DNA of 64,000 bases from Laspinema palackyanum D2c. Its GTDB lineage: Bacteria; Cyanobacteriota; Cyanobacteriia; Cyanobacteriales; Laspinemataceae. This document shows, in pieces, positions 1 to 64,000 of the stretch. Both the position numbers and the translations under genes were made by a program. Every line of letters begins with the position of its first letter. The first letter of the stretch is position 1. Location: assembly GCF_025370875.1 (NCBI RefSeq), contig NZ_JAMXFD010000012.1:1-64000 (forward strand), in the 5' to 3' direction. Below the pieces are notes generated by a model, which was not told where the DNA came from, did no database searches, and saw nothing but the letters and a program-made list of their open reading frames with translations.

Positions 1-77
1 TAAAGACCTCCAAATTCGGAAACGGGAATAGCCCAAACTCTTCTTTTTTCAACCCGGTTATGCCCTTTTTCTATTTG
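1..77 (-). mobile_element. ISAs1-family fragment (copy C)
   Basis: These 77 bases are identical to positions 2357-2433, which lie inside the transposase of the larger ISAs1 copy (copy B). They therefore belong to a third, minus-strand copy that continues beyond the left edge of the window. The match stops exactly where the terminal inverted repeat of copy A begins at 78, so copy A appears to have jumped into copy C. Confidence 0.8.
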
Positions 78-408
78 CAGGGTAAGCGCATCTAATTTGG
101 TATTAAATGTAACAGACCAACAAAAGATGGTGCAGTATTATAGCTGCCCAGTTTGTCCGAGAGATTCTAAAATGACTCTCTTTTATCAGTAGAAAATAGG
201 AATGAATATTCTATGACTAAAGGATTTTCACCCCGGGTCGCAAGCGCTAAACTAAAAACCCTCAAAACCCAGCCTCAACCTATTTCTATGCAAGAACTAG
301 AAGGGGGTTTGTTGAATTATTTTGATGATGTACCTGACCCGAGAGTTGACCGCACTAAACATCACTTACTTAAAGATATTCTAGTGATTGCTTTGTTAGC
401 AATAATAG
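78..408 (+). mobile_element. ISAs1-family 5' end (copy A), truncated
   Basis: This stretch starts with the inverted-repeat end CAGGGTAAGCGCATCT and reads into a transposase start at 213. As far as I can read it is identical to the reverse complement of 2999-3329, the 5' end of copy B. It breaks off at 408, where the opposite end of copy B (CAGGGTAAGAGCATCT) begins. The rest of copy A is not found on the far side of copy B, so a simple nested insertion does not explain the arrangement. Confidence 0.82.
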
Positions 409-416
409 CAGGGTAA
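213..416 (+). pseudogene. ISAs1-family transposase, N-terminal fragment
   Basis: Only the first 65 or so codons of an ISAs1-family transposase remain. They include the conserved N-terminal motif of the family, FDDVPDPR followed by a basic stretch and KDILVIALLAIIAG. The reading frame then runs into the terminal repeat of copy B and stops. The full family length is about 370 residues, so the whole DDE catalytic part is missing and the fragment cannot be active. The same N-terminus occurs in copy B on the other strand. Confidence 0.85.
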
Positions 417-751
417 GAGCATCTCAATCAGGCTTGACACAAGGATTTGAGAATAAGCATCATGTACTCCTCACTCATGGCTGCCCGGTTCCTTTTTTGT
501 CTCAAGCTACGGGATAGGGTGGTTTCTTGATTGAGGGCATTAAGGGCCATCCGTCTAAGTACAGCCAAATTTCGAGGACTATTAAACGCTCGGACCCTAG
601 ATTTATCTTCTTCAAAAGTTACATCTAAAACCCAATGTTCTTTATTTTCAATGCTCCAATGTTCCCGGATAATAGAACCATGTTTTTGGGCATCTACGGT
701 TAAAAAACTTAGATAAAACTGGACTTCATGAGATCTGCCATTCTGCCATTC

Positions 752-2284
752 GGGCGCATCCAGCAGTTAGGGGAGGGGCCTTCACAGGTTGGAGTGAGGG
801 AGACGACCAGGAAGGGGTAGAATAAAAAGAGGGAATGCGTGCAAACACATTCCCATTTCACTAAAAATTTAAACTTAAGAGTATGATAACACGCCTCGAA
901 GAATTGATAGCTGCTCACATAAACTGTCCAAACCATTGGTCAAAACTAGAAACCGCATCGAGTCTGGGGGCACTCGTGTGGGTAGCATGGGGCATTGGAT
1001 TAGAATTGGCTAGGTTTTTGGTAGAGCGCGAGTTGACAAGACGCGCCCTCTTACCGACCCAATGGCCTTCTTGTCCACATTGTGGGACTCGTTTGAATAG
1101 CAAGGGTTTTCAACCCCGTTCAATGCTAACCCTTGTCGGACAAGTCAAGTGGTCTCGCCGAGTGGGGCGTTGCCCGAAAAAATGTCCGGGTAGTTTAAGA
1201 GTACCTCTTGATGAATGCTTCTTAATAAAACCTGACCAAAAAACCTCAGAGGAAGTGGTTAAACTGGGATGTTTATTAGCAATTTTTGTACCGTTTGAAA
1301 TCACTTCTCATTTACTCGAACAGTTAACGGGCATTAAAGTTTGCGCTCAAACAATAGCCAATTGGGTTACTCAAAAGGGACGGCTGGCAACGTCCAACCT
1401 TTCGTTTGAGCTCACGGCTTTTTCCCAAGGAGAAAGCCCAACTCCTGAACAGCTATCGACTAAGGTAGAGTCAATGACTTTAGCTGTGGGGGGGGACGGG
1501 GTGATGGTGCCTTTTAGACCCCAGGAAAAAAGTCCGTCGGGAGCTACACAATGGAGAGAAGTAAAAGTCGGGATAATAGCCAGATTAGGAGCGCATTTTA
1601 CCCGCAAGGGTAAGCCCGCCACCCGGTTACATCACCGTCGTCTAGTCGGCGTTCTCGGAAATATTCATGACCTAGCTCCCCGACTGATGGTAGAAGCTGT
1701 GCGCTCTGGACTTGAGGATGCCTCTAAAGTAGCCTGGTTATCTGACGGAGCCGTAGGATTTTGGAATTTATATGAGCAATTTTTGGAGCCGTTAAATGTA
1801 GTGGGGGTTTTAGATTTCTATCATGCGGCTGGACATTTATGGTCGGCTGCTGCTGCATATAAAGATGGCCGGACTCGGGCTGAAGAAAAGACTGGTTTAA
1901 ACATTGGCGGCATGAATTGAGGCATGGCAATTCAATTGGAGTAATCAGTGAGCTAAATAGTCTGGCCAATTCTCCATCTTTAAAAGCTAGTCAACGCCAG
2001 AGTATCCGACGAGTACATGATTATTTTAAGGCTCATGAAGAACACATTACTTATCAATCTTTTGAAGAGCAAGGAATACCTAGAGGCTCTGGTATGGTCG
2101 AGAGTGCTTGTAAATGGTTGATACAACAGCGCTTTAAAGGGGTGGGTATGCGGTGGAGTAGTCAGGGATTTAATCACCTGTTACATTTGCGTCTGGCCTG
2201 GGTAAATAGTCGCTTTGATGACTTGTTTGAAAAAGGGAGTTGTTTTGAGCCTTCTACCTCCTCCCCCAACTCCTAGATGCGCCC
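752..2284 (+). mobile_element. ISKra4-family-like insertion sequence
   Basis: The element is 1,533 bp. Its ends are imperfect inverted repeats: GGGCGCATCCAGCAGTTAGG on the left and GGGCGCATCTAGGAGTTGGG read inward from the right. It is flanked by the 9-bp duplication CTGCCATTC (743-751 and 2285-2293), a size known in the ISKra4 family. A further copy of CTGCCATT precedes the left duplication at 735-742. The element sits inside the transposase of ISAs1 copy B, so it arrived later. Confidence 0.85.
883..2276 (+). CDS. ISKra4-like transposase in two overlapping frames
   Basis: The first frame (883-1920, 345 codons) carries a zinc-finger-like CPHCGTRL and a helix-turn-helix-like section near residues 130-170. 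A later D-containing stretch reads WLSDGAVGFW, followed by VLDFYHAAGHLW. The second frame (to 2276) completes the catalytic half with GIPRGSGMVESACKW and a conserved arginine/tryptophan C-terminus. The frames join by a -1 shift around 1881-1892 (GAAGAAAAGAC), where the shifted frame gives DWFKHWRHELRHG as expected for the family. This may be programmed frameshifting or a one-base loss. If it is a loss, the gene is a pseudogene. Confidence 0.75.
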
Positions 2285-4049
2285 CTGCCATTCCACTCGT
2301 CTCGAAACCGCTCGACTATAACAATCGTCTGGAGTCCCGCCCATTTGTCTTGATTATAAAGACCTCCAAATTCGGAAACGGGAATAGCCCAAACTCTTCT
2401 TTTTTCAACCCGGTTATGCCCTTTTTCTATTTGACGATACTCGGTCATTTTAACCCCAGAAAATTGGCTCTTTACTTGAAATTGAAACCAAGATTTAACT
2501 TGATTGTAAAGAGTTGGGTGATTGCTTTTTAAGCAGACTACATAATTAGCTTTTTGATGAACAATCTGTTTAACAATATCCGTTTGAGTTCCCATTGCAT
2601 CCATCGTAACAATTGCGCCAGTTACGTCGATTAATTCTAACAGGGCTGGGATTGCTGTAATTTCATTGGAATGGCTGTCTACCTTAACTTGGCCGAGGAC
2701 TCAACGATTTTTTGAAGCCCACGCTGTCACTAAATGTAAATTTTTTTTGCCCTGATTTCGGTCATAAGACCCTCGAAGACTTTTTCCGTCAATCGGAATA
2801 ACTTGGTCAGCAAATGAGCCTATAAATTTTTGAACCCATTGAGTTAACTTCTTTTCTAAAATTTTGGGGTCGATTTTTTCAAAAACTCTACGAAACGTAT
2901 CATGATGAGGAATCCCATTTGGTAATTCTAAAAATTGTTTGAGCCAGTTTTTTTACTTATTCCATAATTTTCCATATCTTCCCATCCGTTACCTCCAGCT
3001 ATTATTGCTAACAAAGCAATCACTAGAATATCTTTAAGTAAGTGATGTTTAGTGCGGTCAACTCTCGGGTCAGGTACATCATCAAAATAATTCAACAAAC
3101 CCCCTTCTAGTTCTTGCATAGAAATAGGTTGAGGCTGGGTTTTGAGGGTTTTTAGTTTAGCGCTTGCGACCCGGGGTGAAAATCCTTTAGTCATAGAATA
3201 TTCATTCCTATTTTCTACTGATAAAAGAGAGTCATTTTAGAATCTCTCGGACAAACTGGGCAGCTATAATACTGCACCATCTTTTGTTGGTCTGTTACAT
3301 TTAATACCAAATTAGATGCGCTTACCCTGCTACAACAGCCAAGAAAACTATCAACTCGCCACAGAATTCTATGAGCCAGCCTTGATGATTCGGTGGGAAT
3401 TAAACGATAGAGAAGGATTGGGTAATACCCTCCATCACTTAGGATTAGCTTACTATCGGTTGGAACAGTATGACCGGGCAGAAGAATATTTATTCGCCGC
3501 CATTGAAGTCGGAGAAAAATTGTATCCCAGCTTAACCGATGACCAAAAAATATCATTATTTTAACAACAATTATATACTTACGACCGGCTACAAAAAGCC
3601 CTGATTGCTCAAGATAAAACCGATAAAGCCCTGGAAATTTCAGAACGGAGTCGAGCCAGAGCGTTTGTCGAACTCCTCGCTCAAAAAAACACCGAACCGT
3701 TAGAAGAAAACCGGCTATTAGTCCCGCCTCCTACCCTGGAAGAAATTCGCCAAATTGCTGCGTCTCAAAATGCTACCCTAGTCCAATATTCCTGAGTTCG
3801 TGGAGATTTTTCTCGGGAAAGCCCAACATTTTTAAAAAATTTAGAACTCTATATTTGGGTGATTAAGCCAACGGGAGAAATCACGTTTCATCGCACTGAC
3901 CTCCATGATTTATGGCAAGAGCAAGACACTTTGTTAGCTAAAATTGTGGCCAATGCCCGATGTTTTGACAACTGGGTTTGTCGCCAGAATATTACAACGG
4001 CTCAACGGAGTGATATTTCGGAAGTTTACCTGAGAGGGTGACAAGACAG

Positions 4050-5246
4050 CTAGACCAATTGCTGTACAAGGGATAGAGCATTTAGTCCTTGCCGGAAATT
4101 CTGAGCTTTATGAGGCTTAAGGGCCATCAATGCTAACATCTCTTCTTGCCAGAAAAGGAGGGACTGGCTCCAAGCATAACCCGATAATCCGAGCCAAAAA
4201 ATACTATGATGGGGAAAATTATTCGGAGTTTTTTCGCTACGACCGAGGTAAGGTACTAAGTGGTTAGATTTCAACTCATGACCCGAATTAGTCGCTAACC
4301 AATAAGCGAAAGTAATCAACAAAACCAAGGCCAAAAATCGGGTTGAATCCACCCGAGTAGATTCCATATTATAGCCGCCACTTTTACAATCTCTAAACAT
4401 CATTTCGATACCCCATCGCGCTTGATAAAGTTCTTTAACCAGCTTAGGGTTAGAAATCGTAGTTAGTAAATACCACGGTTCTTTCACCTTTTTGCCTCGA
4501 TGACTTTTTTCCCAATAAACTCCTAGATTGAATCCCTGAATAGGCTCAGATTTTTGAAAGGTTACATCAGTGAAAAAATGGGATTCTCCCGATTTAAATC
4601 CTTGGGTTTTTAAAGACTTACCTCTCTGGCATGAAGTGGCTACAAAAGCACTCTTTTTCTGGCGGAATACAACGTCTATACTCCTTACCCTGAGCCAGTC
4701 TGCGAGTTTAGCGCTATGAAATTCTCTGTCTCCTATCACTACAACCGGATAAGGTTTTAGAAGGGCCAGCACCGGCCCTAATACCCGTTTCTGTTCCCGG
4801 AAAGAGCTACTGCCTAACTTTGGGAGTAGCTCCCAATATATTGGTAAAGCATGATTTCCCCAAATTATCGTGACCATCAGGAGATTACGGTCTCTCCATT
4901 GAGTGCGGTCGAGAGCAACCGCTACATAATTTTTGGTTTTAAATCTTAATTTTGAGCGCTTTCTCCGTTGCGCTCTATTTAAATGTTTTTCTCTGAATTC
5001 GGATTTTAAAGCGGCCTTGATTATAGGAAACCAGAGCAACTTCGCCGAAAGTTGGGGGAGTTGCAGAAATCGTTGAAGACTTTTGACGCGACTCTTATAT
5101 TGAATGGGTTGTGGAAAAATATTGGCAAGGGTTGATAATCTGACTTGCCGATAACTTTGAAGCATCAAAACTAAGAGTTCTAAGGTCTGTGTTTGACTCT
5201 CGCTCAAATGGATTCGTAATACCTTTTGATATAATGTCTTTAGCAT
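4050..5246 (-). CDS. IS4-family transposase
   Basis: The protein has 398 residues in an unbroken frame. It shows the DDE layout: D in VALDRTQWRD near residue 114, D in VVIGDREFHSAKL near 174, and the IS4 signature Y-(2)-R-(3)-E-(6)-K as YQARWGIEMMFRDCK near 277-291. The N-terminus (FPQPIQYKSRVKSLQRFL) is the usual helical region of IS4-type enzymes. Nothing is missing, so it is likely functional. It is transcribed opposite to the host gene it interrupts. Confidence 0.93.
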   Translation of the reverse strand: MLKTLYQKVLRIHLSESQTQTLELLVLMLQSYRQVRLSTLANIFPQPIQYKSRVKSLQRFLQLPQLSAKLLWFPIIKAALKSEFREKHLNRAQRRKRSKLRFKTKNYVAVALDRTQWRDRNLLMVTIIWGNHALPIYWELLPKLGSSSFREQKRVLGPVLALLKPYPVVVIGDREFHSAKLADWLRVRSIDVVFRQKKSAFVATSCQRGKSLKTQGFKSGESHFFTDVTFQKSEPIQGFNLGVYWEKSHRGKKVKEPWYLLTTISNPKLVKELYQARWGIEMMFRDCKSGGYNMESTRVDSTRFLALVLLITFAYWLATNSGHELKSNHLVPYLGRSEKTPNNFPHHSIFWLGLSGYAWSQSLLFWQEEMLALMALKPHKAQNFRQGLNALSLVQQLV

Positions 5247-5255
5247 TTTTTGTTA

Positions 5256-5282
5256 GGGTGGCTCCAAGGGCCACCCGCTTTT
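5256..5282 (+). terminator. Hairpin with T-run inside the IS4 element, upstream of its transposase
   Basis: GGGTGGC and GCCACCC (5256-5262 and 5270-5276) form a 7-bp stem followed by GCTTTTTT on the plus strand. On that strand it resembles a Rho-independent terminator. On the transposase strand the same hairpin lies just upstream of the start codon. Many insertion sequences use such structures to limit expression from outside transcripts; that role here is inference. Confidence 0.5.
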
Positions 5283-6330
5283 TTACGACTTCTCCATTAT
5301 CTCAAACAACTGCCCTGTCTGGGTTTTACCTCCGTTGTCACCCTCTCAGGAAGTTTACAGTCAACCGATTTCGGAATTTAATCAACAGGCTGCCCGGGGC
5401 CAAACGGTTAATCCCTCGCAACGGGGCAATGAGCAAGAGTTGCATCAACTCTATCAATTATTAATTGAACCCATTGCGGATTTATTACCCTCAGACCCCA
5501 ATGAACGGGTGATTTTTATTCCACAAGATTCATTATTTTTAGTCCCCTTTCCCGCCTTGCCCGATGCCAACGGGAAATATTTGATTGAAAAGCATACAAT
5601 TCTCACTGCGGCTTCGATTCAAGTCTTAGATTTAACTCGCAGACAGAGACAGCGACTTCCCCAAACTCAGACCGATATCTTGATTGTCGGTAATCCCACC
5701 ATGCCGATGAGGGGAGAGCAACGACTTTCGCCTCTAGTGGGTGCAGAAACAGAAGCGCAGGCGATCGCCCAACTGCTGAATACAACGCCCTTGATTGGGT
5801 CAGAAGCCACCAAAGCCCGGGTAATCGAGAAGATGGCAACCTCCCGAATTATACATCTGGCGACTCACGGCAGTTTCGACCCTGAGCGTGGGATTGGCAG
5901 TTGGCTGGCCCTGGCCCCTACCGGGTCCGATGATGGATTTTTGACCGCAGAGGAAATTTTGGACCTCCAACTGAGTGCCGAGTTAGTGGTGCTTTCCGCC
6001 TGTGATACGGGACGGGGGAAAATTACTGGGGATGGGGTAATCGGGCTATCTCGGTCGTTTATTTCCGCTGGGGTGTCTAGTATTCTGGTGTCATTATGGA
6101 AAGTGGATGATAGAGTGACCGCTTACCTGATGGGTGAGTTCTACCAAAACTGGCAACAGGGGAGTAACAAAGCTCAGGCACTCCGTGAGGCGATGCTGAG
6201 GACGATGCAGCAATATCCGGGGGTAGAAAATTGGGCCGCTTTTACCCTGATTGGAGAAGCAGAGTAAGGCGATCGCCCTCGATCCAACCCGAACCTAAAA
6301 GAGCAGAGATCGCCATCCCACGATGACAAA

Positions 6331-6360
6331 ATGGGGGGCAGTTCCAAAACTGCCCCCCAT
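6331..6360. terminator. Perfect 14-bp hairpin between convergent genes
   Basis: TGGGGGGCAGTT (6332-6343) pairs with AACTGCCCCCCA (6348-6359) around a CCAA loop, and the outer A-T pair adds to the stem. It sits between the end of the CHAT remnant (+) and the end of the solute-binding protein gene (-). No strong T-run follows on either side, so it may act as a transcript-stabilising or bidirectional stop structure. Confidence 0.6.
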
Positions 6361-6391
6361 CTCAGAGTCCAGGAGATCCGGTACAGTGAGT

Positions 6392-7693
6392 CTAATTGCG
6401 GGCTTCCCACTGCTGGGCCGCATTGGTAACCGCTTGATCCACCGACTGTTGACCCAACATGGCCCCTTGCAAATTATCGTAAATAATCCGTTGCAGTTGC
6501 TGGATATCTTCCATCGCCGGGATGAGGGCCTCTGCACTCTTGAGATCCTCAGCACTAATAATTCGGGCGCGATCGATCTGGGGGGCATCAGCGGGCAATA
6601 CCTGGAAATGACTATCCTGGAGAGCTTGCAGGGTAGAAGGCAAGACGTTGGCATCCTTGGCAAAGCTCAACTGATTCTGATCATTGGTGACAAAGAGGGC
6701 AAACTTAACCGCTGCTTCTGGGACATCCGTATCCCGAGGCACCACCAAATTCATGACGGCGGCGGTTTTCTTCCCAGTTTGGCCGGTGATTTGGGGGGCC
6801 GCCGCAGAGACAGCAGCAATACTCGGGGCATTTTCGGCGATCGTCTTGAAAAATTGGGGTCCGGAACCGAGGATGGCAATTTCTCCCGCTTGATACAGTT
6901 GGACCGCTTGACGATGCCCTTGGGTGAGGACTTCCCGAGGCAACAGACCCTTTTCATAGAGGTCTACCCAATATTGAAAAGCGGCGCGTCCTTCTGGAGT
7001 ATTAAAAGCAGCTTTGCCTTGCTCATCCACCAGTTGCATTCCCATTTGGACCATCGATTCGAGGACCTCCGAGGAATCCCCGGGAACAAATGTCACGAAT
7101 AGGGCATATTTGCCGGTTCTGTCGCGAATTTGTTGGGCCACCTGTGCTAATTCAGCATAAGTGCTGGGAGGTTGGTCAATGCCCGCTTCGTTGAAGAGTT
7201 GGGTATTATAAATAGAAATTCGGGTGGTCAGATACCAAGGAATACCAAAGCTTGTGCCATTTAAGGTACTCGCTTTCCAGATATTGGGAAGATACTGCTG
7301 GCGAATCTCATTTGGGATCTGATCATCCAGAGTGAGCCACGCATTGCGACTGGCAAGAAGCGTGGCAAAATTAGGATTCAGGTTGACCACATCCGGGGCA
7401 GTTTTGGCGGAAACGGCGGCCAAAATCTTGCTTTCCATCGCGGACCAAGGCACATCAACCCAACGCACTTTGATTTCGGGATTTTCTGATTCAAATGTAG
7501 CGATTAAACTGTTGAAATAGTCCGTAAACTGGGGCTGGAGTTGCATTGTCCAAAATTCAACTTCCGCAGTCCCCGAGGCGGGTTGGCTCGAATTGGAGCC
7601 AGTACCGGGAGTGCAGGCGATCGCCCAACTCAGCAACAAACCCGACAAGACAAAGAGTCCAAAGCGTTTCCAACGGTTGATTCTTACTCTCAT
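6392..7693 (-). CDS. Extracellular solute-binding lipoprotein of an ABC sugar-type transporter
   Basis: The protein has 433 residues. The N-terminus has basic residues, a hydrophobic stretch and a lipobox ending in AIAC at about residue 27, so it is predicted to be exported and lipid-anchored. The mature part fits family 1 solute-binding proteins (AEVEFWTMQLQP, then APDVVNLNPNFATLLA and GIPWYLTTRISIYN), which bind mono- or oligosaccharides or polyols for import. No permease or ATPase gene is adjacent, so its partners must lie elsewhere. The substrate cannot be told from sequence alone. Confidence 0.85.
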   Translation of the reverse strand: MRVRINRWKRFGLFVLSGLLLSWAIACTPGTGSNSSQPASGTAEVEFWTMQLQPQFTDYFNSLIATFESENPEIKVRWVDVPWSAMESKILAAVSAKTAPDVVNLNPNFATLLASRNAWLTLDDQIPNEIRQQYLPNIWKASTLNGTSFGIPWYLTTRISIYNTQLFNEAGIDQPPSTYAELAQVAQQIRDRTGKYALFVTFVPGDSSEVLESMVQMGMQLVDEQGKAAFNTPEGRAAFQYWVDLYEKGLLPREVLTQGHRQAVQLYQAGEIAILGSGPQFFKTIAENAPSIAAVSAAAPQITGQTGKKTAAVMNLVVPRDTDVPEAAVKFALFVTNDQNQLSFAKDANVLPSTLQALQDSHFQVLPADAPQIDRARIISAEDLKSAEALIPAMEDIQQLQRIIYDNLQGAMLGQQSVDQAVTNAAQQWEARN

Positions 7694-7970
7694 AACCTAA
7701 TTAACATTATGACCCAGAGGGTCGGGTGAGATAACGAGCATCAAGGGAATTTGACCCAGGCAAAGCCTGCTGATCGTAACGTAAATTGGTTAGATTATGA
7801 ATACTGTATCCCCCTCGGGGACTGTTTTGCGAGACTCCCAGTTAGGGAGAGCCTGGGGCGGTTTGGTGTCTGGGCGGCCAGGGTAAGATTAGGGAGAAGC
7901 ACTGCCTGCTGTCTACACTGGTTTTGATGACTTTCAACTCACCACCTTGAATTTAATATGGGACAAAACC
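7694..7970. other. Divergent intergenic region between the solute-binding protein and pilM
   Basis: These 277 bases hold no credible gene. They must contain the promoters for both the minus-strand lipoprotein gene and the plus-strand pil genes. A small G/C-rich hairpin-like stretch (GACTCCCAGTTAGGGAGAG near 7832) is visible. I see no promoter box strong enough to place. Confidence 0.4.
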
Positions 7971-9086
7971 GTGGTTAATTTCTTTAAAAAATTCCTGTCT
8001 AAAGGATCCAATGGAATTGGACTGGAAATTGCTCCAGAACGACTCAATATCGTGCAACTGCGTCAACAGGGTGCCTCCTATCAACTAGAAACTTATGCTA
8101 CGGCGGAAGTCCCCGAAGGCGTTGTGCAAGAAGGGTTGATTGCGGACCCCCCGGAGATGGCTCAACTGATCCAAGAAACCCTCGCCGAACACAATTTAAC
8201 AAATATCAAGCGGGTCGCTACGGCTGTACCGGCGCGGGAAGGGGTAATTCGGATTATTCCCGTTCCCAAAGAACTGAATGATTTGGAATTGCGGGAGTAC
8301 ATGAACCAAGAGGCGGGACTCTATTTGCCCTTTCCCCGAGAAGAGGCGGATGTGGACTTCCAAAAGTTAGGGGAGTTCATGGATGAGGATGGCATCGAAA
8401 AGGTCCAGGTGCTGCTCGTGGCCACTCGCAAGGAAGTGACGGATACTTATATTAGTACCTTTCAAGAAGCGGGTTTAGGGATAGAAATTCTGGAGATTTC
8501 GAGTTTTGCCCTGTTACGGACGATTCGAGAACAACTGCTCCAGTTACCGCCAGAAGAGGCGGTGGTGCTGACAGATATTCAGTTTGATAGTACCGAAATT
8601 GCGATCGTGGTGGATGGGATTCCCCAGTTTTCTCGAACCATCCCGATCGGGACCTATCAGGTGCAAACGGCCCTATCCCAAGCGATGAATTTACCCCCTT
8701 CTCGCAATACGGATATGTTGCAGGGGATGACCATTCCGGCTAACCCAACAGAAAGTACGGGGTCAGGTACAATGGGGGGAGGAAGTAGCCCGGGGACACA
8801 GGCTATTATTAAAGTGTTTTCCGAGTTAGGGGACGAACTGCGGCGCTCAATTGATTTTTATATGAATCAGAGCGAAGGATTGGAGGTCGGACAGCTCCTG
8901 CTGGCAGGACCGGGCGCATCGATTGGAGGGTTGGATGACTTTTTCAATCAGCGATTAAGTTTATTAAGCATAGTAGTGGATCCAGTGGAGAATTTAGCCC
9001 TGGAAGTAGACGAAGAAAAAATGCCCCTAATGCAGCGCCCAGGATTGGGAGTTGTGCTGGGGTTAGCCATGCGGGAGGCCAAATGA
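7971..9086 (+). CDS. pilM: Type IV pilus assembly protein PilM
   Basis: PilM is a cytoplasmic actin-like ATPase that binds the N-terminus of PilN and links the pilus motor to the inner-membrane platform. The sequence has the characteristic start (NFFKKFLSKGSNGIGLEIAP), and the DIQFDSTEIAIVVDGIPQFSRTIPIG stretch of the fold is present near residues 205-230 (positions given, motif longer than quoted elsewhere). I chose GTG at 7971 because family members start at this point. A TTG eight codons upstream (7947) is the alternative, giving 379 residues. Neither start has a clear Shine-Dalgarno sequence. One base separates it from pilN, indicating an operon. Confidence 0.93.
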   Translation: MVNFFKKFLSKGSNGIGLEIAPERLNIVQLRQQGASYQLETYATAEVPEGVVQEGLIADPPEMAQLIQETLAEHNLTNIKRVATAVPAREGVIRIIPVPKELNDLELREYMNQEAGLYLPFPREEADVDFQKLGEFMDEDGIEKVQVLLVATRKEVTDTYISTFQEAGLGIEILEISSFALLRTIREQLLQLPPEEAVVLTDIQFDSTEIAIVVDGIPQFSRTIPIGTYQVQTALSQAMNLPPSRNTDMLQGMTIPANPTESTGSGTMGGGSSPGTQAIIKVFSELGDELRRSIDFYMNQSEGLEVGQLLLAGPGASIGGLDDFFNQRLSLLSIVVDPVENLALEVDEEKMPLMQRPGLGVVLGLAMREAK

Positions 9087-9087
9087 A

Positions 9088-9894
9088 ATGTATAGTCTAG
9101 AAATTAATTTTCTCAACGATCGCGCTGATTATAAGCCCCCAGTTGTGAAAAAAGCGCCCGGTGCAACTTCCAGGCAACAAACGACAATGTTGATTGGGGG
9201 AATGGCTGCCGGAATATCGGCGATCGCCGTAGTCATGGGGGGCTGGTTTGTGGTGAATAACCAAAACACCGAACTCAAGGGACAGTTGGCTAACCTGGAA
9301 AGTCAATCCGGGAGTTTGGGTGCTCAAGTTCAAGAGGTTGAAGCCATCAATGCTGAAATTCAGCAGTTGAATACCCAAATTACATTTTTTGCCAATATTT
9401 TCAATACTTCAGTCAAGCCGATGTCAGCGCTGTTACAAGAACTGCGCGATCGCCTCCCGCCCGGGGTCCAAGTGGCTAATCTCAACCATACAATCGAACA
9501 AACGCCTCCAGAAGAAATTCAAGCCTCCTCACCCTGGACGAAAGTCAAACAAAAGATTCAGATCCGGGGATATGCCAAAACCTTTGATGATGTCAATGAT
9601 TTTGTGCTCACCCTGAAGCGATCGCCCTTCTTTAATGAGAGTCAAACCCAGTTAATCGATGCCACCCTGGTAGACAATCCGGTGGCGGTGGAATGCGACC
9701 CTAGTTTCCAGGGTCAACAAGTCACCTGTCCCCCGACAGACTTTCAACTGCCCAAAGTTGTCGAATATAACATTAATGCCACGGTGAGCAACGTTCTGGC
9801 TTCAGAAATTCTCGCTGATCTCCAGCGAACTCGGGCAGAAGGACTGACCACTCGCATCAATTCACTCGAACAACAGGGGGTAATTCAACGATGA
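9088..9894 (+). CDS. pilN: Type IV pilus inner-membrane protein PilN
   Basis: The protein has 268 residues. A short cytoplasmic N-terminus (MYSLEINFLNDRADYK, the PilM-binding segment in this family) is followed by one membrane span at about residues 35-55. A coiled coil (LANLESQSGSLGAQVQEVEA) and a periplasmic domain follow. PilN pairs with PilO through this coiled coil to form the alignment complex. The ATG lies one base after the pilM stop, and the gene's own TGA overlaps the pilO ATG (ATGA at 9891-9894), so translation is coupled. Confidence 0.93.
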   Translation: MYSLEINFLNDRADYKPPVVKKAPGATSRQQTTMLIGGMAAGISAIAVVMGGWFVVNNQNTELKGQLANLESQSGSLGAQVQEVEAINAEIQQLNTQITFFANIFNTSVKPMSALLQELRDRLPPGVQVANLNHTIEQTPPEEIQASSPWTKVKQKIQIRGYAKTFDDVNDFVLTLKRSPFFNESQTQLIDATLVDNPVAVECDPSFQGQQVTCPPTDFQLPKVVEYNINATVSNVLASEILADLQRTRAEGLTTRINSLEQQGVIQR

Positions 9895-10742
9895 CCGTCA
9901 GCGAACAGTTTATGGCAATGGAGGCAGCCCGGGCTGAGGCGGCTCCACCGCCAGGAAGTTATAAAATTGGTAGCTTTGTCCTCACCCCACAAATTCAAGG
10001 GATTTTAATTGCCGTCCTTGGGTTGGGACTCGCCGGATTTGCAGGCTTTAAGATGCTGTTGCCTGCGATGGAAGAGCAGACGAACTTAAAGGCGCAAATT
10101 GCAGCAAAAGAAGCCGAAATCGCAACTCAACAATCAAAAATCCGCCAAAGAGACGAGGCCAGAGCAAATTTAGCCACAACCAAACAACAAAAGGAAAATG
10201 TCTTAGCCTTATTTGCTCAAGGGGCGACCTTAGAAACCTTGCTGTTGGACATTAACCAAATTGTTCGGCAAAGTGGGGGAAATTTAGAATCCTTCAAGCC
10301 CTTAGAAACCAGCCCGAATGACTGGATTTTTACCGAAGGCACCGCCACAGCTGCAGGGGCAGCAGCTCCTCCCCCGGCTGACCCAGCCGCCGCTGCTGCT
10401 GCCGCCCCTACGCCTTCCTTAACGCTGTCCCAAGCCGTGGAAGGGAAGACAATGGAGCTGGCAATGGCCGGAAGCTATCAGCAAACCCTAGATACCTTGC
10501 GACGGCTGGAACGGTTACAACAGATGGTTGTATTTGGTGAATTTACCAGTACATTGGGTGAAGGCAGTCAGAGGATTTTTGTCGATCCAGATGGTAAAAT
10601 TACCGAACAGTCACCCGCAAATCTCGAAACCAATTTTAATTTGATAGCGGTGATGCCGTTACCACCAGAGCAGCTCGAAAATTTAGCAGCCCCACCGCCC
10701 CCACCCGCGGCGGCGGCAGGAGAACAACCACCGGCTCAATAA
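9891..10742 (+). CDS. pilO: Type IV pilus inner-membrane protein PilO
   Basis: The protein has 283 residues with one membrane span near residues 38-60, a coiled coil rich in K/E/Q (residues 62-100) and a periplasmic domain. Two low-complexity Ala/Pro stretches stand out: AAAAAAAPTP near residue 165 and a proline/alanine tail at the C-terminus. The tail is longer than in enterobacterial PilO but such tails occur in cyanobacteria. PilO forms a heterodimer with PilN and contacts the PilQ secretin. The start overlaps the pilN stop. A terminator hairpin follows at 10873. Confidence 0.9.
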   Translation: MTVSEQFMAMEAARAEAAPPPGSYKIGSFVLTPQIQGILIAVLGLGLAGFAGFKMLLPAMEEQTNLKAQIAAKEAEIATQQSKIRQRDEARANLATTKQQKENVLALFAQGATLETLLLDINQIVRQSGGNLESFKPLETSPNDWIFTEGTATAAGAAAPPPADPAAAAAAAPTPSLTLSQAVEGKTMELAMAGSYQQTLDTLRRLERLQQMVVFGEFTSTLGEGSQRIFVDPDGKITEQSPANLETNFNLIAVMPLPPEQLENLAAPPPPPAAAAGEQPPAQ

Positions 10743-10872
10743 GGCTGAAAATGGCGATCGCAGTTACAGGAGTTTCAGAACATAAAGGTCACGGCAGCGG
10801 AAAGCAGGGTCGGGCGATCGCAACCCATTTCCATACAGCCGTGTCCCTTTACAAAAATTTAAAGTCAAAATC

Positions 10873-10913
10873 CGGATAGGGGAGTATGAATGAATCAAAC
10901 CTATCCGTTTTTT
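10873..10913 (+). terminator. Rho-independent terminator after pilO
   Basis: CGGATAGG (10873-10880) pairs with CCTATCCG (10900-10907), followed directly by TTTTTT. This is a textbook intrinsic terminator closing the pilM-N-O transcript. Its T-run overlaps the -35 box of the pilQ promoter. Confidence 0.75.
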
Positions 10914-10940
10914 GACAGTTAGGGATTGAAGGGCTATATA
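10912..10940 (+). promoter_or_regulatory. Sigma70-type promoter for pilQ
   Basis: TTGACA at 10912-10917 matches the -35 consensus. A 17-bp spacer leads to TATATA at 10935-10940 as -10. The predicted transcript start near 10947 leaves a leader of about 48 nt before the GTG of pilQ, with a strong ribosome site (GGGAGGAGGG at 10981-10990). Confidence 0.7.
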
Positions 10941-10994
10941 AGACTTTAATCGCAGTTTAATCAGAGTGGACTTTTTTTAAGGGAGGAGGGAACG

Positions 10995-13343
10995 GTGAAA
11001 CAGCCTCATGCACTCGGGTGCTTATTCGGAGCTAGTGCGATCGTGATTATGGCCAGCGCCCCAGCAATGGCAGTCACTCAAATCACAGGAGTGAACGTCA
11101 GTACCAGCGGTGGCGGAGTCCAGGTAATTTTGGATACCCAGGGGGGCGATCGGCCCCAAGTCTTTACCGTCAACCGAGGTACAGACGTTATTGCAGATAT
11201 TATCAATACTCAACTCAGCCTACCCGGGGGGCAGAGTTTCCGTCAAAATAACCCAGCACCAGGGATTACCTCCATCGTCGTCACCCCCCTCGATGCCAAT
11301 AGCGTCCGGGTGATCGTCAGTGGCAGCAGCAGCGCCCCAGAGGTCGCCATCAACCAAGCCGATGCGTCTGGAATTAACCTTGGCTTCAATACCGGAGGGG
11401 GCGTTGCCGCCTTACCTAATGTCAGCCCTTCCACCCCTCCTCCACCTCCTGGCATGACGCCACCCCCGGGCATCCCATCGAGTCCAGACGTACTCGTGCC
11501 AAATCCGCAAATCACCATTGAGGGTGGCCCTGCTCCGATTGCCAGACCCAACCAGGCATCAGCACCCCCTTTTCAGCCGCGAGCGGTTGCCCCACCCTTA
11601 GGGGATATTGCCGTTGGCAACGTTGATTCTTCTGCCTCCATCATTACTTTAGGAACAACTGAAGTCATTCCCCGGCTGGTCCTACGGGATGCACCTGTGC
11701 GAGATGTATTGGCACTTTTAGCGCGATCGGCAGGTTTTAACCTAGCCTATAGTCCACCCCCGCGTAATGAAGGGGGTCAAGCGCAGAACGTAGAAGACGA
11801 TGGGGGACCTAAAATTTCCCTAGATATTGAAAACGAGCCGATTGAAAATATCTTCAACTATATCCTCCGCCTAGGAGGACTTGAAGCAAACCGAGTCGCC
11901 GACACCATTTTTGTAGGAGTTCGACTGCCAGATTCGGCTCGCAACGTAGTTATTCGGACATTAAGGCTTAATCAAGTTAGCGCGCTAGATGCAGCTAACT
12001 TTCTTGTTGCACAAGGGGCAGAAAGACAAGAGATTGCAAGCCAAGTTCAGGTACAGACATTTTCCCAGGGAGAGGGTCTACCTCCGCGTTTGATAGAAAC
12101 AGTAGACAACGATTTTCAACGATTAGCGCCTGAGCTACCAGAGCAAGAAGGAATACTGGGGCCAAATAGATTGGGCGCTCCCTACCTGCTGAATGGGATA
12201 TTGGTGACCATAGACACGCGGATGAATTCCGTCACTCTCATTGGGGAACCTCGGAAAATTGAAATTGCTAGTGCTTTAATCAGTCAAATCGATCTTCGTC
12301 AGCGTCAAGTGGCAGTGAATGTCAAGATTATTGACGTCAACTTAGCTAATGTCGATAACTTTAGCAGTAGCTTTTCTTTTGGCATTAATGATAGTTTCTT
12401 TGTCAATGATGCAGGAGCAGCAGCCGTTAACTTTGGTGGAGTGAATCCCCCCAGCCGTACTACTCTGACCGCAAGTCCTTTAGTTCCTCCGGTTATTACT
12501 AATCCCGCTGGGGCAGATGTCCAGTTCGATCGCAACCAACTCATTCAAGTTCCCCTCACGGGTCCACGAGGAGCAGAGGGACTCTTTCTGCGTCCCATTC
12601 CTGGAATTAGTAGCGATCCTCTGAGGGTAAACATTTCAGAGTACGAGGGGTTTGAAGTCGATCCGACAACGGGGGTTATTACAGCCGGTGAGGCTACTTT
12701 TAGTCTGCCTACCTTGTTCCAATACCCGAAACGATTTTTGTCCCTACTCCAGGCGCAGATTCAGAGTCGGAATGCGAAAATTTTGACGGATCCGACCCTG
12801 GTCATTCAACAGGGAGAAAGCGCTCAGGTTAACTTGACTCAGGATGTTCTTCAAAGTGTTACCATTCAAACTCAAGATACGGTTGCAGGACCCCGAGAAA
12901 CCAGAAGCCCTACATTGATCCCGGTGGGTTTAACACTGGCGATCGCCGTTGAAAATATTGATGACAATGGATTCATCACGGTGCAGCTCAATCCTGAAGT
13001 GAGCTCACCTGTGGGTCAAGAAACGACAGGTGACGGAGGATTTGTCACCCTGGTACAGCGCCGCAGCCTCTCTTCTGGACGGTTGCGCCTGCGGGATGGG
13101 CAGACTTTAATCATTTCCGGCATCATTCAGGACCAAGACCGAACCACGGTAAGCAAAGTCCCAATTTTAGGGGATTTACCTCTGATTGGTTCGTTGTTCA
13201 GAAGCACGAACCGGCAAAATGAACGGGCTGAGGTGATTGTCCTGGTGACGCCTCAGATTCTGGATGATTCGGATAATGCTGGCTTTGGTTATGGGTATTC
13301 CCCTGGGCAGGAGGTCCAACAAATGCTGAATCAAAATCGGTAA
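10995..13343 (+). CDS. pilQ: Type IV pilus secretin PilQ
   Basis: PilQ forms the outer-membrane channel for the pilus. The 782-residue product has a signal peptide (residues 1-26, ending near ASAPAMA), an AMIN domain (about 28-125), a Pro/Gly-rich linker (145-205), secretin/STN-type N domains (about 225-440) and the C-terminal secretin domain. The last domain includes VPILGDLPLIGSLFRS near residue 725, the conserved secretin motif. The GTG start at 10995 is supported by GGGAGGAGGG just upstream. It has its own promoter but belongs functionally with pilM-N-O. Confidence 0.95.
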   Translation: MKQPHALGCLFGASAIVIMASAPAMAVTQITGVNVSTSGGGVQVILDTQGGDRPQVFTVNRGTDVIADIINTQLSLPGGQSFRQNNPAPGITSIVVTPLDANSVRVIVSGSSSAPEVAINQADASGINLGFNTGGGVAALPNVSPSTPPPPPGMTPPPGIPSSPDVLVPNPQITIEGGPAPIARPNQASAPPFQPRAVAPPLGDIAVGNVDSSASIITLGTTEVIPRLVLRDAPVRDVLALLARSAGFNLAYSPPPRNEGGQAQNVEDDGGPKISLDIENEPIENIFNYILRLGGLEANRVADTIFVGVRLPDSARNVVIRTLRLNQVSALDAANFLVAQGAERQEIASQVQVQTFSQGEGLPPRLIETVDNDFQRLAPELPEQEGILGPNRLGAPYLLNGILVTIDTRMNSVTLIGEPRKIEIASALISQIDLRQRQVAVNVKIIDVNLANVDNFSSSFSFGINDSFFVNDAGAAAVNFGGVNPPSRTTLTASPLVPPVITNPAGADVQFDRNQLIQVPLTGPRGAEGLFLRPIPGISSDPLRVNISEYEGFEVDPTTGVITAGEATFSLPTLFQYPKRFLSLLQAQIQSRNAKILTDPTLVIQQGESAQVNLTQDVLQSVTIQTQDTVAGPRETRSPTLIPVGLTLAIAVENIDDNGFITVQLNPEVSSPVGQETTGDGGFVTLVQRRSLSSGRLRLRDGQTLIISGIIQDQDRTTVSKVPILGDLPLIGSLFRSTNRQNERAEVIVLVTPQILDDSDNAGFGYGYSPGQEVQQMLNQNR

Positions 13344-13430
13344 TTTTTTGGGGTGAGCTCACCCTACTCCGGGCTTCTATTCCTTTAGATTTATTTTTTG
13401 GGGAGACTTCCCAAAGGAGAATCGAGAATT

Positions 13431-13470
13431 AATAAAACCTCCTGTTAAATAAAAAACAGGCGGTTTTATT
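13431..13470 (+). terminator. Terminator after pilQ
   Basis: AATAAAACC and CCTGTT pair with AACAGG and GGTTTTATT around an A-rich loop, with a single mismatch in the stem. The flanking A and T runs make it a bidirectional-looking intrinsic terminator about 90 bases past the pilQ stop. Confidence 0.7.
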
Positions 13471-13780
13471 GTTTAAAGGAGCTTAAGCAATTCCACTGTA
13501 GCTACGATTGTACAATTTTTTAGGACAACTCTTTGATGGATCCATTGGTGGAACCCTTGGGGACAATGAAAAAAAAATCCTCAAATCTATATAAATTAAA
13601 GGTTTCACCGATCCATATTGGGTTGACACCCTTTAGAATAATGCAGTGAAAAGTCGAATCAGTGGGAGTTTCAGCGATTTATTTCTGCTTTCTCCCTTAA
13701 ACTATTGGGGGACCTCCTAAATTGCCCTGGCAATTGAGGTCCCTTGGATTCACTCAAATTAACCTGTACGGAGTAACAAA
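13471..13780. other. Leader and promoter region of the HU gene
   Basis: These 310 bases contain no credible gene. An imperfect dyad TGTAGCTACGATTGTACA lies near 13497-13514. It resembles a regulator site but matches no consensus I can name with confidence. TTGACA occurs near 13622 without a well-spaced -10. A hairpin-like CCTAAATTGCCCTGGCAATT with complementary bases lies near 13714. Confidence 0.4.
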
Positions 13781-14059
13781 ATGAACAAAGGTGAACTCGT
13801 CGATGTTGTAGCTGAGAAGGCTAACGTCACTAAAAAACAAGCAGATGCGGTCCTGACTGCGGCCCTCGATGCCATTATCGAAGCGGTCTCCTCTGGGGAT
13901 AAAGTCACCCTGGTGGGATTTGGCTCGTTTGAAGCTCGTGAGCGCAAAGCGCGTGAAGGTCGCAACCCCAAAACCGGCGACAAAATGGAAATTCCGGCAA
14001 CCAAGGTCCCTGCCTTCTCTGCTGGTAAGTTCTTTAAAGAAAAAGTGGCTCCTAAGTAA
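13781..14059 (+). CDS. hup: HU family DNA-binding protein
   Basis: HU is a small dimeric nucleoid protein that bends DNA without sequence specificity. At 92 residues it has the standard length. The N-terminal helices (MNKGELVDVVAEKANVTKKQ), the glycine turn VGFGSFEARERKAR and the DNA-gripping beta arm GRNPKTGDKMEIPA are all intact, with the intercalating proline in the arm. It is followed after 23 bases by a cobD-like gene on the same strand with no terminator between, so read-through is likely. Confidence 0.95.
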   Translation: MNKGELVDVVAEKANVTKKQADAVLTAALDAIIEAVSSGDKVTLVGFGSFEARERKAREGRNPKTGDKMEIPATKVPAFSAGKFFKEKVAPK

Positions 14060-14082
14060 GGGAGTCACATCCCGATCGCCCT

Positions 14083-15195
14083 TTGAATCAGCCAAAGCAT
14101 GGGGGGAATTTAGCCTGGGCAGCAACTCTGGCAGGCTGTCCCCCTTCCTCTATCCTGGATTTCTCCGCCAGCATTAGTCCGTTGGGGCCGCCCCCATCGG
14201 TCAATGCGGCTATTCACAGCCACTTGGGCGAACTGCGAAACTACCCTGACCCCAGCTACTATTCCTTGCGATCGCAGTTGGGTCAGGCTTGCAGTCTTCC
14301 TCCTGAGTGGATCCTGCCCGGTAATGGGGCGGCAGAGTTGTTAACCTGGGCAGGATACTCACTCTCGACCCTGCCTACTACGTTTCTGTTAACCCCCGCC
14401 TTTGGCGATTACCGTCGGTGTCTGCAAACTTTTGGCGCAACGGTGGTGGATTGTCCCCTTTTGGGAGATGAGGAAGGGGAATTCCTGGGGGTGGGTGAAG
14501 CAACAGCTAAAACCCCCTCGGGATTAGACTGCCTCATTCCTAAATTGCAGCAGCAGAAAGCCCCAGGCGGTCTGTTGCTGAATAATCCGCACAATCCCAC
14601 GGGTCAACTATTTTCAAAAACCGAAATTCTGCCCTATCTGGAGCATTTTGCCCTGGTGGTGGTGGATGAAGCCTTTATGGATTTTCTCCCCCCCGAGGAC
14701 CAGGAAAGTTTGATAACGGTGGTCCAGGATTACCCCAATTTAGTGATTCTGCGATCGCTGACTAAGTTTTACTCTATGCCTGGACTCCGCCTGGGTTATG
14801 CGATCGCCCATCCCGACTGCCTCCAACAGTGGCAACAGTGGCGCGACCCTTGGCCGGTCAATATCCTAGCGGCAGCAGTTGGGGAAGCGGTGGTCCAGGA
14901 TATAGCCTTTCAGCAACAAACTTGGGCCTGGTTGCCGACGGCGCGATCGCAACTGTTTGACGGGTTAGCCGGAATACCCGGATTGCAGCCCCTGCCTTCA
15001 GCGGCGAATTTCTTACTGGTGCGATCGCAGCATTCCTGTTCCCAACTGCAACAGGACCTACTCACCCGTCACCGCATCCTAATCCGGGACTGCCTCAGCT
15101 TTCCCGAACTCGGCGACGCCTATTTTCGGGTGGCGGTGCGTCTCCCGGAAGAAAACCAGCGCCTAATTGCCGCCTTAACCGATATTTTGTCTTAG
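14083..15195 (+). CDS. cobD: Threonine-phosphate decarboxylase-like aminotransferase (CobD type)
   Basis: The protein has 370 residues with the PLP-dependent class I/II fold. It has the CobD N-terminus (KHGGNLAWAATLAG, then ILDFSASISPLGPP), the NNPHNPTGQL motif, the aspartate in VVVDEAFMDF and the PLP lysine in SLTKFYSMPGLRLGY. CobD makes (R)-1-aminopropanol phosphate for the cobalamin nucleotide loop. Cyanobacteria make pseudocobalamin and usually carry such a gene. Histidinol-phosphate aminotransferase is the nearest alternative, but the start motif favours CobD. The TTG start at 14083 is the only one giving the KHGGN start. Confidence 0.85.
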   Translation: MNQPKHGGNLAWAATLAGCPPSSILDFSASISPLGPPPSVNAAIHSHLGELRNYPDPSYYSLRSQLGQACSLPPEWILPGNGAAELLTWAGYSLSTLPTTFLLTPAFGDYRRCLQTFGATVVDCPLLGDEEGEFLGVGEATAKTPSGLDCLIPKLQQQKAPGGLLLNNPHNPTGQLFSKTEILPYLEHFALVVVDEAFMDFLPPEDQESLITVVQDYPNLVILRSLTKFYSMPGLRLGYAIAHPDCLQQWQQWRDPWPVNILAAAVGEAVVQDIAFQQQTWAWLPTARSQLFDGLAGIPGLQPLPSAANFLLVRSQHSCSQLQQDLLTRHRILIRDCLSFPELGDAYFRVAVRLPEENQRLIAALTDILS

Positions 15196-15213
15196 ATTGG
15201 GGAATCGAACACC

Positions 15214-16641
15214 GTGACCTTGGATTACGATTTAGTCGTTATTGGCGGCACTCGCCCGGGAATAGAAGCGGCCATTACTGCCGCCAAACTGCAAGCGCGA
15301 GTGGCCCTGGTCCAACCGCCTCAACAGGCCGTCAATGCCCCTCCGTTTTATGAGGGGACAGGGCCCTTACAAACAGCGGAGTTATTTGATTCCCCTTCGA
15401 TTCTCTGGGGTGCGCCATTTCCCAAGGACCTCTCGGAACTGGCCCGCGCCCTGGCGCAGTCAACCCAGGCCCTGGCATCCTTGGGGGAAGAACGGTCCCC
15501 GGCAGTTCTCGCTTCTCTCGGCATTGATGTGATTGCAGAGGCGGGAGAGTTTATTTGCATACCACAACTTACCCTAGATGTCAAGACTAGACGCCTAATT
15601 TCTCGCCATTATTTATTAGCCCCCAGTTTTCGGTCAGCGATTCCTGACATTCCGGGACTGGCAACCACGGGATACCTGACCCGGGAAACCTTCCATCACT
15701 TCACCCAAGGAACCCTCCCGAATAGCATTGCAATTATTGGCAGCGACCCCAATGGCATTGAACTGGCACAAATCCTAGTTCGGTTGGGAATTGCCATCAC
15801 TCTGATCACTTCTGCACCCCAGATTTTGCCGAAAGAAGACCCCGAGGCGGCACAATTGATTCAGGCACAACTGGAAGCAGACGGCATTCTTGTCTTGACG
15901 GATTCCCCAGTTATGGCAGTTAAATCGAGTCAAGGGAAAAAGATTGTTCAGACTGAAAACCGGGCGATCGCCTGCGATGAAATTTTTATTGCCTGTGGTT
16001 TCCAGTCGAATATTGACGGATTAAACCTAGAAAACGTAGGCGTGAAATTCTACCGGACCCCCCTAGGTCAAAGGGTGCAACTTAACGCTAAATTACAAAC
16101 AACTAACCCGCGCATTTATGGCTGTGGTAACCTAGCAGGGGGCTATCCGCTGGTTAATGTAGCCCGACATGAAGCTGAAATCGCGGTTAAAAATGCCTTA
16201 TTTTTCTCCCGTCATCGCGTTAATTATGGGGGCATTCCCTGGGCGTTTCAGACTTATCCTGAAATTGCCCGAGTCGGACTGACTGAACCCCAGGCGAAAG
16301 CTCGCTATGATGATGTGATTGTTTTGAGGCAATATTTTAAAGGCATTGCCGGGGGTCGATTGCAGCAAGAAACCACGGGTTTTTGTAAGGTATTAGTCCG
16401 GAAAAAGGGAGAGATTTTGGGCGCGCATATTTTAGGACCGGGAGCATCGGAACTGATTCACAGTTTTGCTTTAGGGATGCAAAATAACTTGAAGGTAGAG
16501 GCGATCGCTACTTTACCCCATATTTGGCCCAGTCTGTCGGAGATTAATCAACAAACGGCCCAACTCTGGCAGGAGGGACGGTTCAAGCAAAATACGTTCT
16601 GGCAAAACCTTCTTGATATTTGGTTTAATTGGCGGAGATAA
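15214..16641 (+). CDS. FAD-dependent pyridine nucleotide-disulfide oxidoreductase family protein
   Basis: The protein has 475 residues. It has an FAD Rossmann start (DYDLVVIGGTRPGIEAA), an NAD(P)-binding part near residue 170 (SIAIIGSDPNGIELAQIL), the second FAD motif (IYGCGNLAGG) and a dimerisation domain like mercuric or glutathione reductase. The usual CxxxxC redox-disulfide near residues 40-50 is absent: that segment reads PPFYEGTGPLQ. It is therefore probably not a classical disulfide reductase. It starts with GTG 18 bases after the cobD-like gene, suggesting one transcript. The substrate is unknown. Confidence 0.8.
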   Translation: MTLDYDLVVIGGTRPGIEAAITAAKLQARVALVQPPQQAVNAPPFYEGTGPLQTAELFDSPSILWGAPFPKDLSELARALAQSTQALASLGEERSPAVLASLGIDVIAEAGEFICIPQLTLDVKTRRLISRHYLLAPSFRSAIPDIPGLATTGYLTRETFHHFTQGTLPNSIAIIGSDPNGIELAQILVRLGIAITLITSAPQILPKEDPEAAQLIQAQLEADGILVLTDSPVMAVKSSQGKKIVQTENRAIACDEIFIACGFQSNIDGLNLENVGVKFYRTPLGQRVQLNAKLQTTNPRIYGCGNLAGGYPLVNVARHEAEIAVKNALFFSRHRVNYGGIPWAFQTYPEIARVGLTEPQAKARYDDVIVLRQYFKGIAGGRLQQETTGFCKVLVRKKGEILGAHILGPGASELIHSFALGMQNNLKVEAIATLPHIWPSLSEINQQTAQLWQEGRFKQNTFWQNLLDIWFNWRR

Positions 16642-16654
16642 TTCCCTAAATTCA

Positions 16655-16700
16655 CTTCACCTGGGTTCCGCTTCCCTGGGTAAGGGGAACTCAGGTGAAG
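16655..16700. terminator. Hairpin between convergent genes
   Basis: CTTCACCTGGGTTCC (16655-16669) pairs with GGAACTCAGGTGAAG (16686-16700) with one mismatch. It lies between the oxidoreductase (+) and the CNNM protein (-) stops. It probably ends or stabilises both transcripts, though there is no T-run. Confidence 0.6.
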
Positions 16701-16722
16701 GTTAGCTCATCGGGAGAGAATT

Positions 16723-18030
16723 TTAGAGAGTCCCCTGTACCGGCATGACTAATATTTTATCAACGCGATTTCCATCCATATCCATGACTTCAAATCGAAA
16801 TCCCGCCCATTCAAAATGGTCCGCTGCCATCGGAATCCGTCCCAAATGGGTGATGACGAAACCTCCCAAGGTGTGATAGTTTCCTTGTTGTTCTCCGGGT
16901 AACTCTTGCAAATTAAAAACTTCCCGGAATTTTTCAATAGAGACCATGCCATCTAATAACCAAGACCCATCCTCGCGCTGGACAATTTGCAAGTCATCCG
17001 GTTGATTCATGGAGGGCAAATCCCCAACGATCGCCTCTAAAATATCGTTCAAGGTCACCAATCCCTGAAGCACTCCATATTCATCGACGGCTAAGGCAAT
17101 ATGAGTGCCGGTTTGCTTGAATAACTCTAAGACTTTGAGGGCTTTGGTATGTTCAGGAACGAACAAAGGTTGCCGCAAAGCATCGGTGAGGTCAATGGGT
17201 TGGGAGAGCAGAGAACGGGCTAATAAATCATTAATCTGAATCACCCCCAAGACATTATCCAACACATTTTGACAGACCGGAAAACGGGTGTGGGTACTGC
17301 TAATAATCTTGTGGCGGTTCTCTTCTATTGAGTCATCTAAATTCAGCCAAATTACGTCGGGGCGGGGGGTCATTAATGAACTCACGCGCCGTTCATCTAA
17401 GCGAAACACGCGCTCAACCATCGCCTGTTCTTCTTGCTCAAATGTACCGGCTTCCGTGCCTTGTTCGAGTAAAATTTTAATTTCTTCTTCGATGACTTGA
17501 GGTTCGTTCGAGGGTTGAGTTCTCAACAGTCGCAACACCAAATCTGTAGAAGCACTCAACAAATGAACCACGGGTGCGCCAATTTTGCCTAACAAGCGCA
17601 TGGGAATTGCAATGCGGGTGGCAATTCGTTCGGGATTGTTTAAAGCAAGGCGTTTGGGGACCAGTTCTCCTAAAATTAGAGACAGGTAAGTAATGCTAAC
17701 CACCACAATTAAGAGGGCAACGGCCCCTTTATAAGGCACCGTCACCGGAAGACGATCTAACTGAACTACCACGTTCTCGGCAATGGTGGCACCGCCAAAG
17801 GCCCCAGCGAAGATTCCCACTAACGTGATCCCAATTTGTACCGTGGAGAGGAAGCGATTGGGGGAATTTGCCAATTCTAAGGCTACTCTGGCCTTAATGT
17901 CTCCCTGATTCGCCCATTGTTGCAGTCGGGCCTTCCTTGCCGAAACGAGGGCAATTTCAGACATGGCAAATATCCCGTTGATGAGAATCAGGAGTAAAAT
18001 GATGAGAATTTCCAGGGTAAAAGAATTCAT
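16723..18030 (-). CDS. CNNM/CBS/CorC-HlyC domain membrane protein
   Basis: The protein has about 435 residues. Order: a CNNM (DUF21) transmembrane domain over roughly residues 1-190 with several spans (LEILIILLLILINGIFAMSE), two CBS domains (about 205-330) and a C-terminal CorC/HlyC domain. This family is linked to magnesium/cobalt efflux or homeostasis; older labels call it hemolysin-like. I chose ATG at 18030 because family members start just before the first span. An upstream ATG at 18072 would add 14 residues without a membrane or signal feature. Confidence 0.87.
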   Translation of the reverse strand: MNSFTLEILIILLLILINGIFAMSEIALVSARKARLQQWANQGDIKARVALELANSPNRFLSTVQIGITLVGIFAGAFGGATIAENVVVQLDRLPVTVPYKGAVALLIVVVSITYLSLILGELVPKRLALNNPERIATRIAIPMRLLGKIGAPVVHLLSASTDLVLRLLRTQPSNEPQVIEEEIKILLEQGTEAGTFEQEEQAMVERVFRLDERRVSSLMTPRPDVIWLNLDDSIEENRHKIISSTHTRFPVCQNVLDNVLGVIQINDLLARSLLSQPIDLTDALRQPLFVPEHTKALKVLELFKQTGTHIALAVDEYGVLQGLVTLNDILEAIVGDLPSMNQPDDLQIVQREDGSWLLDGMVSIEKFREVFNLQELPGEQQGNYHTLGGFVITHLGRIPMAADHFEWAGFRFEVMDMDGNRVDKILVMPVQGTL

Positions 18031-18072
18031 TGTGATGTGGAATTTGCCTCGGGTTTCGGCGAATATGGCCAT

Positions 18073-18301
18073 CGCCCCTGATCATGGGGGCGATCGCCAC
18101 AGTGAACATCAGCATTTATTGCCAGATTTTATGTAAGTTAACATTTCTCGGCAATAGCAGAATCATCCCCACCCTAGAAATTGTGATCCTAAATTTCTCC
18201 GTCTGGGGTGAGTGCACAGTTGGTCCCCTGGCTTCTAAAATAAATAGAGGAAAAAATCCGGGGATTTTTTTCAACCCAAGCTATCGCATTTGTGACAAGT
18301 C
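18073..18301. other. Divergent intergenic region upstream of mfd
   Basis: No gene is seen here. A short A/T-flanked dyad (AAAAAATCC, GGATTTTTT at 18251-18270) could form a weak terminator-like hairpin just before mfd. A HIP1-like GGCGATCGCC lies at 18090. Confidence 0.35.
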
Positions 18302-21300
18302 ATGGCCTGTTCTTCCATCATCCGCACCTTGGGGCGATCGCCGTTAGCGACCGAACTCCTCACGAAACTCGATCGGCATCACCACATCGAACTCAACGGC
18401 ATCTCCCGCTTCCCAAAAGGATTGGTCGTCTCGGCGATCGCTCAAAAACGGGACCAGAGTTTATTGGTCGTCACCGCCACCCTGGAAGAAGCAGGGCGAT
18501 GGGCCGCCCAACTCGAAGCAATGGGGTGGCCTACGGTGCATTTTTACCCCACCTCCGAAGCATCTCCCTATGAACTCTTTGACCCGGAAGAAGAAACTAC
18601 CTGGGGGCAAATGCAGGTCCTCGCAGATTTAGTCCGAGGAGAAAACAATCTCGCCATTGTCACCACAGAACGGGCGCTACAACCCCATTTACCCCCGGTC
18701 AATCAGTTTAAACCCTACTGCCTCACCCTCACCGCCAAAAGCGAGTGGAACTCCAAAACTCTGGATGAACAACTGGCGCGCATGGGATATGAACGTGTGG
18801 CCCTTGTGGAAACTGAGGGCCAATGGAGTCGCCGAGGGGATATTGTGGATATTTTTCCCGTTTCTGCCGAACTTCCGGTCCGCCTAGACTGGTTTGGGGA
18901 CGAACTGGAGAACATCCGAGAATTTGACCCCTCCACCCAACGTTCCCTGGATAAAATTCCCCAACTGGTCCTGACTCCCACCTCCTTCAGTCCCCTGATT
19001 CAGGCCCATCTACCGGAGGCATTGAGAACCACAGGCACTCCTATCCCTGATGATTTAGGACTGGAAGACTCCGCCGAAATCCCCTCGGTGCAACGGTTTC
19101 TCGGGGTGGCCTTTGAGCAACCCGCTTCCTTGCTGGACTATTTGTCCCCGGATACTATTGTGGCGATTGATGAACCCGATCGCTGTGGTGCACATGGCGA
19201 TCGCTGGGCGGAACAAGTGGAAGAACATTTCCGAACCCTCCCCTCGAAACCGATTCCCCTGTCTCGGGTGCACCGCAACTTTAGCGAATCTCTTGCCACC
19301 GCAGAAACTTTTGACCGCATTTCCCTTTCAGAACTCGACATCCCTCGTAAAAAAGACGGTCCTAATATTAGCTTTGATTTAGATAGTCGCCCAGTTCCGG
19401 TGTTGCCGCATCAGTTCGCTAAACTTGCCGAATTGTTAAGAGAAGAACGCGATCGCAGGTTTAATGTCTTTTTAATTTCCGCGCAACCGAGTCGATCGGT
19501 CTCTCTGTTGCAAGAACATGACTGTCCCGCCCAATTTATTCCGAATCATCGGGATTACCGGGCGATCGAAAAGCTGCAAGTCCAACATATTCCCGTTGCC
19601 CTGAAATATAGTGGACTCGCCGAACTTGAGGGGTTTATTTTGTCCGCTTTTAGAATCGTGATTATCACCGATCGCGAATTTTATGGACAACATACCCTCG
19701 CTACCCCCACCTACGTTCGGAAACGTCGGCGCGCCGCTTCTAAACAAGTAGACCCCAATAAACTGCGTCAAGGGGATTTTGTCGTCCATCGCCATCATGG
19801 AATCGGCCAATTTATCAAACTAGAAAAACTCCAAAACCGGGAATATTTAGTTGTTAAATATAGCGATGGACTGCTGCGAGTTCCTGTAGACCAACTGGAA
19901 TCCCTCTCCCGCTTCCGGACGACTGGGGGGAAAAGACCGGAACTCAATAAACTCACCAGCAAATCCTGGGAAAATACCCGCAACAAAGTCCGCAAAGCAG
20001 TGAAGAAACTGGCGGTGGATTTGTTGAATTTATATGCCAAGCGATCGGATCAACAAGGGTTTGCTTATCCGCCGGATATGCCTTGGCAGCAAGAGTTAGA
20101 AGATTCCTTTTCCTATCAACCGACACCGGATCAGTTGAAGGCGACTCATGATGTGAAGCGGGATATGGAAAGTGAGCGCCCGATGGACCGCTTAGTCTGT
20201 GGGGATGTGGGATTTGGTAAAACCGAAGTAGCAATCCGGGCCATTTTTAAAGCGATTACCGCCGGAAAACAGGTAGCATTGTTGGCCCCGACCACAATTT
20301 TAACCCAACAACATTATCACACCATTAAAGAACGATTTGCTCCCTATCCGATTCAAATTGGATTACTCAATCGGTTCCGCAGTCAAGCAGAACGCCAAGA
20401 TATTCAAAATCGCCTCGCTACGGGGGAATTGGATTTAGTCGTGGGAACTCATTCGGTTCTGAGTAAATCGATTCAGTTCCGAGATTTAGGACTGTTAGTG
20501 GTAGATGAAGAACAACGGTTTGGGGTGAATCAGAAGGAAAAAATCAAGGCATTGAAAACCCAAGTGGATGTGCTGACATTAACTGCTACGCCCATTCCTC
20601 GTACATTGTATATGTCTTTATCCGGTGTGCGAGAGATGAGTTTGATTGCCACCCCTCCGCCCTCCCGTCGCCCGATTCAGACTCACTTGGCCCCTTATGA
20701 CTTAGAAACCGCGCGATCGGCCATTCGCCAAGAGTTGGACCGAGGGGGACAAGTGTTTTATGTGGTGCCTCGGGTGGAAGGCATTGAGGAAGTGGGGGCG
20801 GCATTGCAACAGATGGTTCCTAGTGCCAGAGTGGCGATCGCTCACGGTCAAATGAACCCCTCAGAATTAGAAGCAATTACGATTGCCTTTAGTTCGGGGG
20901 AAGCGGATATTTTAGTCTGTACCACCATTATCGAATCAGGATTAGATATTCCTCGGGTAAATACGATTTTAATTGAAGATGCTCACCGCTTCGGATTGTC
21001 CCAATTGTATCAATTACGGGGACGAGTGGGACGGTCTGGAATTCAAGCTCATGCTTGGTTATTTTACCCCAAAAGTGGCCGATTAACTGATGAAGCGCGC
21101 AAACGATTAAGGGCGATTAAAGAGTTTGCTCAATTAGGGTCAGGATACCAACTCGCCATGCGAGATATGGAGATACGCGGCGTGGGTAACCTATTAGGTG
21201 CAGAACAGTCCGGTCAATTGGATGCGATCGGGTTTGACCTCTATATGGAAATGTTAGAAGAGGCCATCCGAGAGATTCGCGGCCAAGAAATTCCGACGGT

Positions 21301-21772
21301 AGAAGAGACACAAATCGACCTCACCTTAACCGCGTTTATTCCTGGGGATTACATCGTGGATTTGGACCAAAAGATGAGTGCTTATCGGTCGGTAGCATTA
21401 GCAACCTCCGAGAAAGAACTGGCAGAAATCGAAGCGGATTGGCGCGATCGCTACGGACCGATTCCCAAACCCGTCAATCAACTCATGCAAGTCATGAAAC
21501 TAAAACAAATCGCCAAACCTTTAGGATTCTCCCGAATCAAACCGGAGGGAACTCAAAACATTGTTTTAGAAACCCCAATGGAGGAACCCGCCTGGAACTT
21601 ACTCGCCCAAAATCTACCCTCCAATGTACAAGAAAAGTTTGTTTATAGACCGGGCAAAGTCACCGTTCGCGGCATTGGCATCATGCGCGCCGAGTATCAA
21701 TTAGAAACTTTAATTGATTGGTTAGGACGGATGCAAGGCGCGCTACCGGAAGCGGCCATTTCGCAGGGGTAA
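18302..21772 (+). CDS. mfd: Transcription-repair coupling factor Mfd
   Basis: Mfd removes RNA polymerase stalled at DNA damage and recruits UvrA. At 1,156 residues it has the full family length. The UvrB-like N-terminal part (residues 1-400, with GDIVDIFPV) is followed by the RNA-polymerase-interacting domain ([16 protein letters not shown] near 485). A helicase core has Walker [13 protein letters not shown] near 637, DEEQ box VVDEEQRFG near 738 and motif VI-like [13 protein letters not shown] near 905. The TRCF C-terminal domain closes it. The ATG at 18302 matches family starts. Confidence 0.96.
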
Positions 21773-21780
21773 TTCGTTCA

Positions 21781-21938
21781 ACACTGGCGGTTCAAAACCG
21801 GCGGGGGTTAAAACCCCCGCCTAACCAATCAAGTCGGTTAAAACCGACTGCAAGAAACTCTTATAAGTTCATGTTTTTAGTCGGTTTTAACCGACTTTAG
21901 CTATTAGGCGGGGGTTTTAACCCCCGCCGGTTGTTGCT
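21781..21938. repeat. Cruciform-type repeat, copy 1
   Basis: Each arm contains two perfect palindromes: GGCGGGGGTTAAAACCCCCGCC and AGTCGGTTAAAACCGACT on the left, and their counterparts in mirrored order on the right. The whole 158-bp block is therefore a large inverted repeat built of smaller ones. The same family recurs at 44555-44855 and 46362-46612. It lies between the ends of mfd and the Uma2 gene and codes for nothing. Confidence 0.85.
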
Positions 21939-21962
21939 TGCTTACCCGTCGGGTATTGCCAC

Positions 21963-22511
21963 TCACACAATAATTTCTGAAACCGCAATGGAAATATCAG
22001 GAAATGCAACCGGAGTGATTTCCCCCTCCGTAAAAGTCATTTTAGAACCATATTCCCCATCCCGAGGGGTTCTAAAAATAATCAGTTCACGACGCTTCAA
22101 ATTGACTAACCAGTATTCAGGGATTCCCGCTTCGGCATAGATGTGATATTTTAGGTTTGCATCTTTTTCCAGGCTGGTATTGGCATACTCAATCACCCAA
22201 AATATTTGGTCAGGATAGGGATGATGTTGCAGATAAACTCGTCCCAAACGCTGCACAATAGCTAAATCCGGTTCGGGTTCTGAATTGTTCGGGAGGGTAA
22301 TCGGTTTGGCATGACGAACTAGGGCTTGCTCACCCAATAAACGGGCCAGATAATCCCCAGCTTCTGTACTAAAATAAGCGTGGGCTTCTCCTTCTGGGGA
22401 CCTTTCTACAATTTCTCCATGCAGCAGTTCCACCGGGCGATCGTCGAGTAATCCGATGTCCACCATGCGATGATAGTCTTCAATTGTCCATTTAGCCAGA
22501 GAGATGGTCAT
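21963..22511 (-). CDS. Uma2 family endonuclease-like protein
   Basis: The protein has 182 residues with the Uma2 (DUF820) fold, a PD-(D/E)xK-type nuclease superfamily member very abundant in cyanobacteria. Visible features are the N-terminal DYHRMVDIGLLDDRPVELL, the GEIVE turn, the catalytic aspartate in EPEPDLAIVQRL and the E...K pair in FWVIEYANTSLEKDANLKY. The biological role of Uma2 proteins is not settled; some sit in toxin-like or mobile contexts. A small gene ends 6 bases upstream on the same strand, so the two form an operon. Confidence 0.87.
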   Translation of the reverse strand: MTISLAKWTIEDYHRMVDIGLLDDRPVELLHGEIVERSPEGEAHAYFSTEAGDYLARLLGEQALVRHAKPITLPNNSEPEPDLAIVQRLGRVYLQHHPYPDQIFWVIEYANTSLEKDANLKYHIYAEAGIPEYWLVNLKRRELIIFRTPRDGEYGSKMTFTEGEITPVAFPDISIAVSEIIV

Positions 22512-22517
22512 CTTGAG

Positions 22518-22847
22518 TTATCCTTTGACACCAAATAACGCATCATCCTGCATGGTAACATTGGGGACAATGGCAAGCAAATCCCGGAGAATGTCAAGCT
22601 GCGATCGCGCTTCGATGGTTTCCAAAGTTTCTAACATGACGCTCATAGAAACAGGGAAACCAGGGGTATCCGGATGGAGGGGTAAGATAACTGCCACCGC
22701 ATTACCTAGGTTGATTTCTTTCCGCCAAATGATTGCTTTCTGGGGAATATACTGTTGTTGCTGCCAACCGCGATCGCTCAGATAAGCAGCAACTTGTGAC
22801 GGTTGCAGAGTTTGAAGGATATCAATATCTTTGATTGTGACTTTCAT
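22518..22847 (-). CDS. Small conserved protein preceding Uma2
   Basis: I do not recognise a named family. The 109-residue product starts MKVTIKDIDILQTLQPSQ and carries a WQQQQYIPQKAIIW strand-like section, then ends with RSQLDILRDLLA. The ATG at 22847 is chosen because GAGG lies 8 bases upstream; a longer frame to 23027 lacks such support. It is soluble with no signal or span. The tight spacing to Uma2 (6 bases) suggests the two act together, for instance as an inhibitor or partner, but that is inference. Confidence 0.7.
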   Translation of the reverse strand: MKVTIKDIDILQTLQPSQVAAYLSDRGWQQQQYIPQKAIIWRKEINLGNAVAVILPLHPDTPGFPVSMSVMLETLETIEARSQLDILRDLLAIVPNVTMQDDALFGVKG

Positions 22848-22980
22848 AATGTTTTTCCTCGGGCAATCCGTATTTTTTATTTGATGATAAACTCTAGCAT
22901 TGGATGATATTTTATAATTATAGCATTGGGCTGTTGATCGCCTGCTCAAAAGCTCCTTTATAACTGGGCTGCTGTAATTT

Positions 22981-23811
22981 ATGAATCCTAAGCTGAAGCA
23001 TCTTCTGATTGGCGAGTTCTCGGTCAAGCGGTTGGTTAAGTCGCTCCTGTTTGTTTATGTCTCCATTGGTATTTATGGCTACTTCTTTTCCGAACGGATG
23101 ATATTTATCCCCCAACCCGCTTCCTATTCTCAACTGCCGGGGATGCGGATGTTGACTTCGGCGAATGAGAAGCAAATTGCAGCGGTTTATTTAGCAAATC
23201 CTCAAGCAGACTATACGATTCTCTATAGTCATGGCAATGCGGAGGATTTAGGAGATGTTTTGCCGGTTTTGACTGAATTCCAGACGATTGGGTTTTCGGT
23301 GTTGAGTTTTGATTATCAAGGGTATGGAATTTCTGAGGGGAATCCCACGGAACGGAGGGCGGTTCAGGATATAGAGGCGGCTTATTTTTATTTAACGGAA
23401 ACCCTGAAGATTCCGCCAGAGCGGATTATTGTTTATGGGCGATCGGTGGGTGGGGGACCGGCGCTGGAGTTGGCAGTGCGCTATCCGGTGGGGGGATTGG
23501 TGGTGGAAAGTTCGTTTACTTCTATTTTTAGAACGGTGACTCGAATTCCAATTTATCCCGTGGATAAGTTTAATAATATTCGGAATATTCAACGGGTGAA
23601 TTGTCCGGTGTTGGTGATTCATGGGACTAAGGATGAGGTGATTCCCTTTTGGCATGGGGAGGCATTGTTTGCGGCGGCAGCGGAACCGAAGCAGGCGCTG
23701 TGGGTGGAGGGTGCTGGACATAATGATTTAATCTCGGTGGCAGGCGATCGCCATTCTGCGGCCCTCCTGGGGTTTGTGGCGTTGCTGGAGGGGAACGAAC
23801 CGGCAGAGTGA
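22981..23811 (+). CDS. Membrane-anchored alpha/beta hydrolase
   Basis: The protein has 276 residues, with one N-terminal membrane span (about residues 20-38, LLFVYVSIGIYGYFF) followed by a serine hydrolase domain of the ABHD13/17 (BEM46) type. The nucleophile is the serine in YGRSVGGGPALELA near 156. The aspartate is in HGTKDEVIP near 222 and the histidine in GAGHNDL near 253. The oxyanion region is SHGNAEDLG. The substrate is unknown. It is divergent from the Uma2 pair. Confidence 0.85.
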   Translation: MNPKLKHLLIGEFSVKRLVKSLLFVYVSIGIYGYFFSERMIFIPQPASYSQLPGMRMLTSANEKQIAAVYLANPQADYTILYSHGNAEDLGDVLPVLTEFQTIGFSVLSFDYQGYGISEGNPTERRAVQDIEAAYFYLTETLKIPPERIIVYGRSVGGGPALELAVRYPVGGLVVESSFTSIFRTVTRIPIYPVDKFNNIRNIQRVNCPVLVIHGTKDEVIPFWHGEALFAAAAEPKQALWVEGAGHNDLISVAGDRHSAALLGFVALLEGNEPAE

Positions 23812-23992
23812 ACCCGAGTTAAGCTCTAGGGCCGAAAATCCGGTCCCGCGAAACCAAAACGGAGCTATTGGTAGAAGGGCGATCGACTGGTATGATTGTG
23901 CTGGCTAAGGGAAATAGCACACTCTTTGCGCGATCGCTCTTTTAGGCTGTCCCGAAACCGGGATAAACTAGGGCGATTCAGTTTGAAAATTA

Positions 23993-24646
23993 ATGATTCA
24001 TCACAAAACGCTCAAGATGGAATGGCACGGTAGCGATGCTCAGAGTCTGGCAATTATTGACCGGGAAATCGGGGATCACATTTTCTCCCCGGCGGAGTAT
24101 GAGATTGTGCGGCGCGTCATTTATGCCACCGCCGATTTTGAATATAAATCCCTGATTCGCTTTTCTGAACAAGCGCTCCAGGCGGGTGCGGCAGCGTTGG
24201 CGGCACGCTCAACGATTGTGGTGGATGTGCCGATGGTGCAAGTTGGCATTTCCCCCCACATCCAAAACACCTTTGCCAATCCGGTTTACTGTTCGATGGA
24301 TGCGCTCACCCGTCCTCAAAAAGAGAAAACCCGTGCTGCCTGGGGCATCGAAACCCTCGCTAAACGCTATCCTGAAGGCATTTTCATCCTGGGTGAGGCC
24401 CAAACTTCCCTGACAACCCTAGTGGAGTTAATCGAAGCGGAGGAAATTCGTCCTGCTTTAGTGATTGGGACTCCTGCCGGGTTTGTCGGGGTGGATGCAG
24501 CAAAGGCGAGACTGAATGACTCGATGATTCAAAATATCCGGGTGGATGGACGCAAAGGGAGTGCGGTGGTTGCGGTTGCTATTTTAAATGGATTGGTAGA
24601 TTTGGCATGGCAAGCGTATGGACAGGAAGGACGGGGAATGATTTGA
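23993..24646 (+). CDS. cobH: Precorrin-8X methylmutase
   Basis: CobH/CbiC moves a methyl group from C-11 to C-12 of the corrin ring to give hydrogenobyrinate (or the cobalt form). The product has 217 residues, the usual length. It shows the ATADFEY motif near residue 46 and GTPAGFVGVDAAK near 162; the active-site region VVDVPMVQVGI lies between them. A second ATG at 24017 is a possible start. No cobalamin riboswitch is seen upstream. Together with the cobD-like gene at 14083 it supports a B12-type pathway in this organism. Confidence 0.92.
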   Translation: MIHHKTLKMEWHGSDAQSLAIIDREIGDHIFSPAEYEIVRRVIYATADFEYKSLIRFSEQALQAGAAALAARSTIVVDVPMVQVGISPHIQNTFANPVYCSMDALTRPQKEKTRAAWGIETLAKRYPEGIFILGEAQTSLTTLVELIEAEEIRPALVIGTPAGFVGVDAAKARLNDSMIQNIRVDGRKGSAVVAVAILNGLVDLAWQAYGQEGRGMI

Positions 24647-24678
24647 GGATGAATTAGAGACTTTATAGTCCTCAATCT

Positions 24679-25371
24679 CTACCTAAATTCTTCTCGGCGG
24701 ACTTTTTTTCTGCGGGGTCGCGGTTGATTTAATGCTTCCATTTCTTGGCTGATTTCTACAAATAAATCCCGGCGTAAATAGGGGTAATCACTAATCCAAA
24801 AGTCAATCCGGGGGAGGTAAATATCCGAGACTTTGGCGATGCGTCCGAGGTCCGGACGGTTGGACATGACTACCATTTCGGCCATATCTCCCGGGGCGAT
24901 CGCCTTATGTTCTTTCCGCAGGGGAACCAGCACTCGCGTACTAAACCCAGTTTCGTCACCGACTTCTAAATTCAGTCTGCGTTCGCGGTTTTCCAAAATC
25001 ACCAGTTCTCCCCGGGGACTGACGGTTTCTTTTGTGCCGACGACTTCTTCGGTGACAAAGACATCCCAAACTTCTCCTCGCCAAAATCCACTGTATTTAT
25101 AACGCCGACATTGGTAGTTTTCTCGGGAGGCGGAGGCGATGGGTCCCCATAACCAATAAAGACCGAAGATGATGCCAATAATTAATAAAAAAGGTCGCCA
25201 GTTGTCGGGAAGTGCATTGGCGGTTAGGGTCAGCAGTCCAATTCCCGCCACGGAAATCAGGACGCGCTTTAAAATTTTGTCAATTTTGCCACCATAATAG
25301 GCATATTGCGCGCCGGTGGCAATGCCGGGAATGAGTTGTTCAAAGGTTTCACGGGTTAAGGGAATTAGCAT
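24679..25371 (-). CDS. Conserved cyanobacterial membrane protein
   Basis: The protein has 230 residues with two membrane spans near 35-52 and 58-75, then a soluble domain ending in a very basic tail (PRPRRKKVRREEF). Homologues are sometimes labelled phosphate ABC transporter permease in databases. I see neither the number of spans nor the EAA loop of such permeases, so that label looks unsupported. The role is unknown. It lies on the same strand as dapB upstream but is separated by 162 bases with a strong hairpin. Confidence 0.75.
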   Translation of the reverse strand: MLIPLTRETFEQLIPGIATGAQYAYYGGKIDKILKRVLISVAGIGLLTLTANALPDNWRPFLLIIGIIFGLYWLWGPIASASRENYQCRRYKYSGFWRGEVWDVFVTEEVVGTKETVSPRGELVILENRERRLNLEVGDETGFSTRVLVPLRKEHKAIAPGDMAEMVVMSNRPDLGRIAKVSDIYLPRIDFWISDYPYLRRDLFVEISQEMEALNQPRPRRKKVRREEFR

Positions 25372-25466
25372 TGTTAATCCGGTTCAGAATGGGTTGATTT
25401 ATCAAAGATAAAGGCAAGAAACTGTTCGAGAAAGTTAGGGAAATTCAGGGCAGTTTTAGAGGTAAT

Positions 25467-25497
25467 CCTCGTGAGGGGCTGCTGCCCCCTCACGAGG
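25467..25497 (-). terminator. Strong hairpin between dapB and the membrane protein gene
   Basis: CCTCGTGAGGGG (25467-25478) and CCCCTCACGAGG (25486-25497) form a perfect 12-bp stem. It lies 37 bases beyond the dapB stop and could end the dapB transcript. A T-run is lacking, so factor-independent termination is uncertain. Confidence 0.5.
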
Positions 25498-25533
25498 AAA
25501 AGCCCCCAAGAGGAAAACTGATAGAAAAAGCAC

Positions 25534-26361
25534 TTACAAGAGTTTTTCTAGGCCATAAACGAGGGTTTTGAGTTGGAGAATTTTGCGAATAGAGAGCAAG
25601 ACTCCGGGCATATAACAGGCCCGATCGCTGGTGTCGTGACGGAGAGTATAAACTTGACCCGGGGCACCAAAAATCACCTCTTGGTGAGCGATTAAACCCG
25701 GGAGGCGGATACTATGAATGCGAATCCCTTCTCCCGCATCACTCCCTCGGGCCCCGGCAATTTTTTCCGTTTCTTTAACCTGGGGAGGATTAAAGGTTTT
25801 ACCCATTTCTGCTAACATTTGAGCGGTTTGAATGGCGGTCCCGCTGGGGGCATCTGCCTTTTGGTTGTGGTGGAGTTCGATGATTTCCACATGATCAAAA
25901 TGTTGCGAGGCGGCGATCGCCGCTTGTTGTAACAAGACCATGCCAATGGAAAAGTTGGGAATAATGGCACAACCTATGCTCGATTTTTCCGCAAAAGCAG
26001 CGAGTTCTTGAATCTGTTGCGGACTCATGCCGGTGGTGCCAATCACAGGGCGGATCCCGTAGGCGATCGCCGCCCGGGTATTTTCATAAACCGAGTTGGG
26101 ATGGGTAAAATCTACCATCACCGCTGATTGCTTTTCCTGCAATGCCATCCCCAGGGTGCCTTCCAGGTCATTTAAAACCGGAATTTCTAAAGGTCCGCAT
26201 CCGATGACTTCCCCAATATCTTGACCCAGATATTCAGGATTGCGATCGACTGCCCCTACTAAAATCATATCTGGAGCCTCAGAAACCGCTTGAACGACTT
26301 CACGGCCCATTTTGCCCCCAGCGCCATTGACGACAACTGGAATCGGAAGTTGATTTGCCAT
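25534..26361 (-). CDS. dapB: 4-hydroxy-tetrahydrodipicolinate reductase
   Basis: DapB reduces 4-hydroxy-tetrahydrodipicolinate with NAD(P)H in lysine and diaminopimelate synthesis. The 275-residue product has the Rossmann motif [12 protein letters not shown] near residue 11, the VDFTHPNSV section near 84 and the DapB signature [15 protein letters not shown] near 155 with catalytic histidine and lysine. The length is normal and there is no lesion. It stands alone on the minus strand. Confidence 0.96.
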
Positions 26362-26697
26362 ACTTTAATAAAGTCCCCTGGAACTAGATGAGGGAATTTT
26401 ACCCCGCTTCGGGGGAATCTCCATATCGATACTATAGTAAGGCGGAGTGGGAGTTGCCCGGTTGAGATTGCCGTGCGGATTGAACCTTGAGCCATTTTAA
26501 TCCCGGGGGTGGGTGGATCTTAAGTTAAGGTGGGCCGTTGACAATCTAGGGCAGGAAAGGCAGGATCAAGAGGAGCGGAATTTAGACCGGAATAGACTCT
26601 ACAACTGACTCAGAATGCGGCCAAACCGGATTGAGCCGATCGCTCCTTTTCCCTTGCTCCTCCATCCTCCTTTTAACCACTTTTTTAACCAATAACG
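26362..26697. other. Divergent intergenic region between dapB and the CHASE2 protein gene
   Basis: In these 336 bases I see no gene, RNA or strong hairpin. It should hold promoters for both flanking genes. ACTATAGTAAGG near 26430 is a possible -10 region on the plus strand but lacks a convincing -35. Confidence 0.35.
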
Positions 26698-29397
26698 GTG
26701 CTTGATAAATTTTCTCGCCAAGTCAACTCGTTGGTATCTGGGGTTTATGAACAGATTGCCAAAATCAAGCTCAATCGGGTGCATACCCCTGTCAGTTCCG
26801 TGACCCTTGCCATTGCCGTTGCGATCGGACTCGTTCTCACCATTCGAGAAACCGGCGGGTTTCAACCCTTAGAACTGGTCACATACGATTGGATGATGCG
26901 AAATCGCTGGTATAATCCGGGACTCGATGACCGATTATTACTGGTAAAAATTACCGAAACCGATATCCAAACTCAACAAAAATGGCCGCTTTCCGATCGC
27001 ATTGTCGCCCGAGTTTTGGATGAAATCGCCAAATTGGAACCGGCAGTGATTGGGTTGGATTTGTATCGGGATGTCCCCCAGTCCCCGGGTCATCAAGACC
27101 TGCGTTTGCAACTCCAATCCCTGGATAACGTAATTGGCATTACTAAACTTTCTGATGCTCAGGAACCCGGAGTTCCCGCCCCACCTCATCTCCCCTCAGA
27201 GGCAGTAGGATTTAATGATATTGTCAATGATCCCGATGGCATTGCCCGTCGAAATTTACTTTTTGCCCAGGACCAAGAGGGAAATACTTTTTACTCCTTT
27301 GCCTTGCGGGTCACTCTCAAATATCTGAGCGATCGCGACATTGCGATCGACAATAGTCCCACCCATCCCCAGGGAATTGTCTTAGGAAAGGCCCACATCA
27401 CGCAGTTAGAGTCTCATTCTGGAGGGTATCAAACCATTGATGCTGAGGGGTATCAAATTCTCCTCAACTATCGATCTCCCGGTTCGATTTCTCAAGAAGT
27501 GACCCTCAACCAAGTCTTAAATCGTGAAGTTGATCCCAGTTGGATCAAAGATAAAATTGTTTTAATTGGTACCACCGCATCCAGCGAAAAAGATTTATTT
27601 TTTACCCCCTATGGCATCAAAACGGAAACAGAAACCTTTAAAATGCCCGGGGTGAGATTACACGCCCAAATGGTGAGTCAACTCCTGAGTAGCGCCCTGG
27701 ATGGTAAGCCAATTTTTTGGTTTTTACCCAACTGGATGGAAATTGTATGGATTATCAGTTGTGGTGTCATCGGAGGACTGGTCCCTTGGCAGATTCAACA
27801 TCCCCTTAAACTGGGATTTAGGATTATCCTCGGGGTTGGGGGAATTATCGTCATGGGATTTGGGCTGTTTCACTGGGGTGCATGGATTCCGATGGCTGCT
27901 CCGACGGTGGCCTTTACGATCGCCCTTCTGGGAGTTGTTGCCTCAAAATTACTCTATACCGCCTTTCATGATGACTTGACCGGACTGCCGAATCGCGCCT
28001 CATTCATGAATGAACTGGACCGCGCCTATCGGCGATCGCAACCGAAGACTCTGCCCTTTTTCCTAACATTAGGAAAGTCCACCCAAACCGTTCCAAACAC
28101 AAAAGTTCCTGTTGTCTCTTTAGACTCTAAATTTACCCCCGTACCCCGGTTATTAGCAGTATTATTCCTGGATTTAGACCGATTTAAAATTATCAATGAT
28201 GGACTCGGCCATGAGATGGGGGATCTGCTGCTAATTGCGATCGCCGAACGAATCCAGACCCTGATGCGCCAACCCAGGACCGATGGCATTGAGGCAGTCA
28301 CCCTCGCCCGAGTCGGAGGGGATGAATTTGCCATTCTCCTCGACAATCTCTATCATTCCGAAGATGCCATCCATCTTGGCGAATCCCTCTACCACCAAAT
28401 TGCCCGACCCTTTACCCTGAAAGGTCAACCCATCTATACCACCGCCAGCATTGGGATGGCCCTAGGTCGGGCCGATGACTCCCGCAATTTATTACGAGAT
28501 GCTCACACCGCCATGTATCGCGCCAAAGCGTTGAGCAAAGCTCGCCCTCAAGTCTTTGAAAGCGCCATGCAAAACAACGCCGTGGCCCGATTTCAGCTAG
28601 AAACCGACCTCCGGCGCGCCATTAATGCCGGGGCGACCCCAGTCAATGGCAAGATTGAATCTGAGTTTTTGGTCTATTATCAACCCTTGGTTGATTTAAA
28701 ATCCGGTAAAATTACTGGATTTGAAGCCCTCGTGCGTTGGCAACATCCGGAACGGGGTTTAGTCTTTCCCGGTGAATTTATCCCCGTTGCCGAGGAAACG
28801 GGTTCAATCGTGCCATTAGGTGAATTAGTCCTCGTGATTGCCTGTTGGCAAATTTGCAAATGGCAACAAGAATTTCCCCAGTCTCCCCCCTTAATGGTGA
28901 GTGTAAATCTCTCGGGAAAACAGTTTGCTCAACCCAATTTAATTGAAGTCATCAAACGAACCTTAGACCAAACCCATCTTGATCCAACTTGTTTGAAGTT
29001 AGAAATAACCGAAAGTGTGGTGATGGATGAGGTAGAGTTGGCGATCGAGATGCTGTCTCAAATGAAAGCTTTAAATTTAAAGTTAGGCATTGATGATTTT
29101 GGCACCGGGTATTCCTCCTTGAGTTATTTGCACCGTTTTCCCACGGATACCTTGAAAGTCGATCGGTCCTTTGTGATGCGGATGGTGGAAGGGGACCAAA
29201 ATTCAGCCATTGTTAAAACGATTATTGCCCTCGCCCATAATTTAAAAATGGACGTGATTGCTGAAGGGGTGGAAACAGCAGAACAATTAGCCCAATTGCG
29301 ATCGCTCGGCTGTGAATGTGGTCAAGGGTACTTTTTCGCGAAACCCTTACCGGCAGAACAAATTGAAGCCCTATTAAAATCCAACCCCACCTGGTAA
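26698..29397 (+). CDS. CHASE2-GGDEF-EAL cyclic di-GMP signalling protein
   Basis: The protein has 899 residues. After a first membrane span (near 37-55) comes an extracellular CHASE2 sensor domain (to about 340), then three further spans, a GGDEF diguanylate cyclase domain and an EAL phosphodiesterase domain. The cyclase motif ARVGGDEFAILL is intact near 540. The EAL motif (GFEALVRWQ near 677), EITES, DDFGTGYSS and AEGVET are all present, so both activities are possible. A 30-residue insert (LTLGKSTQTVPNT) lies in the first part of the GGDEF domain. The start is GTG. Confidence 0.93.
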   Translation: MLDKFSRQVNSLVSGVYEQIAKIKLNRVHTPVSSVTLAIAVAIGLVLTIRETGGFQPLELVTYDWMMRNRWYNPGLDDRLLLVKITETDIQTQQKWPLSDRIVARVLDEIAKLEPAVIGLDLYRDVPQSPGHQDLRLQLQSLDNVIGITKLSDAQEPGVPAPPHLPSEAVGFNDIVNDPDGIARRNLLFAQDQEGNTFYSFALRVTLKYLSDRDIAIDNSPTHPQGIVLGKAHITQLESHSGGYQTIDAEGYQILLNYRSPGSISQEVTLNQVLNREVDPSWIKDKIVLIGTTASSEKDLFFTPYGIKTETETFKMPGVRLHAQMVSQLLSSALDGKPIFWFLPNWMEIVWIISCGVIGGLVPWQIQHPLKLGFRIILGVGGIIVMGFGLFHWGAWIPMAAPTVAFTIALLGVVASKLLYTAFHDDLTGLPNRASFMNELDRAYRRSQPKTLPFFLTLGKSTQTVPNTKVPVVSLDSKFTPVPRLLAVLFLDLDRFKIINDGLGHEMGDLLLIAIAERIQTLMRQPRTDGIEAVTLARVGGDEFAILLDNLYHSEDAIHLGESLYHQIARPFTLKGQPIYTTASIGMALGRADDSRNLLRDAHTAMYRAKALSKARPQVFESAMQNNAVARFQLETDLRRAINAGATPVNGKIESEFLVYYQPLVDLKSGKITGFEALVRWQHPERGLVFPGEFIPVAEETGSIVPLGELVLVIACWQICKWQQEFPQSPPLMVSVNLSGKQFAQPNLIEVIKRTLDQTHLDPTCLKLEITESVVMDEVELAIEMLSQMKALNLKLGIDDFGTGYSSLSYLHRFPTDTLKVDRSFVMRMVEGDQNSAIVKTIIALAHNLKMDVIAEGVETAEQLAQLRSLGCECGQGYFFAKPLPAEQIEALLKSNPTW

Positions 29398-29410
29398 TCC
29401 CACCCAGTCC

Positions 29411-29821
29411 CCCGTTCAACGTCCCGACTTCAGTCGTTTCTTTTTCCCCCGTTCAACGTAACGACTTCAGTCGTTTCTTTCTTAAGTTCAACGTCCCGAC
29501 TTCAGTCGTTTCTTTCTTAAGTTCAACGTCCCGACTTCAGTCGTTTCTTTCTTAAGTTCGTAATCCCCTACAAACCAATTGGTGGTCGCAGTCCCCTACG
29601 AACCCGGAAACGACTGAAGTCGTTACTACAAACGAAGAGAACGACTGAAGTCGTTACTACAAACGAAGAGAACGACTGAAGTCGTTACTACAAACGAAGA
29701 GAACGACTGAAGTTGTTACTACAAACGAAGAGAACGACTGAAGTCGTTACTACAAACGGGGGAAACGACTGAAGTCGGGACGTTGAACAGTTAAGAACGA
29801 CTGAAGTCGGGACGTTGAACA
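29411..29821. repeat. Mirrored array of short palindromes, 11 units
   Basis: The unit core is CGACTTCAGTCG inside TTCAACGTCCCGACTTCAGT. Four units read in one orientation (29414-29555). After a 60-base centre, seven read in the opposite orientation with AACGACTGAAGTCGTTACTA as core. Each unit can form a small stem (AACGACT/AGTCGTT), and the two halves can pair with each other. The same family forms a second array at 41290-41625. It fills the gap between the CHASE2 protein gene and chlI; no gene is present. Confidence 0.85.
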
Positions 29822-29944
29822 CCGGATCACGACTGGGGGTGATGACCTAGGACCCCCAAGACCGATCGCAAAAGGACAGACAAGGGGGGTTAAACAATGG
29901 CACAATGAGAAACGCCATAAACAGATAGAAATATAGGTAAAGTC

Positions 29945-31036
29945 GTGAGTCCGATTGCCCAAGCTATTCCAACTCAACCCGCGATCGCGCGGCGTGCTGT
30001 GTTTCCCTTTACTGCTATTGTGGGGCAGGAAGAAATGAAACTGGCATTGCTGCTGAATGTCATTGACCCCAAGATTGGCGGGGTGATGATTATGGGCGAT
30101 CGCGGCACTGGCAAGTCTACTACCATCCGTGCCTTAGCTGATCTGCTGCCAGAAATTGAAGTGGTGGCAGATGACCCCTTCAACAGTCATCCCTCGGATC
30201 CTGAACTGATGAGTGATGTGGTCCGCGATCGCGCCTCTCGGGGGGAAACGTTACCCTTGATGCAGCGCAAGGTGCAAATGATTGACCTCCCTCTCGGTGC
30301 CACAGAGGACCGGGTTTGTGGAACCATTGATATTGAAAAAGCCCTCTCAGAAGGGGTAAAAGCCTTTGAACCGGGTTTGTTAGCCAAAGCCAATCGCGGT
30401 ATCCTCTATGTGGATGAAGTCAACCTCCTCGATGATCACCTCGTGGATGTCTTATTAGATTCCGCTGCTTCGGGATGGAATACCGTTGAACGGGAAGGGA
30501 TTTCCATTCGTCACCCGGCGCGATTTGTGTTGGTGGGCTCCGGTAACCCGGAAGAAGGAGAACTCCGTCCCCAATTGCTCGATCGCTTCGGGATGCACGC
30601 CGAAATCCGCACGGTGAAAGAACCCGCTTTACGGGTGAAAATCGTTGAAGAACGCTCAGGATTTGACCAAAATCCTCAAACCTATTTGCAACAACACGAA
30701 ACGGAACAACAAGCGTTACAGCAAAAGCTGATTGACGCTCAAAACCTGTTACCTTCGGTGAATTTGGATTATGAAATGCGTGTTCAAATTTCCCAAGTTT
30801 GTTCTGAGTTGGATGTGGATGGGTTGCGCGGAGATATTGTCACCAACCGCGCTGCCAAGGCGATCGCTGCTTTAGAAGGTCGCACAGAAGTTACCCTCGA
30901 TGATATTAGCCGGGTGATTACCCTCTGTCTACGTCACCGCTTACGCAAAGACCCCTTAGAATCCATTGATAGTGGTTATAAGGTTCAAAAAGTCTTTAGT
31001 AGTGTCTTTGGTGTAGAAATGCCAACCGAAGGTTAA
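29945..31036 (+). CDS. chlI: Magnesium chelatase subunit I
   Basis: ChlI is the AAA+ ATPase subunit that, with ChlD and ChlH, inserts Mg2+ into protoporphyrin IX, the first committed step to chlorophyll. The 363-residue product has Walker [11 protein letters not shown] near residue 51, Walker [16 protein letters not shown] near 158, the sensor region [22 protein letters not shown] and the ChlI C-terminal lid. The start is GTG with weak upstream signals (TAGGTAAAGTC). ruvC follows 67 bases later on the same strand. Confidence 0.96.
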
Positions 31037-31103
31037 ATCGGTGTAGTGGCGCTAGGGTGAAGTTCATCAGAAAAGCCCTCAAGCGCCTCTACATCCAACC
31101 GTT

Positions 31104-31604
31104 ATGGAAAAGCGAATTTTAGGATTAGATCCCGGTTTAGCTACATTAGGATTTGGGGCGATCGCCGCTCAAACCGGAGGCACCGGCAGAAGTCGCAGCG
31201 AAACCGTTTCTCTGCTGGATTTTGGCATTATTCAAACTCCCGCCAAGACGGACCTCGGTCAGCGGTTATGTACGATTTATGAAGATATGCACGCCCTAAT
31301 TGAGCAATTTAAACCTGACTTAGTGGCAGCGGAAAAATTGTTCTTTTATCGCATGGGAAATACCATTTTAGTGGCCCAAGCGCGAGGGATAATTTTACTG
31401 GTGGTAGCGCAACATCAATTACCCTTAGTTGAATATACTCCTGCACAAATTAAACAAGGCATTACCGGCTATGGCAATGCGGATAAATATGATGTGCAAC
31501 AAGCGGTAGCTAGAGAGTTGAATTTAGAAACCATTCCCAAACCTGATGATGCAGCCGATGCCTTAGCTGTAGCCTTAACCGCCTGGTTTCAAATGGAACA
31601 TTAA
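31104..31604 (+). CDS. ruvC: Crossover junction endodeoxyribonuclease RuvC
   Basis: RuvC cuts Holliday junctions during recombination. The 166-residue product has the catalytic acids in [12 protein letters not shown] (near residue 7), AAEKLFFYR (near 75) and [13 protein letters not shown] (near 151). It carries a small cyanobacterial insert, [12 protein letters not shown], after the first strand. It probably shares transcription with chlI. Confidence 0.95.
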
Positions 31605-31655
31605 GAGGAATTTGCTGATAATTAAGGGAGATTTAGTATAATCACGCCTGAACCC

Positions 31656-31683
31656 GAGATTCCGGGGCGATCGCCCGGATCTC
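31656..31683. terminator. Palindrome with a HIP1 core between convergent genes
   Basis: GAGAT and CCGGG pair with CCCGG and ATCTC around GCGATCGC-type bases, with one or two bulges. It lies between the ruvC and SpmA/B-fusion stops, so it may stop or stabilise both transcripts. Confidence 0.45.
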
Positions 31684-31695
31684 AAGGCAGAAGTC

Positions 31696-33015
31696 TCAGA
31701 ACGTGAGATGACAAATCAGCAAAGAGGCGAGCATTCCCGTCACATCGGCTAACAGCGCAGCCGGTAAGGTGTGGCGGGTTCGGCTCACTCCTATACTACC
31801 AAAATAAACCGCCATCACATAAAAGGTGGTTTCTGTGGAACCTTGCATGGTAGAAACTAAGTAAGACAAAAATCCATCGGGGTCATTCTCCACAATTTCT
31901 GACATTACCCCAAATGCGCCACTGCCAGATAAAGGACGAATCAGTGCCATCGGTAAGGCTTCCGGTGGCATGGCAATCAAGTTGGTGACGGGGGATAAAA
32001 CTGCCGTCATCACATCCAATGCGCCACTGGTGCGAAACATCCCGATCGCCACAAAAATTGCCACCAGAAATGGGATAATTCTCACAGCAATATCAAACCC
32101 TTCTTTCGCACCTTCGGTTAACACTTCATAGACTTTCACTCCCCGAAAGTAGCCAATCAGTAGGAAGCTACAAATCACCAAAGGTAACAACCCATTAGAA
32201 ATTGCCTCAATGATTTGGGTGGTTGCCAATCCGGCAGTTCCGGTGATGGTTAAGCGATAGAGAATTGCACCAAAAAATAGCACAATTAACCCGCCAAAGA
32301 ATAAGCGTCCCACCAGTCCCGGGGGTTCTAAGGGTTCAATCGGTTGGGCATATTCTGCGGGTTCTAAAGGGGTATCCGCGTCCGATTCTGGGGCATTTAT
32401 CGGGGAATTTGGGGCAAAGTCTTGGTTACGATGGGCGAGGAATTTAGCGGCTACAATAGCTACAGTGGTGGAAGCAAACGTGGCAACAATCGAGGGAATA
32501 ATGATAGCACCTGGATTGCTGGCCCCAGCAGAGGCCCGCACGGCGATCGCCCCAATGGGTAAAATGGTGACTGAGGAGGTGTTAATGGCTAAAAATAAGC
32601 ACATGGCATTGGTGGCAGTGCCTGGGTCCGGATTCAGCCGATTCAGTTCCTTCATCGCCTTGAGTCCAATGGGAGTGGCGGCATTGCCTAACCCCAAGGC
32701 ATTGGCGGAGATATTTAAGATAATGGCAGACATCGCCGGATGATCCGGGGGAATATCGGGAAACAGTCGGATCATCAAGGGACGAATCCCTCGGGCGATC
32801 GCCTCCATGAGTCCCGCCACTTCCACCACCCGCAAAATTCCCAACCACAAGGCTAACGCCCCAATTAACCCGATCGCCAAGGTAACCGCATTCGCTGCCG
32901 ACTCAAATGCCGCTTCTGTCAGTTCCGGCAGAGTCCCACGCATTGCTGCTACGACGGTAGACCCTACCATCAGAAACAGCCAAATGCTATTGAGGGGAGA
33001 TTCAGATTTTTTCAC
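31696..33015 (-). CDS. SpmA-SpmB fusion (nucleoside recognition domain) membrane protein
   Basis: The protein has 439 residues with about nine hydrophobic segments. It contains two nucleoside-recognition (Gate) domains in tandem. The first resembles SpmA (NISANALGLGNAATPIGLKAM near 102) and the second SpmB (IRPLSGSGAFGVMSEI near 363, STMQGSTETTFYVMAVYFGSIG near 390). In Bacillus these are two separate spore-maturation genes. In non-sporulating bacteria the fusion is widespread and its substrate is unknown. The domains are joined by an acidic, Pro-rich linker (about 200-235). Confidence 0.88.
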   Translation of the reverse strand: MKKSESPLNSIWLFLMVGSTVVAAMRGTLPELTEAAFESAANAVTLAIGLIGALALWLGILRVVEVAGLMEAIARGIRPLMIRLFPDIPPDHPAMSAIILNISANALGLGNAATPIGLKAMKELNRLNPDPGTATNAMCLFLAINTSSVTILPIGAIAVRASAGASNPGAIIIPSIVATFASTTVAIVAAKFLAHRNQDFAPNSPINAPESDADTPLEPAEYAQPIEPLEPPGLVGRLFFGGLIVLFFGAILYRLTITGTAGLATTQIIEAISNGLLPLVICSFLLIGYFRGVKVYEVLTEGAKEGFDIAVRIIPFLVAIFVAIGMFRTSGALDVMTAVLSPVTNLIAMPPEALPMALIRPLSGSGAFGVMSEIVENDPDGFLSYLVSTMQGSTETTFYVMAVYFGSIGVSRTRHTLPAALLADVTGMLASLLICHLTF

Positions 33016-33089
33016 AGACTTTTCACCGGGAAAGTTTCCGAGTTATGGTAGCATTAGCGACCCAACGCGATGAACCCATCTCTCTCCCG

Positions 33090-33650
33090 TCAATCCGCAT
33101 GAGTTGACATCAAAACGCTATTGGCCGAGTCCAAAGATGTGCCACACCAGGGACAACCAAAATCGAGCAGTTTATAATGAGAAATCTTCTGACAATTCGG
33201 ACATTTTAAACCATAGGTTGGAAGCGGTTTGCGGTCCAAGCGACGGCGTAGGGGTTGACTGAAGGAGGGTTCGCTATCATCATCCTCTGGGGTAGAAACG
33301 GCGAAAGTCCGGTCCAAGCGAGGGTCAATCGCAATGACTTTGAGTTTGACTTGTCCCAAACAAATGATGCTTCCTGGGGTTAACATCGTCTCACCCTGGG
33401 TCAAAATTTGCCCATCCACTTTAGAAGGATTGCTGGGTCGCAGATTTCTCAGATAAAAATGACTTTTCTGGGAGTCATAAAAGATTTCAACGTGCAACCC
33501 AGATACCGTCGGATGAAGCAAAACGATATCGCAGCGGGTGGGATCGCGACCGATCCGGACGGTCCCGGGATTTTTGCTCGGTTGCTTATCCCATAAGGTT
33601 TGAGTTCTGAACTCACCGGCTTCAATCCACTTTAGGGTTAGTTCATGCAT
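33090..33650 (-). CDS. FHA domain protein with C-terminal zinc ribbon
   Basis: The protein has about 186 residues. An FHA domain (roughly residues 20-110) has GRDPTRCDIVL, HPTVSGLHVEI and the NLRPSNPSKVDG section, fitting phosphothreonine binding. A C-terminal zinc-ribbon follows, with cysteine pairs in LKCPNCQK and FGCPWCGTS. The ATG at 33650 (MHELTLKW) is preferred over one 30 bases upstream because the FHA strand order begins here. It may read signals from Ser/Thr kinases; none is adjacent. Confidence 0.85.
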   Translation of the reverse strand: MHELTLKWIEAGEFRTQTLWDKQPSKNPGTVRIGRDPTRCDIVLLHPTVSGLHVEIFYDSQKSHFYLRNLRPSNPSKVDGQILTQGETMLTPGSIICLGQVKLKVIAIDPRLDRTFAVSTPEDDDSEPSFSQPLRRRLDRKPLPTYGLKCPNCQKISHYKLLDFGCPWCGTSLDSANSVLMSTHAD

Positions 33651-34240
33651 AGCGATCGCAAGTTTCCATAGTAGCAGCACCTGTTTTCCGCCCCTGACTC
33701 GGGAAGATTTCTTTATTATCTAGCTTTTTTCGATCCAGCGGCAAGTATAGAAGCACACCATTCGACGGATCCCTTCTCCTTTGTCCGTTTTCACAGAAAA
33801 GGTAGGAAGTTCACAGCGATTTCGAGTTTTGTACAGAAACGATTGAGTTTTGGCCCACATCAGGCCAAGAAACTCGGTTTCCCCTCGTCTGCACCGGCTG
33901 CCGATGCTGTGAGCTGTTTTCCGGTTGATCACTTCTGTTGAAACTGTACCTGGTTACCTCCCTCGATGGAGTAGGTTTAACGAATCTTCATACTTGCGAT
34001 CGCCTTCGGTTCCTGTGTGAGCATCAGTGGTCTTTTCCTTCCTAGAGCATCGGTAGCAAAGGAGAGATCAAGGACCAGAAACCGGATTTTTGGCTCAAAT
34101 TCGCTGCAAATTTCGCAGAATTTTTGCAAAAAAACCCGGTTTCTAACCTTTTCCTGGGTCACCCGGGCGAATCGCCATTGAGTCGCACCCCTTGACCCAT
34201 TTACCCGTCCCGATGAGCCTGAAAAATTACCCTAATTTCC
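33651..34240. other. 590-base gene-free stretch
   Basis: No credible gene is found here. The segment 34075-34150 (CAGAAACCGGAT to GAAAAAACCCGGTTTCT in part) forms an imperfect dyad of the kind dispersed in cyanobacterial genomes. Short frames on the minus strand (33720-33932, 33977-34162) look like translated repeat and lack ribosome sites. Confidence 0.4.
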
Positions 34241-34450
34241 CTAGGGGACCGTCTCACTCAAATCCTCCCATAGGGTATTCATCTTGGCAAAAGCATCTTC
34301 TAAAGAAATTTTTCCACCCGTTGCCAAACTACTGAGGATACTGACGCGATTACTAAATTTTTGCAAATTTTGATGAAAAATCAATTGTTCTGCGTCCCGA
34401 TTTCCGTGAGAATGATTGGGGGAATCAATAAATTGGAAATGAGCTGTCAT
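34241..34450 (-). CDS. Small DUF7219-like cyanobacterial protein
   Basis: The protein has 69 residues. The core (EQLIFHQNLQKFSNRVS, then LATGGKISLEDAFAKM and LWEDL) resembles from memory a small conserved cyanobacterial family (DUF7219) with the pattern NLQEFAQRV...LETGGKIS. The ATG at 34450 is supported by GGGAGGG 9 bases upstream. An extension to 34531 is possible but unsupported. It is predicted soluble and helical. The function is unknown. Confidence 0.7.
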   Translation of the reverse strand: MTAHFQFIDSPNHSHGNRDAEQLIFHQNLQKFSNRVSILSSLATGGKISLEDAFAKMNTLWEDLSETVP

Positions 34451-34964
34451 GGCAGAACCCTCCCATCGCTGATTATTAACAGCGATCGCTTCTTGAATAT
34501 TGTTATTATCTCCTAGAAACTCCAACGGCACAGCGATCGCCTGAACCTTCTAGCTGCGATCGTCATCAAATCTAGCCGTGACCCAAATCTGGCCGGAGTG
34601 CGATCGCGATCGCACGCCGTAGGACCTGTGGGAAAAACGCGGCGATCGCCTCCATGACTCCCTCGGGTTCCCCTGACCCCGCAACCCTTGCCCACTGCCA
34701 CAGTCCCGGCATAGGTCAAGTTTCATAACATTTTATAACATTTAGAACCCATTTCTTAAATTGCCGTTTAGGATTTAAAGAGTGAATGAATCTGGAGCAA
34801 AGTTCGGGAGAACCCTGTCCGATGGCCCATTCTTCCTCGCTTTAATCTCCAGAGTAGACCCATCCGGACGCAACTGGTTAATACCTTAAGTCAAATTTCC
34901 TAACCGTTCGGAATCGAGTCTTGAATAGAAACCGATAGCTTCACCCTCATCAAGGTTAATTCCC
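34451..34964. other. Gene-free stretch upstream of the SPFH protein gene
   Basis: It is rich in HIP1 sites (several GCGATCGC-type between 34480 and 34650). A minus-strand frame at 34513-34719 looks like a by-product of these repeats (Arg-rich, no ribosome site). The last 200 bases must hold the promoter of the gene at 34965, but I cannot place it. Confidence 0.35.
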
Positions 34965-35807
34965 ATGAAAGCTAAAACCAGTTATTCTTACGACGCCAAG
35001 ACCCTTTTTTGGATTACCGGGTCAGTCATTGGGGCAATATTTTTTTTAATCTTAGCCGTCAATTTAAAGCCCTTTGTGATTATCAACGCTGGGGAACGCG
35101 GCGTTGTCATGAAATTTGGAAAAGTCCAGGAAGGCATCCTGGATGAAGGGATTCACGGAATTATTCCCTTAGTCACTCGCGTGGAAACCCTCAGCGTTCG
35201 AGTCCAAAAAGACGAACTTAAAGCCGATGCTGCTTCTAAAGATTTACAGTATGTAACCATCAACGTTGCCCTCAATTGGCGCGTGGATGCCACTCAAGTG
35301 AATACGGTTTATCAGACCATTGGCGATGAAACTCAAATTGTAAATCTGATTATTTCTCCCGCCGTTTCTGAAGTCGTTAAAGCAGCTACGGCTAAAAACA
35401 ATGCTGAAGAAATCATCACCCGACGCCGGGAGTTAAAAGAAGAAAGTGATAGCGATATTCGGCAAAGGCTGGCTAGTTATGGCGTTTTGGTTGATGATAT
35501 TTCGTTAGTGAATATTGAATTTTCTCCCGAATTTGCCAAAGCCATTGAAGCCAAACAAATCGCTGAACAAGAAGCCCGACGAGCTTCGTTTATTGCCCAA
35601 AAAGCCGAACAAGAAGCAATTGCTGATATTAATCGGGCCAAAGGTCAAGCTGAAGCCCAACGCTTGTTACGAGAAAACCTAACTCCATCAATTCTCCAAA
35701 AAGAAGCCATTGAAAAGTGGAATGGACAGTTTCCAATGGTGATGGGTGGTAATGGAGCATTGCCTTTTATTAATATTACCCCGCCTGCTTCTACGGCTAA
35801 TCCCTAA
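34965..35807 (+). CDS. Prohibitin/SPFH domain membrane protein
   Basis: The protein has 280 residues, with an N-terminal membrane span (about 14-33) followed by an SPFH/prohibitin domain (GERGVVMKFGKVQEGILDEG). A long helical C-terminal region (KAIEAKQIAEQEARRASFIA) is of coiled-coil type. Prohibitin-like proteins form ring-shaped membrane scaffolds; in cyanobacteria they are tied to membrane stress and protease partners (known for the family). It stands alone. Confidence 0.92.
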   Translation: MKAKTSYSYDAKTLFWITGSVIGAIFFLILAVNLKPFVIINAGERGVVMKFGKVQEGILDEGIHGIIPLVTRVETLSVRVQKDELKADAASKDLQYVTINVALNWRVDATQVNTVYQTIGDETQIVNLIISPAVSEVVKAATAKNNAEEIITRRRELKEESDSDIRQRLASYGVLVDDISLVNIEFSPEFAKAIEAKQIAEQEARRASFIAQKAEQEAIADINRAKGQAEAQRLLRENLTPSILQKEAIEKWNGQFPMVMGGNGALPFINITPPASTANP

Positions 35808-35921
35808 CTCTAAAGGAGGCGGGAAAGGTCATCAATTCGCCTAACAAGATTGAGTCGGGTTTCACTTTCGGGCTCTCCAGTGTCAAAATAGAGGCGGAGT
35901 AATTTAGAGACAGCCAAACCC

Positions 35922-37256
35922 ATGACTTCCAACGAGACCCGGCGATCGCTTCCCCTCCCTCCTGGAAAATTCGGATTACCCGTGATTGGGGAAACCCTGA
36001 GCTTTTTCGGCGATCGCGACTTCAACGACAAGCGTCAAAACCAATATGGGTTAATTTACAAAACCCACATTTTCGGACAACGAACTGTCATCATGAGCGG
36101 TTCAGAAGCGAATCGCTTTTTATTCACCCATGACAATAGCTATTTTACCTCCACTTGGCCTTATAGTACCCGCACCTTACTCGGTCCCCAATCCCTCGCC
36201 ACTCAAAGCGGCAATGAACATACCAGTAGAAGGCGCTTAATGGCGCAGGCATTTCTTCCCAAGGCGATCGCCGGATATCTTCCCGGCATGGAACAAATCA
36301 CCGATCGCTATCTCAAACAATGGGAAACCCCAGGAGAAATGACCTGGTATCCGGAACTCAGAACCTATATGTTTGACATTGCCAGCACTGTATTAATTGG
36401 CACAGAAACCGGATCCGAAACTGCCTATCTCAGCCAAATTTTTAAAACCTGGTGTGAGGGATTATTTTCTATTCCCATTAATCTCCCATGGACCCAATTT
36501 GGAAAAGCCCTGCGCTGCCGAACCTTGCTCCTAGAAAAAATTGAAGAAATTGTCCGCCGCCGTCAACAAGAAACCGGCCCAAGAACTGATGCGCTCGGCT
36601 TACTTTTAGCCGCCCAAGATGAAGAGGGAAATGGATTAACCTTAGATGAACTCAAAGACCAAGTATTGCTCCTCCTCTTTGCCGGTCATGAAACCCTAAC
36701 CTCCGCCCTTTCTTCCTTCTGTCTCTTGCTGGCACAACATCCCCAAGTCATCACCAAACTGCGAGAGGAGCAGCAAAAAGTAGGCTTTACAGGGTCTCTC
36801 ACGATGGAGATGCTCAAAGAAATGGCTTACTTAGAGCAGGTTATTAAAGAAGTGCTACGATTAATCCCCCCCGTAGGTGGGGCATTTCGCAGGGTGGTCA
36901 AATCTTGTGAATTTAATGACTATCAAATTCCCGAAGGTTGGATGGTTTGGTATCAGATTAATACCACCCATCAAGATAGTTCAATTTATCCCAATCCCAA
37001 AGAATTTGACCCGGAGCGCTTCCGTGCAGACCGGGCAGAAGAAAAGCAAAAAGCCTTTGGATTTATCCCTTTTGGCGGAGGGGCGCGAGAATGTGTAGGA
37101 AAGGCATTTGCAATGTTAGTATTGCGGGTCTTTGGAACCCATTTAGTCCACGGTTATGACTGGGAATTATTACCCGACCAAAACTTAGAATTAATCACCG
37201 TACCCACCCCCTCTCCTCGGGATGGATTGCGGGTCAAGTTTAAACGAAGAGGATAG
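35922..37256 (+). CDS. Cytochrome P450 (CYP120-like)
   Basis: The protein has 444 residues with no membrane span. It has PPGKFGLPVIGETLSF at the start, the I-helix LLLLFAGHETLTSAL near residue 248, the ExxR motif in VIKEVLRLIPP near 307 and the heme-binding loop FGGGARECVGKAFA near 386 with the cysteine ligand. The overall look is the CYP120/CYP26 branch; the Synechocystis CYP120A1 acts on retinoids. The substrate here is not known. A DNA photolyase or reductase partner is not adjacent. Confidence 0.92.
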   Translation: MTSNETRRSLPLPPGKFGLPVIGETLSFFGDRDFNDKRQNQYGLIYKTHIFGQRTVIMSGSEANRFLFTHDNSYFTSTWPYSTRTLLGPQSLATQSGNEHTSRRRLMAQAFLPKAIAGYLPGMEQITDRYLKQWETPGEMTWYPELRTYMFDIASTVLIGTETGSETAYLSQIFKTWCEGLFSIPINLPWTQFGKALRCRTLLLEKIEEIVRRRQQETGPRTDALGLLLAAQDEEGNGLTLDELKDQVLLLLFAGHETLTSALSSFCLLLAQHPQVITKLREEQQKVGFTGSLTMEMLKEMAYLEQVIKEVLRLIPPVGGAFRRVVKSCEFNDYQIPEGWMVWYQINTTHQDSSIYPNPKEFDPERFRADRAEEKQKAFGFIPFGGGARECVGKAFAMLVLRVFGTHLVHGYDWELLPDQNLELITVPTPSPRDGLRVKFKRRG

Positions 37257-37284
37257 AATGGGAGGGAGTTAAAAAGTTAAAGGA

Positions 37285-37337
37285 GTAGGGTGGGCACTGC
37301 CCACATAGCTGTTCGGACGGGGCATTGCCCACCCTAC
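37285..37337. repeat. Hairpin repeat of the GTAGGGTGGGCA type
   Basis: GTAGGGTGGGCACTGCCC (37285-37302) pairs with GGGCATTGCCCACCCTAC (37320-37337), with small mismatches. Sequences like GTAGGGTGGGCAATGCCC are dispersed in many cyanobacterial genomes. It may also end the P450 transcript. Confidence 0.65.
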
Positions 37338-37432
37338 AATTGCTCAAATCTTGAGTTGATGCAGTTTTAAAATTTGTAGACACAATGACCCCCAAGCATA
37401 CCCGTAGCCGATTTATTAATAATATTCTCTTA

Positions 37433-38524
37433 AGCGGTCATGCAAAATAAATTGCATATTTTATAATTTTGAGGTAAAATCAGTAATTTAGACATAAATA
37501 TGCATAGACAAGGAGAATAATCTATGAAATTTATAAATTTATATCCCGAAACTGAAAAAATGCTAGAAAGAATTTATCACAATAGCCAGCATCATAAAGT
37601 TAGGCAAAGAGCTCATTGCATTCTTTTAAGTTATAGAGGCTTTAAAATGGAAAAGTTATTAGAAATTTTCAAAATAAGTCGTCGAACTTTACAATATTGG
37701 TTTCAACGCTGGGAGCAAAACAAATTAACCGGGTTGTATGACCAACCGGGAAGAGGAAGAAAAGCCAAGTTAACACCTCCCCAAAAACAGCAAGTTAAGG
37801 AGTGGGTAAAAGCAGAACCAAAAGACTTAAAAAGGGTCATAAACCAAGTTCAAGACTCATGGGGAATTAAAGTCAGCAAAGACACGATAAAACGAATATT
37901 AAAAAAGTTAGGTATGACCTGGAGAAGAATGAAGAGAGGATTGGCTGGAAGTCCCTTTGAATGGGAATATGAGTTCAAACTGGAAAAATTAAAAGAATTA
38001 AAAGAGTTAGATAAGAATGGAGAAATCGACTTGAATTTTTTAGATGAATCAGGGATGTCTTTGACGCCTTCACTACCTTACGGATGGCAAGATAAAGCAG
38101 AGAAGATTATTCTTCCAAGTTCTTCCAGTAAAAGGTTGAATGTATTGGGAGTAATGAATCGACGGAATGAATTAAAGTATGAAACATATTCTGGAAATCT
38201 AAACAGCGAAAAACTGATTAAGTTTTTAGATAAATTTAGTGAAAACTTAACCCAAAAAACTGTCGTAGTAATGGACCAAGCCTCAATTCACACCAGTAAC
38301 GCAGTTCTAGGAAAACTAGAAGAATGGAAGACCAAGAACCTGGAGCTATTTTGGTTGCCTCCGTATTCACCTGAACTAAATTTAATTGAAATTTTATGGA
38401 AATTTCTCAAATATGAATGGATTAAAATAGAAGCTTATAAAAGCTGGCAAAATTTAGTTGATTATGTGACTAATGTCCTCGATAATCTGGGAAAAGAATA
38501 TGCAATTAATTTTGCATGACTGCT
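37433..38524 (+). mobile_element. IS630-family insertion sequence, complete
   Basis: The element is 1,092 bp. The ends are near-perfect inverted repeats of about 28 bp (AGCGGTCATGCAAAATAAAT and AGCAGTCATGCAAAATTAAT read inward). It is flanked by TA on both sides (37431-37432 and 38525-38526), the target typical for IS630/Tc1-type elements. The transposase is intact, so the element may be active. Its low G+C and lack of HIP1 sites contrast with the surrounding genes. Confidence 0.92.
37524..38519 (+). CDS. IS630-family transposase
   Basis: The protein has 331 residues in one frame. An N-terminal winged-helix/HTH part (KISRRTLQYWFQRWEQNKL, then GLYDQPGRGRK) precedes a DDE domain. Its acids lie in LNFLDESGM near residue 175, VVVMDQASIHTS near 248 and LIEILWKFLK near 293. 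AAGGAG lies 10 bases before the ATG. The last codons overlap the right terminal repeat. No frameshift is needed. Confidence 0.93.
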   Translation: MKFINLYPETEKMLERIYHNSQHHKVRQRAHCILLSYRGFKMEKLLEIFKISRRTLQYWFQRWEQNKLTGLYDQPGRGRKAKLTPPQKQQVKEWVKAEPKDLKRVINQVQDSWGIKVSKDTIKRILKKLGMTWRRMKRGLAGSPFEWEYEFKLEKLKELKELDKNGEIDLNFLDESGMSLTPSLPYGWQDKAEKIILPSSSSKRLNVLGVMNRRNELKYETYSGNLNSEKLIKFLDKFSENLTQKTVVVMDQASIHTSNAVLGKLEEWKTKNLELFWLPPYSPELNLIEILWKFLKYEWIKIEAYKSWQNLVDYVTNVLDNLGKEYAINFA

Positions 38525-38644
38525 TACAACAAAAACAAAATCGGTTGAGTAGAGAGCTTGCAGATGCTTATCGAGAACAAAGTAATGACCTCGAATTTCA
38601 ACAAGAGGTCTTAATTTGGGACGTTACTGTAAGCGACGGTTTAA

Positions 38645-38746
38645 ATGCCTCACCGCAGTTTCAATGATCCACAAGGCGAAATCTGGTGGGTGGATCTTCA
38701 GCCCGTTAGGTTAGGCCAAAATAAAAGAGTTTACAACTTTTTCTAA
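38645..38746 (+). pseudogene. MazF/PemK-like toxin, truncated N-terminal remnant
   Basis: The 33-residue frame (MPHRSFNDPQGEIWWVDLQP, then VRLGQNKRVYNFF) begins like MazF/PemK ribonucleases, whose N-terminus typically reads GEIWWVDLDP. It overlaps the end of the antitoxin frame by 23 bases, the usual arrangement for such pairs. The remaining 75 or more residues of a toxin are not found downstream; a tRNA gene follows at 38773. The toxin is therefore dead. Confidence 0.6.
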
Positions 38747-38772
38747 TCTGTCAACTCTTGTTCATAATAGAG

Positions 38773-38853
38773 TGCGGACGGGGAGACTCGAACTCCCACA
38801 TCAAAGACACTAGAACCTAAATCTAGCGCGTCTACCAATTCCGCCACGTCCGC
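38773..38853 (-). tRNA. tRNA-Leu(UAG)
   Basis: Read on the minus strand it starts GCGGACGTGGCGGAATTGG and closes with the complementary CGTCCGC plus A. The anticodon arm is CTAGA-TTTAGGT-TCTAG, giving anticodon UAG. A short variable arm and GGGAG-TTCGAGT-CTCCC T arm follow. CCA is not encoded. It reads CUN leucine codons. Confidence 0.95.
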
Positions 38854-38924
38854 ATAAGTTCATCTTAGCAGAGGTTGCCTTCTTGCACAAGCATTTTGTG
38901 CCAACCCCCAAAAATCTCGGTTCC

Positions 38925-39875
38925 TCATCCCTTCATCCCCATGAGGGTGACTTCCCAGACGAGGCGGGGACTGGCATAACTCAGCAGATAGCGTCTGGCG
39001 CGATCGAGGAGATGGAGGGGGTTGGCATTGAAGGTCCCTCGCTGTTGGGACGATAACCAGTACGCTTGTTGCAGATATTCAATCAGCCAGAGTTGGGACT
39101 CGGTATCCAGACTGCGATCGATTTCTTTGGCAATTTCTAATGCTTGTTTGGTGGAGAGGGAGGGTTTCAGGGGTTTTTCCAGAAGTTCTGCCGGGATTTC
39201 CTGGAGTTTTTCCCAACAGGCGATCGCCGTTCCGGGAGACCCCTGCGCCATTGCCAATACTGCGGGATTCTCCAAAATCTGCGGGTATCCCACGGTTGCC
39301 AACACTTCCCCCATCTGTGCATCAGTGAGGCGATAAAAAGGAATTCGCTGACATCGAGAGACTAAGGTGGGAAGCAGAGAATCAATTCCCGGTGCAATTA
39401 AAATGATACTCGCTCGTCCCGGTTCTTCGAGGGTTTTTAGCAATCCATTGGCAGCACTTTCTTTCATGGTTTGTGCCTCTTCTAGGACCACCACCTTCCG
39501 GAGGGCCTCTAAAGGATGGCGTCCCAAAAATTCCCCGATTTGACGGATTTGTTCAAGACGAATTTGCGGGGGGGATTTGCGCTTAAACCCAGTTGCTGCC
39601 GCTTCTGTGGCAGTGAGCATTTTGCCTTTATCCAGATAGGTGGGTTCTATCCAGAGTAAATCCGGGTGATTTTCCAGTTTGCGGGTGGATGGCGGGGTTG
39701 CGCCTGGGTTTCTGGCGGTGAGGAGGAGTTCGAGGAAATACCGCGCTGCCAAACTTCGACCCACACCGGGAGCACCAGCAAAGAGGTAGGCGGGTGCAAT
39801 GCGATCGCGATAGACTGCCTGATTCAGGAGTTCGATAGCTTGGGGTTGTCCGATGAGTTTAGCAAAAACAGTCAT
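38925..39875 (-). CDS. holB: DNA polymerase III subunit delta'
   Basis: Delta' is a stator of the clamp loader that puts the sliding clamp on DNA. The 316-residue product has the AAA+ N-terminus (LIGQPQAIELLNQA). The P-loop-like GAPGVGRS has R in place of the catalytic lysine, as in delta' proteins, which do not hydrolyse ATP. The usual SRC sensor is present (LVSRCQRIPF), as is KTLEEPGRASIILIA. The helical collar domain is at the C-terminus. Confidence 0.92.
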   Translation of the reverse strand: MTVFAKLIGQPQAIELLNQAVYRDRIAPAYLFAGAPGVGRSLAARYFLELLLTARNPGATPPSTRKLENHPDLLWIEPTYLDKGKMLTATEAAATGFKRKSPPQIRLEQIRQIGEFLGRHPLEALRKVVVLEEAQTMKESAANGLLKTLEEPGRASIILIAPGIDSLLPTLVSRCQRIPFYRLTDAQMGEVLATVGYPQILENPAVLAMAQGSPGTAIACWEKLQEIPAELLEKPLKPSLSTKQALEIAKEIDRSLDTESQLWLIEYLQQAYWLSSQQRGTFNANPLHLLDRARRYLLSYASPRLVWEVTLMGMKG

Positions 39876-39950
39876 AAATTTTAGTTTTTAAAATTTAGAT
39901 GGGAGAGTGCAAAGATAGTAAGAGATGTCCTAGGGTTCAACCGTTCTATC

Positions 39951-41264
39951 ATGTCAGCGATCGCCCAAACTTTATCCAGTATTCTTGGTTCCGACAGCGT
40001 TATCGAGTGGCAAAATCTCGATTCTGACACCCAACAGCGTTTGTGTCGCGCTTTTCCTGAGTCTTCCCTTCCCCATTGCATTGCCTATCCTTCAACTCAA
40101 GCAGAATTAGTTGAGGCGATCGCCGCTATTGCTGCAAGTCGCTGTGCCTTCGTCCCTGCTGGGTCCTTGAGTAAAATCGATTGGGGTGGAGTTCCCTCGG
40201 GAGTGCAGGTGATTTTGAGCACCGCACGTCTGAATCGCCTGATTGAACACGCTGTTAATGATTTAACGGTGACGGTAGAAGCGGGGATGACTCTCGCCTC
40301 ATTACAATCTATTCTGGCTGATTCGGGTCAGTTTTTGGCTTTAGATCCAGCTTATGGCGATCGCGCTACATTAGGAGGAATTGTTGCCACTGGGGATACT
40401 GGCAGTTGGCGACAACGGTATGGGGGAGTGCGCGATCAACTGTTGGGGGTTTCCTTCGTGCGATCGGATGGGGAGTTGGCGAAGGCAGGGGGTCGCGTCG
40501 TCAAGAATGTGGCGGGATATGACTTGATGAAATTATTCACCGGGTCTTACGGCACATTAGGGATGATTTGTCAAGTCACGTTTAGAGTTTATCCTCAAGC
40601 GGAGGCATCGGGGACGGTGATGTTGTCTGGGGATACGGGTGCGATCGCCTCTGCGAGTCAAACGTTACTCGGTTCGGCCCTCACGCCGACAGCAGCGGAT
40701 TTGTTGTCACCGGGATTGGTGAAGCAACTGGGCAGAGGGGACGAGATCGGATTGCTAGTGCGCTTTCAAAGTGTAGCAGAAAGTGTGCAAGAACAATTGG
40801 CGCGGTTGATGGCGGTGGGGGAAACGTTAGGATTAAAGGGGACTTGTCATACTCAGAAGGACGAGGCGGATTTATGGCAAGGATTGAGAGAACGAATGCA
40901 ACCGGATGGCACAGAAGAGGCGATCGGCTGCAAAATAGGAGTACGTCCTACAGAAGCGGTGGCAGCTTTATCGAAATTTGCGGCACTTTCTGAGGGTAGT
41001 GGGTTAGGTCAAATTCATCTTAGTAGTGGGTTGGGTTGGTTGCGGTTTCCAGAGGGGACGGTGAAAGAGTCGGTTTTATCGATGCGGCAATTCTGTCAAT
41101 CTTCTGGGGGATTTTTGAGTGTGATGGTTGCACCGATTTCCGTTAAAAATCAGGTCGATGTTTGGGGGTATCAGGGAAATGCTCTTGAGGTGATGCGAAA
41201 GCTTAAGCAGCAGTTTGATTCAGATAATATTTTAAGTCCTCATCGATTTATTGGGGGAATTTAA
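39951..41264 (+). CDS. glcE: Glycolate dehydrogenase, FAD-binding subunit GlcE
   Basis: The protein has 437 residues. It has an FAD_binding_4-type fold with VTVEAGMTLASLQSILADSG near 104, ATLGGIVATGDTGSWRQRYG near 138 and GGRVVKNVAGYDLMKLFTGSYG near 180. GlcE works with GlcD and GlcF to oxidise photorespiratory glycolate to glyoxylate. glcF follows after 388 bases filled by a palindrome array, an unusual gap for a subunit pair. GlcD is not in this window. Confidence 0.92.
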   Translation: MSAIAQTLSSILGSDSVIEWQNLDSDTQQRLCRAFPESSLPHCIAYPSTQAELVEAIAAIAASRCAFVPAGSLSKIDWGGVPSGVQVILSTARLNRLIEHAVNDLTVTVEAGMTLASLQSILADSGQFLALDPAYGDRATLGGIVATGDTGSWRQRYGGVRDQLLGVSFVRSDGELAKAGGRVVKNVAGYDLMKLFTGSYGTLGMICQVTFRVYPQAEASGTVMLSGDTGAIASASQTLLGSALTPTAADLLSPGLVKQLGRGDEIGLLVRFQSVAESVQEQLARLMAVGETLGLKGTCHTQKDEADLWQGLRERMQPDGTEEAIGCKIGVRPTEAVAALSKFAALSEGSGLGQIHLSSGLGWLRFPEGTVKESVLSMRQFCQSSGGFLSVMVAPISVKNQVDVWGYQGNALEVMRKLKQQFDSDNILSPHRFIGGI

Positions 41265-41289
41265 TTGGTATTAAGGTGTCATTCCCTCG

Positions 41290-41625
41290 TTCGTAGTGAC
41301 GACTTCAGTCGTCTCCGGGTGAAGCATGAGTGTTTGTAGTGACGACTTCAGTCGTCTCCGGGTGAAGCATGAGTGTTTGTAGTAACGACTTCAGTCGTTT
41401 CCGGGTTAAACATGAGTTAGGAGAAGTCATGAAATTTTGGGATTGATGAAGAAGGGGATAACGACTGAAGTCGTTACTACGAACTAAGAAAAGAAACGAC
41501 TGAAGTCGTTACTACGAACTAAGAAAGATAACGACTGAAGTCGTTACTACGAACTAAGAAAAGAAACGACTGAAGTCGTTACTACGAAATTGGGAAAGAT
41601 AACGACTGAAGTCGTTACTACGAAC
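41290..41625. repeat. Mirrored array of short palindromes, 8 units, second copy
   Basis: Three units (TTCGTAGTGACGACTTCAGT type, 41290-41402) are followed by five in the opposite orientation (AACGACTGAAGTCGTTACTA, 41459-41625). A 60-base centre separates them. The core is the same as in the array at 29411-29821. The halves are complementary, so a large hairpin could form in glcE-glcF RNA. The array ends 28 bases before the glcF start. Confidence 0.85.
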
Positions 41626-41652
41626 ATTGGGAAATATATTGAGTTGGTGAAT

Positions 41653-43047
41653 ATGCAACCTGTTGAATCTACTATTGCGGCTAAATCTAGTAACTTTTTG
41701 GGGCAAAATCCTCATTTGAATGAGTTAAGCGAGTCGGAAGTGTTGCCGGGATTTGATGCAAAACATCCACCGGATCCGAAACTGATTGATACTTGTGTTC
41801 ATTGTGGGTTTTGTTTGTCTACTTGTCCGAGTTATCGGGTGATTGGGAAGGAAATGGATTCGCCGCGAGGACGGATCTATTTGATGGATGCGATCGCCAC
41901 TGGGGAAGCACCTCTGGCAGAGGGAACAGTAGAGCATTTCGATACTTGTTTGGGATGTTTAGCTTGTGTCAGCACTTGTCCCTCGGGGGTGCAATATGAT
42001 AAATTGCTGGCGGCGACTCGTCCTCAAATTGAGCGCAATTATGAACGGTCCCTAGGCGATCGCGTGATTCGTAGTCTGATTTTTAATTTATTCCCCTATC
42101 CCAATCGTCTACGTCCTTTGTTAGTTCCCCTTTATCTGTACCAAAAGTTAGGAATTCCCAAATTAGTGCGTCAGACGGGATTATTAAAGAAACTCTCCCC
42201 ACGATTGGCGGCGATGGAGTCAATTTTACCCAATATTACCGGGGAGTTTTTCAAGGGGAATTATCCCGATGTGATTCCGGCACAAGGAGAGAAACGGTAT
42301 CGGGTGGGGATGTTACTCGGATGTGTACAGCGGTTATTTTTTAATCCGGTAAATGAGGCAACGGTGCGGGTTTTAACTGCCAATGGCTGTGAGGTGGTGA
42401 TTCCCAAAGGACAAGGCTGTTGTGCGGCGTTACCGGCACACCAGGGACAGGAAGAACAGGCACAGGCGATCGCCCGTCAGATGATTGATAGCTTTGAAGG
42501 CACTGAGGTTGATTTTATCATAATTAATGCCGCAGGATGTGGTCATACGCTCAAAGAATATGGTCATATTCTCCAGGATGACCCGAATTATCGAGAAAAA
42601 GCTCAAGCCTTTGCCAATCAGGTGAAAGATATCCAAGAATTCTTGGCAATGGTAGGATTAACGGCTAAACTTTCTCCTTTAACCGAAGGGAAATTAACCG
42701 TTGTGTATCAGGATGCTTGTCATTTGTTACATGGTCAAAAAATTAGTCAGCAACCGCGCCAGATTCTTAAACAAATTCCGGGGGTTGAACTGAAAGAACC
42801 CATTGATGCTGCCTTATGTTGTGGCAGTGCGGGGGTTTATAATATGCTCCAGCCGGAGGTATCGGAAGAGTTGGGTCAGCAAAAAGTGCAGAATTTGCTT
42901 AATACAGGTGCCGAATTAATTGCCTCTCCTAATCCGGGTTGTGCATTGCAAATTCAAAAGCATTTGCAGTTAGCGGGAAAAGATATCCCGCTGATGCACC
43001 CGATGGAATTATTAGATTTATCAATTCGGGGGGTGCGGTTGAAATAG
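41653..43047 (+). CDS. glcF: Glycolate dehydrogenase, iron-sulfur subunit GlcF
   Basis: The protein has 464 residues. Two 4Fe-4S clusters are bound by CVHCGFCLSTCPSY near residue 46 and CLGCLACVSTCPSG near 98, followed by two CCG domains with cysteine motifs (GCCAALPAHQG, CCGSAGVYNM). It passes electrons from the flavin subunits to the quinone pool. The frame extends upstream into the palindrome array (to 41590), but those codons translate the repeat. I therefore chose ATG at 41653 (MQPVESTIAAK). GTG at 41647 is an alternative. No strong ribosome site is visible. Confidence 0.92.
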   Translation: MQPVESTIAAKSSNFLGQNPHLNELSESEVLPGFDAKHPPDPKLIDTCVHCGFCLSTCPSYRVIGKEMDSPRGRIYLMDAIATGEAPLAEGTVEHFDTCLGCLACVSTCPSGVQYDKLLAATRPQIERNYERSLGDRVIRSLIFNLFPYPNRLRPLLVPLYLYQKLGIPKLVRQTGLLKKLSPRLAAMESILPNITGEFFKGNYPDVIPAQGEKRYRVGMLLGCVQRLFFNPVNEATVRVLTANGCEVVIPKGQGCCAALPAHQGQEEQAQAIARQMIDSFEGTEVDFIIINAAGCGHTLKEYGHILQDDPNYREKAQAFANQVKDIQEFLAMVGLTAKLSPLTEGKLTVVYQDACHLLHGQKISQQPRQILKQIPGVELKEPIDAALCCGSAGVYNMLQPEVSEELGQQKVQNLLNTGAELIASPNPGCALQIQKHLQLAGKDIPLMHPMELLDLSIRGVRLK

Positions 43048-43054
43048 GGGTGGG

Positions 43055-43110
43055 GGTGCGTCAGAATGTAGATCTCCTGATGGTAGGAATGAGTGAGATT
43101 CTGACGCACC
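43055..43110 (+). terminator. Long-stem hairpin after glcF
   Basis: GGTGCGTCAGAAT (43055-43067) pairs perfectly with ATTCTGACGCACC (43098-43110), followed by a short T-rich TTTGAG. It lies 8 bases after the glcF stop and probably ends the transcript. Confidence 0.6.
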
Positions 43111-43179
43111 TTTGAGGGCTAAAAAACCAGCACACTGACTAACAGTAGACACATTTTCGATGGGGTTGGAGAAATCGGG

Positions 43180-43746
43180 TTAAGTCAAGTCTTCGATCAG
43201 TCTTTCCAACTCGTTGCGGAGTTGGCGGGTATTGGGGTTGGTGGGTTCGATTTCCAGGGACTTCTCAAAGGCGAGGAGGGCTTGTTGCAGTAGGGGAACG
43301 GCTTGGTTGGGATTGGGTTTTTCTGCCGCAAACCGGATGAGGGACCCGCCAAAATTCAGCCAGCCACTGGCTTCGGTTCTGTCTCCCCAGTTGCCATCGC
43401 CAGTGAGGGCACGGCGACAAGAGTCTACGGCGTCTTGATAGCGATCGAGTTCCAGAAGGGCCATGCAGCGATGGGTTAATGCCAGGGAATAGTCAGGTTT
43501 GAGGGTAATCGCCCGCTCACAAGCGGCGATCGCCTCGCTGAAGCGCTGTTGCTCAACGAGATTGCTACATTCGTTTCCCCAAGCGTTATAGGTGTTTTCT
43601 GGGGCTTGGGCGATTTCAGCCGTGGCATTCACCGCCACCTCAAAGTCCAGTTCTGAATCAGCGGCAGTGGCTGCTAAGACTGGCATTTCCAGACAGAGGC
43701 AGGTTGCTACCGTGAGGAGTCCAGATCCAATAAGATTGGGTTTCAT
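43180..43746 (-). CDS. Secreted or periplasmic TPR protein
   Basis: The protein has 188 residues, with a signal peptide (about 1-25, LLTVATCLCLEMPVLAATA, which also has a cysteine) and three TPR-like repeats over residues 50-180. They include IAACERAITLKPDYSLALTH and VDSCRRALTGDGNWGDRTEA. TPR proteins scaffold complexes; the partner is unknown. It is convergent with glcF. Confidence 0.8.
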   Translation of the reverse strand: MKPNLIGSGLLTVATCLCLEMPVLAATAADSELDFEVAVNATAEIAQAPENTYNAWGNECSNLVEQQRFSEAIAACERAITLKPDYSLALTHRCMALLELDRYQDAVDSCRRALTGDGNWGDRTEASGWLNFGGSLIRFAAEKPNPNQAVPLLQQALLAFEKSLEIEPTNPNTRQLRNELERLIEDLT

Positions 43747-44213
43747 TGTTACGATTTGTGAACGGAGGAGTTTACTTTGACTATGAAACCATACCTGTTA
43801 CCTCAAATGTCAAGTTTAATGATAAGATTTTAGCCGATTTTTATCTGATTAGAGAAAGTTATAGGCATCGGTGAGGATCACTTATATAGCGCGTCTAAAT
43901 CATGGTGACCCTCAAAGTTAAGGAGTGGGAGCATCTTGCTCCCTTTTATTGAGAGGCGAACTCTTAAAATGGCCCAATTTTGGCAAGGTCATCCAGTCAG
44001 TAGAGGCTAAACCGGAATGGCCTCGACTCAGGATCGGGTGGCATTTCCCCCGATCCTGGACCCTGAACGGAAAAAATAACGACTGTATCAGTCGCTATTG
44101 CGTTGAGTGAGATAAAACAGTTTCGATCGCCCCGTAAACAGAAGCGGACCTCAATGGCGATCGCGCTTTCAAAAAATCAGGTGCAAAATCAGCAAGATTC
44201 GGCTGGGAATAGC
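43747..44213. other. Gene-poor region
   Basis: In 467 bases I find no supported gene. Plus-strand frames at 43925-44110 and 44103-44306 lack ribosome sites and known motifs. The second overlaps the small minus-strand gene at 44214. A dyad around 44013-44060 (GACTCAGGATCGGGTGG, then CCCCCGATCCTGGACCC) is visible. Confidence 0.4.
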
Positions 44214-44414
44214 TTACGCACTCACTTTGAGCCATCCGCGACGGACCGCATAAAACAAGCGATGAACGAGCAACACATCTTCCCGACTCAGAGCGTTATT
44301 GAGTAACGCAACCTGAAGGCGATGCTGTTCGATCGCGGTTAGTTTCCCGGAAAACCAGGCTTGGGCGAACAGATCCGTGAGGTTATCTTCCAGATTCAGA
44401 GTAGGTGCTGGCAT
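44214..44414 (-). CDS. Small conserved cyanobacterial protein
   Basis: The protein has 66 residues. The pattern LTDLFAQAWFSGKLTAIEQH followed by VHRLFYAVRRGWLKV resembles, from memory, a family of short cyanobacterial proteins with the ending RLLYAVRRGRLK. It is soluble and helical. The ATG at 44414 has no clear Shine-Dalgarno sequence. The function is unknown. Confidence 0.65.
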   Translation of the reverse strand: MPAPTLNLEDNLTDLFAQAWFSGKLTAIEQHRLQVALLNNALSREDVLLVHRLFYAVRRGWLKVSA

Positions 44415-44554
44415 AAGTTCGGATTCAACTCTACTGCGCTTCTAGTTTGCAGTACCGGGTGGAGGTGAGCGGTGATTTGAGTATTACTTCCCCCGTGGAT
44501 TAATCACCGGCACTTGTGATTCAAATCGCAGCCCATTGAGATTTCCTGTAGTCA

Positions 44555-44855
44555 ACAACCGGCGGGGGTTCAAACCTCAGCCTAATAGAATCAAGCTCAA
44601 CACTGGCGGGTTTGAACTTTTTAGCCTGTAGAGGCGCTTTGATAAGCGCCTCTACGGCGGGGGATAAATCCCCCGCCTAATAGCTAAAGTCGGTTAAAAA
44701 CCGACTGCAAGTCTGATACAGAGGTGTTTTCAGTCGGTTTCAACCGACTTGAGCTGTTAGGCGGGGGATTTATCCCCCGCCGGTTGTTGCAACAGGTGCA
44801 AGATCTCAGATTTATCCGACTTGAGCTGTTAGGCGGGGGATAAATCCCCCGCCGG
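44555..44855. repeat. Cruciform-type repeat, copy 2
   Basis: This 301-bp block contains palindromes of the GGCGGGGGATAAATCCCCCGCC and AGTCGGTTTCAACCGACT types in mirrored order. Inside is an additional perfect hairpin, GTAGAGGCGCTT and AAGCGCCTCTAC (44628-44655). Two right-end units occur in tandem. It lies just beyond the murD stop (44890). It is related to 21781-21938 and 46362-46612. Confidence 0.85.
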
Positions 44856-44889
44856 TCCTAACACTAACCCTCTGACCCTCTCTCCCCCA

Positions 44890-46266
44890 TCACTCTGGCA
44901 GCATTTCTAAACAGAGTTGACGGAAATGATCCCCGCGTTGCTCAAAGTTTTGATATTGATCAAAACTGGCACAAGCGGGAGACAGGAGGACCACCTGCGC
45001 CTCCAGTTCTTCTGCTAATTCGGCCCCCCGAATTACCGCCCGTTCCATGCCATAGACAATTTCATAGCGCTCATTCCCCACTTGTTCTAAGCGTTTGGCA
45101 AAGGCATCGGCAGCATCGCCAATCAGCAGCACTTGGGCAACTTTCGCCTCAATGGTTTGCAACCAACCCGTATCATCCCCTTCTTTCGCTTCACCGCCAG
45201 CAATTAAAATCACCGGCGCAGCAACGGAGGCTAATCCCACTTGTGCGGCATCGTAGTTGGTGGCTTTACTATCATTAATAAAGTCAATTCCATGCCAAGT
45301 GCGAATCAGTTCTAAACGGTGAGCAACACCGGGGAAGTTGGCAACAGCATCGGCGATCGCCGCTTTATCAATTCCCGCCAATCGCGCCACACCCACGGCC
45401 ATTAACAGATTCGTCAGGTTATGTTCCCCCGGCATTTTCAAGGCATCAATGGGCAAGACTGCCTCGCCCATTGCCACCGCCCAACCGTCTTCAATATAAA
45501 CGCCCTTATCGGGATTCCCTAATAACTCACTTTTACCTTTAATGCTCGTCCAGCAGGCATTCGGCCAGCGATCGCTTAAACTTTTTCTTAAGTAAGGGTC
45601 ATCCCCATTTAAAACTTTTTGCTCAGAGCGTTCCAACAGAGATGCCTTAATATTAAAATAATTTTCTAACGTACCATGACGGCTCAAATGATCCGGCGTA
45701 AAGGTTGTCCAAACCCCAATTTGCGGCGCTACAGTTTCTGATGCCTCCACTTGATAGCTACTAATTTCCGCAATCACCCAATCGGGATACTGGGGGGTTG
45801 CCGGGTCCGAGTCAAATCCTTTTAATGCCAACTCCGTCGCTGCATATCCGATATTGCCACAAGCCGGTGCATTAAATCCGGCCGCTTGAAAAATTGCGGC
45901 AATTAAAGCGGTAGTCGTCGTTTTCCCATTGGTTCCCGTAATCCCCACCCAGGGACAAGCTTTGAGATTGCGCCAAGCTAATTCCATTTCCCCCAGGGTG
46001 GTAATTCCCATTTGCCGCGCCTTCACCAAGGCGGGAAGATCCCAGGGAACTCCCGGACTGACGACCACCCAATCTAAAGACTTCTCCGGTTCAAAGGACT
46101 GATTTAGATGTACATCGATGCCATCAGCAGCCAACAGTTGTTGTTGTTGTCGCAAGGAGTCATTATCTGAGCGATCGCTCAAAGTAACATCCCATCCTTG
46201 CTTTTTTAATAACCGCGCTGCGGCAACCCCTGACCGTCCTAGTCCAATGATATGAGCCTTTGGCAT
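44890..46266 (-). CDS. murD: UDP-N-acetylmuramoyl-L-alanine--D-glutamate ligase
   Basis: MurD adds D-glutamate to the peptidoglycan precursor in the cytoplasm. The 458-residue product has the UDP-binding N-terminus ([19 protein letters not shown]), the ATP motif [15 protein letters not shown] near residue 112, the central [15 protein letters not shown] near 190 and the ligase C-terminal domain ([12 protein letters not shown] near 311). The length is normal. It has no cell-wall gene neighbours and is bracketed by copies of the cruciform repeat. Confidence 0.96.
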
Positions 46267-46361
46267 ACTTTTATGGATCGCATTTTTTCAAAGTCTAACC
46301 TTCATCTTACCGTTTGTTGTTCTGTCTACAGGGTGTTTTCTCTGCAAAAAGATTTCAGGCA

Positions 46362-46612
46362 ATAACCGCCGGGGGTTTTAACCCCCAGCTCAGAGTGGCA
46401 ACAACCGGCGGGGGTTAAAACCCCCGCCTAACAGAATCAAGTCGTCTAAAGACGACTGAAAACACCACTGTATCAGACTTGCAGTCGGTTAAAAACCGAC
46501 TCGCAGCTCTTAGGCGGGGGATAACAAGTCTTATCCCTTGGTGTTTTTAGTCGGTTTTCAACCGACTTGATTCTGTTAGGCCGCCAATCGATTTATCCCC
46601 CGCCGGTTGCAA
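46362..46612. repeat. Cruciform-type repeat, copy 3
   Basis: This block of about 250 bp contains mirrored palindromes: AACCGGCGGGGGTTAAAACC on the left, then AGTCGTCTAAAGACGACT and AGTCGGTTAAAAACCGACT, then a right arm ending CCCCCGCCGGTTGCAA. It carries a small insertion (GCCGCCAATCGATT near 46581). It reaches the stop codon of glyS without a gap and lies 96 bases upstream of murD. Confidence 0.82.
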
Positions 46613-48775
46613 CTATTGGGGCTTGACAATCGGGCCGAAATCCGCCAGAACCCGCGCGTGATTTCGCAGTAAACCAATGGAGTTGAGGCGGTTACGCCGG
46701 ATTTCTGGGTCCGGATCCATCACCAGTACGCTGTCCTCCCCATCAAAAAACTGACTGACGATTGGGGTAATTTCTGCTAAAGCATCCACCAACTGCTGAT
46801 AGTTGCGCTGCGATCGCGCCGCTTGAGTCGTCGGCATTAACCGGATCAAAGCATCATAAAACCCTTGTTCTGAGGACTTTTGGAACAATTCCGGTTTCAG
46901 CACTTGAGTCGGATCTAGGACCGAAGTCTCTAAATCTCCTTGTTTCGCCAATCTTGCAGACCGATTCACGGTTTCATAGATAGTATCTAATCTGCCATTA
47001 TTACGAATGGATTGGAGGAATAAAGCCCGATCGCGAACATCCAAAACATCCTCTAAAGCGCGTTGGCTATATTCCTGGTCTTCTTCCCCCAAAACTGCAT
47101 TCACCAAGTCATAATCAATCCCCCGTTCCTCTTGCAACAGCGTCCGAATTCGTTGTAAGAAAAACTCCTGTAATTGCAAGAGCCATTCTGGGGAAGTTTT
47201 CGGATGGCTGGGTGGAAACAAGGCTGCAATCCTCCCTAATAATTCCCCTAAGTTCAAGGGTAAATTCGCAGTCCAAGTTAAATTAATTACTGCATTGGCG
47301 GCCCGTCGCAAGGCAAAGGGGTCGGAGGAACCTGTGGGAATCATCCCCAAGCGAAAAATAATGACTAACGTATCTAATTTGTCGGCTAATCCGACCACTT
47401 GACCTACAGGAGTTTCCGGTAATTTATCTCCGGCATTTCGGGGTAAATAATGTTCATAAATGGCAGTGGCGACGGCTTCCGATTCCCCACAGGCCCGGGC
47501 ATAGTTTTCGCCCATGACGCCTTGGAGTTCCGGGAATTCATAGACCATTTGGGTGACTAAATCGGCTTTACAGAGTAAAGTCGCCCGCGCAATTTCCTCT
47601 TGTTGTTCGCCCTGAATTTGCAATTGTTTCGTAATCAAAGCGGCAACCTGACAGAGGCGATCGACTTTTTGGCGCATTGAGCCTAAATCTTCCTGGAAGG
47701 TGACTTCTTCTAGTTTAGGTAAGTAAGCTTCTAGGGATTTGGCCCGGTCGGTTTTATAGAAAAATTGACCATCGGCTAATCGGGCGCGAATCACCCGTTC
47801 GTTGCCGAGGCCAATGAGGTCAGATTTGGCCGGGTCACCGTTAGAAATGGTGATGAAATAGGGGAGAAGTTCGGGGGATTTGCCGGATGTTTCGGCGGAT
47901 TTTAAGACCGGGAAATACCGCTGATGGCTGACCATGACTGTGGTAATCACTTCGGCGGGTAAAATGAGGAAGTCTTCATCAAATTTACCTAAAACTGCGG
48001 TCGGCCATTCTACCAAGTTGGTGACTTCTTGGAGTAAATCTGGGGAAATTTCGGCAGTTCCACCGACTTTTGCTGCTACGGCTTTTACTTGGTCTTGAAT
48101 AATAGCTTGACGGCGGTCTGGATCTACGGAAACAAAGGCATTTTCTAGGGATTTGACGTAATCTGAGGCAGTGGCAATTTCTACGGGTTGGGGATGTAAG
48201 ACGCGATGACCCGAGGAAATGCGATCGCTGGTGAGACTTTCGGACCCGTTGTCCAGTTGAATTGGCAAAATATCCTGGTCAAATAATGCCACCAACCAGC
48301 GCAAGGGGCGAGAAAACCTCATTTCGCCATTCCCCCAGCGCATTAAGCGTTTCCCTTCGAGTTTGCTAATCCATTGCGGGACCAGTTCCTGGAGAATGTC
48401 TGTGGTGAGACGTCCGGTGATGGTTTTCCGCAGGAAGACAAAATCCCCTTTATCCGTGGGGCGAATTTCTAAGGCATCGAGTTCGACCCCTTGTTTTTTG
48501 GCAAATCCTTCTGCCGCTTTGGTGGGTTTGCCGTCTTTATAGGCAGCGGAGGCGGGGGGGCCTTTAATTTCTTCCTCGCGATCGCCTTGTTGAACCGGCA
48601 ATCCTTCTATCACCACCGCTAACCGGCGAGGGGTTCCATATACATGAACTGCGTCATTTGTCAAGAAATTTTCAGCCAGGGAGTCAGGAATGCGCGATCG
48701 CCATTGGGTAATTGCGCTATCGAGAAACCCTGCGGGTAATTCTTCTGTACCGACTTCTAATAAAAAGGTAGCCAT
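46613..48775 (-). CDS. glyS: Glycyl-tRNA synthetase beta subunit
   Basis: The beta subunit of the alpha2-beta2 glycyl-tRNA synthetase. The 720-residue product begins [20 protein letters not shown], the family start. It has [16 protein letters not shown] near 148, [11 protein letters not shown] near 281, an HD-like and anticodon-binding part at the C-terminus, and ends [19 protein letters not shown]. The length is normal. The alpha subunit (glyQ) is not adjacent, as usual in cyanobacteria. Confidence 0.96.
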
Positions 48776-49152
48776 ATCGGATCGTACTCTAAAGGCTCTA
48801 AAGGACTAGAAGTCGCTTGTGCCTTCCCACTGAAGCCCACAAGCCACCCCATTTAACAACTCTTTCCAGAATACGCCAAGAAAGCCCCTGGATTCTACCC
48901 ACCCTTGCCACTCCACGCCGGATTCCCCTAGACAAGGTGGTTGAGTGAAATCTGTAGAAAGGCGGGTTTTTTCGGATCCTATCCCCGGATTGAAAATGTT
49001 ATTGTAGAACAGATTGTCCCAACCGTAGCGATTTTTGAACCCAATCAGCGATCACTCAGAGATTCTCAAGGCTCGAAGTTTTTTGACAGTAGTAATCAGC
49101 AGGGTTTTTCTAAGAGCGAAGCCGGTTAAATTAGAAAAAAAACAACGGTTCT
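48776..49152. other. Divergent region between glyS and the CHASE kinase gene
   Basis: In 377 bases no supported gene is seen. A plus-strand frame at 48941-49129 is short with no motif or ribosome site. TTGAAAATGTTATTGTAGAAC near 48990 could contain a promoter for the kinase gene, but the spacing is not convincing. Confidence 0.35.
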
Positions 49153-51177
49153 ATGGCGGTTCATTGGAAAAATGTCGGACGAATTAAAAACGCCCTTTTG
49201 GGAATCCAGACCTACCTTCCGGTTGGCTTAACTTTACTCGTTGGTTTGTCCCTGTCTGCGATCGCTGCCCGAGGAGTGTATGAATGGGAACGAAGAGCCG
49301 CACAGGACAACTTATTTCAACGCCGGGAGAGCATGAAGATCACCTTACAAAGTGATCTGGATGAATATGTTAAAGTCACCCGCTCCCTGGGTGCATGGTA
49401 TGATATTTCCGGTCAGGTGACTGAGGAAAATTTTCAGCGGTTTTCCCAATCCTTTTTTGAGAATTATCCGGGAATTTTCGGGATGGCATGGCTAGAAAAA
49501 GTGCCGAGGTCACAACGGAGGGCTTTTGAGCAGCAAATGCAAGCTCAAGGGAAGGAAAATTTCCAGATTCGCGATCGCGACCCCGATGGCAACTTAGTCC
49601 CGGCGGGCGATCGCCGGGAATATTTTCCCATTCTCTATGGACAACCCGCCACTCGCTATAAAGGACCACTGTTGGGACTGGACCCCAGTTATGAACCCAG
49701 GGTGAGCGCGGCGATCACCCGAGGAAAAAACCAGGGAGAGATAGCGCTAACGGAACGATTTCTATTAGCCGATGGGAAGACTTATGGGGTGGCGATGTTT
49801 CGACCTGTGTACCGGGGAGGCGATCGGCCCGCCGGAATCCGCGATCGCCGCAATACTTTTAGGGGAATGACTTACACCGTCTATAGTCTCTCCAATTTGT
49901 TGCAACGGTCCCTCGGCGGATTAACCCTTCATCACCTAGATTTTTACTTACTCGACCCGGGAGCGGAACCCAATAATCAGGTCCTGATTTTTTATGACTC
50001 GGCCACCCAAAAATTTATTGCCGATACCCGTCTGAAAGAACCTGAACCCCTCTCTCCCCAGTCTTTGTGCTACAAAAATCCCAGCCTCTGTACCCAGACC
50101 CTTAACGTGGCCGATCGCGAATGGACTCTTGTCCTGCGTCCCACCCCAAGCTTTCAGGGATTCATTTGGGACACCTTAGCAATCCTGGCGATCGGCTTGC
50201 TCCTCACCATAATCATCGCCATTTATTTAGGACTATCCATCCGCCGGACCAGAGATTTAGAAGCAGCAATGCAGAAGTTACAAACCACCCAGGGTCAACT
50301 GATTCAAGCGGAAAAAATGTCCTCCATTGGTCAATTAGTCGCCGGGGTTGCTCATGAAATTAATAACCCCGTCAGTTTTATTTACGGTAATGTTAATCAT
50401 GCCGACGAATATGTAAAAGACTTACTTTTCCTGCTGGGGCTCTATCAACAACACTATCCCGACCCGGCGGCGGAAATTCAAGAAGAAGCCGAAGCAATGG
50501 ATGTAGATTTTATTATAGAAGATTTACCCAAAACCATTAAATCCATGACAGTCGGGGCCGAACGGATTCAAAATATCGTCTTGAGTTTGCGAAATTTTTC
50601 CCGCACGGATGAAGCAGAAATCAAGGCCGTAGACATTCATCAAGGGCTGAATAGTACATTGATGATTTTGCAACATCGACTCAAAGCCACCGCTGGACAT
50701 CAGGCGATTCAAGTCGTCAAAAAATACGCCGAGTTACCCTTAGTGGAGTGCTATCCGGGGCAACTGAATCAGGTGTTTATGAATCTCCTAGCCAATGCAA
50801 TTGATGCCTTGGAAGACACCCTGGCTGAAAACCCTTCAAAAGACTATATCCCCACCCTCACCCTCTGTACCGAAGTCCTGCAAAAAAGTCCACCGGCAAA
50901 CCCGATTGACGGGGCTGCGGTGAACCCGGAGTTCATCGTAATTTGGATTGAGGATAATGGAGGAGGAATTCCTCCGGACATTCTTCCCAATATTTTTAAC
51001 CCATTTTTTACCACTAAACCCATTGGGAAAGGAACCGGATTAGGGCTGTCAATTAGCTATCAAATTATTGTTGAAAAACATTTAGGAAAGTTAAACTGTT
51101 TTTCAAAACTGGGAAAAGGAACAGAATTCCGGATTCAATTGCCGGTGAGTCACATCGGGCAGAACCACCCATCGTAA
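49153..51177 (+). CDS. CHASE-domain sensor histidine kinase
   Basis: The protein has 674 residues. A membrane span near 22-42 is followed by an extracellular CHASE sensor (about 80-290: [32 protein letters not shown]), a second span near 340-360, a coiled-coil linker and a kinase core. The phospho-acceptor histidine is in [14 protein letters not shown] near 397. N box [12 protein letters not shown]1 [13 protein letters not shown] and G2 [14 protein letters not shown] are intact. The ligand and partner regulator are unknown. Confidence 0.92.
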
Positions 51178-51210
51178 TCCAGAGCGATCGCTCAACCGAG
51201 AGCCTCCGAA

Positions 51211-52113
51211 TTAGGGATTGCGCGATCGCTCTAACAATCGTTCAGCATTCATCGCCCGTTCTGTATTTCCCTCCAAAGTATAAAGGTCTCGGGCATATTC
51301 CAACACTCGTTGAGCCTCGGTGAAATTCCCCTGACGCAGAAACACTAACCCAGCCCCATAATAGGCATTAGCATAATTGACATTCCCTTGAGCCGCCTGA
51401 CGAAATGAGTCTAAAGCCGCGTTCAAATCCCCTTGATTATAAGCAATAAACCCCAGATGATAGTGAGCCGCAGCATGAGTTGGAGTAATGCTGATTGCCC
51501 GGTTAAATGCTGATTTAGCCGCCTCCAGTTTCCCTTGTTCCAGATAAACCAGTCCGAGATGATAGGGCGGTTCAGGAGTCGTGGGACTATATTGCATCGC
51601 CTGCTGAAACGAAGCCGCAGCAGCATCCAGTAACTGTTGTTGCTCCAGGACCAGACCTAGATTATAATGAGCCAATCCCATTTGGGGGTCCAAGGCGATC
51701 GCCCGTTGTAAATAATCCCGGGCGCGATCGAGATTATTCCCTTCAATCAGGGCCGCCCCTAAATTGGCAAAGGCAAGAGTAAATCTAGGGTCCGCTTGAG
51801 TTGCTTGGTAAAATGAATCCGCCGCCCCTTGCAAATCTCCCGATTGCCGCAGAGCCAAGCCCAGATTATAATGAGCCACAGCTAGGGTCGGGTCCAGTTG
51901 AGTTGCTTGACGAAACGCCGCGATCGCCTCAGATACCTGACCCGCTTGAATCGACCCCAGTCCCCGGTTTACCCAATCCAGGGCCGCCTGGGAACTCCCC
52001 TGGGCGATCGCGCGCATCCCTGCGCCATCCCACGGTATCCACAGCAACGGCATCATCCAAATCCCCAGCGTCACGCCCACGATTCGGGCCCTTATGTTCC
52101 GTTGTAATTGCAT
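51211..52113 (-). CDS. Exported TPR-repeat protein
   Basis: The protein has about 300 residues. The ATG at 52113 is chosen because GGAGGGG lies 5 bases upstream; a frame to 52212 lacks this. A hydrophobic N-terminus (ARIVGVTLGIWMMPLLWIP) looks like a signal peptide or anchor. At least six TPR units follow, such as AVAHYNLGLALRQSGDLQGA and AAHYHLGFIAYNQGDLNAA. It is a likely periplasmic or membrane scaffold; the function is not known. Confidence 0.85.
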   Translation of the reverse strand: MQLQRNIRARIVGVTLGIWMMPLLWIPWDGAGMRAIAQGSSQAALDWVNRGLGSIQAGQVSEAIAAFRQATQLDPTLAVAHYNLGLALRQSGDLQGAADSFYQATQADPRFTLAFANLGAALIEGNNLDRARDYLQRAIALDPQMGLAHYNLGLVLEQQQLLDAAAASFQQAMQYSPTTPEPPYHLGLVYLEQGKLEAAKSAFNRAISITPTHAAAHYHLGFIAYNQGDLNAALDSFRQAAQGNVNYANAYYGAGLVFLRQGNFTEAQRVLEYARDLYTLEGNTERAMNAERLLERSRNP

Positions 52114-52477
52114 CGCCCCTCCTGGAAATGAGTCGAGGTGGTTTAACCTAGTTTTACCGTGACATCCCTGCCTCTGACTAGAGTCGGCCAGAATTTTAGA
52201 GCCAACACTCACCCGCCACGATAATTTTCAAGGGATAACACTGCTTTAAAATTCAAAAAAAAAGGATTAAGCTTAGAAAAATAAGTCCCTCAATCGGTAA
52301 TTCTTTGGTTCAAAAATACGGTAATCTAAAATACATCAAGACCCATCCGAGAAGTGCTGATGCTGATCACCTTGTTTCCCATAGAGTCAGGATAAGGATT
52401 TTACTTTAAATAGGCTATCCACCTTGGCCCTCTTAAAAATTTTTTAATCTTTAGTAACTAACTCACAGGAGTGAATC

Positions 52478-54526
52478 ATGACCGAAAAAGTTGTCTCCGA
52501 CGTGCGAAACGTCGCAATTGTAGGCCCATATCTGAGTGGAAAAACCACCTTACTCGAAAGCCTGTTGTTTGTAACAGGTGCAATTAGTAGGAAAGGGAAC
52601 GTCAAAGAAGGGACAACCGTGGGGGATAGTTCCCCCGAAGCGCGCGATCGCCAAATGAGTGTAGAGATATCCTCCGCCACCACCGAATACAAGGATGTCC
52701 GCTTCACCTTCGTAGACTGCCCCGGGTCCATAGAATTTATCCAAGAAACCTACAACGCCCTCAAAGGAACCGGTGCCGCCGTCGTCGTCTGCGAACCGGA
52801 AGTCAGCCGGGTGCTCACCTTAGCCCCCTTATTTAAGTTCTTAGATGACTGGGAAATCCCCCATATCGTCTTTGTCAACAAAATGGATCGCGCTAAAGAT
52901 AGCTTTATGGACGTACTCCACGCCCTCAAAGCCGTCTCCACCCGGCCCTTAGTCCCCCATCAATATCCCATTCTCAAAGGCTCAGACCCCGTGGGGTTTA
53001 TCGATCTGGTCACGGAACAAGCCTATCACTACCACGGTGGCAGTGACCCCGACCCCATACCCCTCCCCGAGGAACTCAAACAAGAAGAACATGAGGCTCG
53101 TCAGGAGATGTTAGAAGAGTTAGCCAACTTTGACGATCGCCTCCTCGAAGAACTCCTTGAAGAGATTGAACCCTCCCAGGATGAAATCGTCGCCGACCTC
53201 AAAATGGAATTAGGGGCCGATTTAATCGTCCCCGTCTTTATGGGCGTAGCGGATTCAGATTATGGCGTCAGACCCTTGCTTGATGCTCTGATTCGGGAAG
53301 CACCGGAACCCAAAACCACCGCCGATCGCCGGGGAATCCCCCTGCATTCCGGTGAACCCTTAGCCCAAGTGATTAAAACCTATTACACCCCGCAAGGGGG
53401 CAAAATGTCCCTCGTGCGGGTGTGGAAAGGAGAAATCACCGATAACATGACCCTCAACGGCGTCCGGATTGGGGGAATGTATCGGATGAAGGGACAGCAA
53501 ACGGAAACCATTCAGAAGGCAGTCGAGGGAGATATTGTCGCCCTCTCGCGCATGGAAGGGATTCAGACGGGAGATACCCTCACCACCGGGGAAGGTAAGC
53601 TCAAATCAGAATTACCCAAAGCAGAACAACTGCCTCCAGTTTTTGCCCTGGCGATCGCCCCAGAACGGCGCAGCGACGAAGTGAAAATCAGCGCCGCCTT
53701 GACCAAACTCCTAGAAGAAGACCCCGCCCTCGCCTGGGAACAAAATCCCGATACTCACGAAATTATCCTCTGGGGTCAAGGGGAAATTCATATCAAGGTC
53801 ACCTTGGATCGTCTGCGGCGCAAGTACAACCTGCCGATGATTACCCAAGTCCCTCATGTGCCCTACAAGGAAACCATTCGCAAAGCAGCGCCCCGGGTTC
53901 ATGGCCGCTACAAGCACCAAAGTGGGGGTCATGGCCAATTTGGAGATGTTTACCTGGAAATCAAACCCATGCCTCGGGGGGAAGGGTATCACTTCAACGA
54001 TAAAATCGTCGGCGGCGTGGTCCCTAAACAGTATATTCCTGGGGTAGAAATGGGGGTGCGCGAGTACCTGAATCAAGGACCCTTGGGATTCCCGGTGGTG
54101 GATATTGCCGTTACCCTCACCGATGGGTCCTATCACTCCGTGGATAGTTCAGAACAGTCCTTTAAACAGGCCGCACGTTTGGCAATGCAAGAGGGGTTAG
54201 CCCAATGTGAACCCACCTTGCTTGAACCGATCGCCTCGGTGGAGATCTGTGCACCGACGGACTTTACCTCGAATATGATGCAACTGATCAGCGGACGACG
54301 GGGGCAAATTTTAGGCTATGAACCCCTAGAAAACTGGAAATCATGGGATAAGGTCTTGGCCTATTTACCCCAGGCAGAAATGCAGGATTTGATTGTGGAG
54401 TTGCGATCGCTGACGATGGGAGTTGGGTTTTTCCGCTGGAAGTACGATCACCTCCAGGAAGTCCCAGACAAACTGACCGATCGCCTCTTAGCTGCCGCCG
54501 CTAATGGCAACGGGAATTCTAAATAA
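52478..54526 (+). CDS. EF-G-like GTPase (elongation factor G paralogue)
   Basis: The protein has 682 residues with EF-G domain order: GTPase (1-280), domain II, domain III, a domain-IV-like section (GHGQFGDVYLEIKPMP near 488) and a C-terminal domain V. G3 is DCPG near 86 and G4 is NKMD near 129. G1 reads GPYLSGKTT instead of the usual GHVDHGKTT, and the switch-I segment is DRQMSVEIS. These mark the EF-G2-like paralogue found in cyanobacteria, whose role in translation or stress is not settled. ACTCACAGGAG precedes the ATG. Confidence 0.9.
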   Translation: MTEKVVSDVRNVAIVGPYLSGKTTLLESLLFVTGAISRKGNVKEGTTVGDSSPEARDRQMSVEISSATTEYKDVRFTFVDCPGSIEFIQETYNALKGTGAAVVVCEPEVSRVLTLAPLFKFLDDWEIPHIVFVNKMDRAKDSFMDVLHALKAVSTRPLVPHQYPILKGSDPVGFIDLVTEQAYHYHGGSDPDPIPLPEELKQEEHEARQEMLEELANFDDRLLEELLEEIEPSQDEIVADLKMELGADLIVPVFMGVADSDYGVRPLLDALIREAPEPKTTADRRGIPLHSGEPLAQVIKTYYTPQGGKMSLVRVWKGEITDNMTLNGVRIGGMYRMKGQQTETIQKAVEGDIVALSRMEGIQTGDTLTTGEGKLKSELPKAEQLPPVFALAIAPERRSDEVKISAALTKLLEEDPALAWEQNPDTHEIILWGQGEIHIKVTLDRLRRKYNLPMITQVPHVPYKETIRKAAPRVHGRYKHQSGGHGQFGDVYLEIKPMPRGEGYHFNDKIVGGVVPKQYIPGVEMGVREYLNQGPLGFPVVDIAVTLTDGSYHSVDSSEQSFKQAARLAMQEGLAQCEPTLLEPIASVEICAPTDFTSNMMQLISGRRGQILGYEPLENWKSWDKVLAYLPQAEMQDLIVELRSLTMGVGFFRWKYDHLQEVPDKLTDRLLAAAANGNGNSK

Positions 54527-54540
54527 TCGGTGAATTCTAA

Positions 54541-54590
54541 ACAGGCAAAAGGTCCGAGTTTTTCCTCAACCTTTTGCCTGTTTTTTTTTC
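54541..54590 (+). terminator. Rho-independent terminator after the EF-G paralogue
   Basis: ACAGGCAAAAGGT pairs perfectly with ACCTTTTGCCTGT (54541-54553 and 54569-54581), followed by a run of eight T's. It is a strong intrinsic terminator. Confidence 0.9.
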
Positions 54591-55036
54591 TTCCAGGTCC
54601 TGTTACTACAATTGGAGGCGCTGAAAATCCCGGCTCTTTCTTATTCTCAAGTGCTCAGCCATAATTTTAACCCACAGTTGTTTGACGAGGCTTCCAGGGC
54701 AACAAATCCCCTTAGCACTTTTGAAAAAGCGTGATAAAATTAGAATTGTCAAGACAGTAAATCCGGTTTTTTGATATCGGGAGTTAGTTCGTTCAAATTT
54801 GGGGAAAACTTCTACTAATTTCTTAAGGTTCAGGCAGTTTATAGCAGTTTTCTGGCCCAGATTGCGCTTAACAAAACTTAAAATCCCCTGGTTGAGGAGA
54901 AGGTCAGGGTTACGGAGTGAATGGCTGCACCTGATTTACCTTAAAATTGCTATTTCGGGGTAAAAATCAAATACTGGACGAAGTTTTGAATTGAAATCAA
55001 CCCGCCCGATTTGAAAATAGCACGTGAGGATTTTCC
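54591..55036. other. Intergenic region before the first MCP
   Basis: In 446 bases no gene, RNA or strong repeat is seen. It lies between a terminator and the MCP start and must include the promoter of the chemotaxis locus. TTGTCAAGACAG near 54747 carries a small dyad. Confidence 0.35.
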
Positions 55037-56362
55037 ATGTTGTTTAATTTAAAGTTAAAAGCCAGAATTCTCTTAGGTTATTCCATCCCTTTAATATTTT
55101 CCATTAGTTCCGCAGCCTTAGTTTTTGTCAGCAGCCAGAAAGTTCAGCAAGAAGTCAGCAATTTAGAAGAGGGGGCGGCTCTAGTCCGGGAGTCTGACCG
55201 TCTAGCTCTAAGGTTAATGTCCATCCAACGCTCGGCAAGAGGTTACGTTATCGACCAGGAAGAATTTATTCCCGAGGCAGTTGAGGCCGACCTCACCCGC
55301 TTTGAAAATTCGGTAAACTATTTAAAAAGTCATGTAGAAGAACCTGGACAAAAAGAAAGATTAGAGGGAATTTTAACCCTGAGTCAAAGAACGATTGCCT
55401 TTAATAAAAATCTGATTAATTTAGTCCAACAAAACCGAGTACCGGAGGCGATAAAAGCCTATGCCACTCCGGAACGAGAACAATTGAATCGGGAACTAGA
55501 AACCCTCTTGGAGGAGTTCAACCAACGGGAAGATGAGCTTCAAAAGGAAAAAAGCGAGCGCACCAATGAGGTCCTCAACTTATTGAGCATCTTGGTGTTA
55601 GTGAGTACCGCAATCACGGCGATCGTAGCCTGGGCATTGGGATGGGCGATCGCCAGCCGGATTACCGACACCCTCAGCGACACCACCAACACCATCGCCT
55701 CCTCCTCCACAGAAATCGCTGCGATGACCGAACAACAAGAGCGCGTTGCCAACCAACAAGCCAGTGCAGTTCATGAAACCTGCACCACAATGGAACAACT
55801 GGGCCTCTCCTCTCAGGAGTCCTCCGAACGCGCCGAAGCCACCACCGTTCAAGTCGAACAAATTGCCAATCAAATTTTGCATCTGAGTGAGCAAGTCAAC
55901 CAAATCGACAAAATTGCCGGATTAGTCAGCGATATCGCCAATCAAACCAATATGTTAGCACTCAATGCGGCGGTCGAAGCAGTCCGGGCCGGAGAGCAAG
56001 GTAAAGGCTTTGGCGTTGTCGCTTCAGAAATTCGGAAACTGGCCGATCGCAGCAAACAATCCGCCGAGAAAATTAGCGACCTAGTAACCGATATTGAACG
56101 GGCGACCAATTCAGCGGTGATGGTCACCAAAGACGGAACTCGCAGCGTAGAAAGCGTGGTTTCTGCCGTCAATCACATCGCCGTCAACGCGCAACAAATC
56201 TCCTTGAGTGCCAAACAACAAGCCCTGGCGATCCAACAAACCCTGGATGCCATGAATAGTCTGACTCAAAGCGCCCAAGAAACCGCCAGCGGGATCGCCC
56301 AAACCAAAATCAGCATTCAACAACTCAATCACATCGCCCTCAAGTTACAGCGGGAAATTTAG
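55037..56362 (+). CDS. Methyl-accepting chemotaxis protein with CHASE3-like sensor
   Basis: The protein has 441 residues. Two spans (about 11-30 and 184-205) flank a helical CHASE3-like sensor. There is no HAMP domain. The signalling hairpin tip is intact: [20 protein letters not shown] followed by [20 protein letters not shown] near 298-345. The descending arm is short: from SSERAEA to IANQILHL only seven residues lie between, against about 35-50 in relatives. It is the first of two MCP genes before cheA. Confidence 0.93.
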
Positions 56363-56464
56363 GCGGGAGAATCCCTAAATTCTATTGCCACAATGAGTTA
56401 GACTCGCTATATCAGAACCCCGGATCCGTAAGTCCGGTCGAGATCTCCGTGTCCTGAATGTGGA

Positions 56465-56490
56465 GGGGCTTTTCCGACGGGGAAAGCCCC
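56465..56490. terminator. Hairpin between the two MCP genes
   Basis: GGGGCTTTTCC pairs with GGGAAAGCCCC (one mismatch) around GACG. It lies 100 bases after the first MCP and may terminate or process the transcript. No T-run is present. Confidence 0.45.
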
Positions 56491-56710
56491 CGACTCTCCC
56501 CTGGATACGAAACTCCTAAGTTAAGATAATCTGCAAGCGGGAACAACAATATAGCCGATGGGACAGTCAATCATCAGAATCCATAGATTCTGAGTTTACG
56601 CACCTCCTTCTGGGAAATCTCATCATAATTGAGGTAAGCCACTCAGGGCTGCAATAAACCCGGTTTAAATCGGTGGGTTGAGGTCAAAATTAAGGAGTCA
56701 TCATCTGATT

Positions 56711-58189
56711 ATGTTGGACAGCTTAAAACTGAGGGGACGAATTCTTGCCTGCATTATTATCCCATTGTTAGTGTCCGGTGTACTGGCTACCCTGATTGTT
56801 TCAACGGTTAAAAAAGCCGAGGAACTCGATGAACAGATTGGGGTTTCTTCAGAAGTCATTGATCATTTGGCCGAAGCCACCCTGCAAGCGATTCGCATGG
56901 AACGCTCAACCCGAGGATATTTGGTGAGTGCAACCGATCGCCATCGCCAAGGATTTGAAACAGGTAGCGAGTCCTATAGCCGGTTGATTAATAGCTTAGA
57001 ACCCAAAATTGCTCAACTGGAGGACCCGGTACAACGGCAGCGATTTCAGGAGTACACTCAGTTAGGAAATCAACTGCGACAAGCTGATCTGCAAATGCTC
57101 CAACTGGCACAAACGGGTCAAAGGGAGGCAGCGGTGGCCTTATTTTCAACGGACCAAAGTAGCAATATCGTCCGGGATATCGAGTCGATTTACAATGCCT
57201 TTGTCCAACAAGAACGAGAGACAGTGGCGGCTAGAAAAGTACAAGCGCAAGCAGCGTTACATTTGTCCCTCGCCGTTGCCGGGTGGGGAAGTGCCCTCGT
57301 GGGGTTGATGACGATCGCCATTGGTGCCAAACTCGCCTCTAGCATCCGCGATCGCATCGAACGTGCCATTCATGAAGTGGCAACCTCCTCTACGGAATTT
57401 GCCGCTACCTTCAGTCACCAGGAAACTTCCACGAACGCTCAAGCGATTTCCGTCAACCAAACGACGAGCTCAATGGAAGAGTTGAATGCATCCTCCAAAG
57501 CCACTGCGGAACAAGCCGAATCTGCTGCGGCTAACGCGATTCTGGTCTTAAACTTAGTGGATTCCTCCACCCATCATGAACTGCCGGTGCATCTGTCCTA
57601 CGGTTTGGGTTCCAATAACTCCACCCTTCTATCCCGCAATCGCCAGATTGGACAGCAAAATACCAGTTTAAAACAAACCGTCCATCAGATTGCCAACCGC
57701 ATCGAACAACTCACCCAACAACTGTCTCAAATTGATGGAATTGCCAGTAACGTTAGCAATATCGCCAATCAAACGAATATGTTAGCCCTCAATGCTTCCG
57801 TTGAAGCCGTTCGGGCGGGGGAAGCGGGGAAAGGATTTGGGGTGGTTGCCACAGAAATTCGCAAACTGGCGGACCACAGTGGCCGATGTGCCGATCGCAT
57901 TAATTCTCTGGTTAAAGAAATTCAATCGGCCACTTCCCTAACCGTTCAGGTTACAGAAGAAGGGACAAAAACCGTAGAAGTAGTGGTGGAAGCGATTGAT
58001 GAAATTGTTAATAATACGCAACAAATTTCATTAACCGCCCAACAGCAGGCGATCGCCATTCAGCAGGTTTTTGAAGCCATGAATGCCCTAAATAGAATTG
58101 CCTCAGAAACTGTTAACAGTATTTCTCAGGCAAAAATGGGCACTGAAAAACTCAATCAAGCCGCCCTCGACCTCAAAGAAATGGTCTGA
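56711..58189 (+). CDS. Methyl-accepting chemotaxis protein, second copy
   Basis: The protein has about 492 residues. The layout matches the first MCP: span near 11-32, helical CHASE3-type sensor, span near 195-215, signalling domain with [20 protein letters not shown]. In this copy the descending arm carries a segment that breaks the heptad pattern (SSTHHELPVHLSYGLGSNNS near 293-312) with proline and glycines. The ATG at 56711 follows AAGGAG at 13 bases. A TTG start at 56678 is less likely. Confidence 0.9.
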   Translation: MLDSLKLRGRILACIIIPLLVSGVLATLIVSTVKKAEELDEQIGVSSEVIDHLAEATLQAIRMERSTRGYLVSATDRHRQGFETGSESYSRLINSLEPKIAQLEDPVQRQRFQEYTQLGNQLRQADLQMLQLAQTGQREAAVALFSTDQSSNIVRDIESIYNAFVQQERETVAARKVQAQAALHLSLAVAGWGSALVGLMTIAIGAKLASSIRDRIERAIHEVATSSTEFAATFSHQETSTNAQAISVNQTTSSMEELNASSKATAEQAESAAANAILVLNLVDSSTHHELPVHLSYGLGSNNSTLLSRNRQIGQQNTSLKQTVHQIANRIEQLTQQLSQIDGIASNVSNIANQTNMLALNASVEAVRAGEAGKGFGVVATEIRKLADHSGRCADRINSLVKEIQSATSLTVQVTEEGTKTVEVVVEAIDEIVNNTQQISLTAQQQAIAIQQVFEAMNALNRIASETVNSISQAKMGTEKLNQAALDLKEMV

Positions 58190-59004
58190 GTATTCTTTCT
58201 ATTGGGGTTCTGGGGGATTCACAAGTTAGGGCTTTGCTCTTTCTTGGAGAGCGAATAGGAATCAGTCAGGGAGGCATCTTGTATTCCCGCTGAATTATCC
58301 TGAATCCGGTTATCCCTTGGGAAATCAGGCATCCATCAGAGGTGCTTTCCCTTGCCTTTGTCCGCAAATTATGCGAAAATTGCAATAGGCCAAAATATCG
58401 CAGCCGTTTCGATGAGGCCCAGAGGTGGAGAGAGTCCCCAGACCCAGACTTGGGCCGGAGAAAGAGCGGGAACGTCGGGGAATTGGGCCTCAATCTCCCG
58501 AGATTCAGGGAGGGAAAACTCCTGTGGGTGGGGTTTGCCGTCTGAATCGGCGACTGTTCATTGAGCAACCTGTTCAGGAATCCAGCGGGCGATCGCCTCG
58601 GAGTTTTGGCTCCTCACTGCTCCTCAATGGAGGTCTCTCCTCAACAAGCAGTTAAGTTACCAGAAAATCAGGGTGAAAACCATACCAGGAACGACCAAGT
58701 TCACCATCAGTTCAGGAACTAAACCGGGGATGATAGGAGCAAAAAGATTGCCAATTTCACCCCCCAAAAGATTGGCCTTTAGGAATGGGTCCAAACTGTT
58801 AAAATGAGCTTATGAAAACTCGAATCAATCTGGAGAGTTTTGGGCCAGGATTGCCAAAATTAAACCGGTCCAAAACCGAGTCGATCACGCCGGGAAACAG
58901 GCCGAGGAGAACCGGGGGAAATTTGAGTAAAAAAGGGGAATCTTCAAGGTAGGGGAAATTATCCCCCAGGAATCCCTAAATCGGACTTTGGAGGAGCTAA
59001 AACC
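58190..59004. other. 815-base gene-free stretch upstream of cheA
   Basis: Several short frames exist (for example 58266-58568 minus, 58342-58655 plus) but none has a ribosome site, a motif or the local codon style. No hairpin of note is visible. Regulatory RNA cannot be excluded from sequence alone. Confidence 0.35.
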
Positions 59005-61608
59005 ATGATGATCGACGATGAAGAACTCAGAGTTACATTCAAAGTAGCCAGTGAAGAGCATCTGCAGAAACTCAACGAAGGGTTATTGCACCTAGAACAG
59101 CAGCCGGATGACTTGGGGAAACTCGAAGAATTGATGCGAGAAGCCCATAGTCTGAAAGGAGATGCGGGAATGCTGGGGGTGAAAGATATTGCCACCCTGG
59201 CACATCAGTGGGAACATCTGCTGGGAACGGTTAAGCGCAAAGAAACCCCCTTAACCCCAGAGTTGTGCGATCGCCTTTATCATGGCTTAGATGCGATCGC
59301 CAAACTCGTTGAGGAATCCGTCACCGGCGAAGATGCCGGAGTCAATACCTTTTACGTCCTCGCCTACTTAATGGGCGCTTCCTCCGACACCAAGGAGACC
59401 GAAACTAAAAGCGCGCCACCCCAACCCCAGGAAACCGAAAACTCCCCACCCAGAGAACCGATCCCCCCGGAACAGAGGGACAGTCTCCAAGAGACCTTAG
59501 ACCGGGTAGACTCTGTAACGGAAACCGAAGGGACAGAAAGCTTCCAGGCAACGGAGGAACAGAGCGACCTAAACCGGGAACAAGCCCTAGAAGAAGCCCG
59601 CTTTGAAATGCTAGAGGTCATATCCCAGGTAGAAATCGCCGCCAGTTCCCCGGCCACAGTCAGCGCCACAGTCAATGGGCATAATGTGGCTCAAAAACAT
59701 CCGATTCCGGGGAACTCTAAACCCCTGGGCAGTAGCCCACCTCCCCCACCCCTAGGGGGCGATCGCCGTCGAGACTCCGGCCTAGCTCAACCTCCAGTCC
59801 TGCCCCCCCTCGTCCCAGTCACCCCAGCTCAAACCGATACCAGCAACTACCGGATCGACACCATTCGGGTCGAAACCCGCAATCTGGATAGTCTGATGAC
59901 CCAAACCGGGGAACTCACCGTCAGCAAAATCCGAATTGCCCATCGCCTCTCGGAAGTCGAAGAAATTGTCACCCTCTGGGAAGAATGGAGTCGCGATAGC
60001 TTTGTCAATCGCTTTGCCCTCGAAGAAGTCATGCGGGGCAACCGCAATGGCTCCTTAGACCGCTTGCAAAGCTTTCATCATCGCATCGAAGACCGACTCG
60101 AACGCCTCGGCCAAATTGTCAACCGCCTCAGAAATTCAGTTTATGAAGATAACGCCCGCCTCGACACCATTGCCGAGGAACTCGAAGAAGGCATCCGGAC
60201 CTTGCGCCTGCTGCCCTTATCCACCATCTTTACCCTATTTCCTCGGATGGTGCGGGATTTAGCCAAACAAGAAGGCAAGCAAGTAGAACTGCTGATTGAA
60301 GGGGGAGACACCCGCGCCGATAAGCGCATCCTGGAAGAAATGAAAGACCCGTTGATGCATATCATCCGCAATGCGATCGACCACGGCATCGAAACCCCTG
60401 GCGATCGCCAACAAAAAGGCAAACCCCCCAAAGCCACCATTATCCTCAAAGGCTACCAAACCGCCAACAACATCGTCATCGAAATCCGCGATGATGGGCG
60501 CGGACTCGACCTAGAAAAAATCAAACAAACCGCCCTCAAGCGGGGAATCTGCCGAGAAGAAGAACTCGCTGCCATGACCCCCCACCAAATCCATAGCCTA
60601 ATTTTCACCCCAGGATTCTCCACCCGGACCTTCGTCACCGAGGTATCTGGGCGCGGGGTGGGACTGGATGTGGTTCGCACCAACGTCGAACGGCTCAAAG
60701 GCAGTATTCATATTGACTCCACCCCGGGAGTGGGCACCACCCTGCGCTTATCTCTGGGCACCACCCTCGCCACAGCTCATGTTCTCCTGGTTGAAGTAGA
60801 AGGGATTGCCTACGCCCTGCCGGTGGAGTTCGTGCAACTGGCTCGTTTAGTTCCGGAGAGCGATATTTTTGCCCTAGAAGGACGGGAAACGATTATTTTA
60901 GACGGACAACCCGTTTCTGTGGTCAAACTCGCCGATTTGCTGGAACTGCCCCCAAGAGGCATTCTCAATTCCTCCAAAAGCATGAATACTTCCAGTCTGC
61001 CTTGCATTATTCTCCAAGTGGGGGAAGAACGCCTGGGAATCCTGGTGGATGCCTTGGTGGATGAGCAAGATGTGGTGCTTAAACCCCAAAGCAAACTGCT
61101 CAAACGGGTCCGGAATGTGGCGGGAGCAACGATTTTGGGAACTGGGGAAGTCTGTATGGTGTTAAATCCCCATGACTTGCTCAAGTCTGTGCGAAAGCCG
61201 AGAAAATCTATTGCTCCGGCGAAACCGCAGCCCGAGAGCGATCGCAAATTATTAGTCTTGCTCGTAGAAGACTCGATCGCCACCCGCACCCAAGAAAAAC
61301 GCATTCTCGAAAATGCGGGATATGAGGTCGTCACCGCTGTGGATGGTGTCGATGGCTACAATAAACTTAGAACTCGGAACTTTGATGCGGTGATCTCCGA
61401 TGTCCAAATGCCGAATTTGGATGGTTTAGGGCTAGTGACCAAAATTCGTCAGCATAAGGAATATTCTGAATTGCCGATTATTCTGGTGACCTCCCTAGCG
61501 AGTGATGATGATAAACGCCGGGGGGCCGAAGCCGGGGCTAATTCCTACATTCCCAAAAGCAGTTTCAATCAAGACCTGTTATTACAAACGCTCAAACGGC
61601 TGATTTAG
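59005..61608 (+). CDS. cheA: CheA-type hybrid histidine kinase with C-terminal receiver
   Basis: The protein has 867 residues. Order: Hpt domain with phospho-histidine in REAHSLKGDAGMLG (His48), a long Pro/Glu/Ser-rich linker (130-275), dimerisation and ATPase domains, a CheW-like domain (about 580-720) and a receiver domain (about 745-867). The ATPase has HIIRNAIDHGIETP, IEIRDDGRGLDLEKI and SGRGVGLDVVRTNVERLKG; the receiver's acceptor aspartate is in AVISDVQMPNLDG. GGAGG precedes the ATG at a good distance. It receives MCP signals and probably feeds CheB (next gene) and other regulators. Confidence 0.95.
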   Translation: MMIDDEELRVTFKVASEEHLQKLNEGLLHLEQQPDDLGKLEELMREAHSLKGDAGMLGVKDIATLAHQWEHLLGTVKRKETPLTPELCDRLYHGLDAIAKLVEESVTGEDAGVNTFYVLAYLMGASSDTKETETKSAPPQPQETENSPPREPIPPEQRDSLQETLDRVDSVTETEGTESFQATEEQSDLNREQALEEARFEMLEVISQVEIAASSPATVSATVNGHNVAQKHPIPGNSKPLGSSPPPPPLGGDRRRDSGLAQPPVLPPLVPVTPAQTDTSNYRIDTIRVETRNLDSLMTQTGELTVSKIRIAHRLSEVEEIVTLWEEWSRDSFVNRFALEEVMRGNRNGSLDRLQSFHHRIEDRLERLGQIVNRLRNSVYEDNARLDTIAEELEEGIRTLRLLPLSTIFTLFPRMVRDLAKQEGKQVELLIEGGDTRADKRILEEMKDPLMHIIRNAIDHGIETPGDRQQKGKPPKATIILKGYQTANNIVIEIRDDGRGLDLEKIKQTALKRGICREEELAAMTPHQIHSLIFTPGFSTRTFVTEVSGRGVGLDVVRTNVERLKGSIHIDSTPGVGTTLRLSLGTTLATAHVLLVEVEGIAYALPVEFVQLARLVPESDIFALEGRETIILDGQPVSVVKLADLLELPPRGILNSSKSMNTSSLPCIILQVGEERLGILVDALVDEQDVVLKPQSKLLKRVRNVAGATILGTGEVCMVLNPHDLLKSVRKPRKSIAPAKPQPESDRKLLVLLVEDSIATRTQEKRILENAGYEVVTAVDGVDGYNKLRTRNFDAVISDVQMPNLDGLGLVTKIRQHKEYSELPIILVTSLASDDDKRRGAEAGANSYIPKSSFNQDLLLQTLKRLI

Positions 61609-61691
61609 ACTCGCTATAGAGGGAGTTCCCGATTCCTACCTGAACCGGGTTCGGTGATGGGTCCCAGGGTAAGCAGCAGCCAGAGTAAAGT

Positions 61692-62888
61692 ATGAACAAA
61701 AAGCCGATTCGAGTTTTGCTGGTGGAGGATTCTCTAGTGGCGTTGATGATTTTTAAGCGCCTACTGGGATCAACTCCCGAGATTGAAATTGTGGGGACGG
61801 CAAGGACGGGAATTGAAGGGTTGGAGTTGATTCCCCAGGTTCATCCCCAGGTGATTTGTACCGACCTGCATATGCCGAAAATGGACGGGTTGGAGTTTAC
61901 CAAAGAGGTGATGGCAAGGTTCCCCTGCCCGATTTTGGTGATCAGTTCTTCGGTACAAGCGGAGGATACTCATACGGTCTTTAATTTGCTCAAGGCAGGG
62001 GCGGTGGATGTGTTTCCCAAACCTCGACAGGGGGTGATGGGGAATTTTGAGGCGATTCGCCACGAACTGATTTCTAAGATTAAAGTGTTATCTGGGGTGA
62101 CGGTGTTTACGTTGCATCGTCGGGGTGCAGAACATCGGGAGACCCGACGCGCATCCCCGGAGGTTCTTCCCCCTAAAAATGCTGGCAAAATCCTCATCCC
62201 GGAACAGAAGCGAGTTGAGCCGGTGGTTCAAACCGTGAAAATTCCCTCGTCTTACACCCCGACTCCTCGTTATCCCTCTGCGCCTGCGAGTCCGGATGCG
62301 GCGGGTTCATTTCGGGGGGTAAAAATTGTGGCGATCGGGGCTTCGACTGGAGGACCCCAAGCGTTACATACGATTTTGTCTCAACTGCCTCCGAAGTTTC
62401 CGGTGCCGGTGATTTGTGTGCAGCACATTAGTGAGGGGTTTTTGAAGGGGTTGGTGGATTGGTTGGGTTCGGAATGTCACTTGCCGGTGAAAATTGCTCC
62501 GGCTGGTGAACGACCCGAAGCGGGAATTATTTATTTTCCCCCGGAACAAAAGCATTTAGAGTTGGATAATAGCGGTCGGTTTCTGTATTCAACTCTCGGT
62601 CCAGTTTCGGGACATCGCCCTTCGGTGACGGTGACGTTTAATGCCGTGGCGAAGTTTTATCGCCGTGCCGCATTGGGAATTTTGCTCACAGGCATGGGTC
62701 GCGATGGGGCGGATGGGATGTTAGAACTCTTCAAGCAAGGGGGGGTGACGATCGCCCAAAATGAGGCCAGTTCTGTGGTGTTTGGAATGCCCCGAGAGGC
62801 GATCGCCTTAAATGCGGCGCAGTATATTCTCCCGATTACGGATATTGCTCCCCTGCTCCTCCATCGCCTGATGAGCGATCGGCATTAG
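61692..62888 (+). CDS. cheB: Protein-glutamate methylesterase CheB
   Basis: CheB removes methyl groups from MCPs to adapt the signal. The 398-residue product has a receiver domain (VLLVEDSLVALMIFKRLL, acceptor Asp in TDLHMPKMDG) and a basic linker. The C-terminal methylesterase has the triad serine in IGASTGGPQAL near residue 220, histidine in CVQHISEGF near 247 and aspartate in MGRDGADGM near 341. It follows cheA by 83 bases. No cheR is adjacent. Confidence 0.94.
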   Translation: MNKKPIRVLLVEDSLVALMIFKRLLGSTPEIEIVGTARTGIEGLELIPQVHPQVICTDLHMPKMDGLEFTKEVMARFPCPILVISSSVQAEDTHTVFNLLKAGAVDVFPKPRQGVMGNFEAIRHELISKIKVLSGVTVFTLHRRGAEHRETRRASPEVLPPKNAGKILIPEQKRVEPVVQTVKIPSSYTPTPRYPSAPASPDAAGSFRGVKIVAIGASTGGPQALHTILSQLPPKFPVPVICVQHISEGFLKGLVDWLGSECHLPVKIAPAGERPEAGIIYFPPEQKHLELDNSGRFLYSTLGPVSGHRPSVTVTFNAVAKFYRRAALGILLTGMGRDGADGMLELFKQGGVTIAQNEASSVVFGMPREAIALNAAQYILPITDIAPLLLHRLMSDRH

Positions 62889-62957
62889 GGATTCTCACTT
62901 CATAGAAGGCGATCGGGAGCAATTATGGTGATTTACCTCAAATTTAAGTACGCCTCC

Positions 62958-63226
62958 CTCCGGTCCCCTCCCCTGTGTCTTGGGGAGGGTTAGGGTGGGG
63001 TCCTCCTGACGTGGCCAAGCCAAGTCAGGAAGAATGATTGGGTAGAGGGTCATAGTGACGAGGCGATCGCGCGTCACGAAGAAAGAGGTTGGACCCCCCT
63101 ACATACAGGCGCTTAAGCTGGAAAGAGTGCGTTATGTGGCGGTAAGCGGAGCTATCCCGTAGGGAATCGCCACATAACGCGGACCCCACCCTAACCCGGA
63201 CCTTGGCAAGGGGAGGGGACCGGAGG
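62958..63226. repeat. Long inverted repeat with nested hairpins
   Basis: Outer arms of about 46 bp: CCTCCGGTCCCCTCCCCTGT at the left and GGACCGGAGG-ending sequence at the right (62958-63004 and 63181-63226). Inside are three more hairpins: TCCTGACG...AGTCAGGA near 63001-63030, GTGACG...GCGTCAC at 63056-63078, and GCGTTATGTGGCG...CGCCACATAACGC at 63129-63180. The last contains the cyanobacterial repeat motif GCTATCCCGTAGGGA. It has the shape of a miniature inverted-repeat element. No gene is present. Confidence 0.75.
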
Positions 63227-63284
63227 TGCAGTTCATAGAAAGGCGAATCACCATGAACATGAAAAACGTACTCTTGTAAGCATA

Positions 63285-63356
63285 CTCCCCATCCTCCCCA
63301 TCCTCCCCATCCTCCCCATCTCCCCCATCCTCCCCATCTCCCCCATCCTCCCCATC
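63285..63356. repeat. Tandem CTCCCCATC repeat
   Basis: Eight imperfect 9-base units (CTCCCCATC, with CTCCCCCATC variants) run right up to the stop codon of the phosphatase gene. Such a tract is prone to slippage. Confidence 0.8.
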
Positions 63357-64000
63357 ACCGCTGCTTCATCACCACCAAAGTAATATCATCAAACACCTTC
63401 TGTTCCCCAATAAACTCCCGCACATCCTGAATCACCCCTTCTCGAATCGCCTCCACCGACTCCTGCCAATACTGCGACACCACCTCACACAATCGGTCCA
63501 TCCCATAGAACTCTCCCGCCATATTTTCCGCCTCCGGTATCCCATCGGTATAAAGCACCACCCCATCCCCAGGATTTAACTCCACTTCTGCCTGAGTAAT
63601 AAAATCAGAAATATCCATCTCTAATCCCACAGGAAATCCTAAATCCACCGTATCCAGTCGCTCAATTTCTCCCGTTCCCCGAACCACCAAAACCTCCTCA
63701 TGTTGTCCCGTAATCCGCAACAGGCCATCGGCATAATCCAGTAACGCCAACGTCAGATTCTTATCCGTCCGCATCCGCTGCACGTTATCATGAATCATCC
63801 GGTTGATGGTATTGAGAAACTTCACATAATCCGTTTCATCATTCACCAACAAAGTCCGCACAGCAGTTTGGACCATCACCATTACCATTCCCGCTTCTAA
63901 TCCATGTCCCGTGACATCCCCAATCCCGATTTTGATATGTCCCTCATGGTTCAACACATCATAATAATCTCCCCCGATTTCATCAGCCGGTTCCATAAAT
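63355..64000 (-). CDS. SpoIIE/PP2C-type serine phosphatase, C-terminal part
   Basis: The visible part (more than 213 residues) is a PPM/SpoIIE phosphatase domain. It has the metal-binding start PADEIGGDYYDVL, IGIGDVTGHGLEAGMVM, VVLYTDGIPEA and DDITLVVM, with the metal aspartates intact. The gene continues past the right edge, where sensor or receiver domains normally lie. Such phosphatases (RsbU type) act in partner-switching pathways. It is convergent with cheB, separated by the repeat region. Confidence 0.9.
   Translation of the reverse strand, partial: FMEPADEIGGDYYDVLNHEGHIKIGIGDVTGHGLEAGMVMVMVQTAVRTLLVNDETDYVKFLNTINRMIHDNVQRMRTDKNLTLALLDYADGLLRITGQHEEVLVVRGTGEIERLDTVDLGFPVGLEMDISDFITQAEVELNPGDGVVLYTDGIPEAENMAGEFYGMDRLCEVVSQYWQESVEAIREGVIQDVREFIGEQKVFDDITLVVMKQR

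What the first reader, a model, noticed from the sequence alone, without database searches (positions are those of the whole stretch)
41290..41652. Second mirrored array sits inside the glcE-glcF gap
Eight units with the same flip (three forward, five reverse) occupy the space between two subunit genes and end 28 bases before the glcF start. If co-transcribed, the mRNA would carry a large hairpin that could set the GlcE:GlcF ratio. If not, the glcF promoter must lie inside the array.
Basis: partly seen in the sequence, partly recalled or inferred. Interest (0 to 1): 0.6.

Follow-up and report, generated by a model that had tools for sequence, protein, structure and literature searches.

The report
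Mirrored REP repeat cluster between glcE–glcF
The mirrored array between two glycolate-oxidase genes of a Laspinema cyanobacterium is one of roughly 800 copies of an ordinary dispersed palindromic repeat (a GTAG-tagged REP with its matching transposase), and related species that lack or have lost the array keep both genes intact, so a dedicated role in balancing the two proteins is unlikely.

Summary
The array is real: three forward and five reverse copies of a 25-nt GTAG-tagged palindrome (GTTCGTAGTAACGACTTCAGTCGTT) at 41289–41625, with a 60-nt unique centre. It is not special to glcE–glcF. About 800 copies are spread over the 7.0-Mb genome (reversed-pattern control 0), and about a quarter of clusters show the same forward-then-reverse order. 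The unit has REP anatomy. A REP-associated tyrosine transposase (RAYT; matches NF047646 and E. coli TnpA-REP) sits beside the same units; in L. palackyanum it lies at the centre of an FFFF–RAYT–RRRRR array. Across eight Laspinema genomes the glcE–glcF gap holds 3F+5R, 5F+≥4R, 2F+5R, 7F+6R, a decayed ruin, one decayed unit, or no array; one is unreadable because its contig breaks there. Genomes with the RAYT carry ~800–1360 units; those without carry 79–231, except one incomplete MAG. The RNA would fold strongly (z −13), but the decayed or empty gaps of two congeners do not fold beyond chance while GlcE and GlcF stay intact. Best reading: a REP/REPIN (BIME-like) cluster seeded by RAYT and enlarged by local tandem duplication. 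Any effect on GlcE:GlcF is untested. New member of a known kind.

The parts
39951..41264 (+). glcE (glycolate oxidase FAD subunit-like)
   Evidence: ORF; FAD_binding_4; best NCBIfam match GlcE PRK11282, below its cut-off
41289..41313 (+). REP unit F1 (GTAG head, stem GACGACT/AGTCGTC, loop TC)
41332..41356 (+). REP unit F2 (same GAC...GTC stem as F1, 43 nt on)
41375..41399 (+). REP unit F3 (stem AACGACT/AGTCGTT)
41400..41459 (.). centre, single-copy in this genome; orthologous copy in G003, G006 (90-92%) and G005 (82%) at the same place
   Evidence: alignment
41460..41484 (-). REP unit R1
41495..41519 (-). REP unit R2
41530..41554 (-). REP unit R3
41565..41589 (-). REP unit R4
41601..41625 (-). 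REP unit R5; the position of the one unit still recognisable in G007 and G001
41626..41646 (+). conserved glcF leader (TTGGAGAATATATTGAGTTG in congeners)
   Evidence: (7 of 8 genomes)
41647..43047 (+). glcF (Fe-S subunit-like), likelier start GTG 41647 (ATG in congeners) rather than ATG 41653
29414..29820 (.). the other mirrored array of the window, 4F+7R of the same unit

Best explanation
The array is a cluster of GTAG-tagged REP elements in head-to-head order (GTAG ends outside), a REPIN/BIME-like structure. A REP pair facing each other across a 60-nt centre settled in the glcE-glcF gap in an ancestor of the genus. Each arm then grew or shrank by tandem duplication or deletion of unit plus spacer, while the pair decayed or was lost in other lineages. 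The dispersing agent is inferred to be the RAYT (TnpA-REP, a HuH tyrosine transposase) in the same genome, which would recognise GTAG plus the single-stranded hairpin. Shown: anatomy, dispersal, mirrored order elsewhere, RAYT adjacency, presence/absence and copy-number variation at the orthologous site, decay in a genome lacking the RAYT. Inferred: mobilisation by this RAYT, tandem duplication as the growth step, and that any effect on glcE/glcF mRNA is a tolerated side effect.
For: Genome-wide: 386+428 places at up to 2 mismatches, reversed-pattern control 0. In a 1.97-Mb sample: 328 units in 106 clusters, of which 26 HH (F+R+), 7 TT, 4 mixed; adjacent opposite pairs 32 FR to 15 RF, p=0.019. 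Siting is REP-like: convergent gaps 34 against 17.5 expected, divergent 8 against 25.5 (p=1e-6), and clusters in co-directional gaps are nearer the upstream stop in 39 of 55. RAYT: NF047646 92.9 bits over a cut-off of 80; PDB 4er8 TnpArep E=1.4e-7 with HuH and tyrosine region aligned. The RAYT lies directly beside the units in G000 and G003 and between FFFF and RRRRR in G004. The RAYT is in 3 of 8 Laspinema genomes, which carry 809, 1083 and 1359 units; those without carry 79, 102, 194, 231, and 1134 in one 87%-complete MAG. Orthologous RAYTs in other genera are flanked by GTTCGTAGT plus different self-complementary stems. Orthologous gap: 3F5R, 5F and at least 4R, 2F5R, 7F6R, decayed, one decayed unit, none. 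Units within an arm share their own spacer and the arms differ (43 against 35 nt), as tandem duplication predicts. Stem changes are often matched on both sides (A-T to G-C 5 units, A-T to C-G 9, G-C to C-G 2).
Against: The centre of this array is single-copy, so movement of this particular pair as one unit is not shown. The RAYT-abundance link rests on 8 genomes with one exception (G006). No transposition event was observed. A minority of the 147 sampled units have a broken stem pair.
Confidence: 0.9

Rival explanations
1. Intercistronic regulator: on a glcE-glcF transcript the paired arms form a large hairpin that protects glcE mRNA from 3'-5' decay and/or hinders transcription or translation into glcF, setting GlcE above GlcF, as I recall (from memory) for the malE-malF REPs of E. 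coli.
For: Co-directional genes; strong predicted fold, z -13, also in L. palackyanum, z -8.3; array kept in four of the seven congeners whose gap can be read, the window included; arrays generally sit in transcribed 3' regions.
Against: Hairpin absent or decayed in three congeners (G002, G005, G007) with intact GlcE and GlcF; unit number varies freely; outgroup gaps carry no such array; the same array occurs beside many unrelated genes.
Confidence: 0.12
2. Promoter or transcript start inside the array drives glcF separately.
For: The gap of 382 nt from the glcE stop to GTG 41647 is long enough for a promoter.
Against: No sigma-70-like match in 40900-42000 (0 found, 1.5 expected); G007 has only about 70 nt between the genes; the units avoid divergent (promoter) gaps genome-wide.
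Confidence: 0.05
3. Attenuator or partial terminator: unit hairpins followed by U-rich spacer stop part of the transcription, mainly on the antisense strand.
For: Three terminator-like sites on the minus strand within the reverse arm.
Against: None on the plus (glcEF) strand; 3 found against 1.1 expected is marginal; the array is lost in congeners.
Confidence: 0.05
4. CRISPR-like or other functional repeat-spacer array.
For: Regular spacing.
Against: Orientation flips in the middle; spacers within an arm are near-identical copies; units scattered at hundreds of places in the genome; no Rfam match in the array.
Confidence: 0.01

Closest known systems
GTAG-tagged REP elements (Di Nocera et al. 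2013, PMC3733652), including cyanobacterial GTAG families
   Same: GTAG before a short stem with a 2-nt loop fitting TY; alternative complementary stems; HH pairs favoured; clusters; extragenic
   Different: This stem was not matched to one of the 24 listed families (their Figure 1 sequences are not held); the long one-way arms here are larger than simple dimers
REPINs with RAYTs (Bertels & Rainey 2011, PMC3116915; includes Nostoc punctiforme)
   Same: Inverted REP doublets with spacer that fold into a hairpin; RAYT nearby; abundance follows RAYT
   Different: Arms multiplied in tandem; centre of the glcE-glcF copy is not itself dispersed
BIMEs and REPtrons with TnpA-REP (E. coli, Stenotrophomonas, Marinomonas; Corneloup et al. 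2021, PMC8266576)
   Same: tnpA-REP gene enclosed by REP and inverted REP; perfect palindrome preceded by GTAG resembles the group-3 REPtrons; catalytic motifs aligned with 4er8
   Different: Activity not tested; cyanobacterial host
malE-malF intercistronic REPs of E. coli (from memory; not read here)
   Same: REP pair in an operon gap between two subunit genes
   Different: Effect on mRNA shown there, only conjectured here; array not conserved in the genus
Small dispersed repeats of cyanobacteria (Elhai et al. 2008, cited in PMC3733652)
   Same: Very short dispersed repeats in cyanobacteria
   Different: Listed in PMC3733652 among REP-like families lacking conserved terminal motifs

Membership tests
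REP element (GTAG super-family) | 20-40 nt palindrome with GTAG at one end | tested here: met
   GTAG-T-AACGACT-TC-AGTCGTT; 7-bp stem, 2-nt loop
REP element (GTAG super-family) | High copy number in one genome | tested here: met
   814 places, control 0
REP element (GTAG super-family) | Extragenic, avoiding promoter gaps | tested here: met
   97 of 105 clusters lie outside predicted ORFs; divergent gaps depleted, p=1e-6 (simple ORF caller)
REPIN / BIME | Inverted REP pairs separated by a linker | tested here: met
   26 HH clusters of 74 multi-unit clusters in 1.97 Mb; 32 FR against 15 RF pairs
REPIN / BIME | The doublet is itself the dispersed unit | tested here: inconclusive
   Met for composites with a shared 117-nt core at fixed junctions; the centre of the glcE-glcF array is single-copy
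RAYT / REPtron | TnpA-REP gene adjacent to, and enclosed by, cognate REPs | tested here: met
   L071 FFFF-RAYT-RRRRR; L069 and L070 one side (L069 contig ends soon beyond the gene)
RAYT / REPtron | HuH motif and catalytic tyrosine | tested here: met
   HYH at residue 87 and Tyr147 of P0001 aligned with 4er8
RAYT / REPtron | Cleavage of its single-stranded REP | not testable with these tools
   Needs purified protein
Intercistronic mRNA-stabilising REP (malE-malF type) | Change in upstream or downstream mRNA level due to the REP | not testable with these tools
   No expression data available
Intercistronic mRNA-stabilising REP (malE-malF type) | Array or hairpin conserved at the locus, if it served a genus-wide glcEF function (my own criterion) | tested here: not met
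   Absent or decayed in G002, G005, G007

The most novel reading that the evidence does not exclude
In the lineages that keep it, the array has been co-opted as a length-adjustable element in the glcE-glcF mRNA, so that tandem gain and loss of units tunes the GlcE:GlcF ratio between species.
Probability: 0.08. Interest if true: 0.5.

Novelty: new member of a known kind. Interest (0 to 1): 0.24.

Why it matters
It turns an apparent operon-specific regulator into a case of REP spread and decay. The genus Laspinema offers a natural series, with and without RAYT and with grown, decayed and empty arrays at one orthologous site, in which both REP dynamics and the long-standing question of whether intercistronic REPs change operon stoichiometry could be tested without engineering the array.

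Tried and rejected
Rfam scan: no RNA family in the array. Sigma-70 scan: nothing on either strand. Homology of the array centre with the G002 gap: not above shuffled. The idea that the centre is a shared mobile core was rejected for this array, though it holds for other arrays. L003 flanks read N in one stretch, so its exact unit number is unknown. The GlcF tree (G003 not included because its contig ends in the gap) gives only moderate support for two pairs (G000+G004, G002+G007), so gains and losses could not be polarised further; G007 keeps one decayed unit, so the gap was probably not simply empty in the ancestor of that pair.

Full report
Observation. The array is as described. Three forward units (41289, 41332, 41375; period 43) and five reverse units (41460, 41495, 41530, 41565, 41601; period 35–36) lie between glcE (stop 41264) and glcF. 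The core has 33 matches in the window against 0.17 expected. The array ends at 41625. The GlcF start is better placed at GTG 41647: the congeners have ATG there and one has no ATG at 41653. The gene names hold as best NCBIfam matches, below the models' cut-offs.

What the unit is. Read on the forward strand, each unit is GTTC-GTAG-T-AACGACT-TC-AGTCGTT: a GTAG tag one base before a 7-bp stem with a 2-nt loop. This is the anatomy of GTAG-tagged REP elements (PMC3733652). Among 147 units of one sample the GTAG head and the stem are largely kept. Several stem types are compensated on both sides (AACGACT/AGTCGTT, GACGACT/AGTCGTC, AACGCCT/AGGCGTT) and G-T pairs are rare.

It is everywhere. The genome (7.03 Mb) holds 386+428 places with up to two mismatches, against none for the reversed pattern. 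In 1.97 Mb read directly there are 328 units in 106 clusters: 37 one-way, 32 single, 26 forward-then-reverse, 7 reverse-then-forward, 4 mixed. Forward-then-reverse neighbours outnumber the opposite 32 to 15 (p=0.019). Clusters are enriched in convergent gaps (34 against 17.5) and depleted in divergent gaps (8 against 25.5; p=1e-6). In co-directional gaps they sit nearer the upstream stop (39 of 55, p=0.003). The glcE–glcF array is one of a few that also lie close to the downstream start. Gene calls for these counts came from a simple ORF picker.

The transposase. One gene of the genome (C42) lies directly downstream of at least seven of these units, matches the NCBI family REP-associated tyrosine transposase above its cut-off, and aligns with E. 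coli TnpA-REP (4er8) including the HuH and tyrosine regions. In L. palackyanum the orthologue stands between four forward and five reverse units: the RAYT sits at the centre of the same kind of mirrored array. Orthologues in several other genera are flanked by the same GTTCGTAGT-like head with other self-complementary stems, as expected if RAYT and REP change together. Of eight Laspinema genomes, the three with this RAYT have 809, 1083 and 1359 units; four without have 79–231; one incomplete MAG (87%) has 1134 units and no RAYT found. The sample is small.

The orthologous gap. The gap contains: window 3F+5R; G003 5F and at least 4R (contig ends); G004 2F+5R; G006 7F+6R; G005 a decayed ruin with the centre and two decayed R units still recognisable; G007 one decayed R unit; G002 none, with other filler; G001 at least one R unit of the GCC/GGC stem type (contig ends). 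The centre of the window's array is single-copy in the genome and present in G003, G005 and G006 at the same locus. Outgroup gaps carry other fillers or are short. Wherever they could be read, GlcE and GlcF remain 91–94% and 96–98% identical in congeners regardless.

Fold. The window gap folds to −162.8 kcal/mol against −95.7±5.2 for shuffles (z −13), G004 z −8.3. The decayed gap of G005 (z −0.27) and the array-free gap of G002 (z −0.92) do not exceed chance. The large hairpin is therefore a real property of this array but not a conserved one.

Mechanism. Best supported: REP pairs dispersed with the help of RAYT, then local tandem growth within each arm, because the units of one arm share a spacer that the other arm lacks. 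Dispersal by this RAYT and growth by tandem duplication are inferred from pattern, not observed. An effect on glcE/glcF mRNA remains possible as a side effect; E. coli malE–malF is the precedent (from memory). Nothing here shows it and the losses in the genus argue against a necessary role.

Verdict. An ordinary, well-explained dispersed repeat cluster; a new member of a known kind, with a useful natural comparison series.

Noticed in passing
G000:C1:476325-476563 (L134) and about 47 matches in the genome: Composite element: a 117-nt core with two inner palindromes (GCGTTACTTGGC...GCCAAGTAACGC and ...GTTATGGC...GCCATAAC...) flanked at fixed junctions by one forward and one reverse REP unit; 47, 54, 49 and 38 matches in G000, G003, G004 and G006 but 0-8 in the other four Laspinema genomes.
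   Followed up: partly
L002 (G000:C7:117088-117426): A second RAYT (NF047646) lies among about 16 copies of a different palindrome, AAGAAACCGGGTTTCT, in alternating pairs about 50 nt apart and without a GTAG tag.
   Followed up: partly
29414-29820: The other mirrored array (4F+7R) mixes two tail types, GTTCGTAGT-like and GTTCAACGTC, and its centre holds decayed units.
   Followed up: partly
sampled units of G000; L038 near 3492: Some units carry the loop as GA instead of TC relative to the GTAG head (7 of 147), as if the palindrome had been flipped in place.
   Followed up: no
L036/L090 (G001) and L035/L092 (G007), rightmost unit before glcF: At the orthologous rightmost position the stem type differs between species (GAC/GTC against GCC/GGC), suggesting conversion between REP subfamilies.
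   Followed up: no
L037 (G002), L040, L041, L046: glcE-glcF gap: The gap is filled by other, unrelated palindromic or simple repeats in other cyanobacteria, so it seems a tolerant site for dispersed repeats.
   Followed up: partly
37524-38519: IS630-family transposase ORF (331 aa), about 1.4 kb upstream of glcE.
   Followed up: no
63281-63356: Tandem array of a 9-mer CATCCTCCC, 8.4 copies.
   Followed up: no
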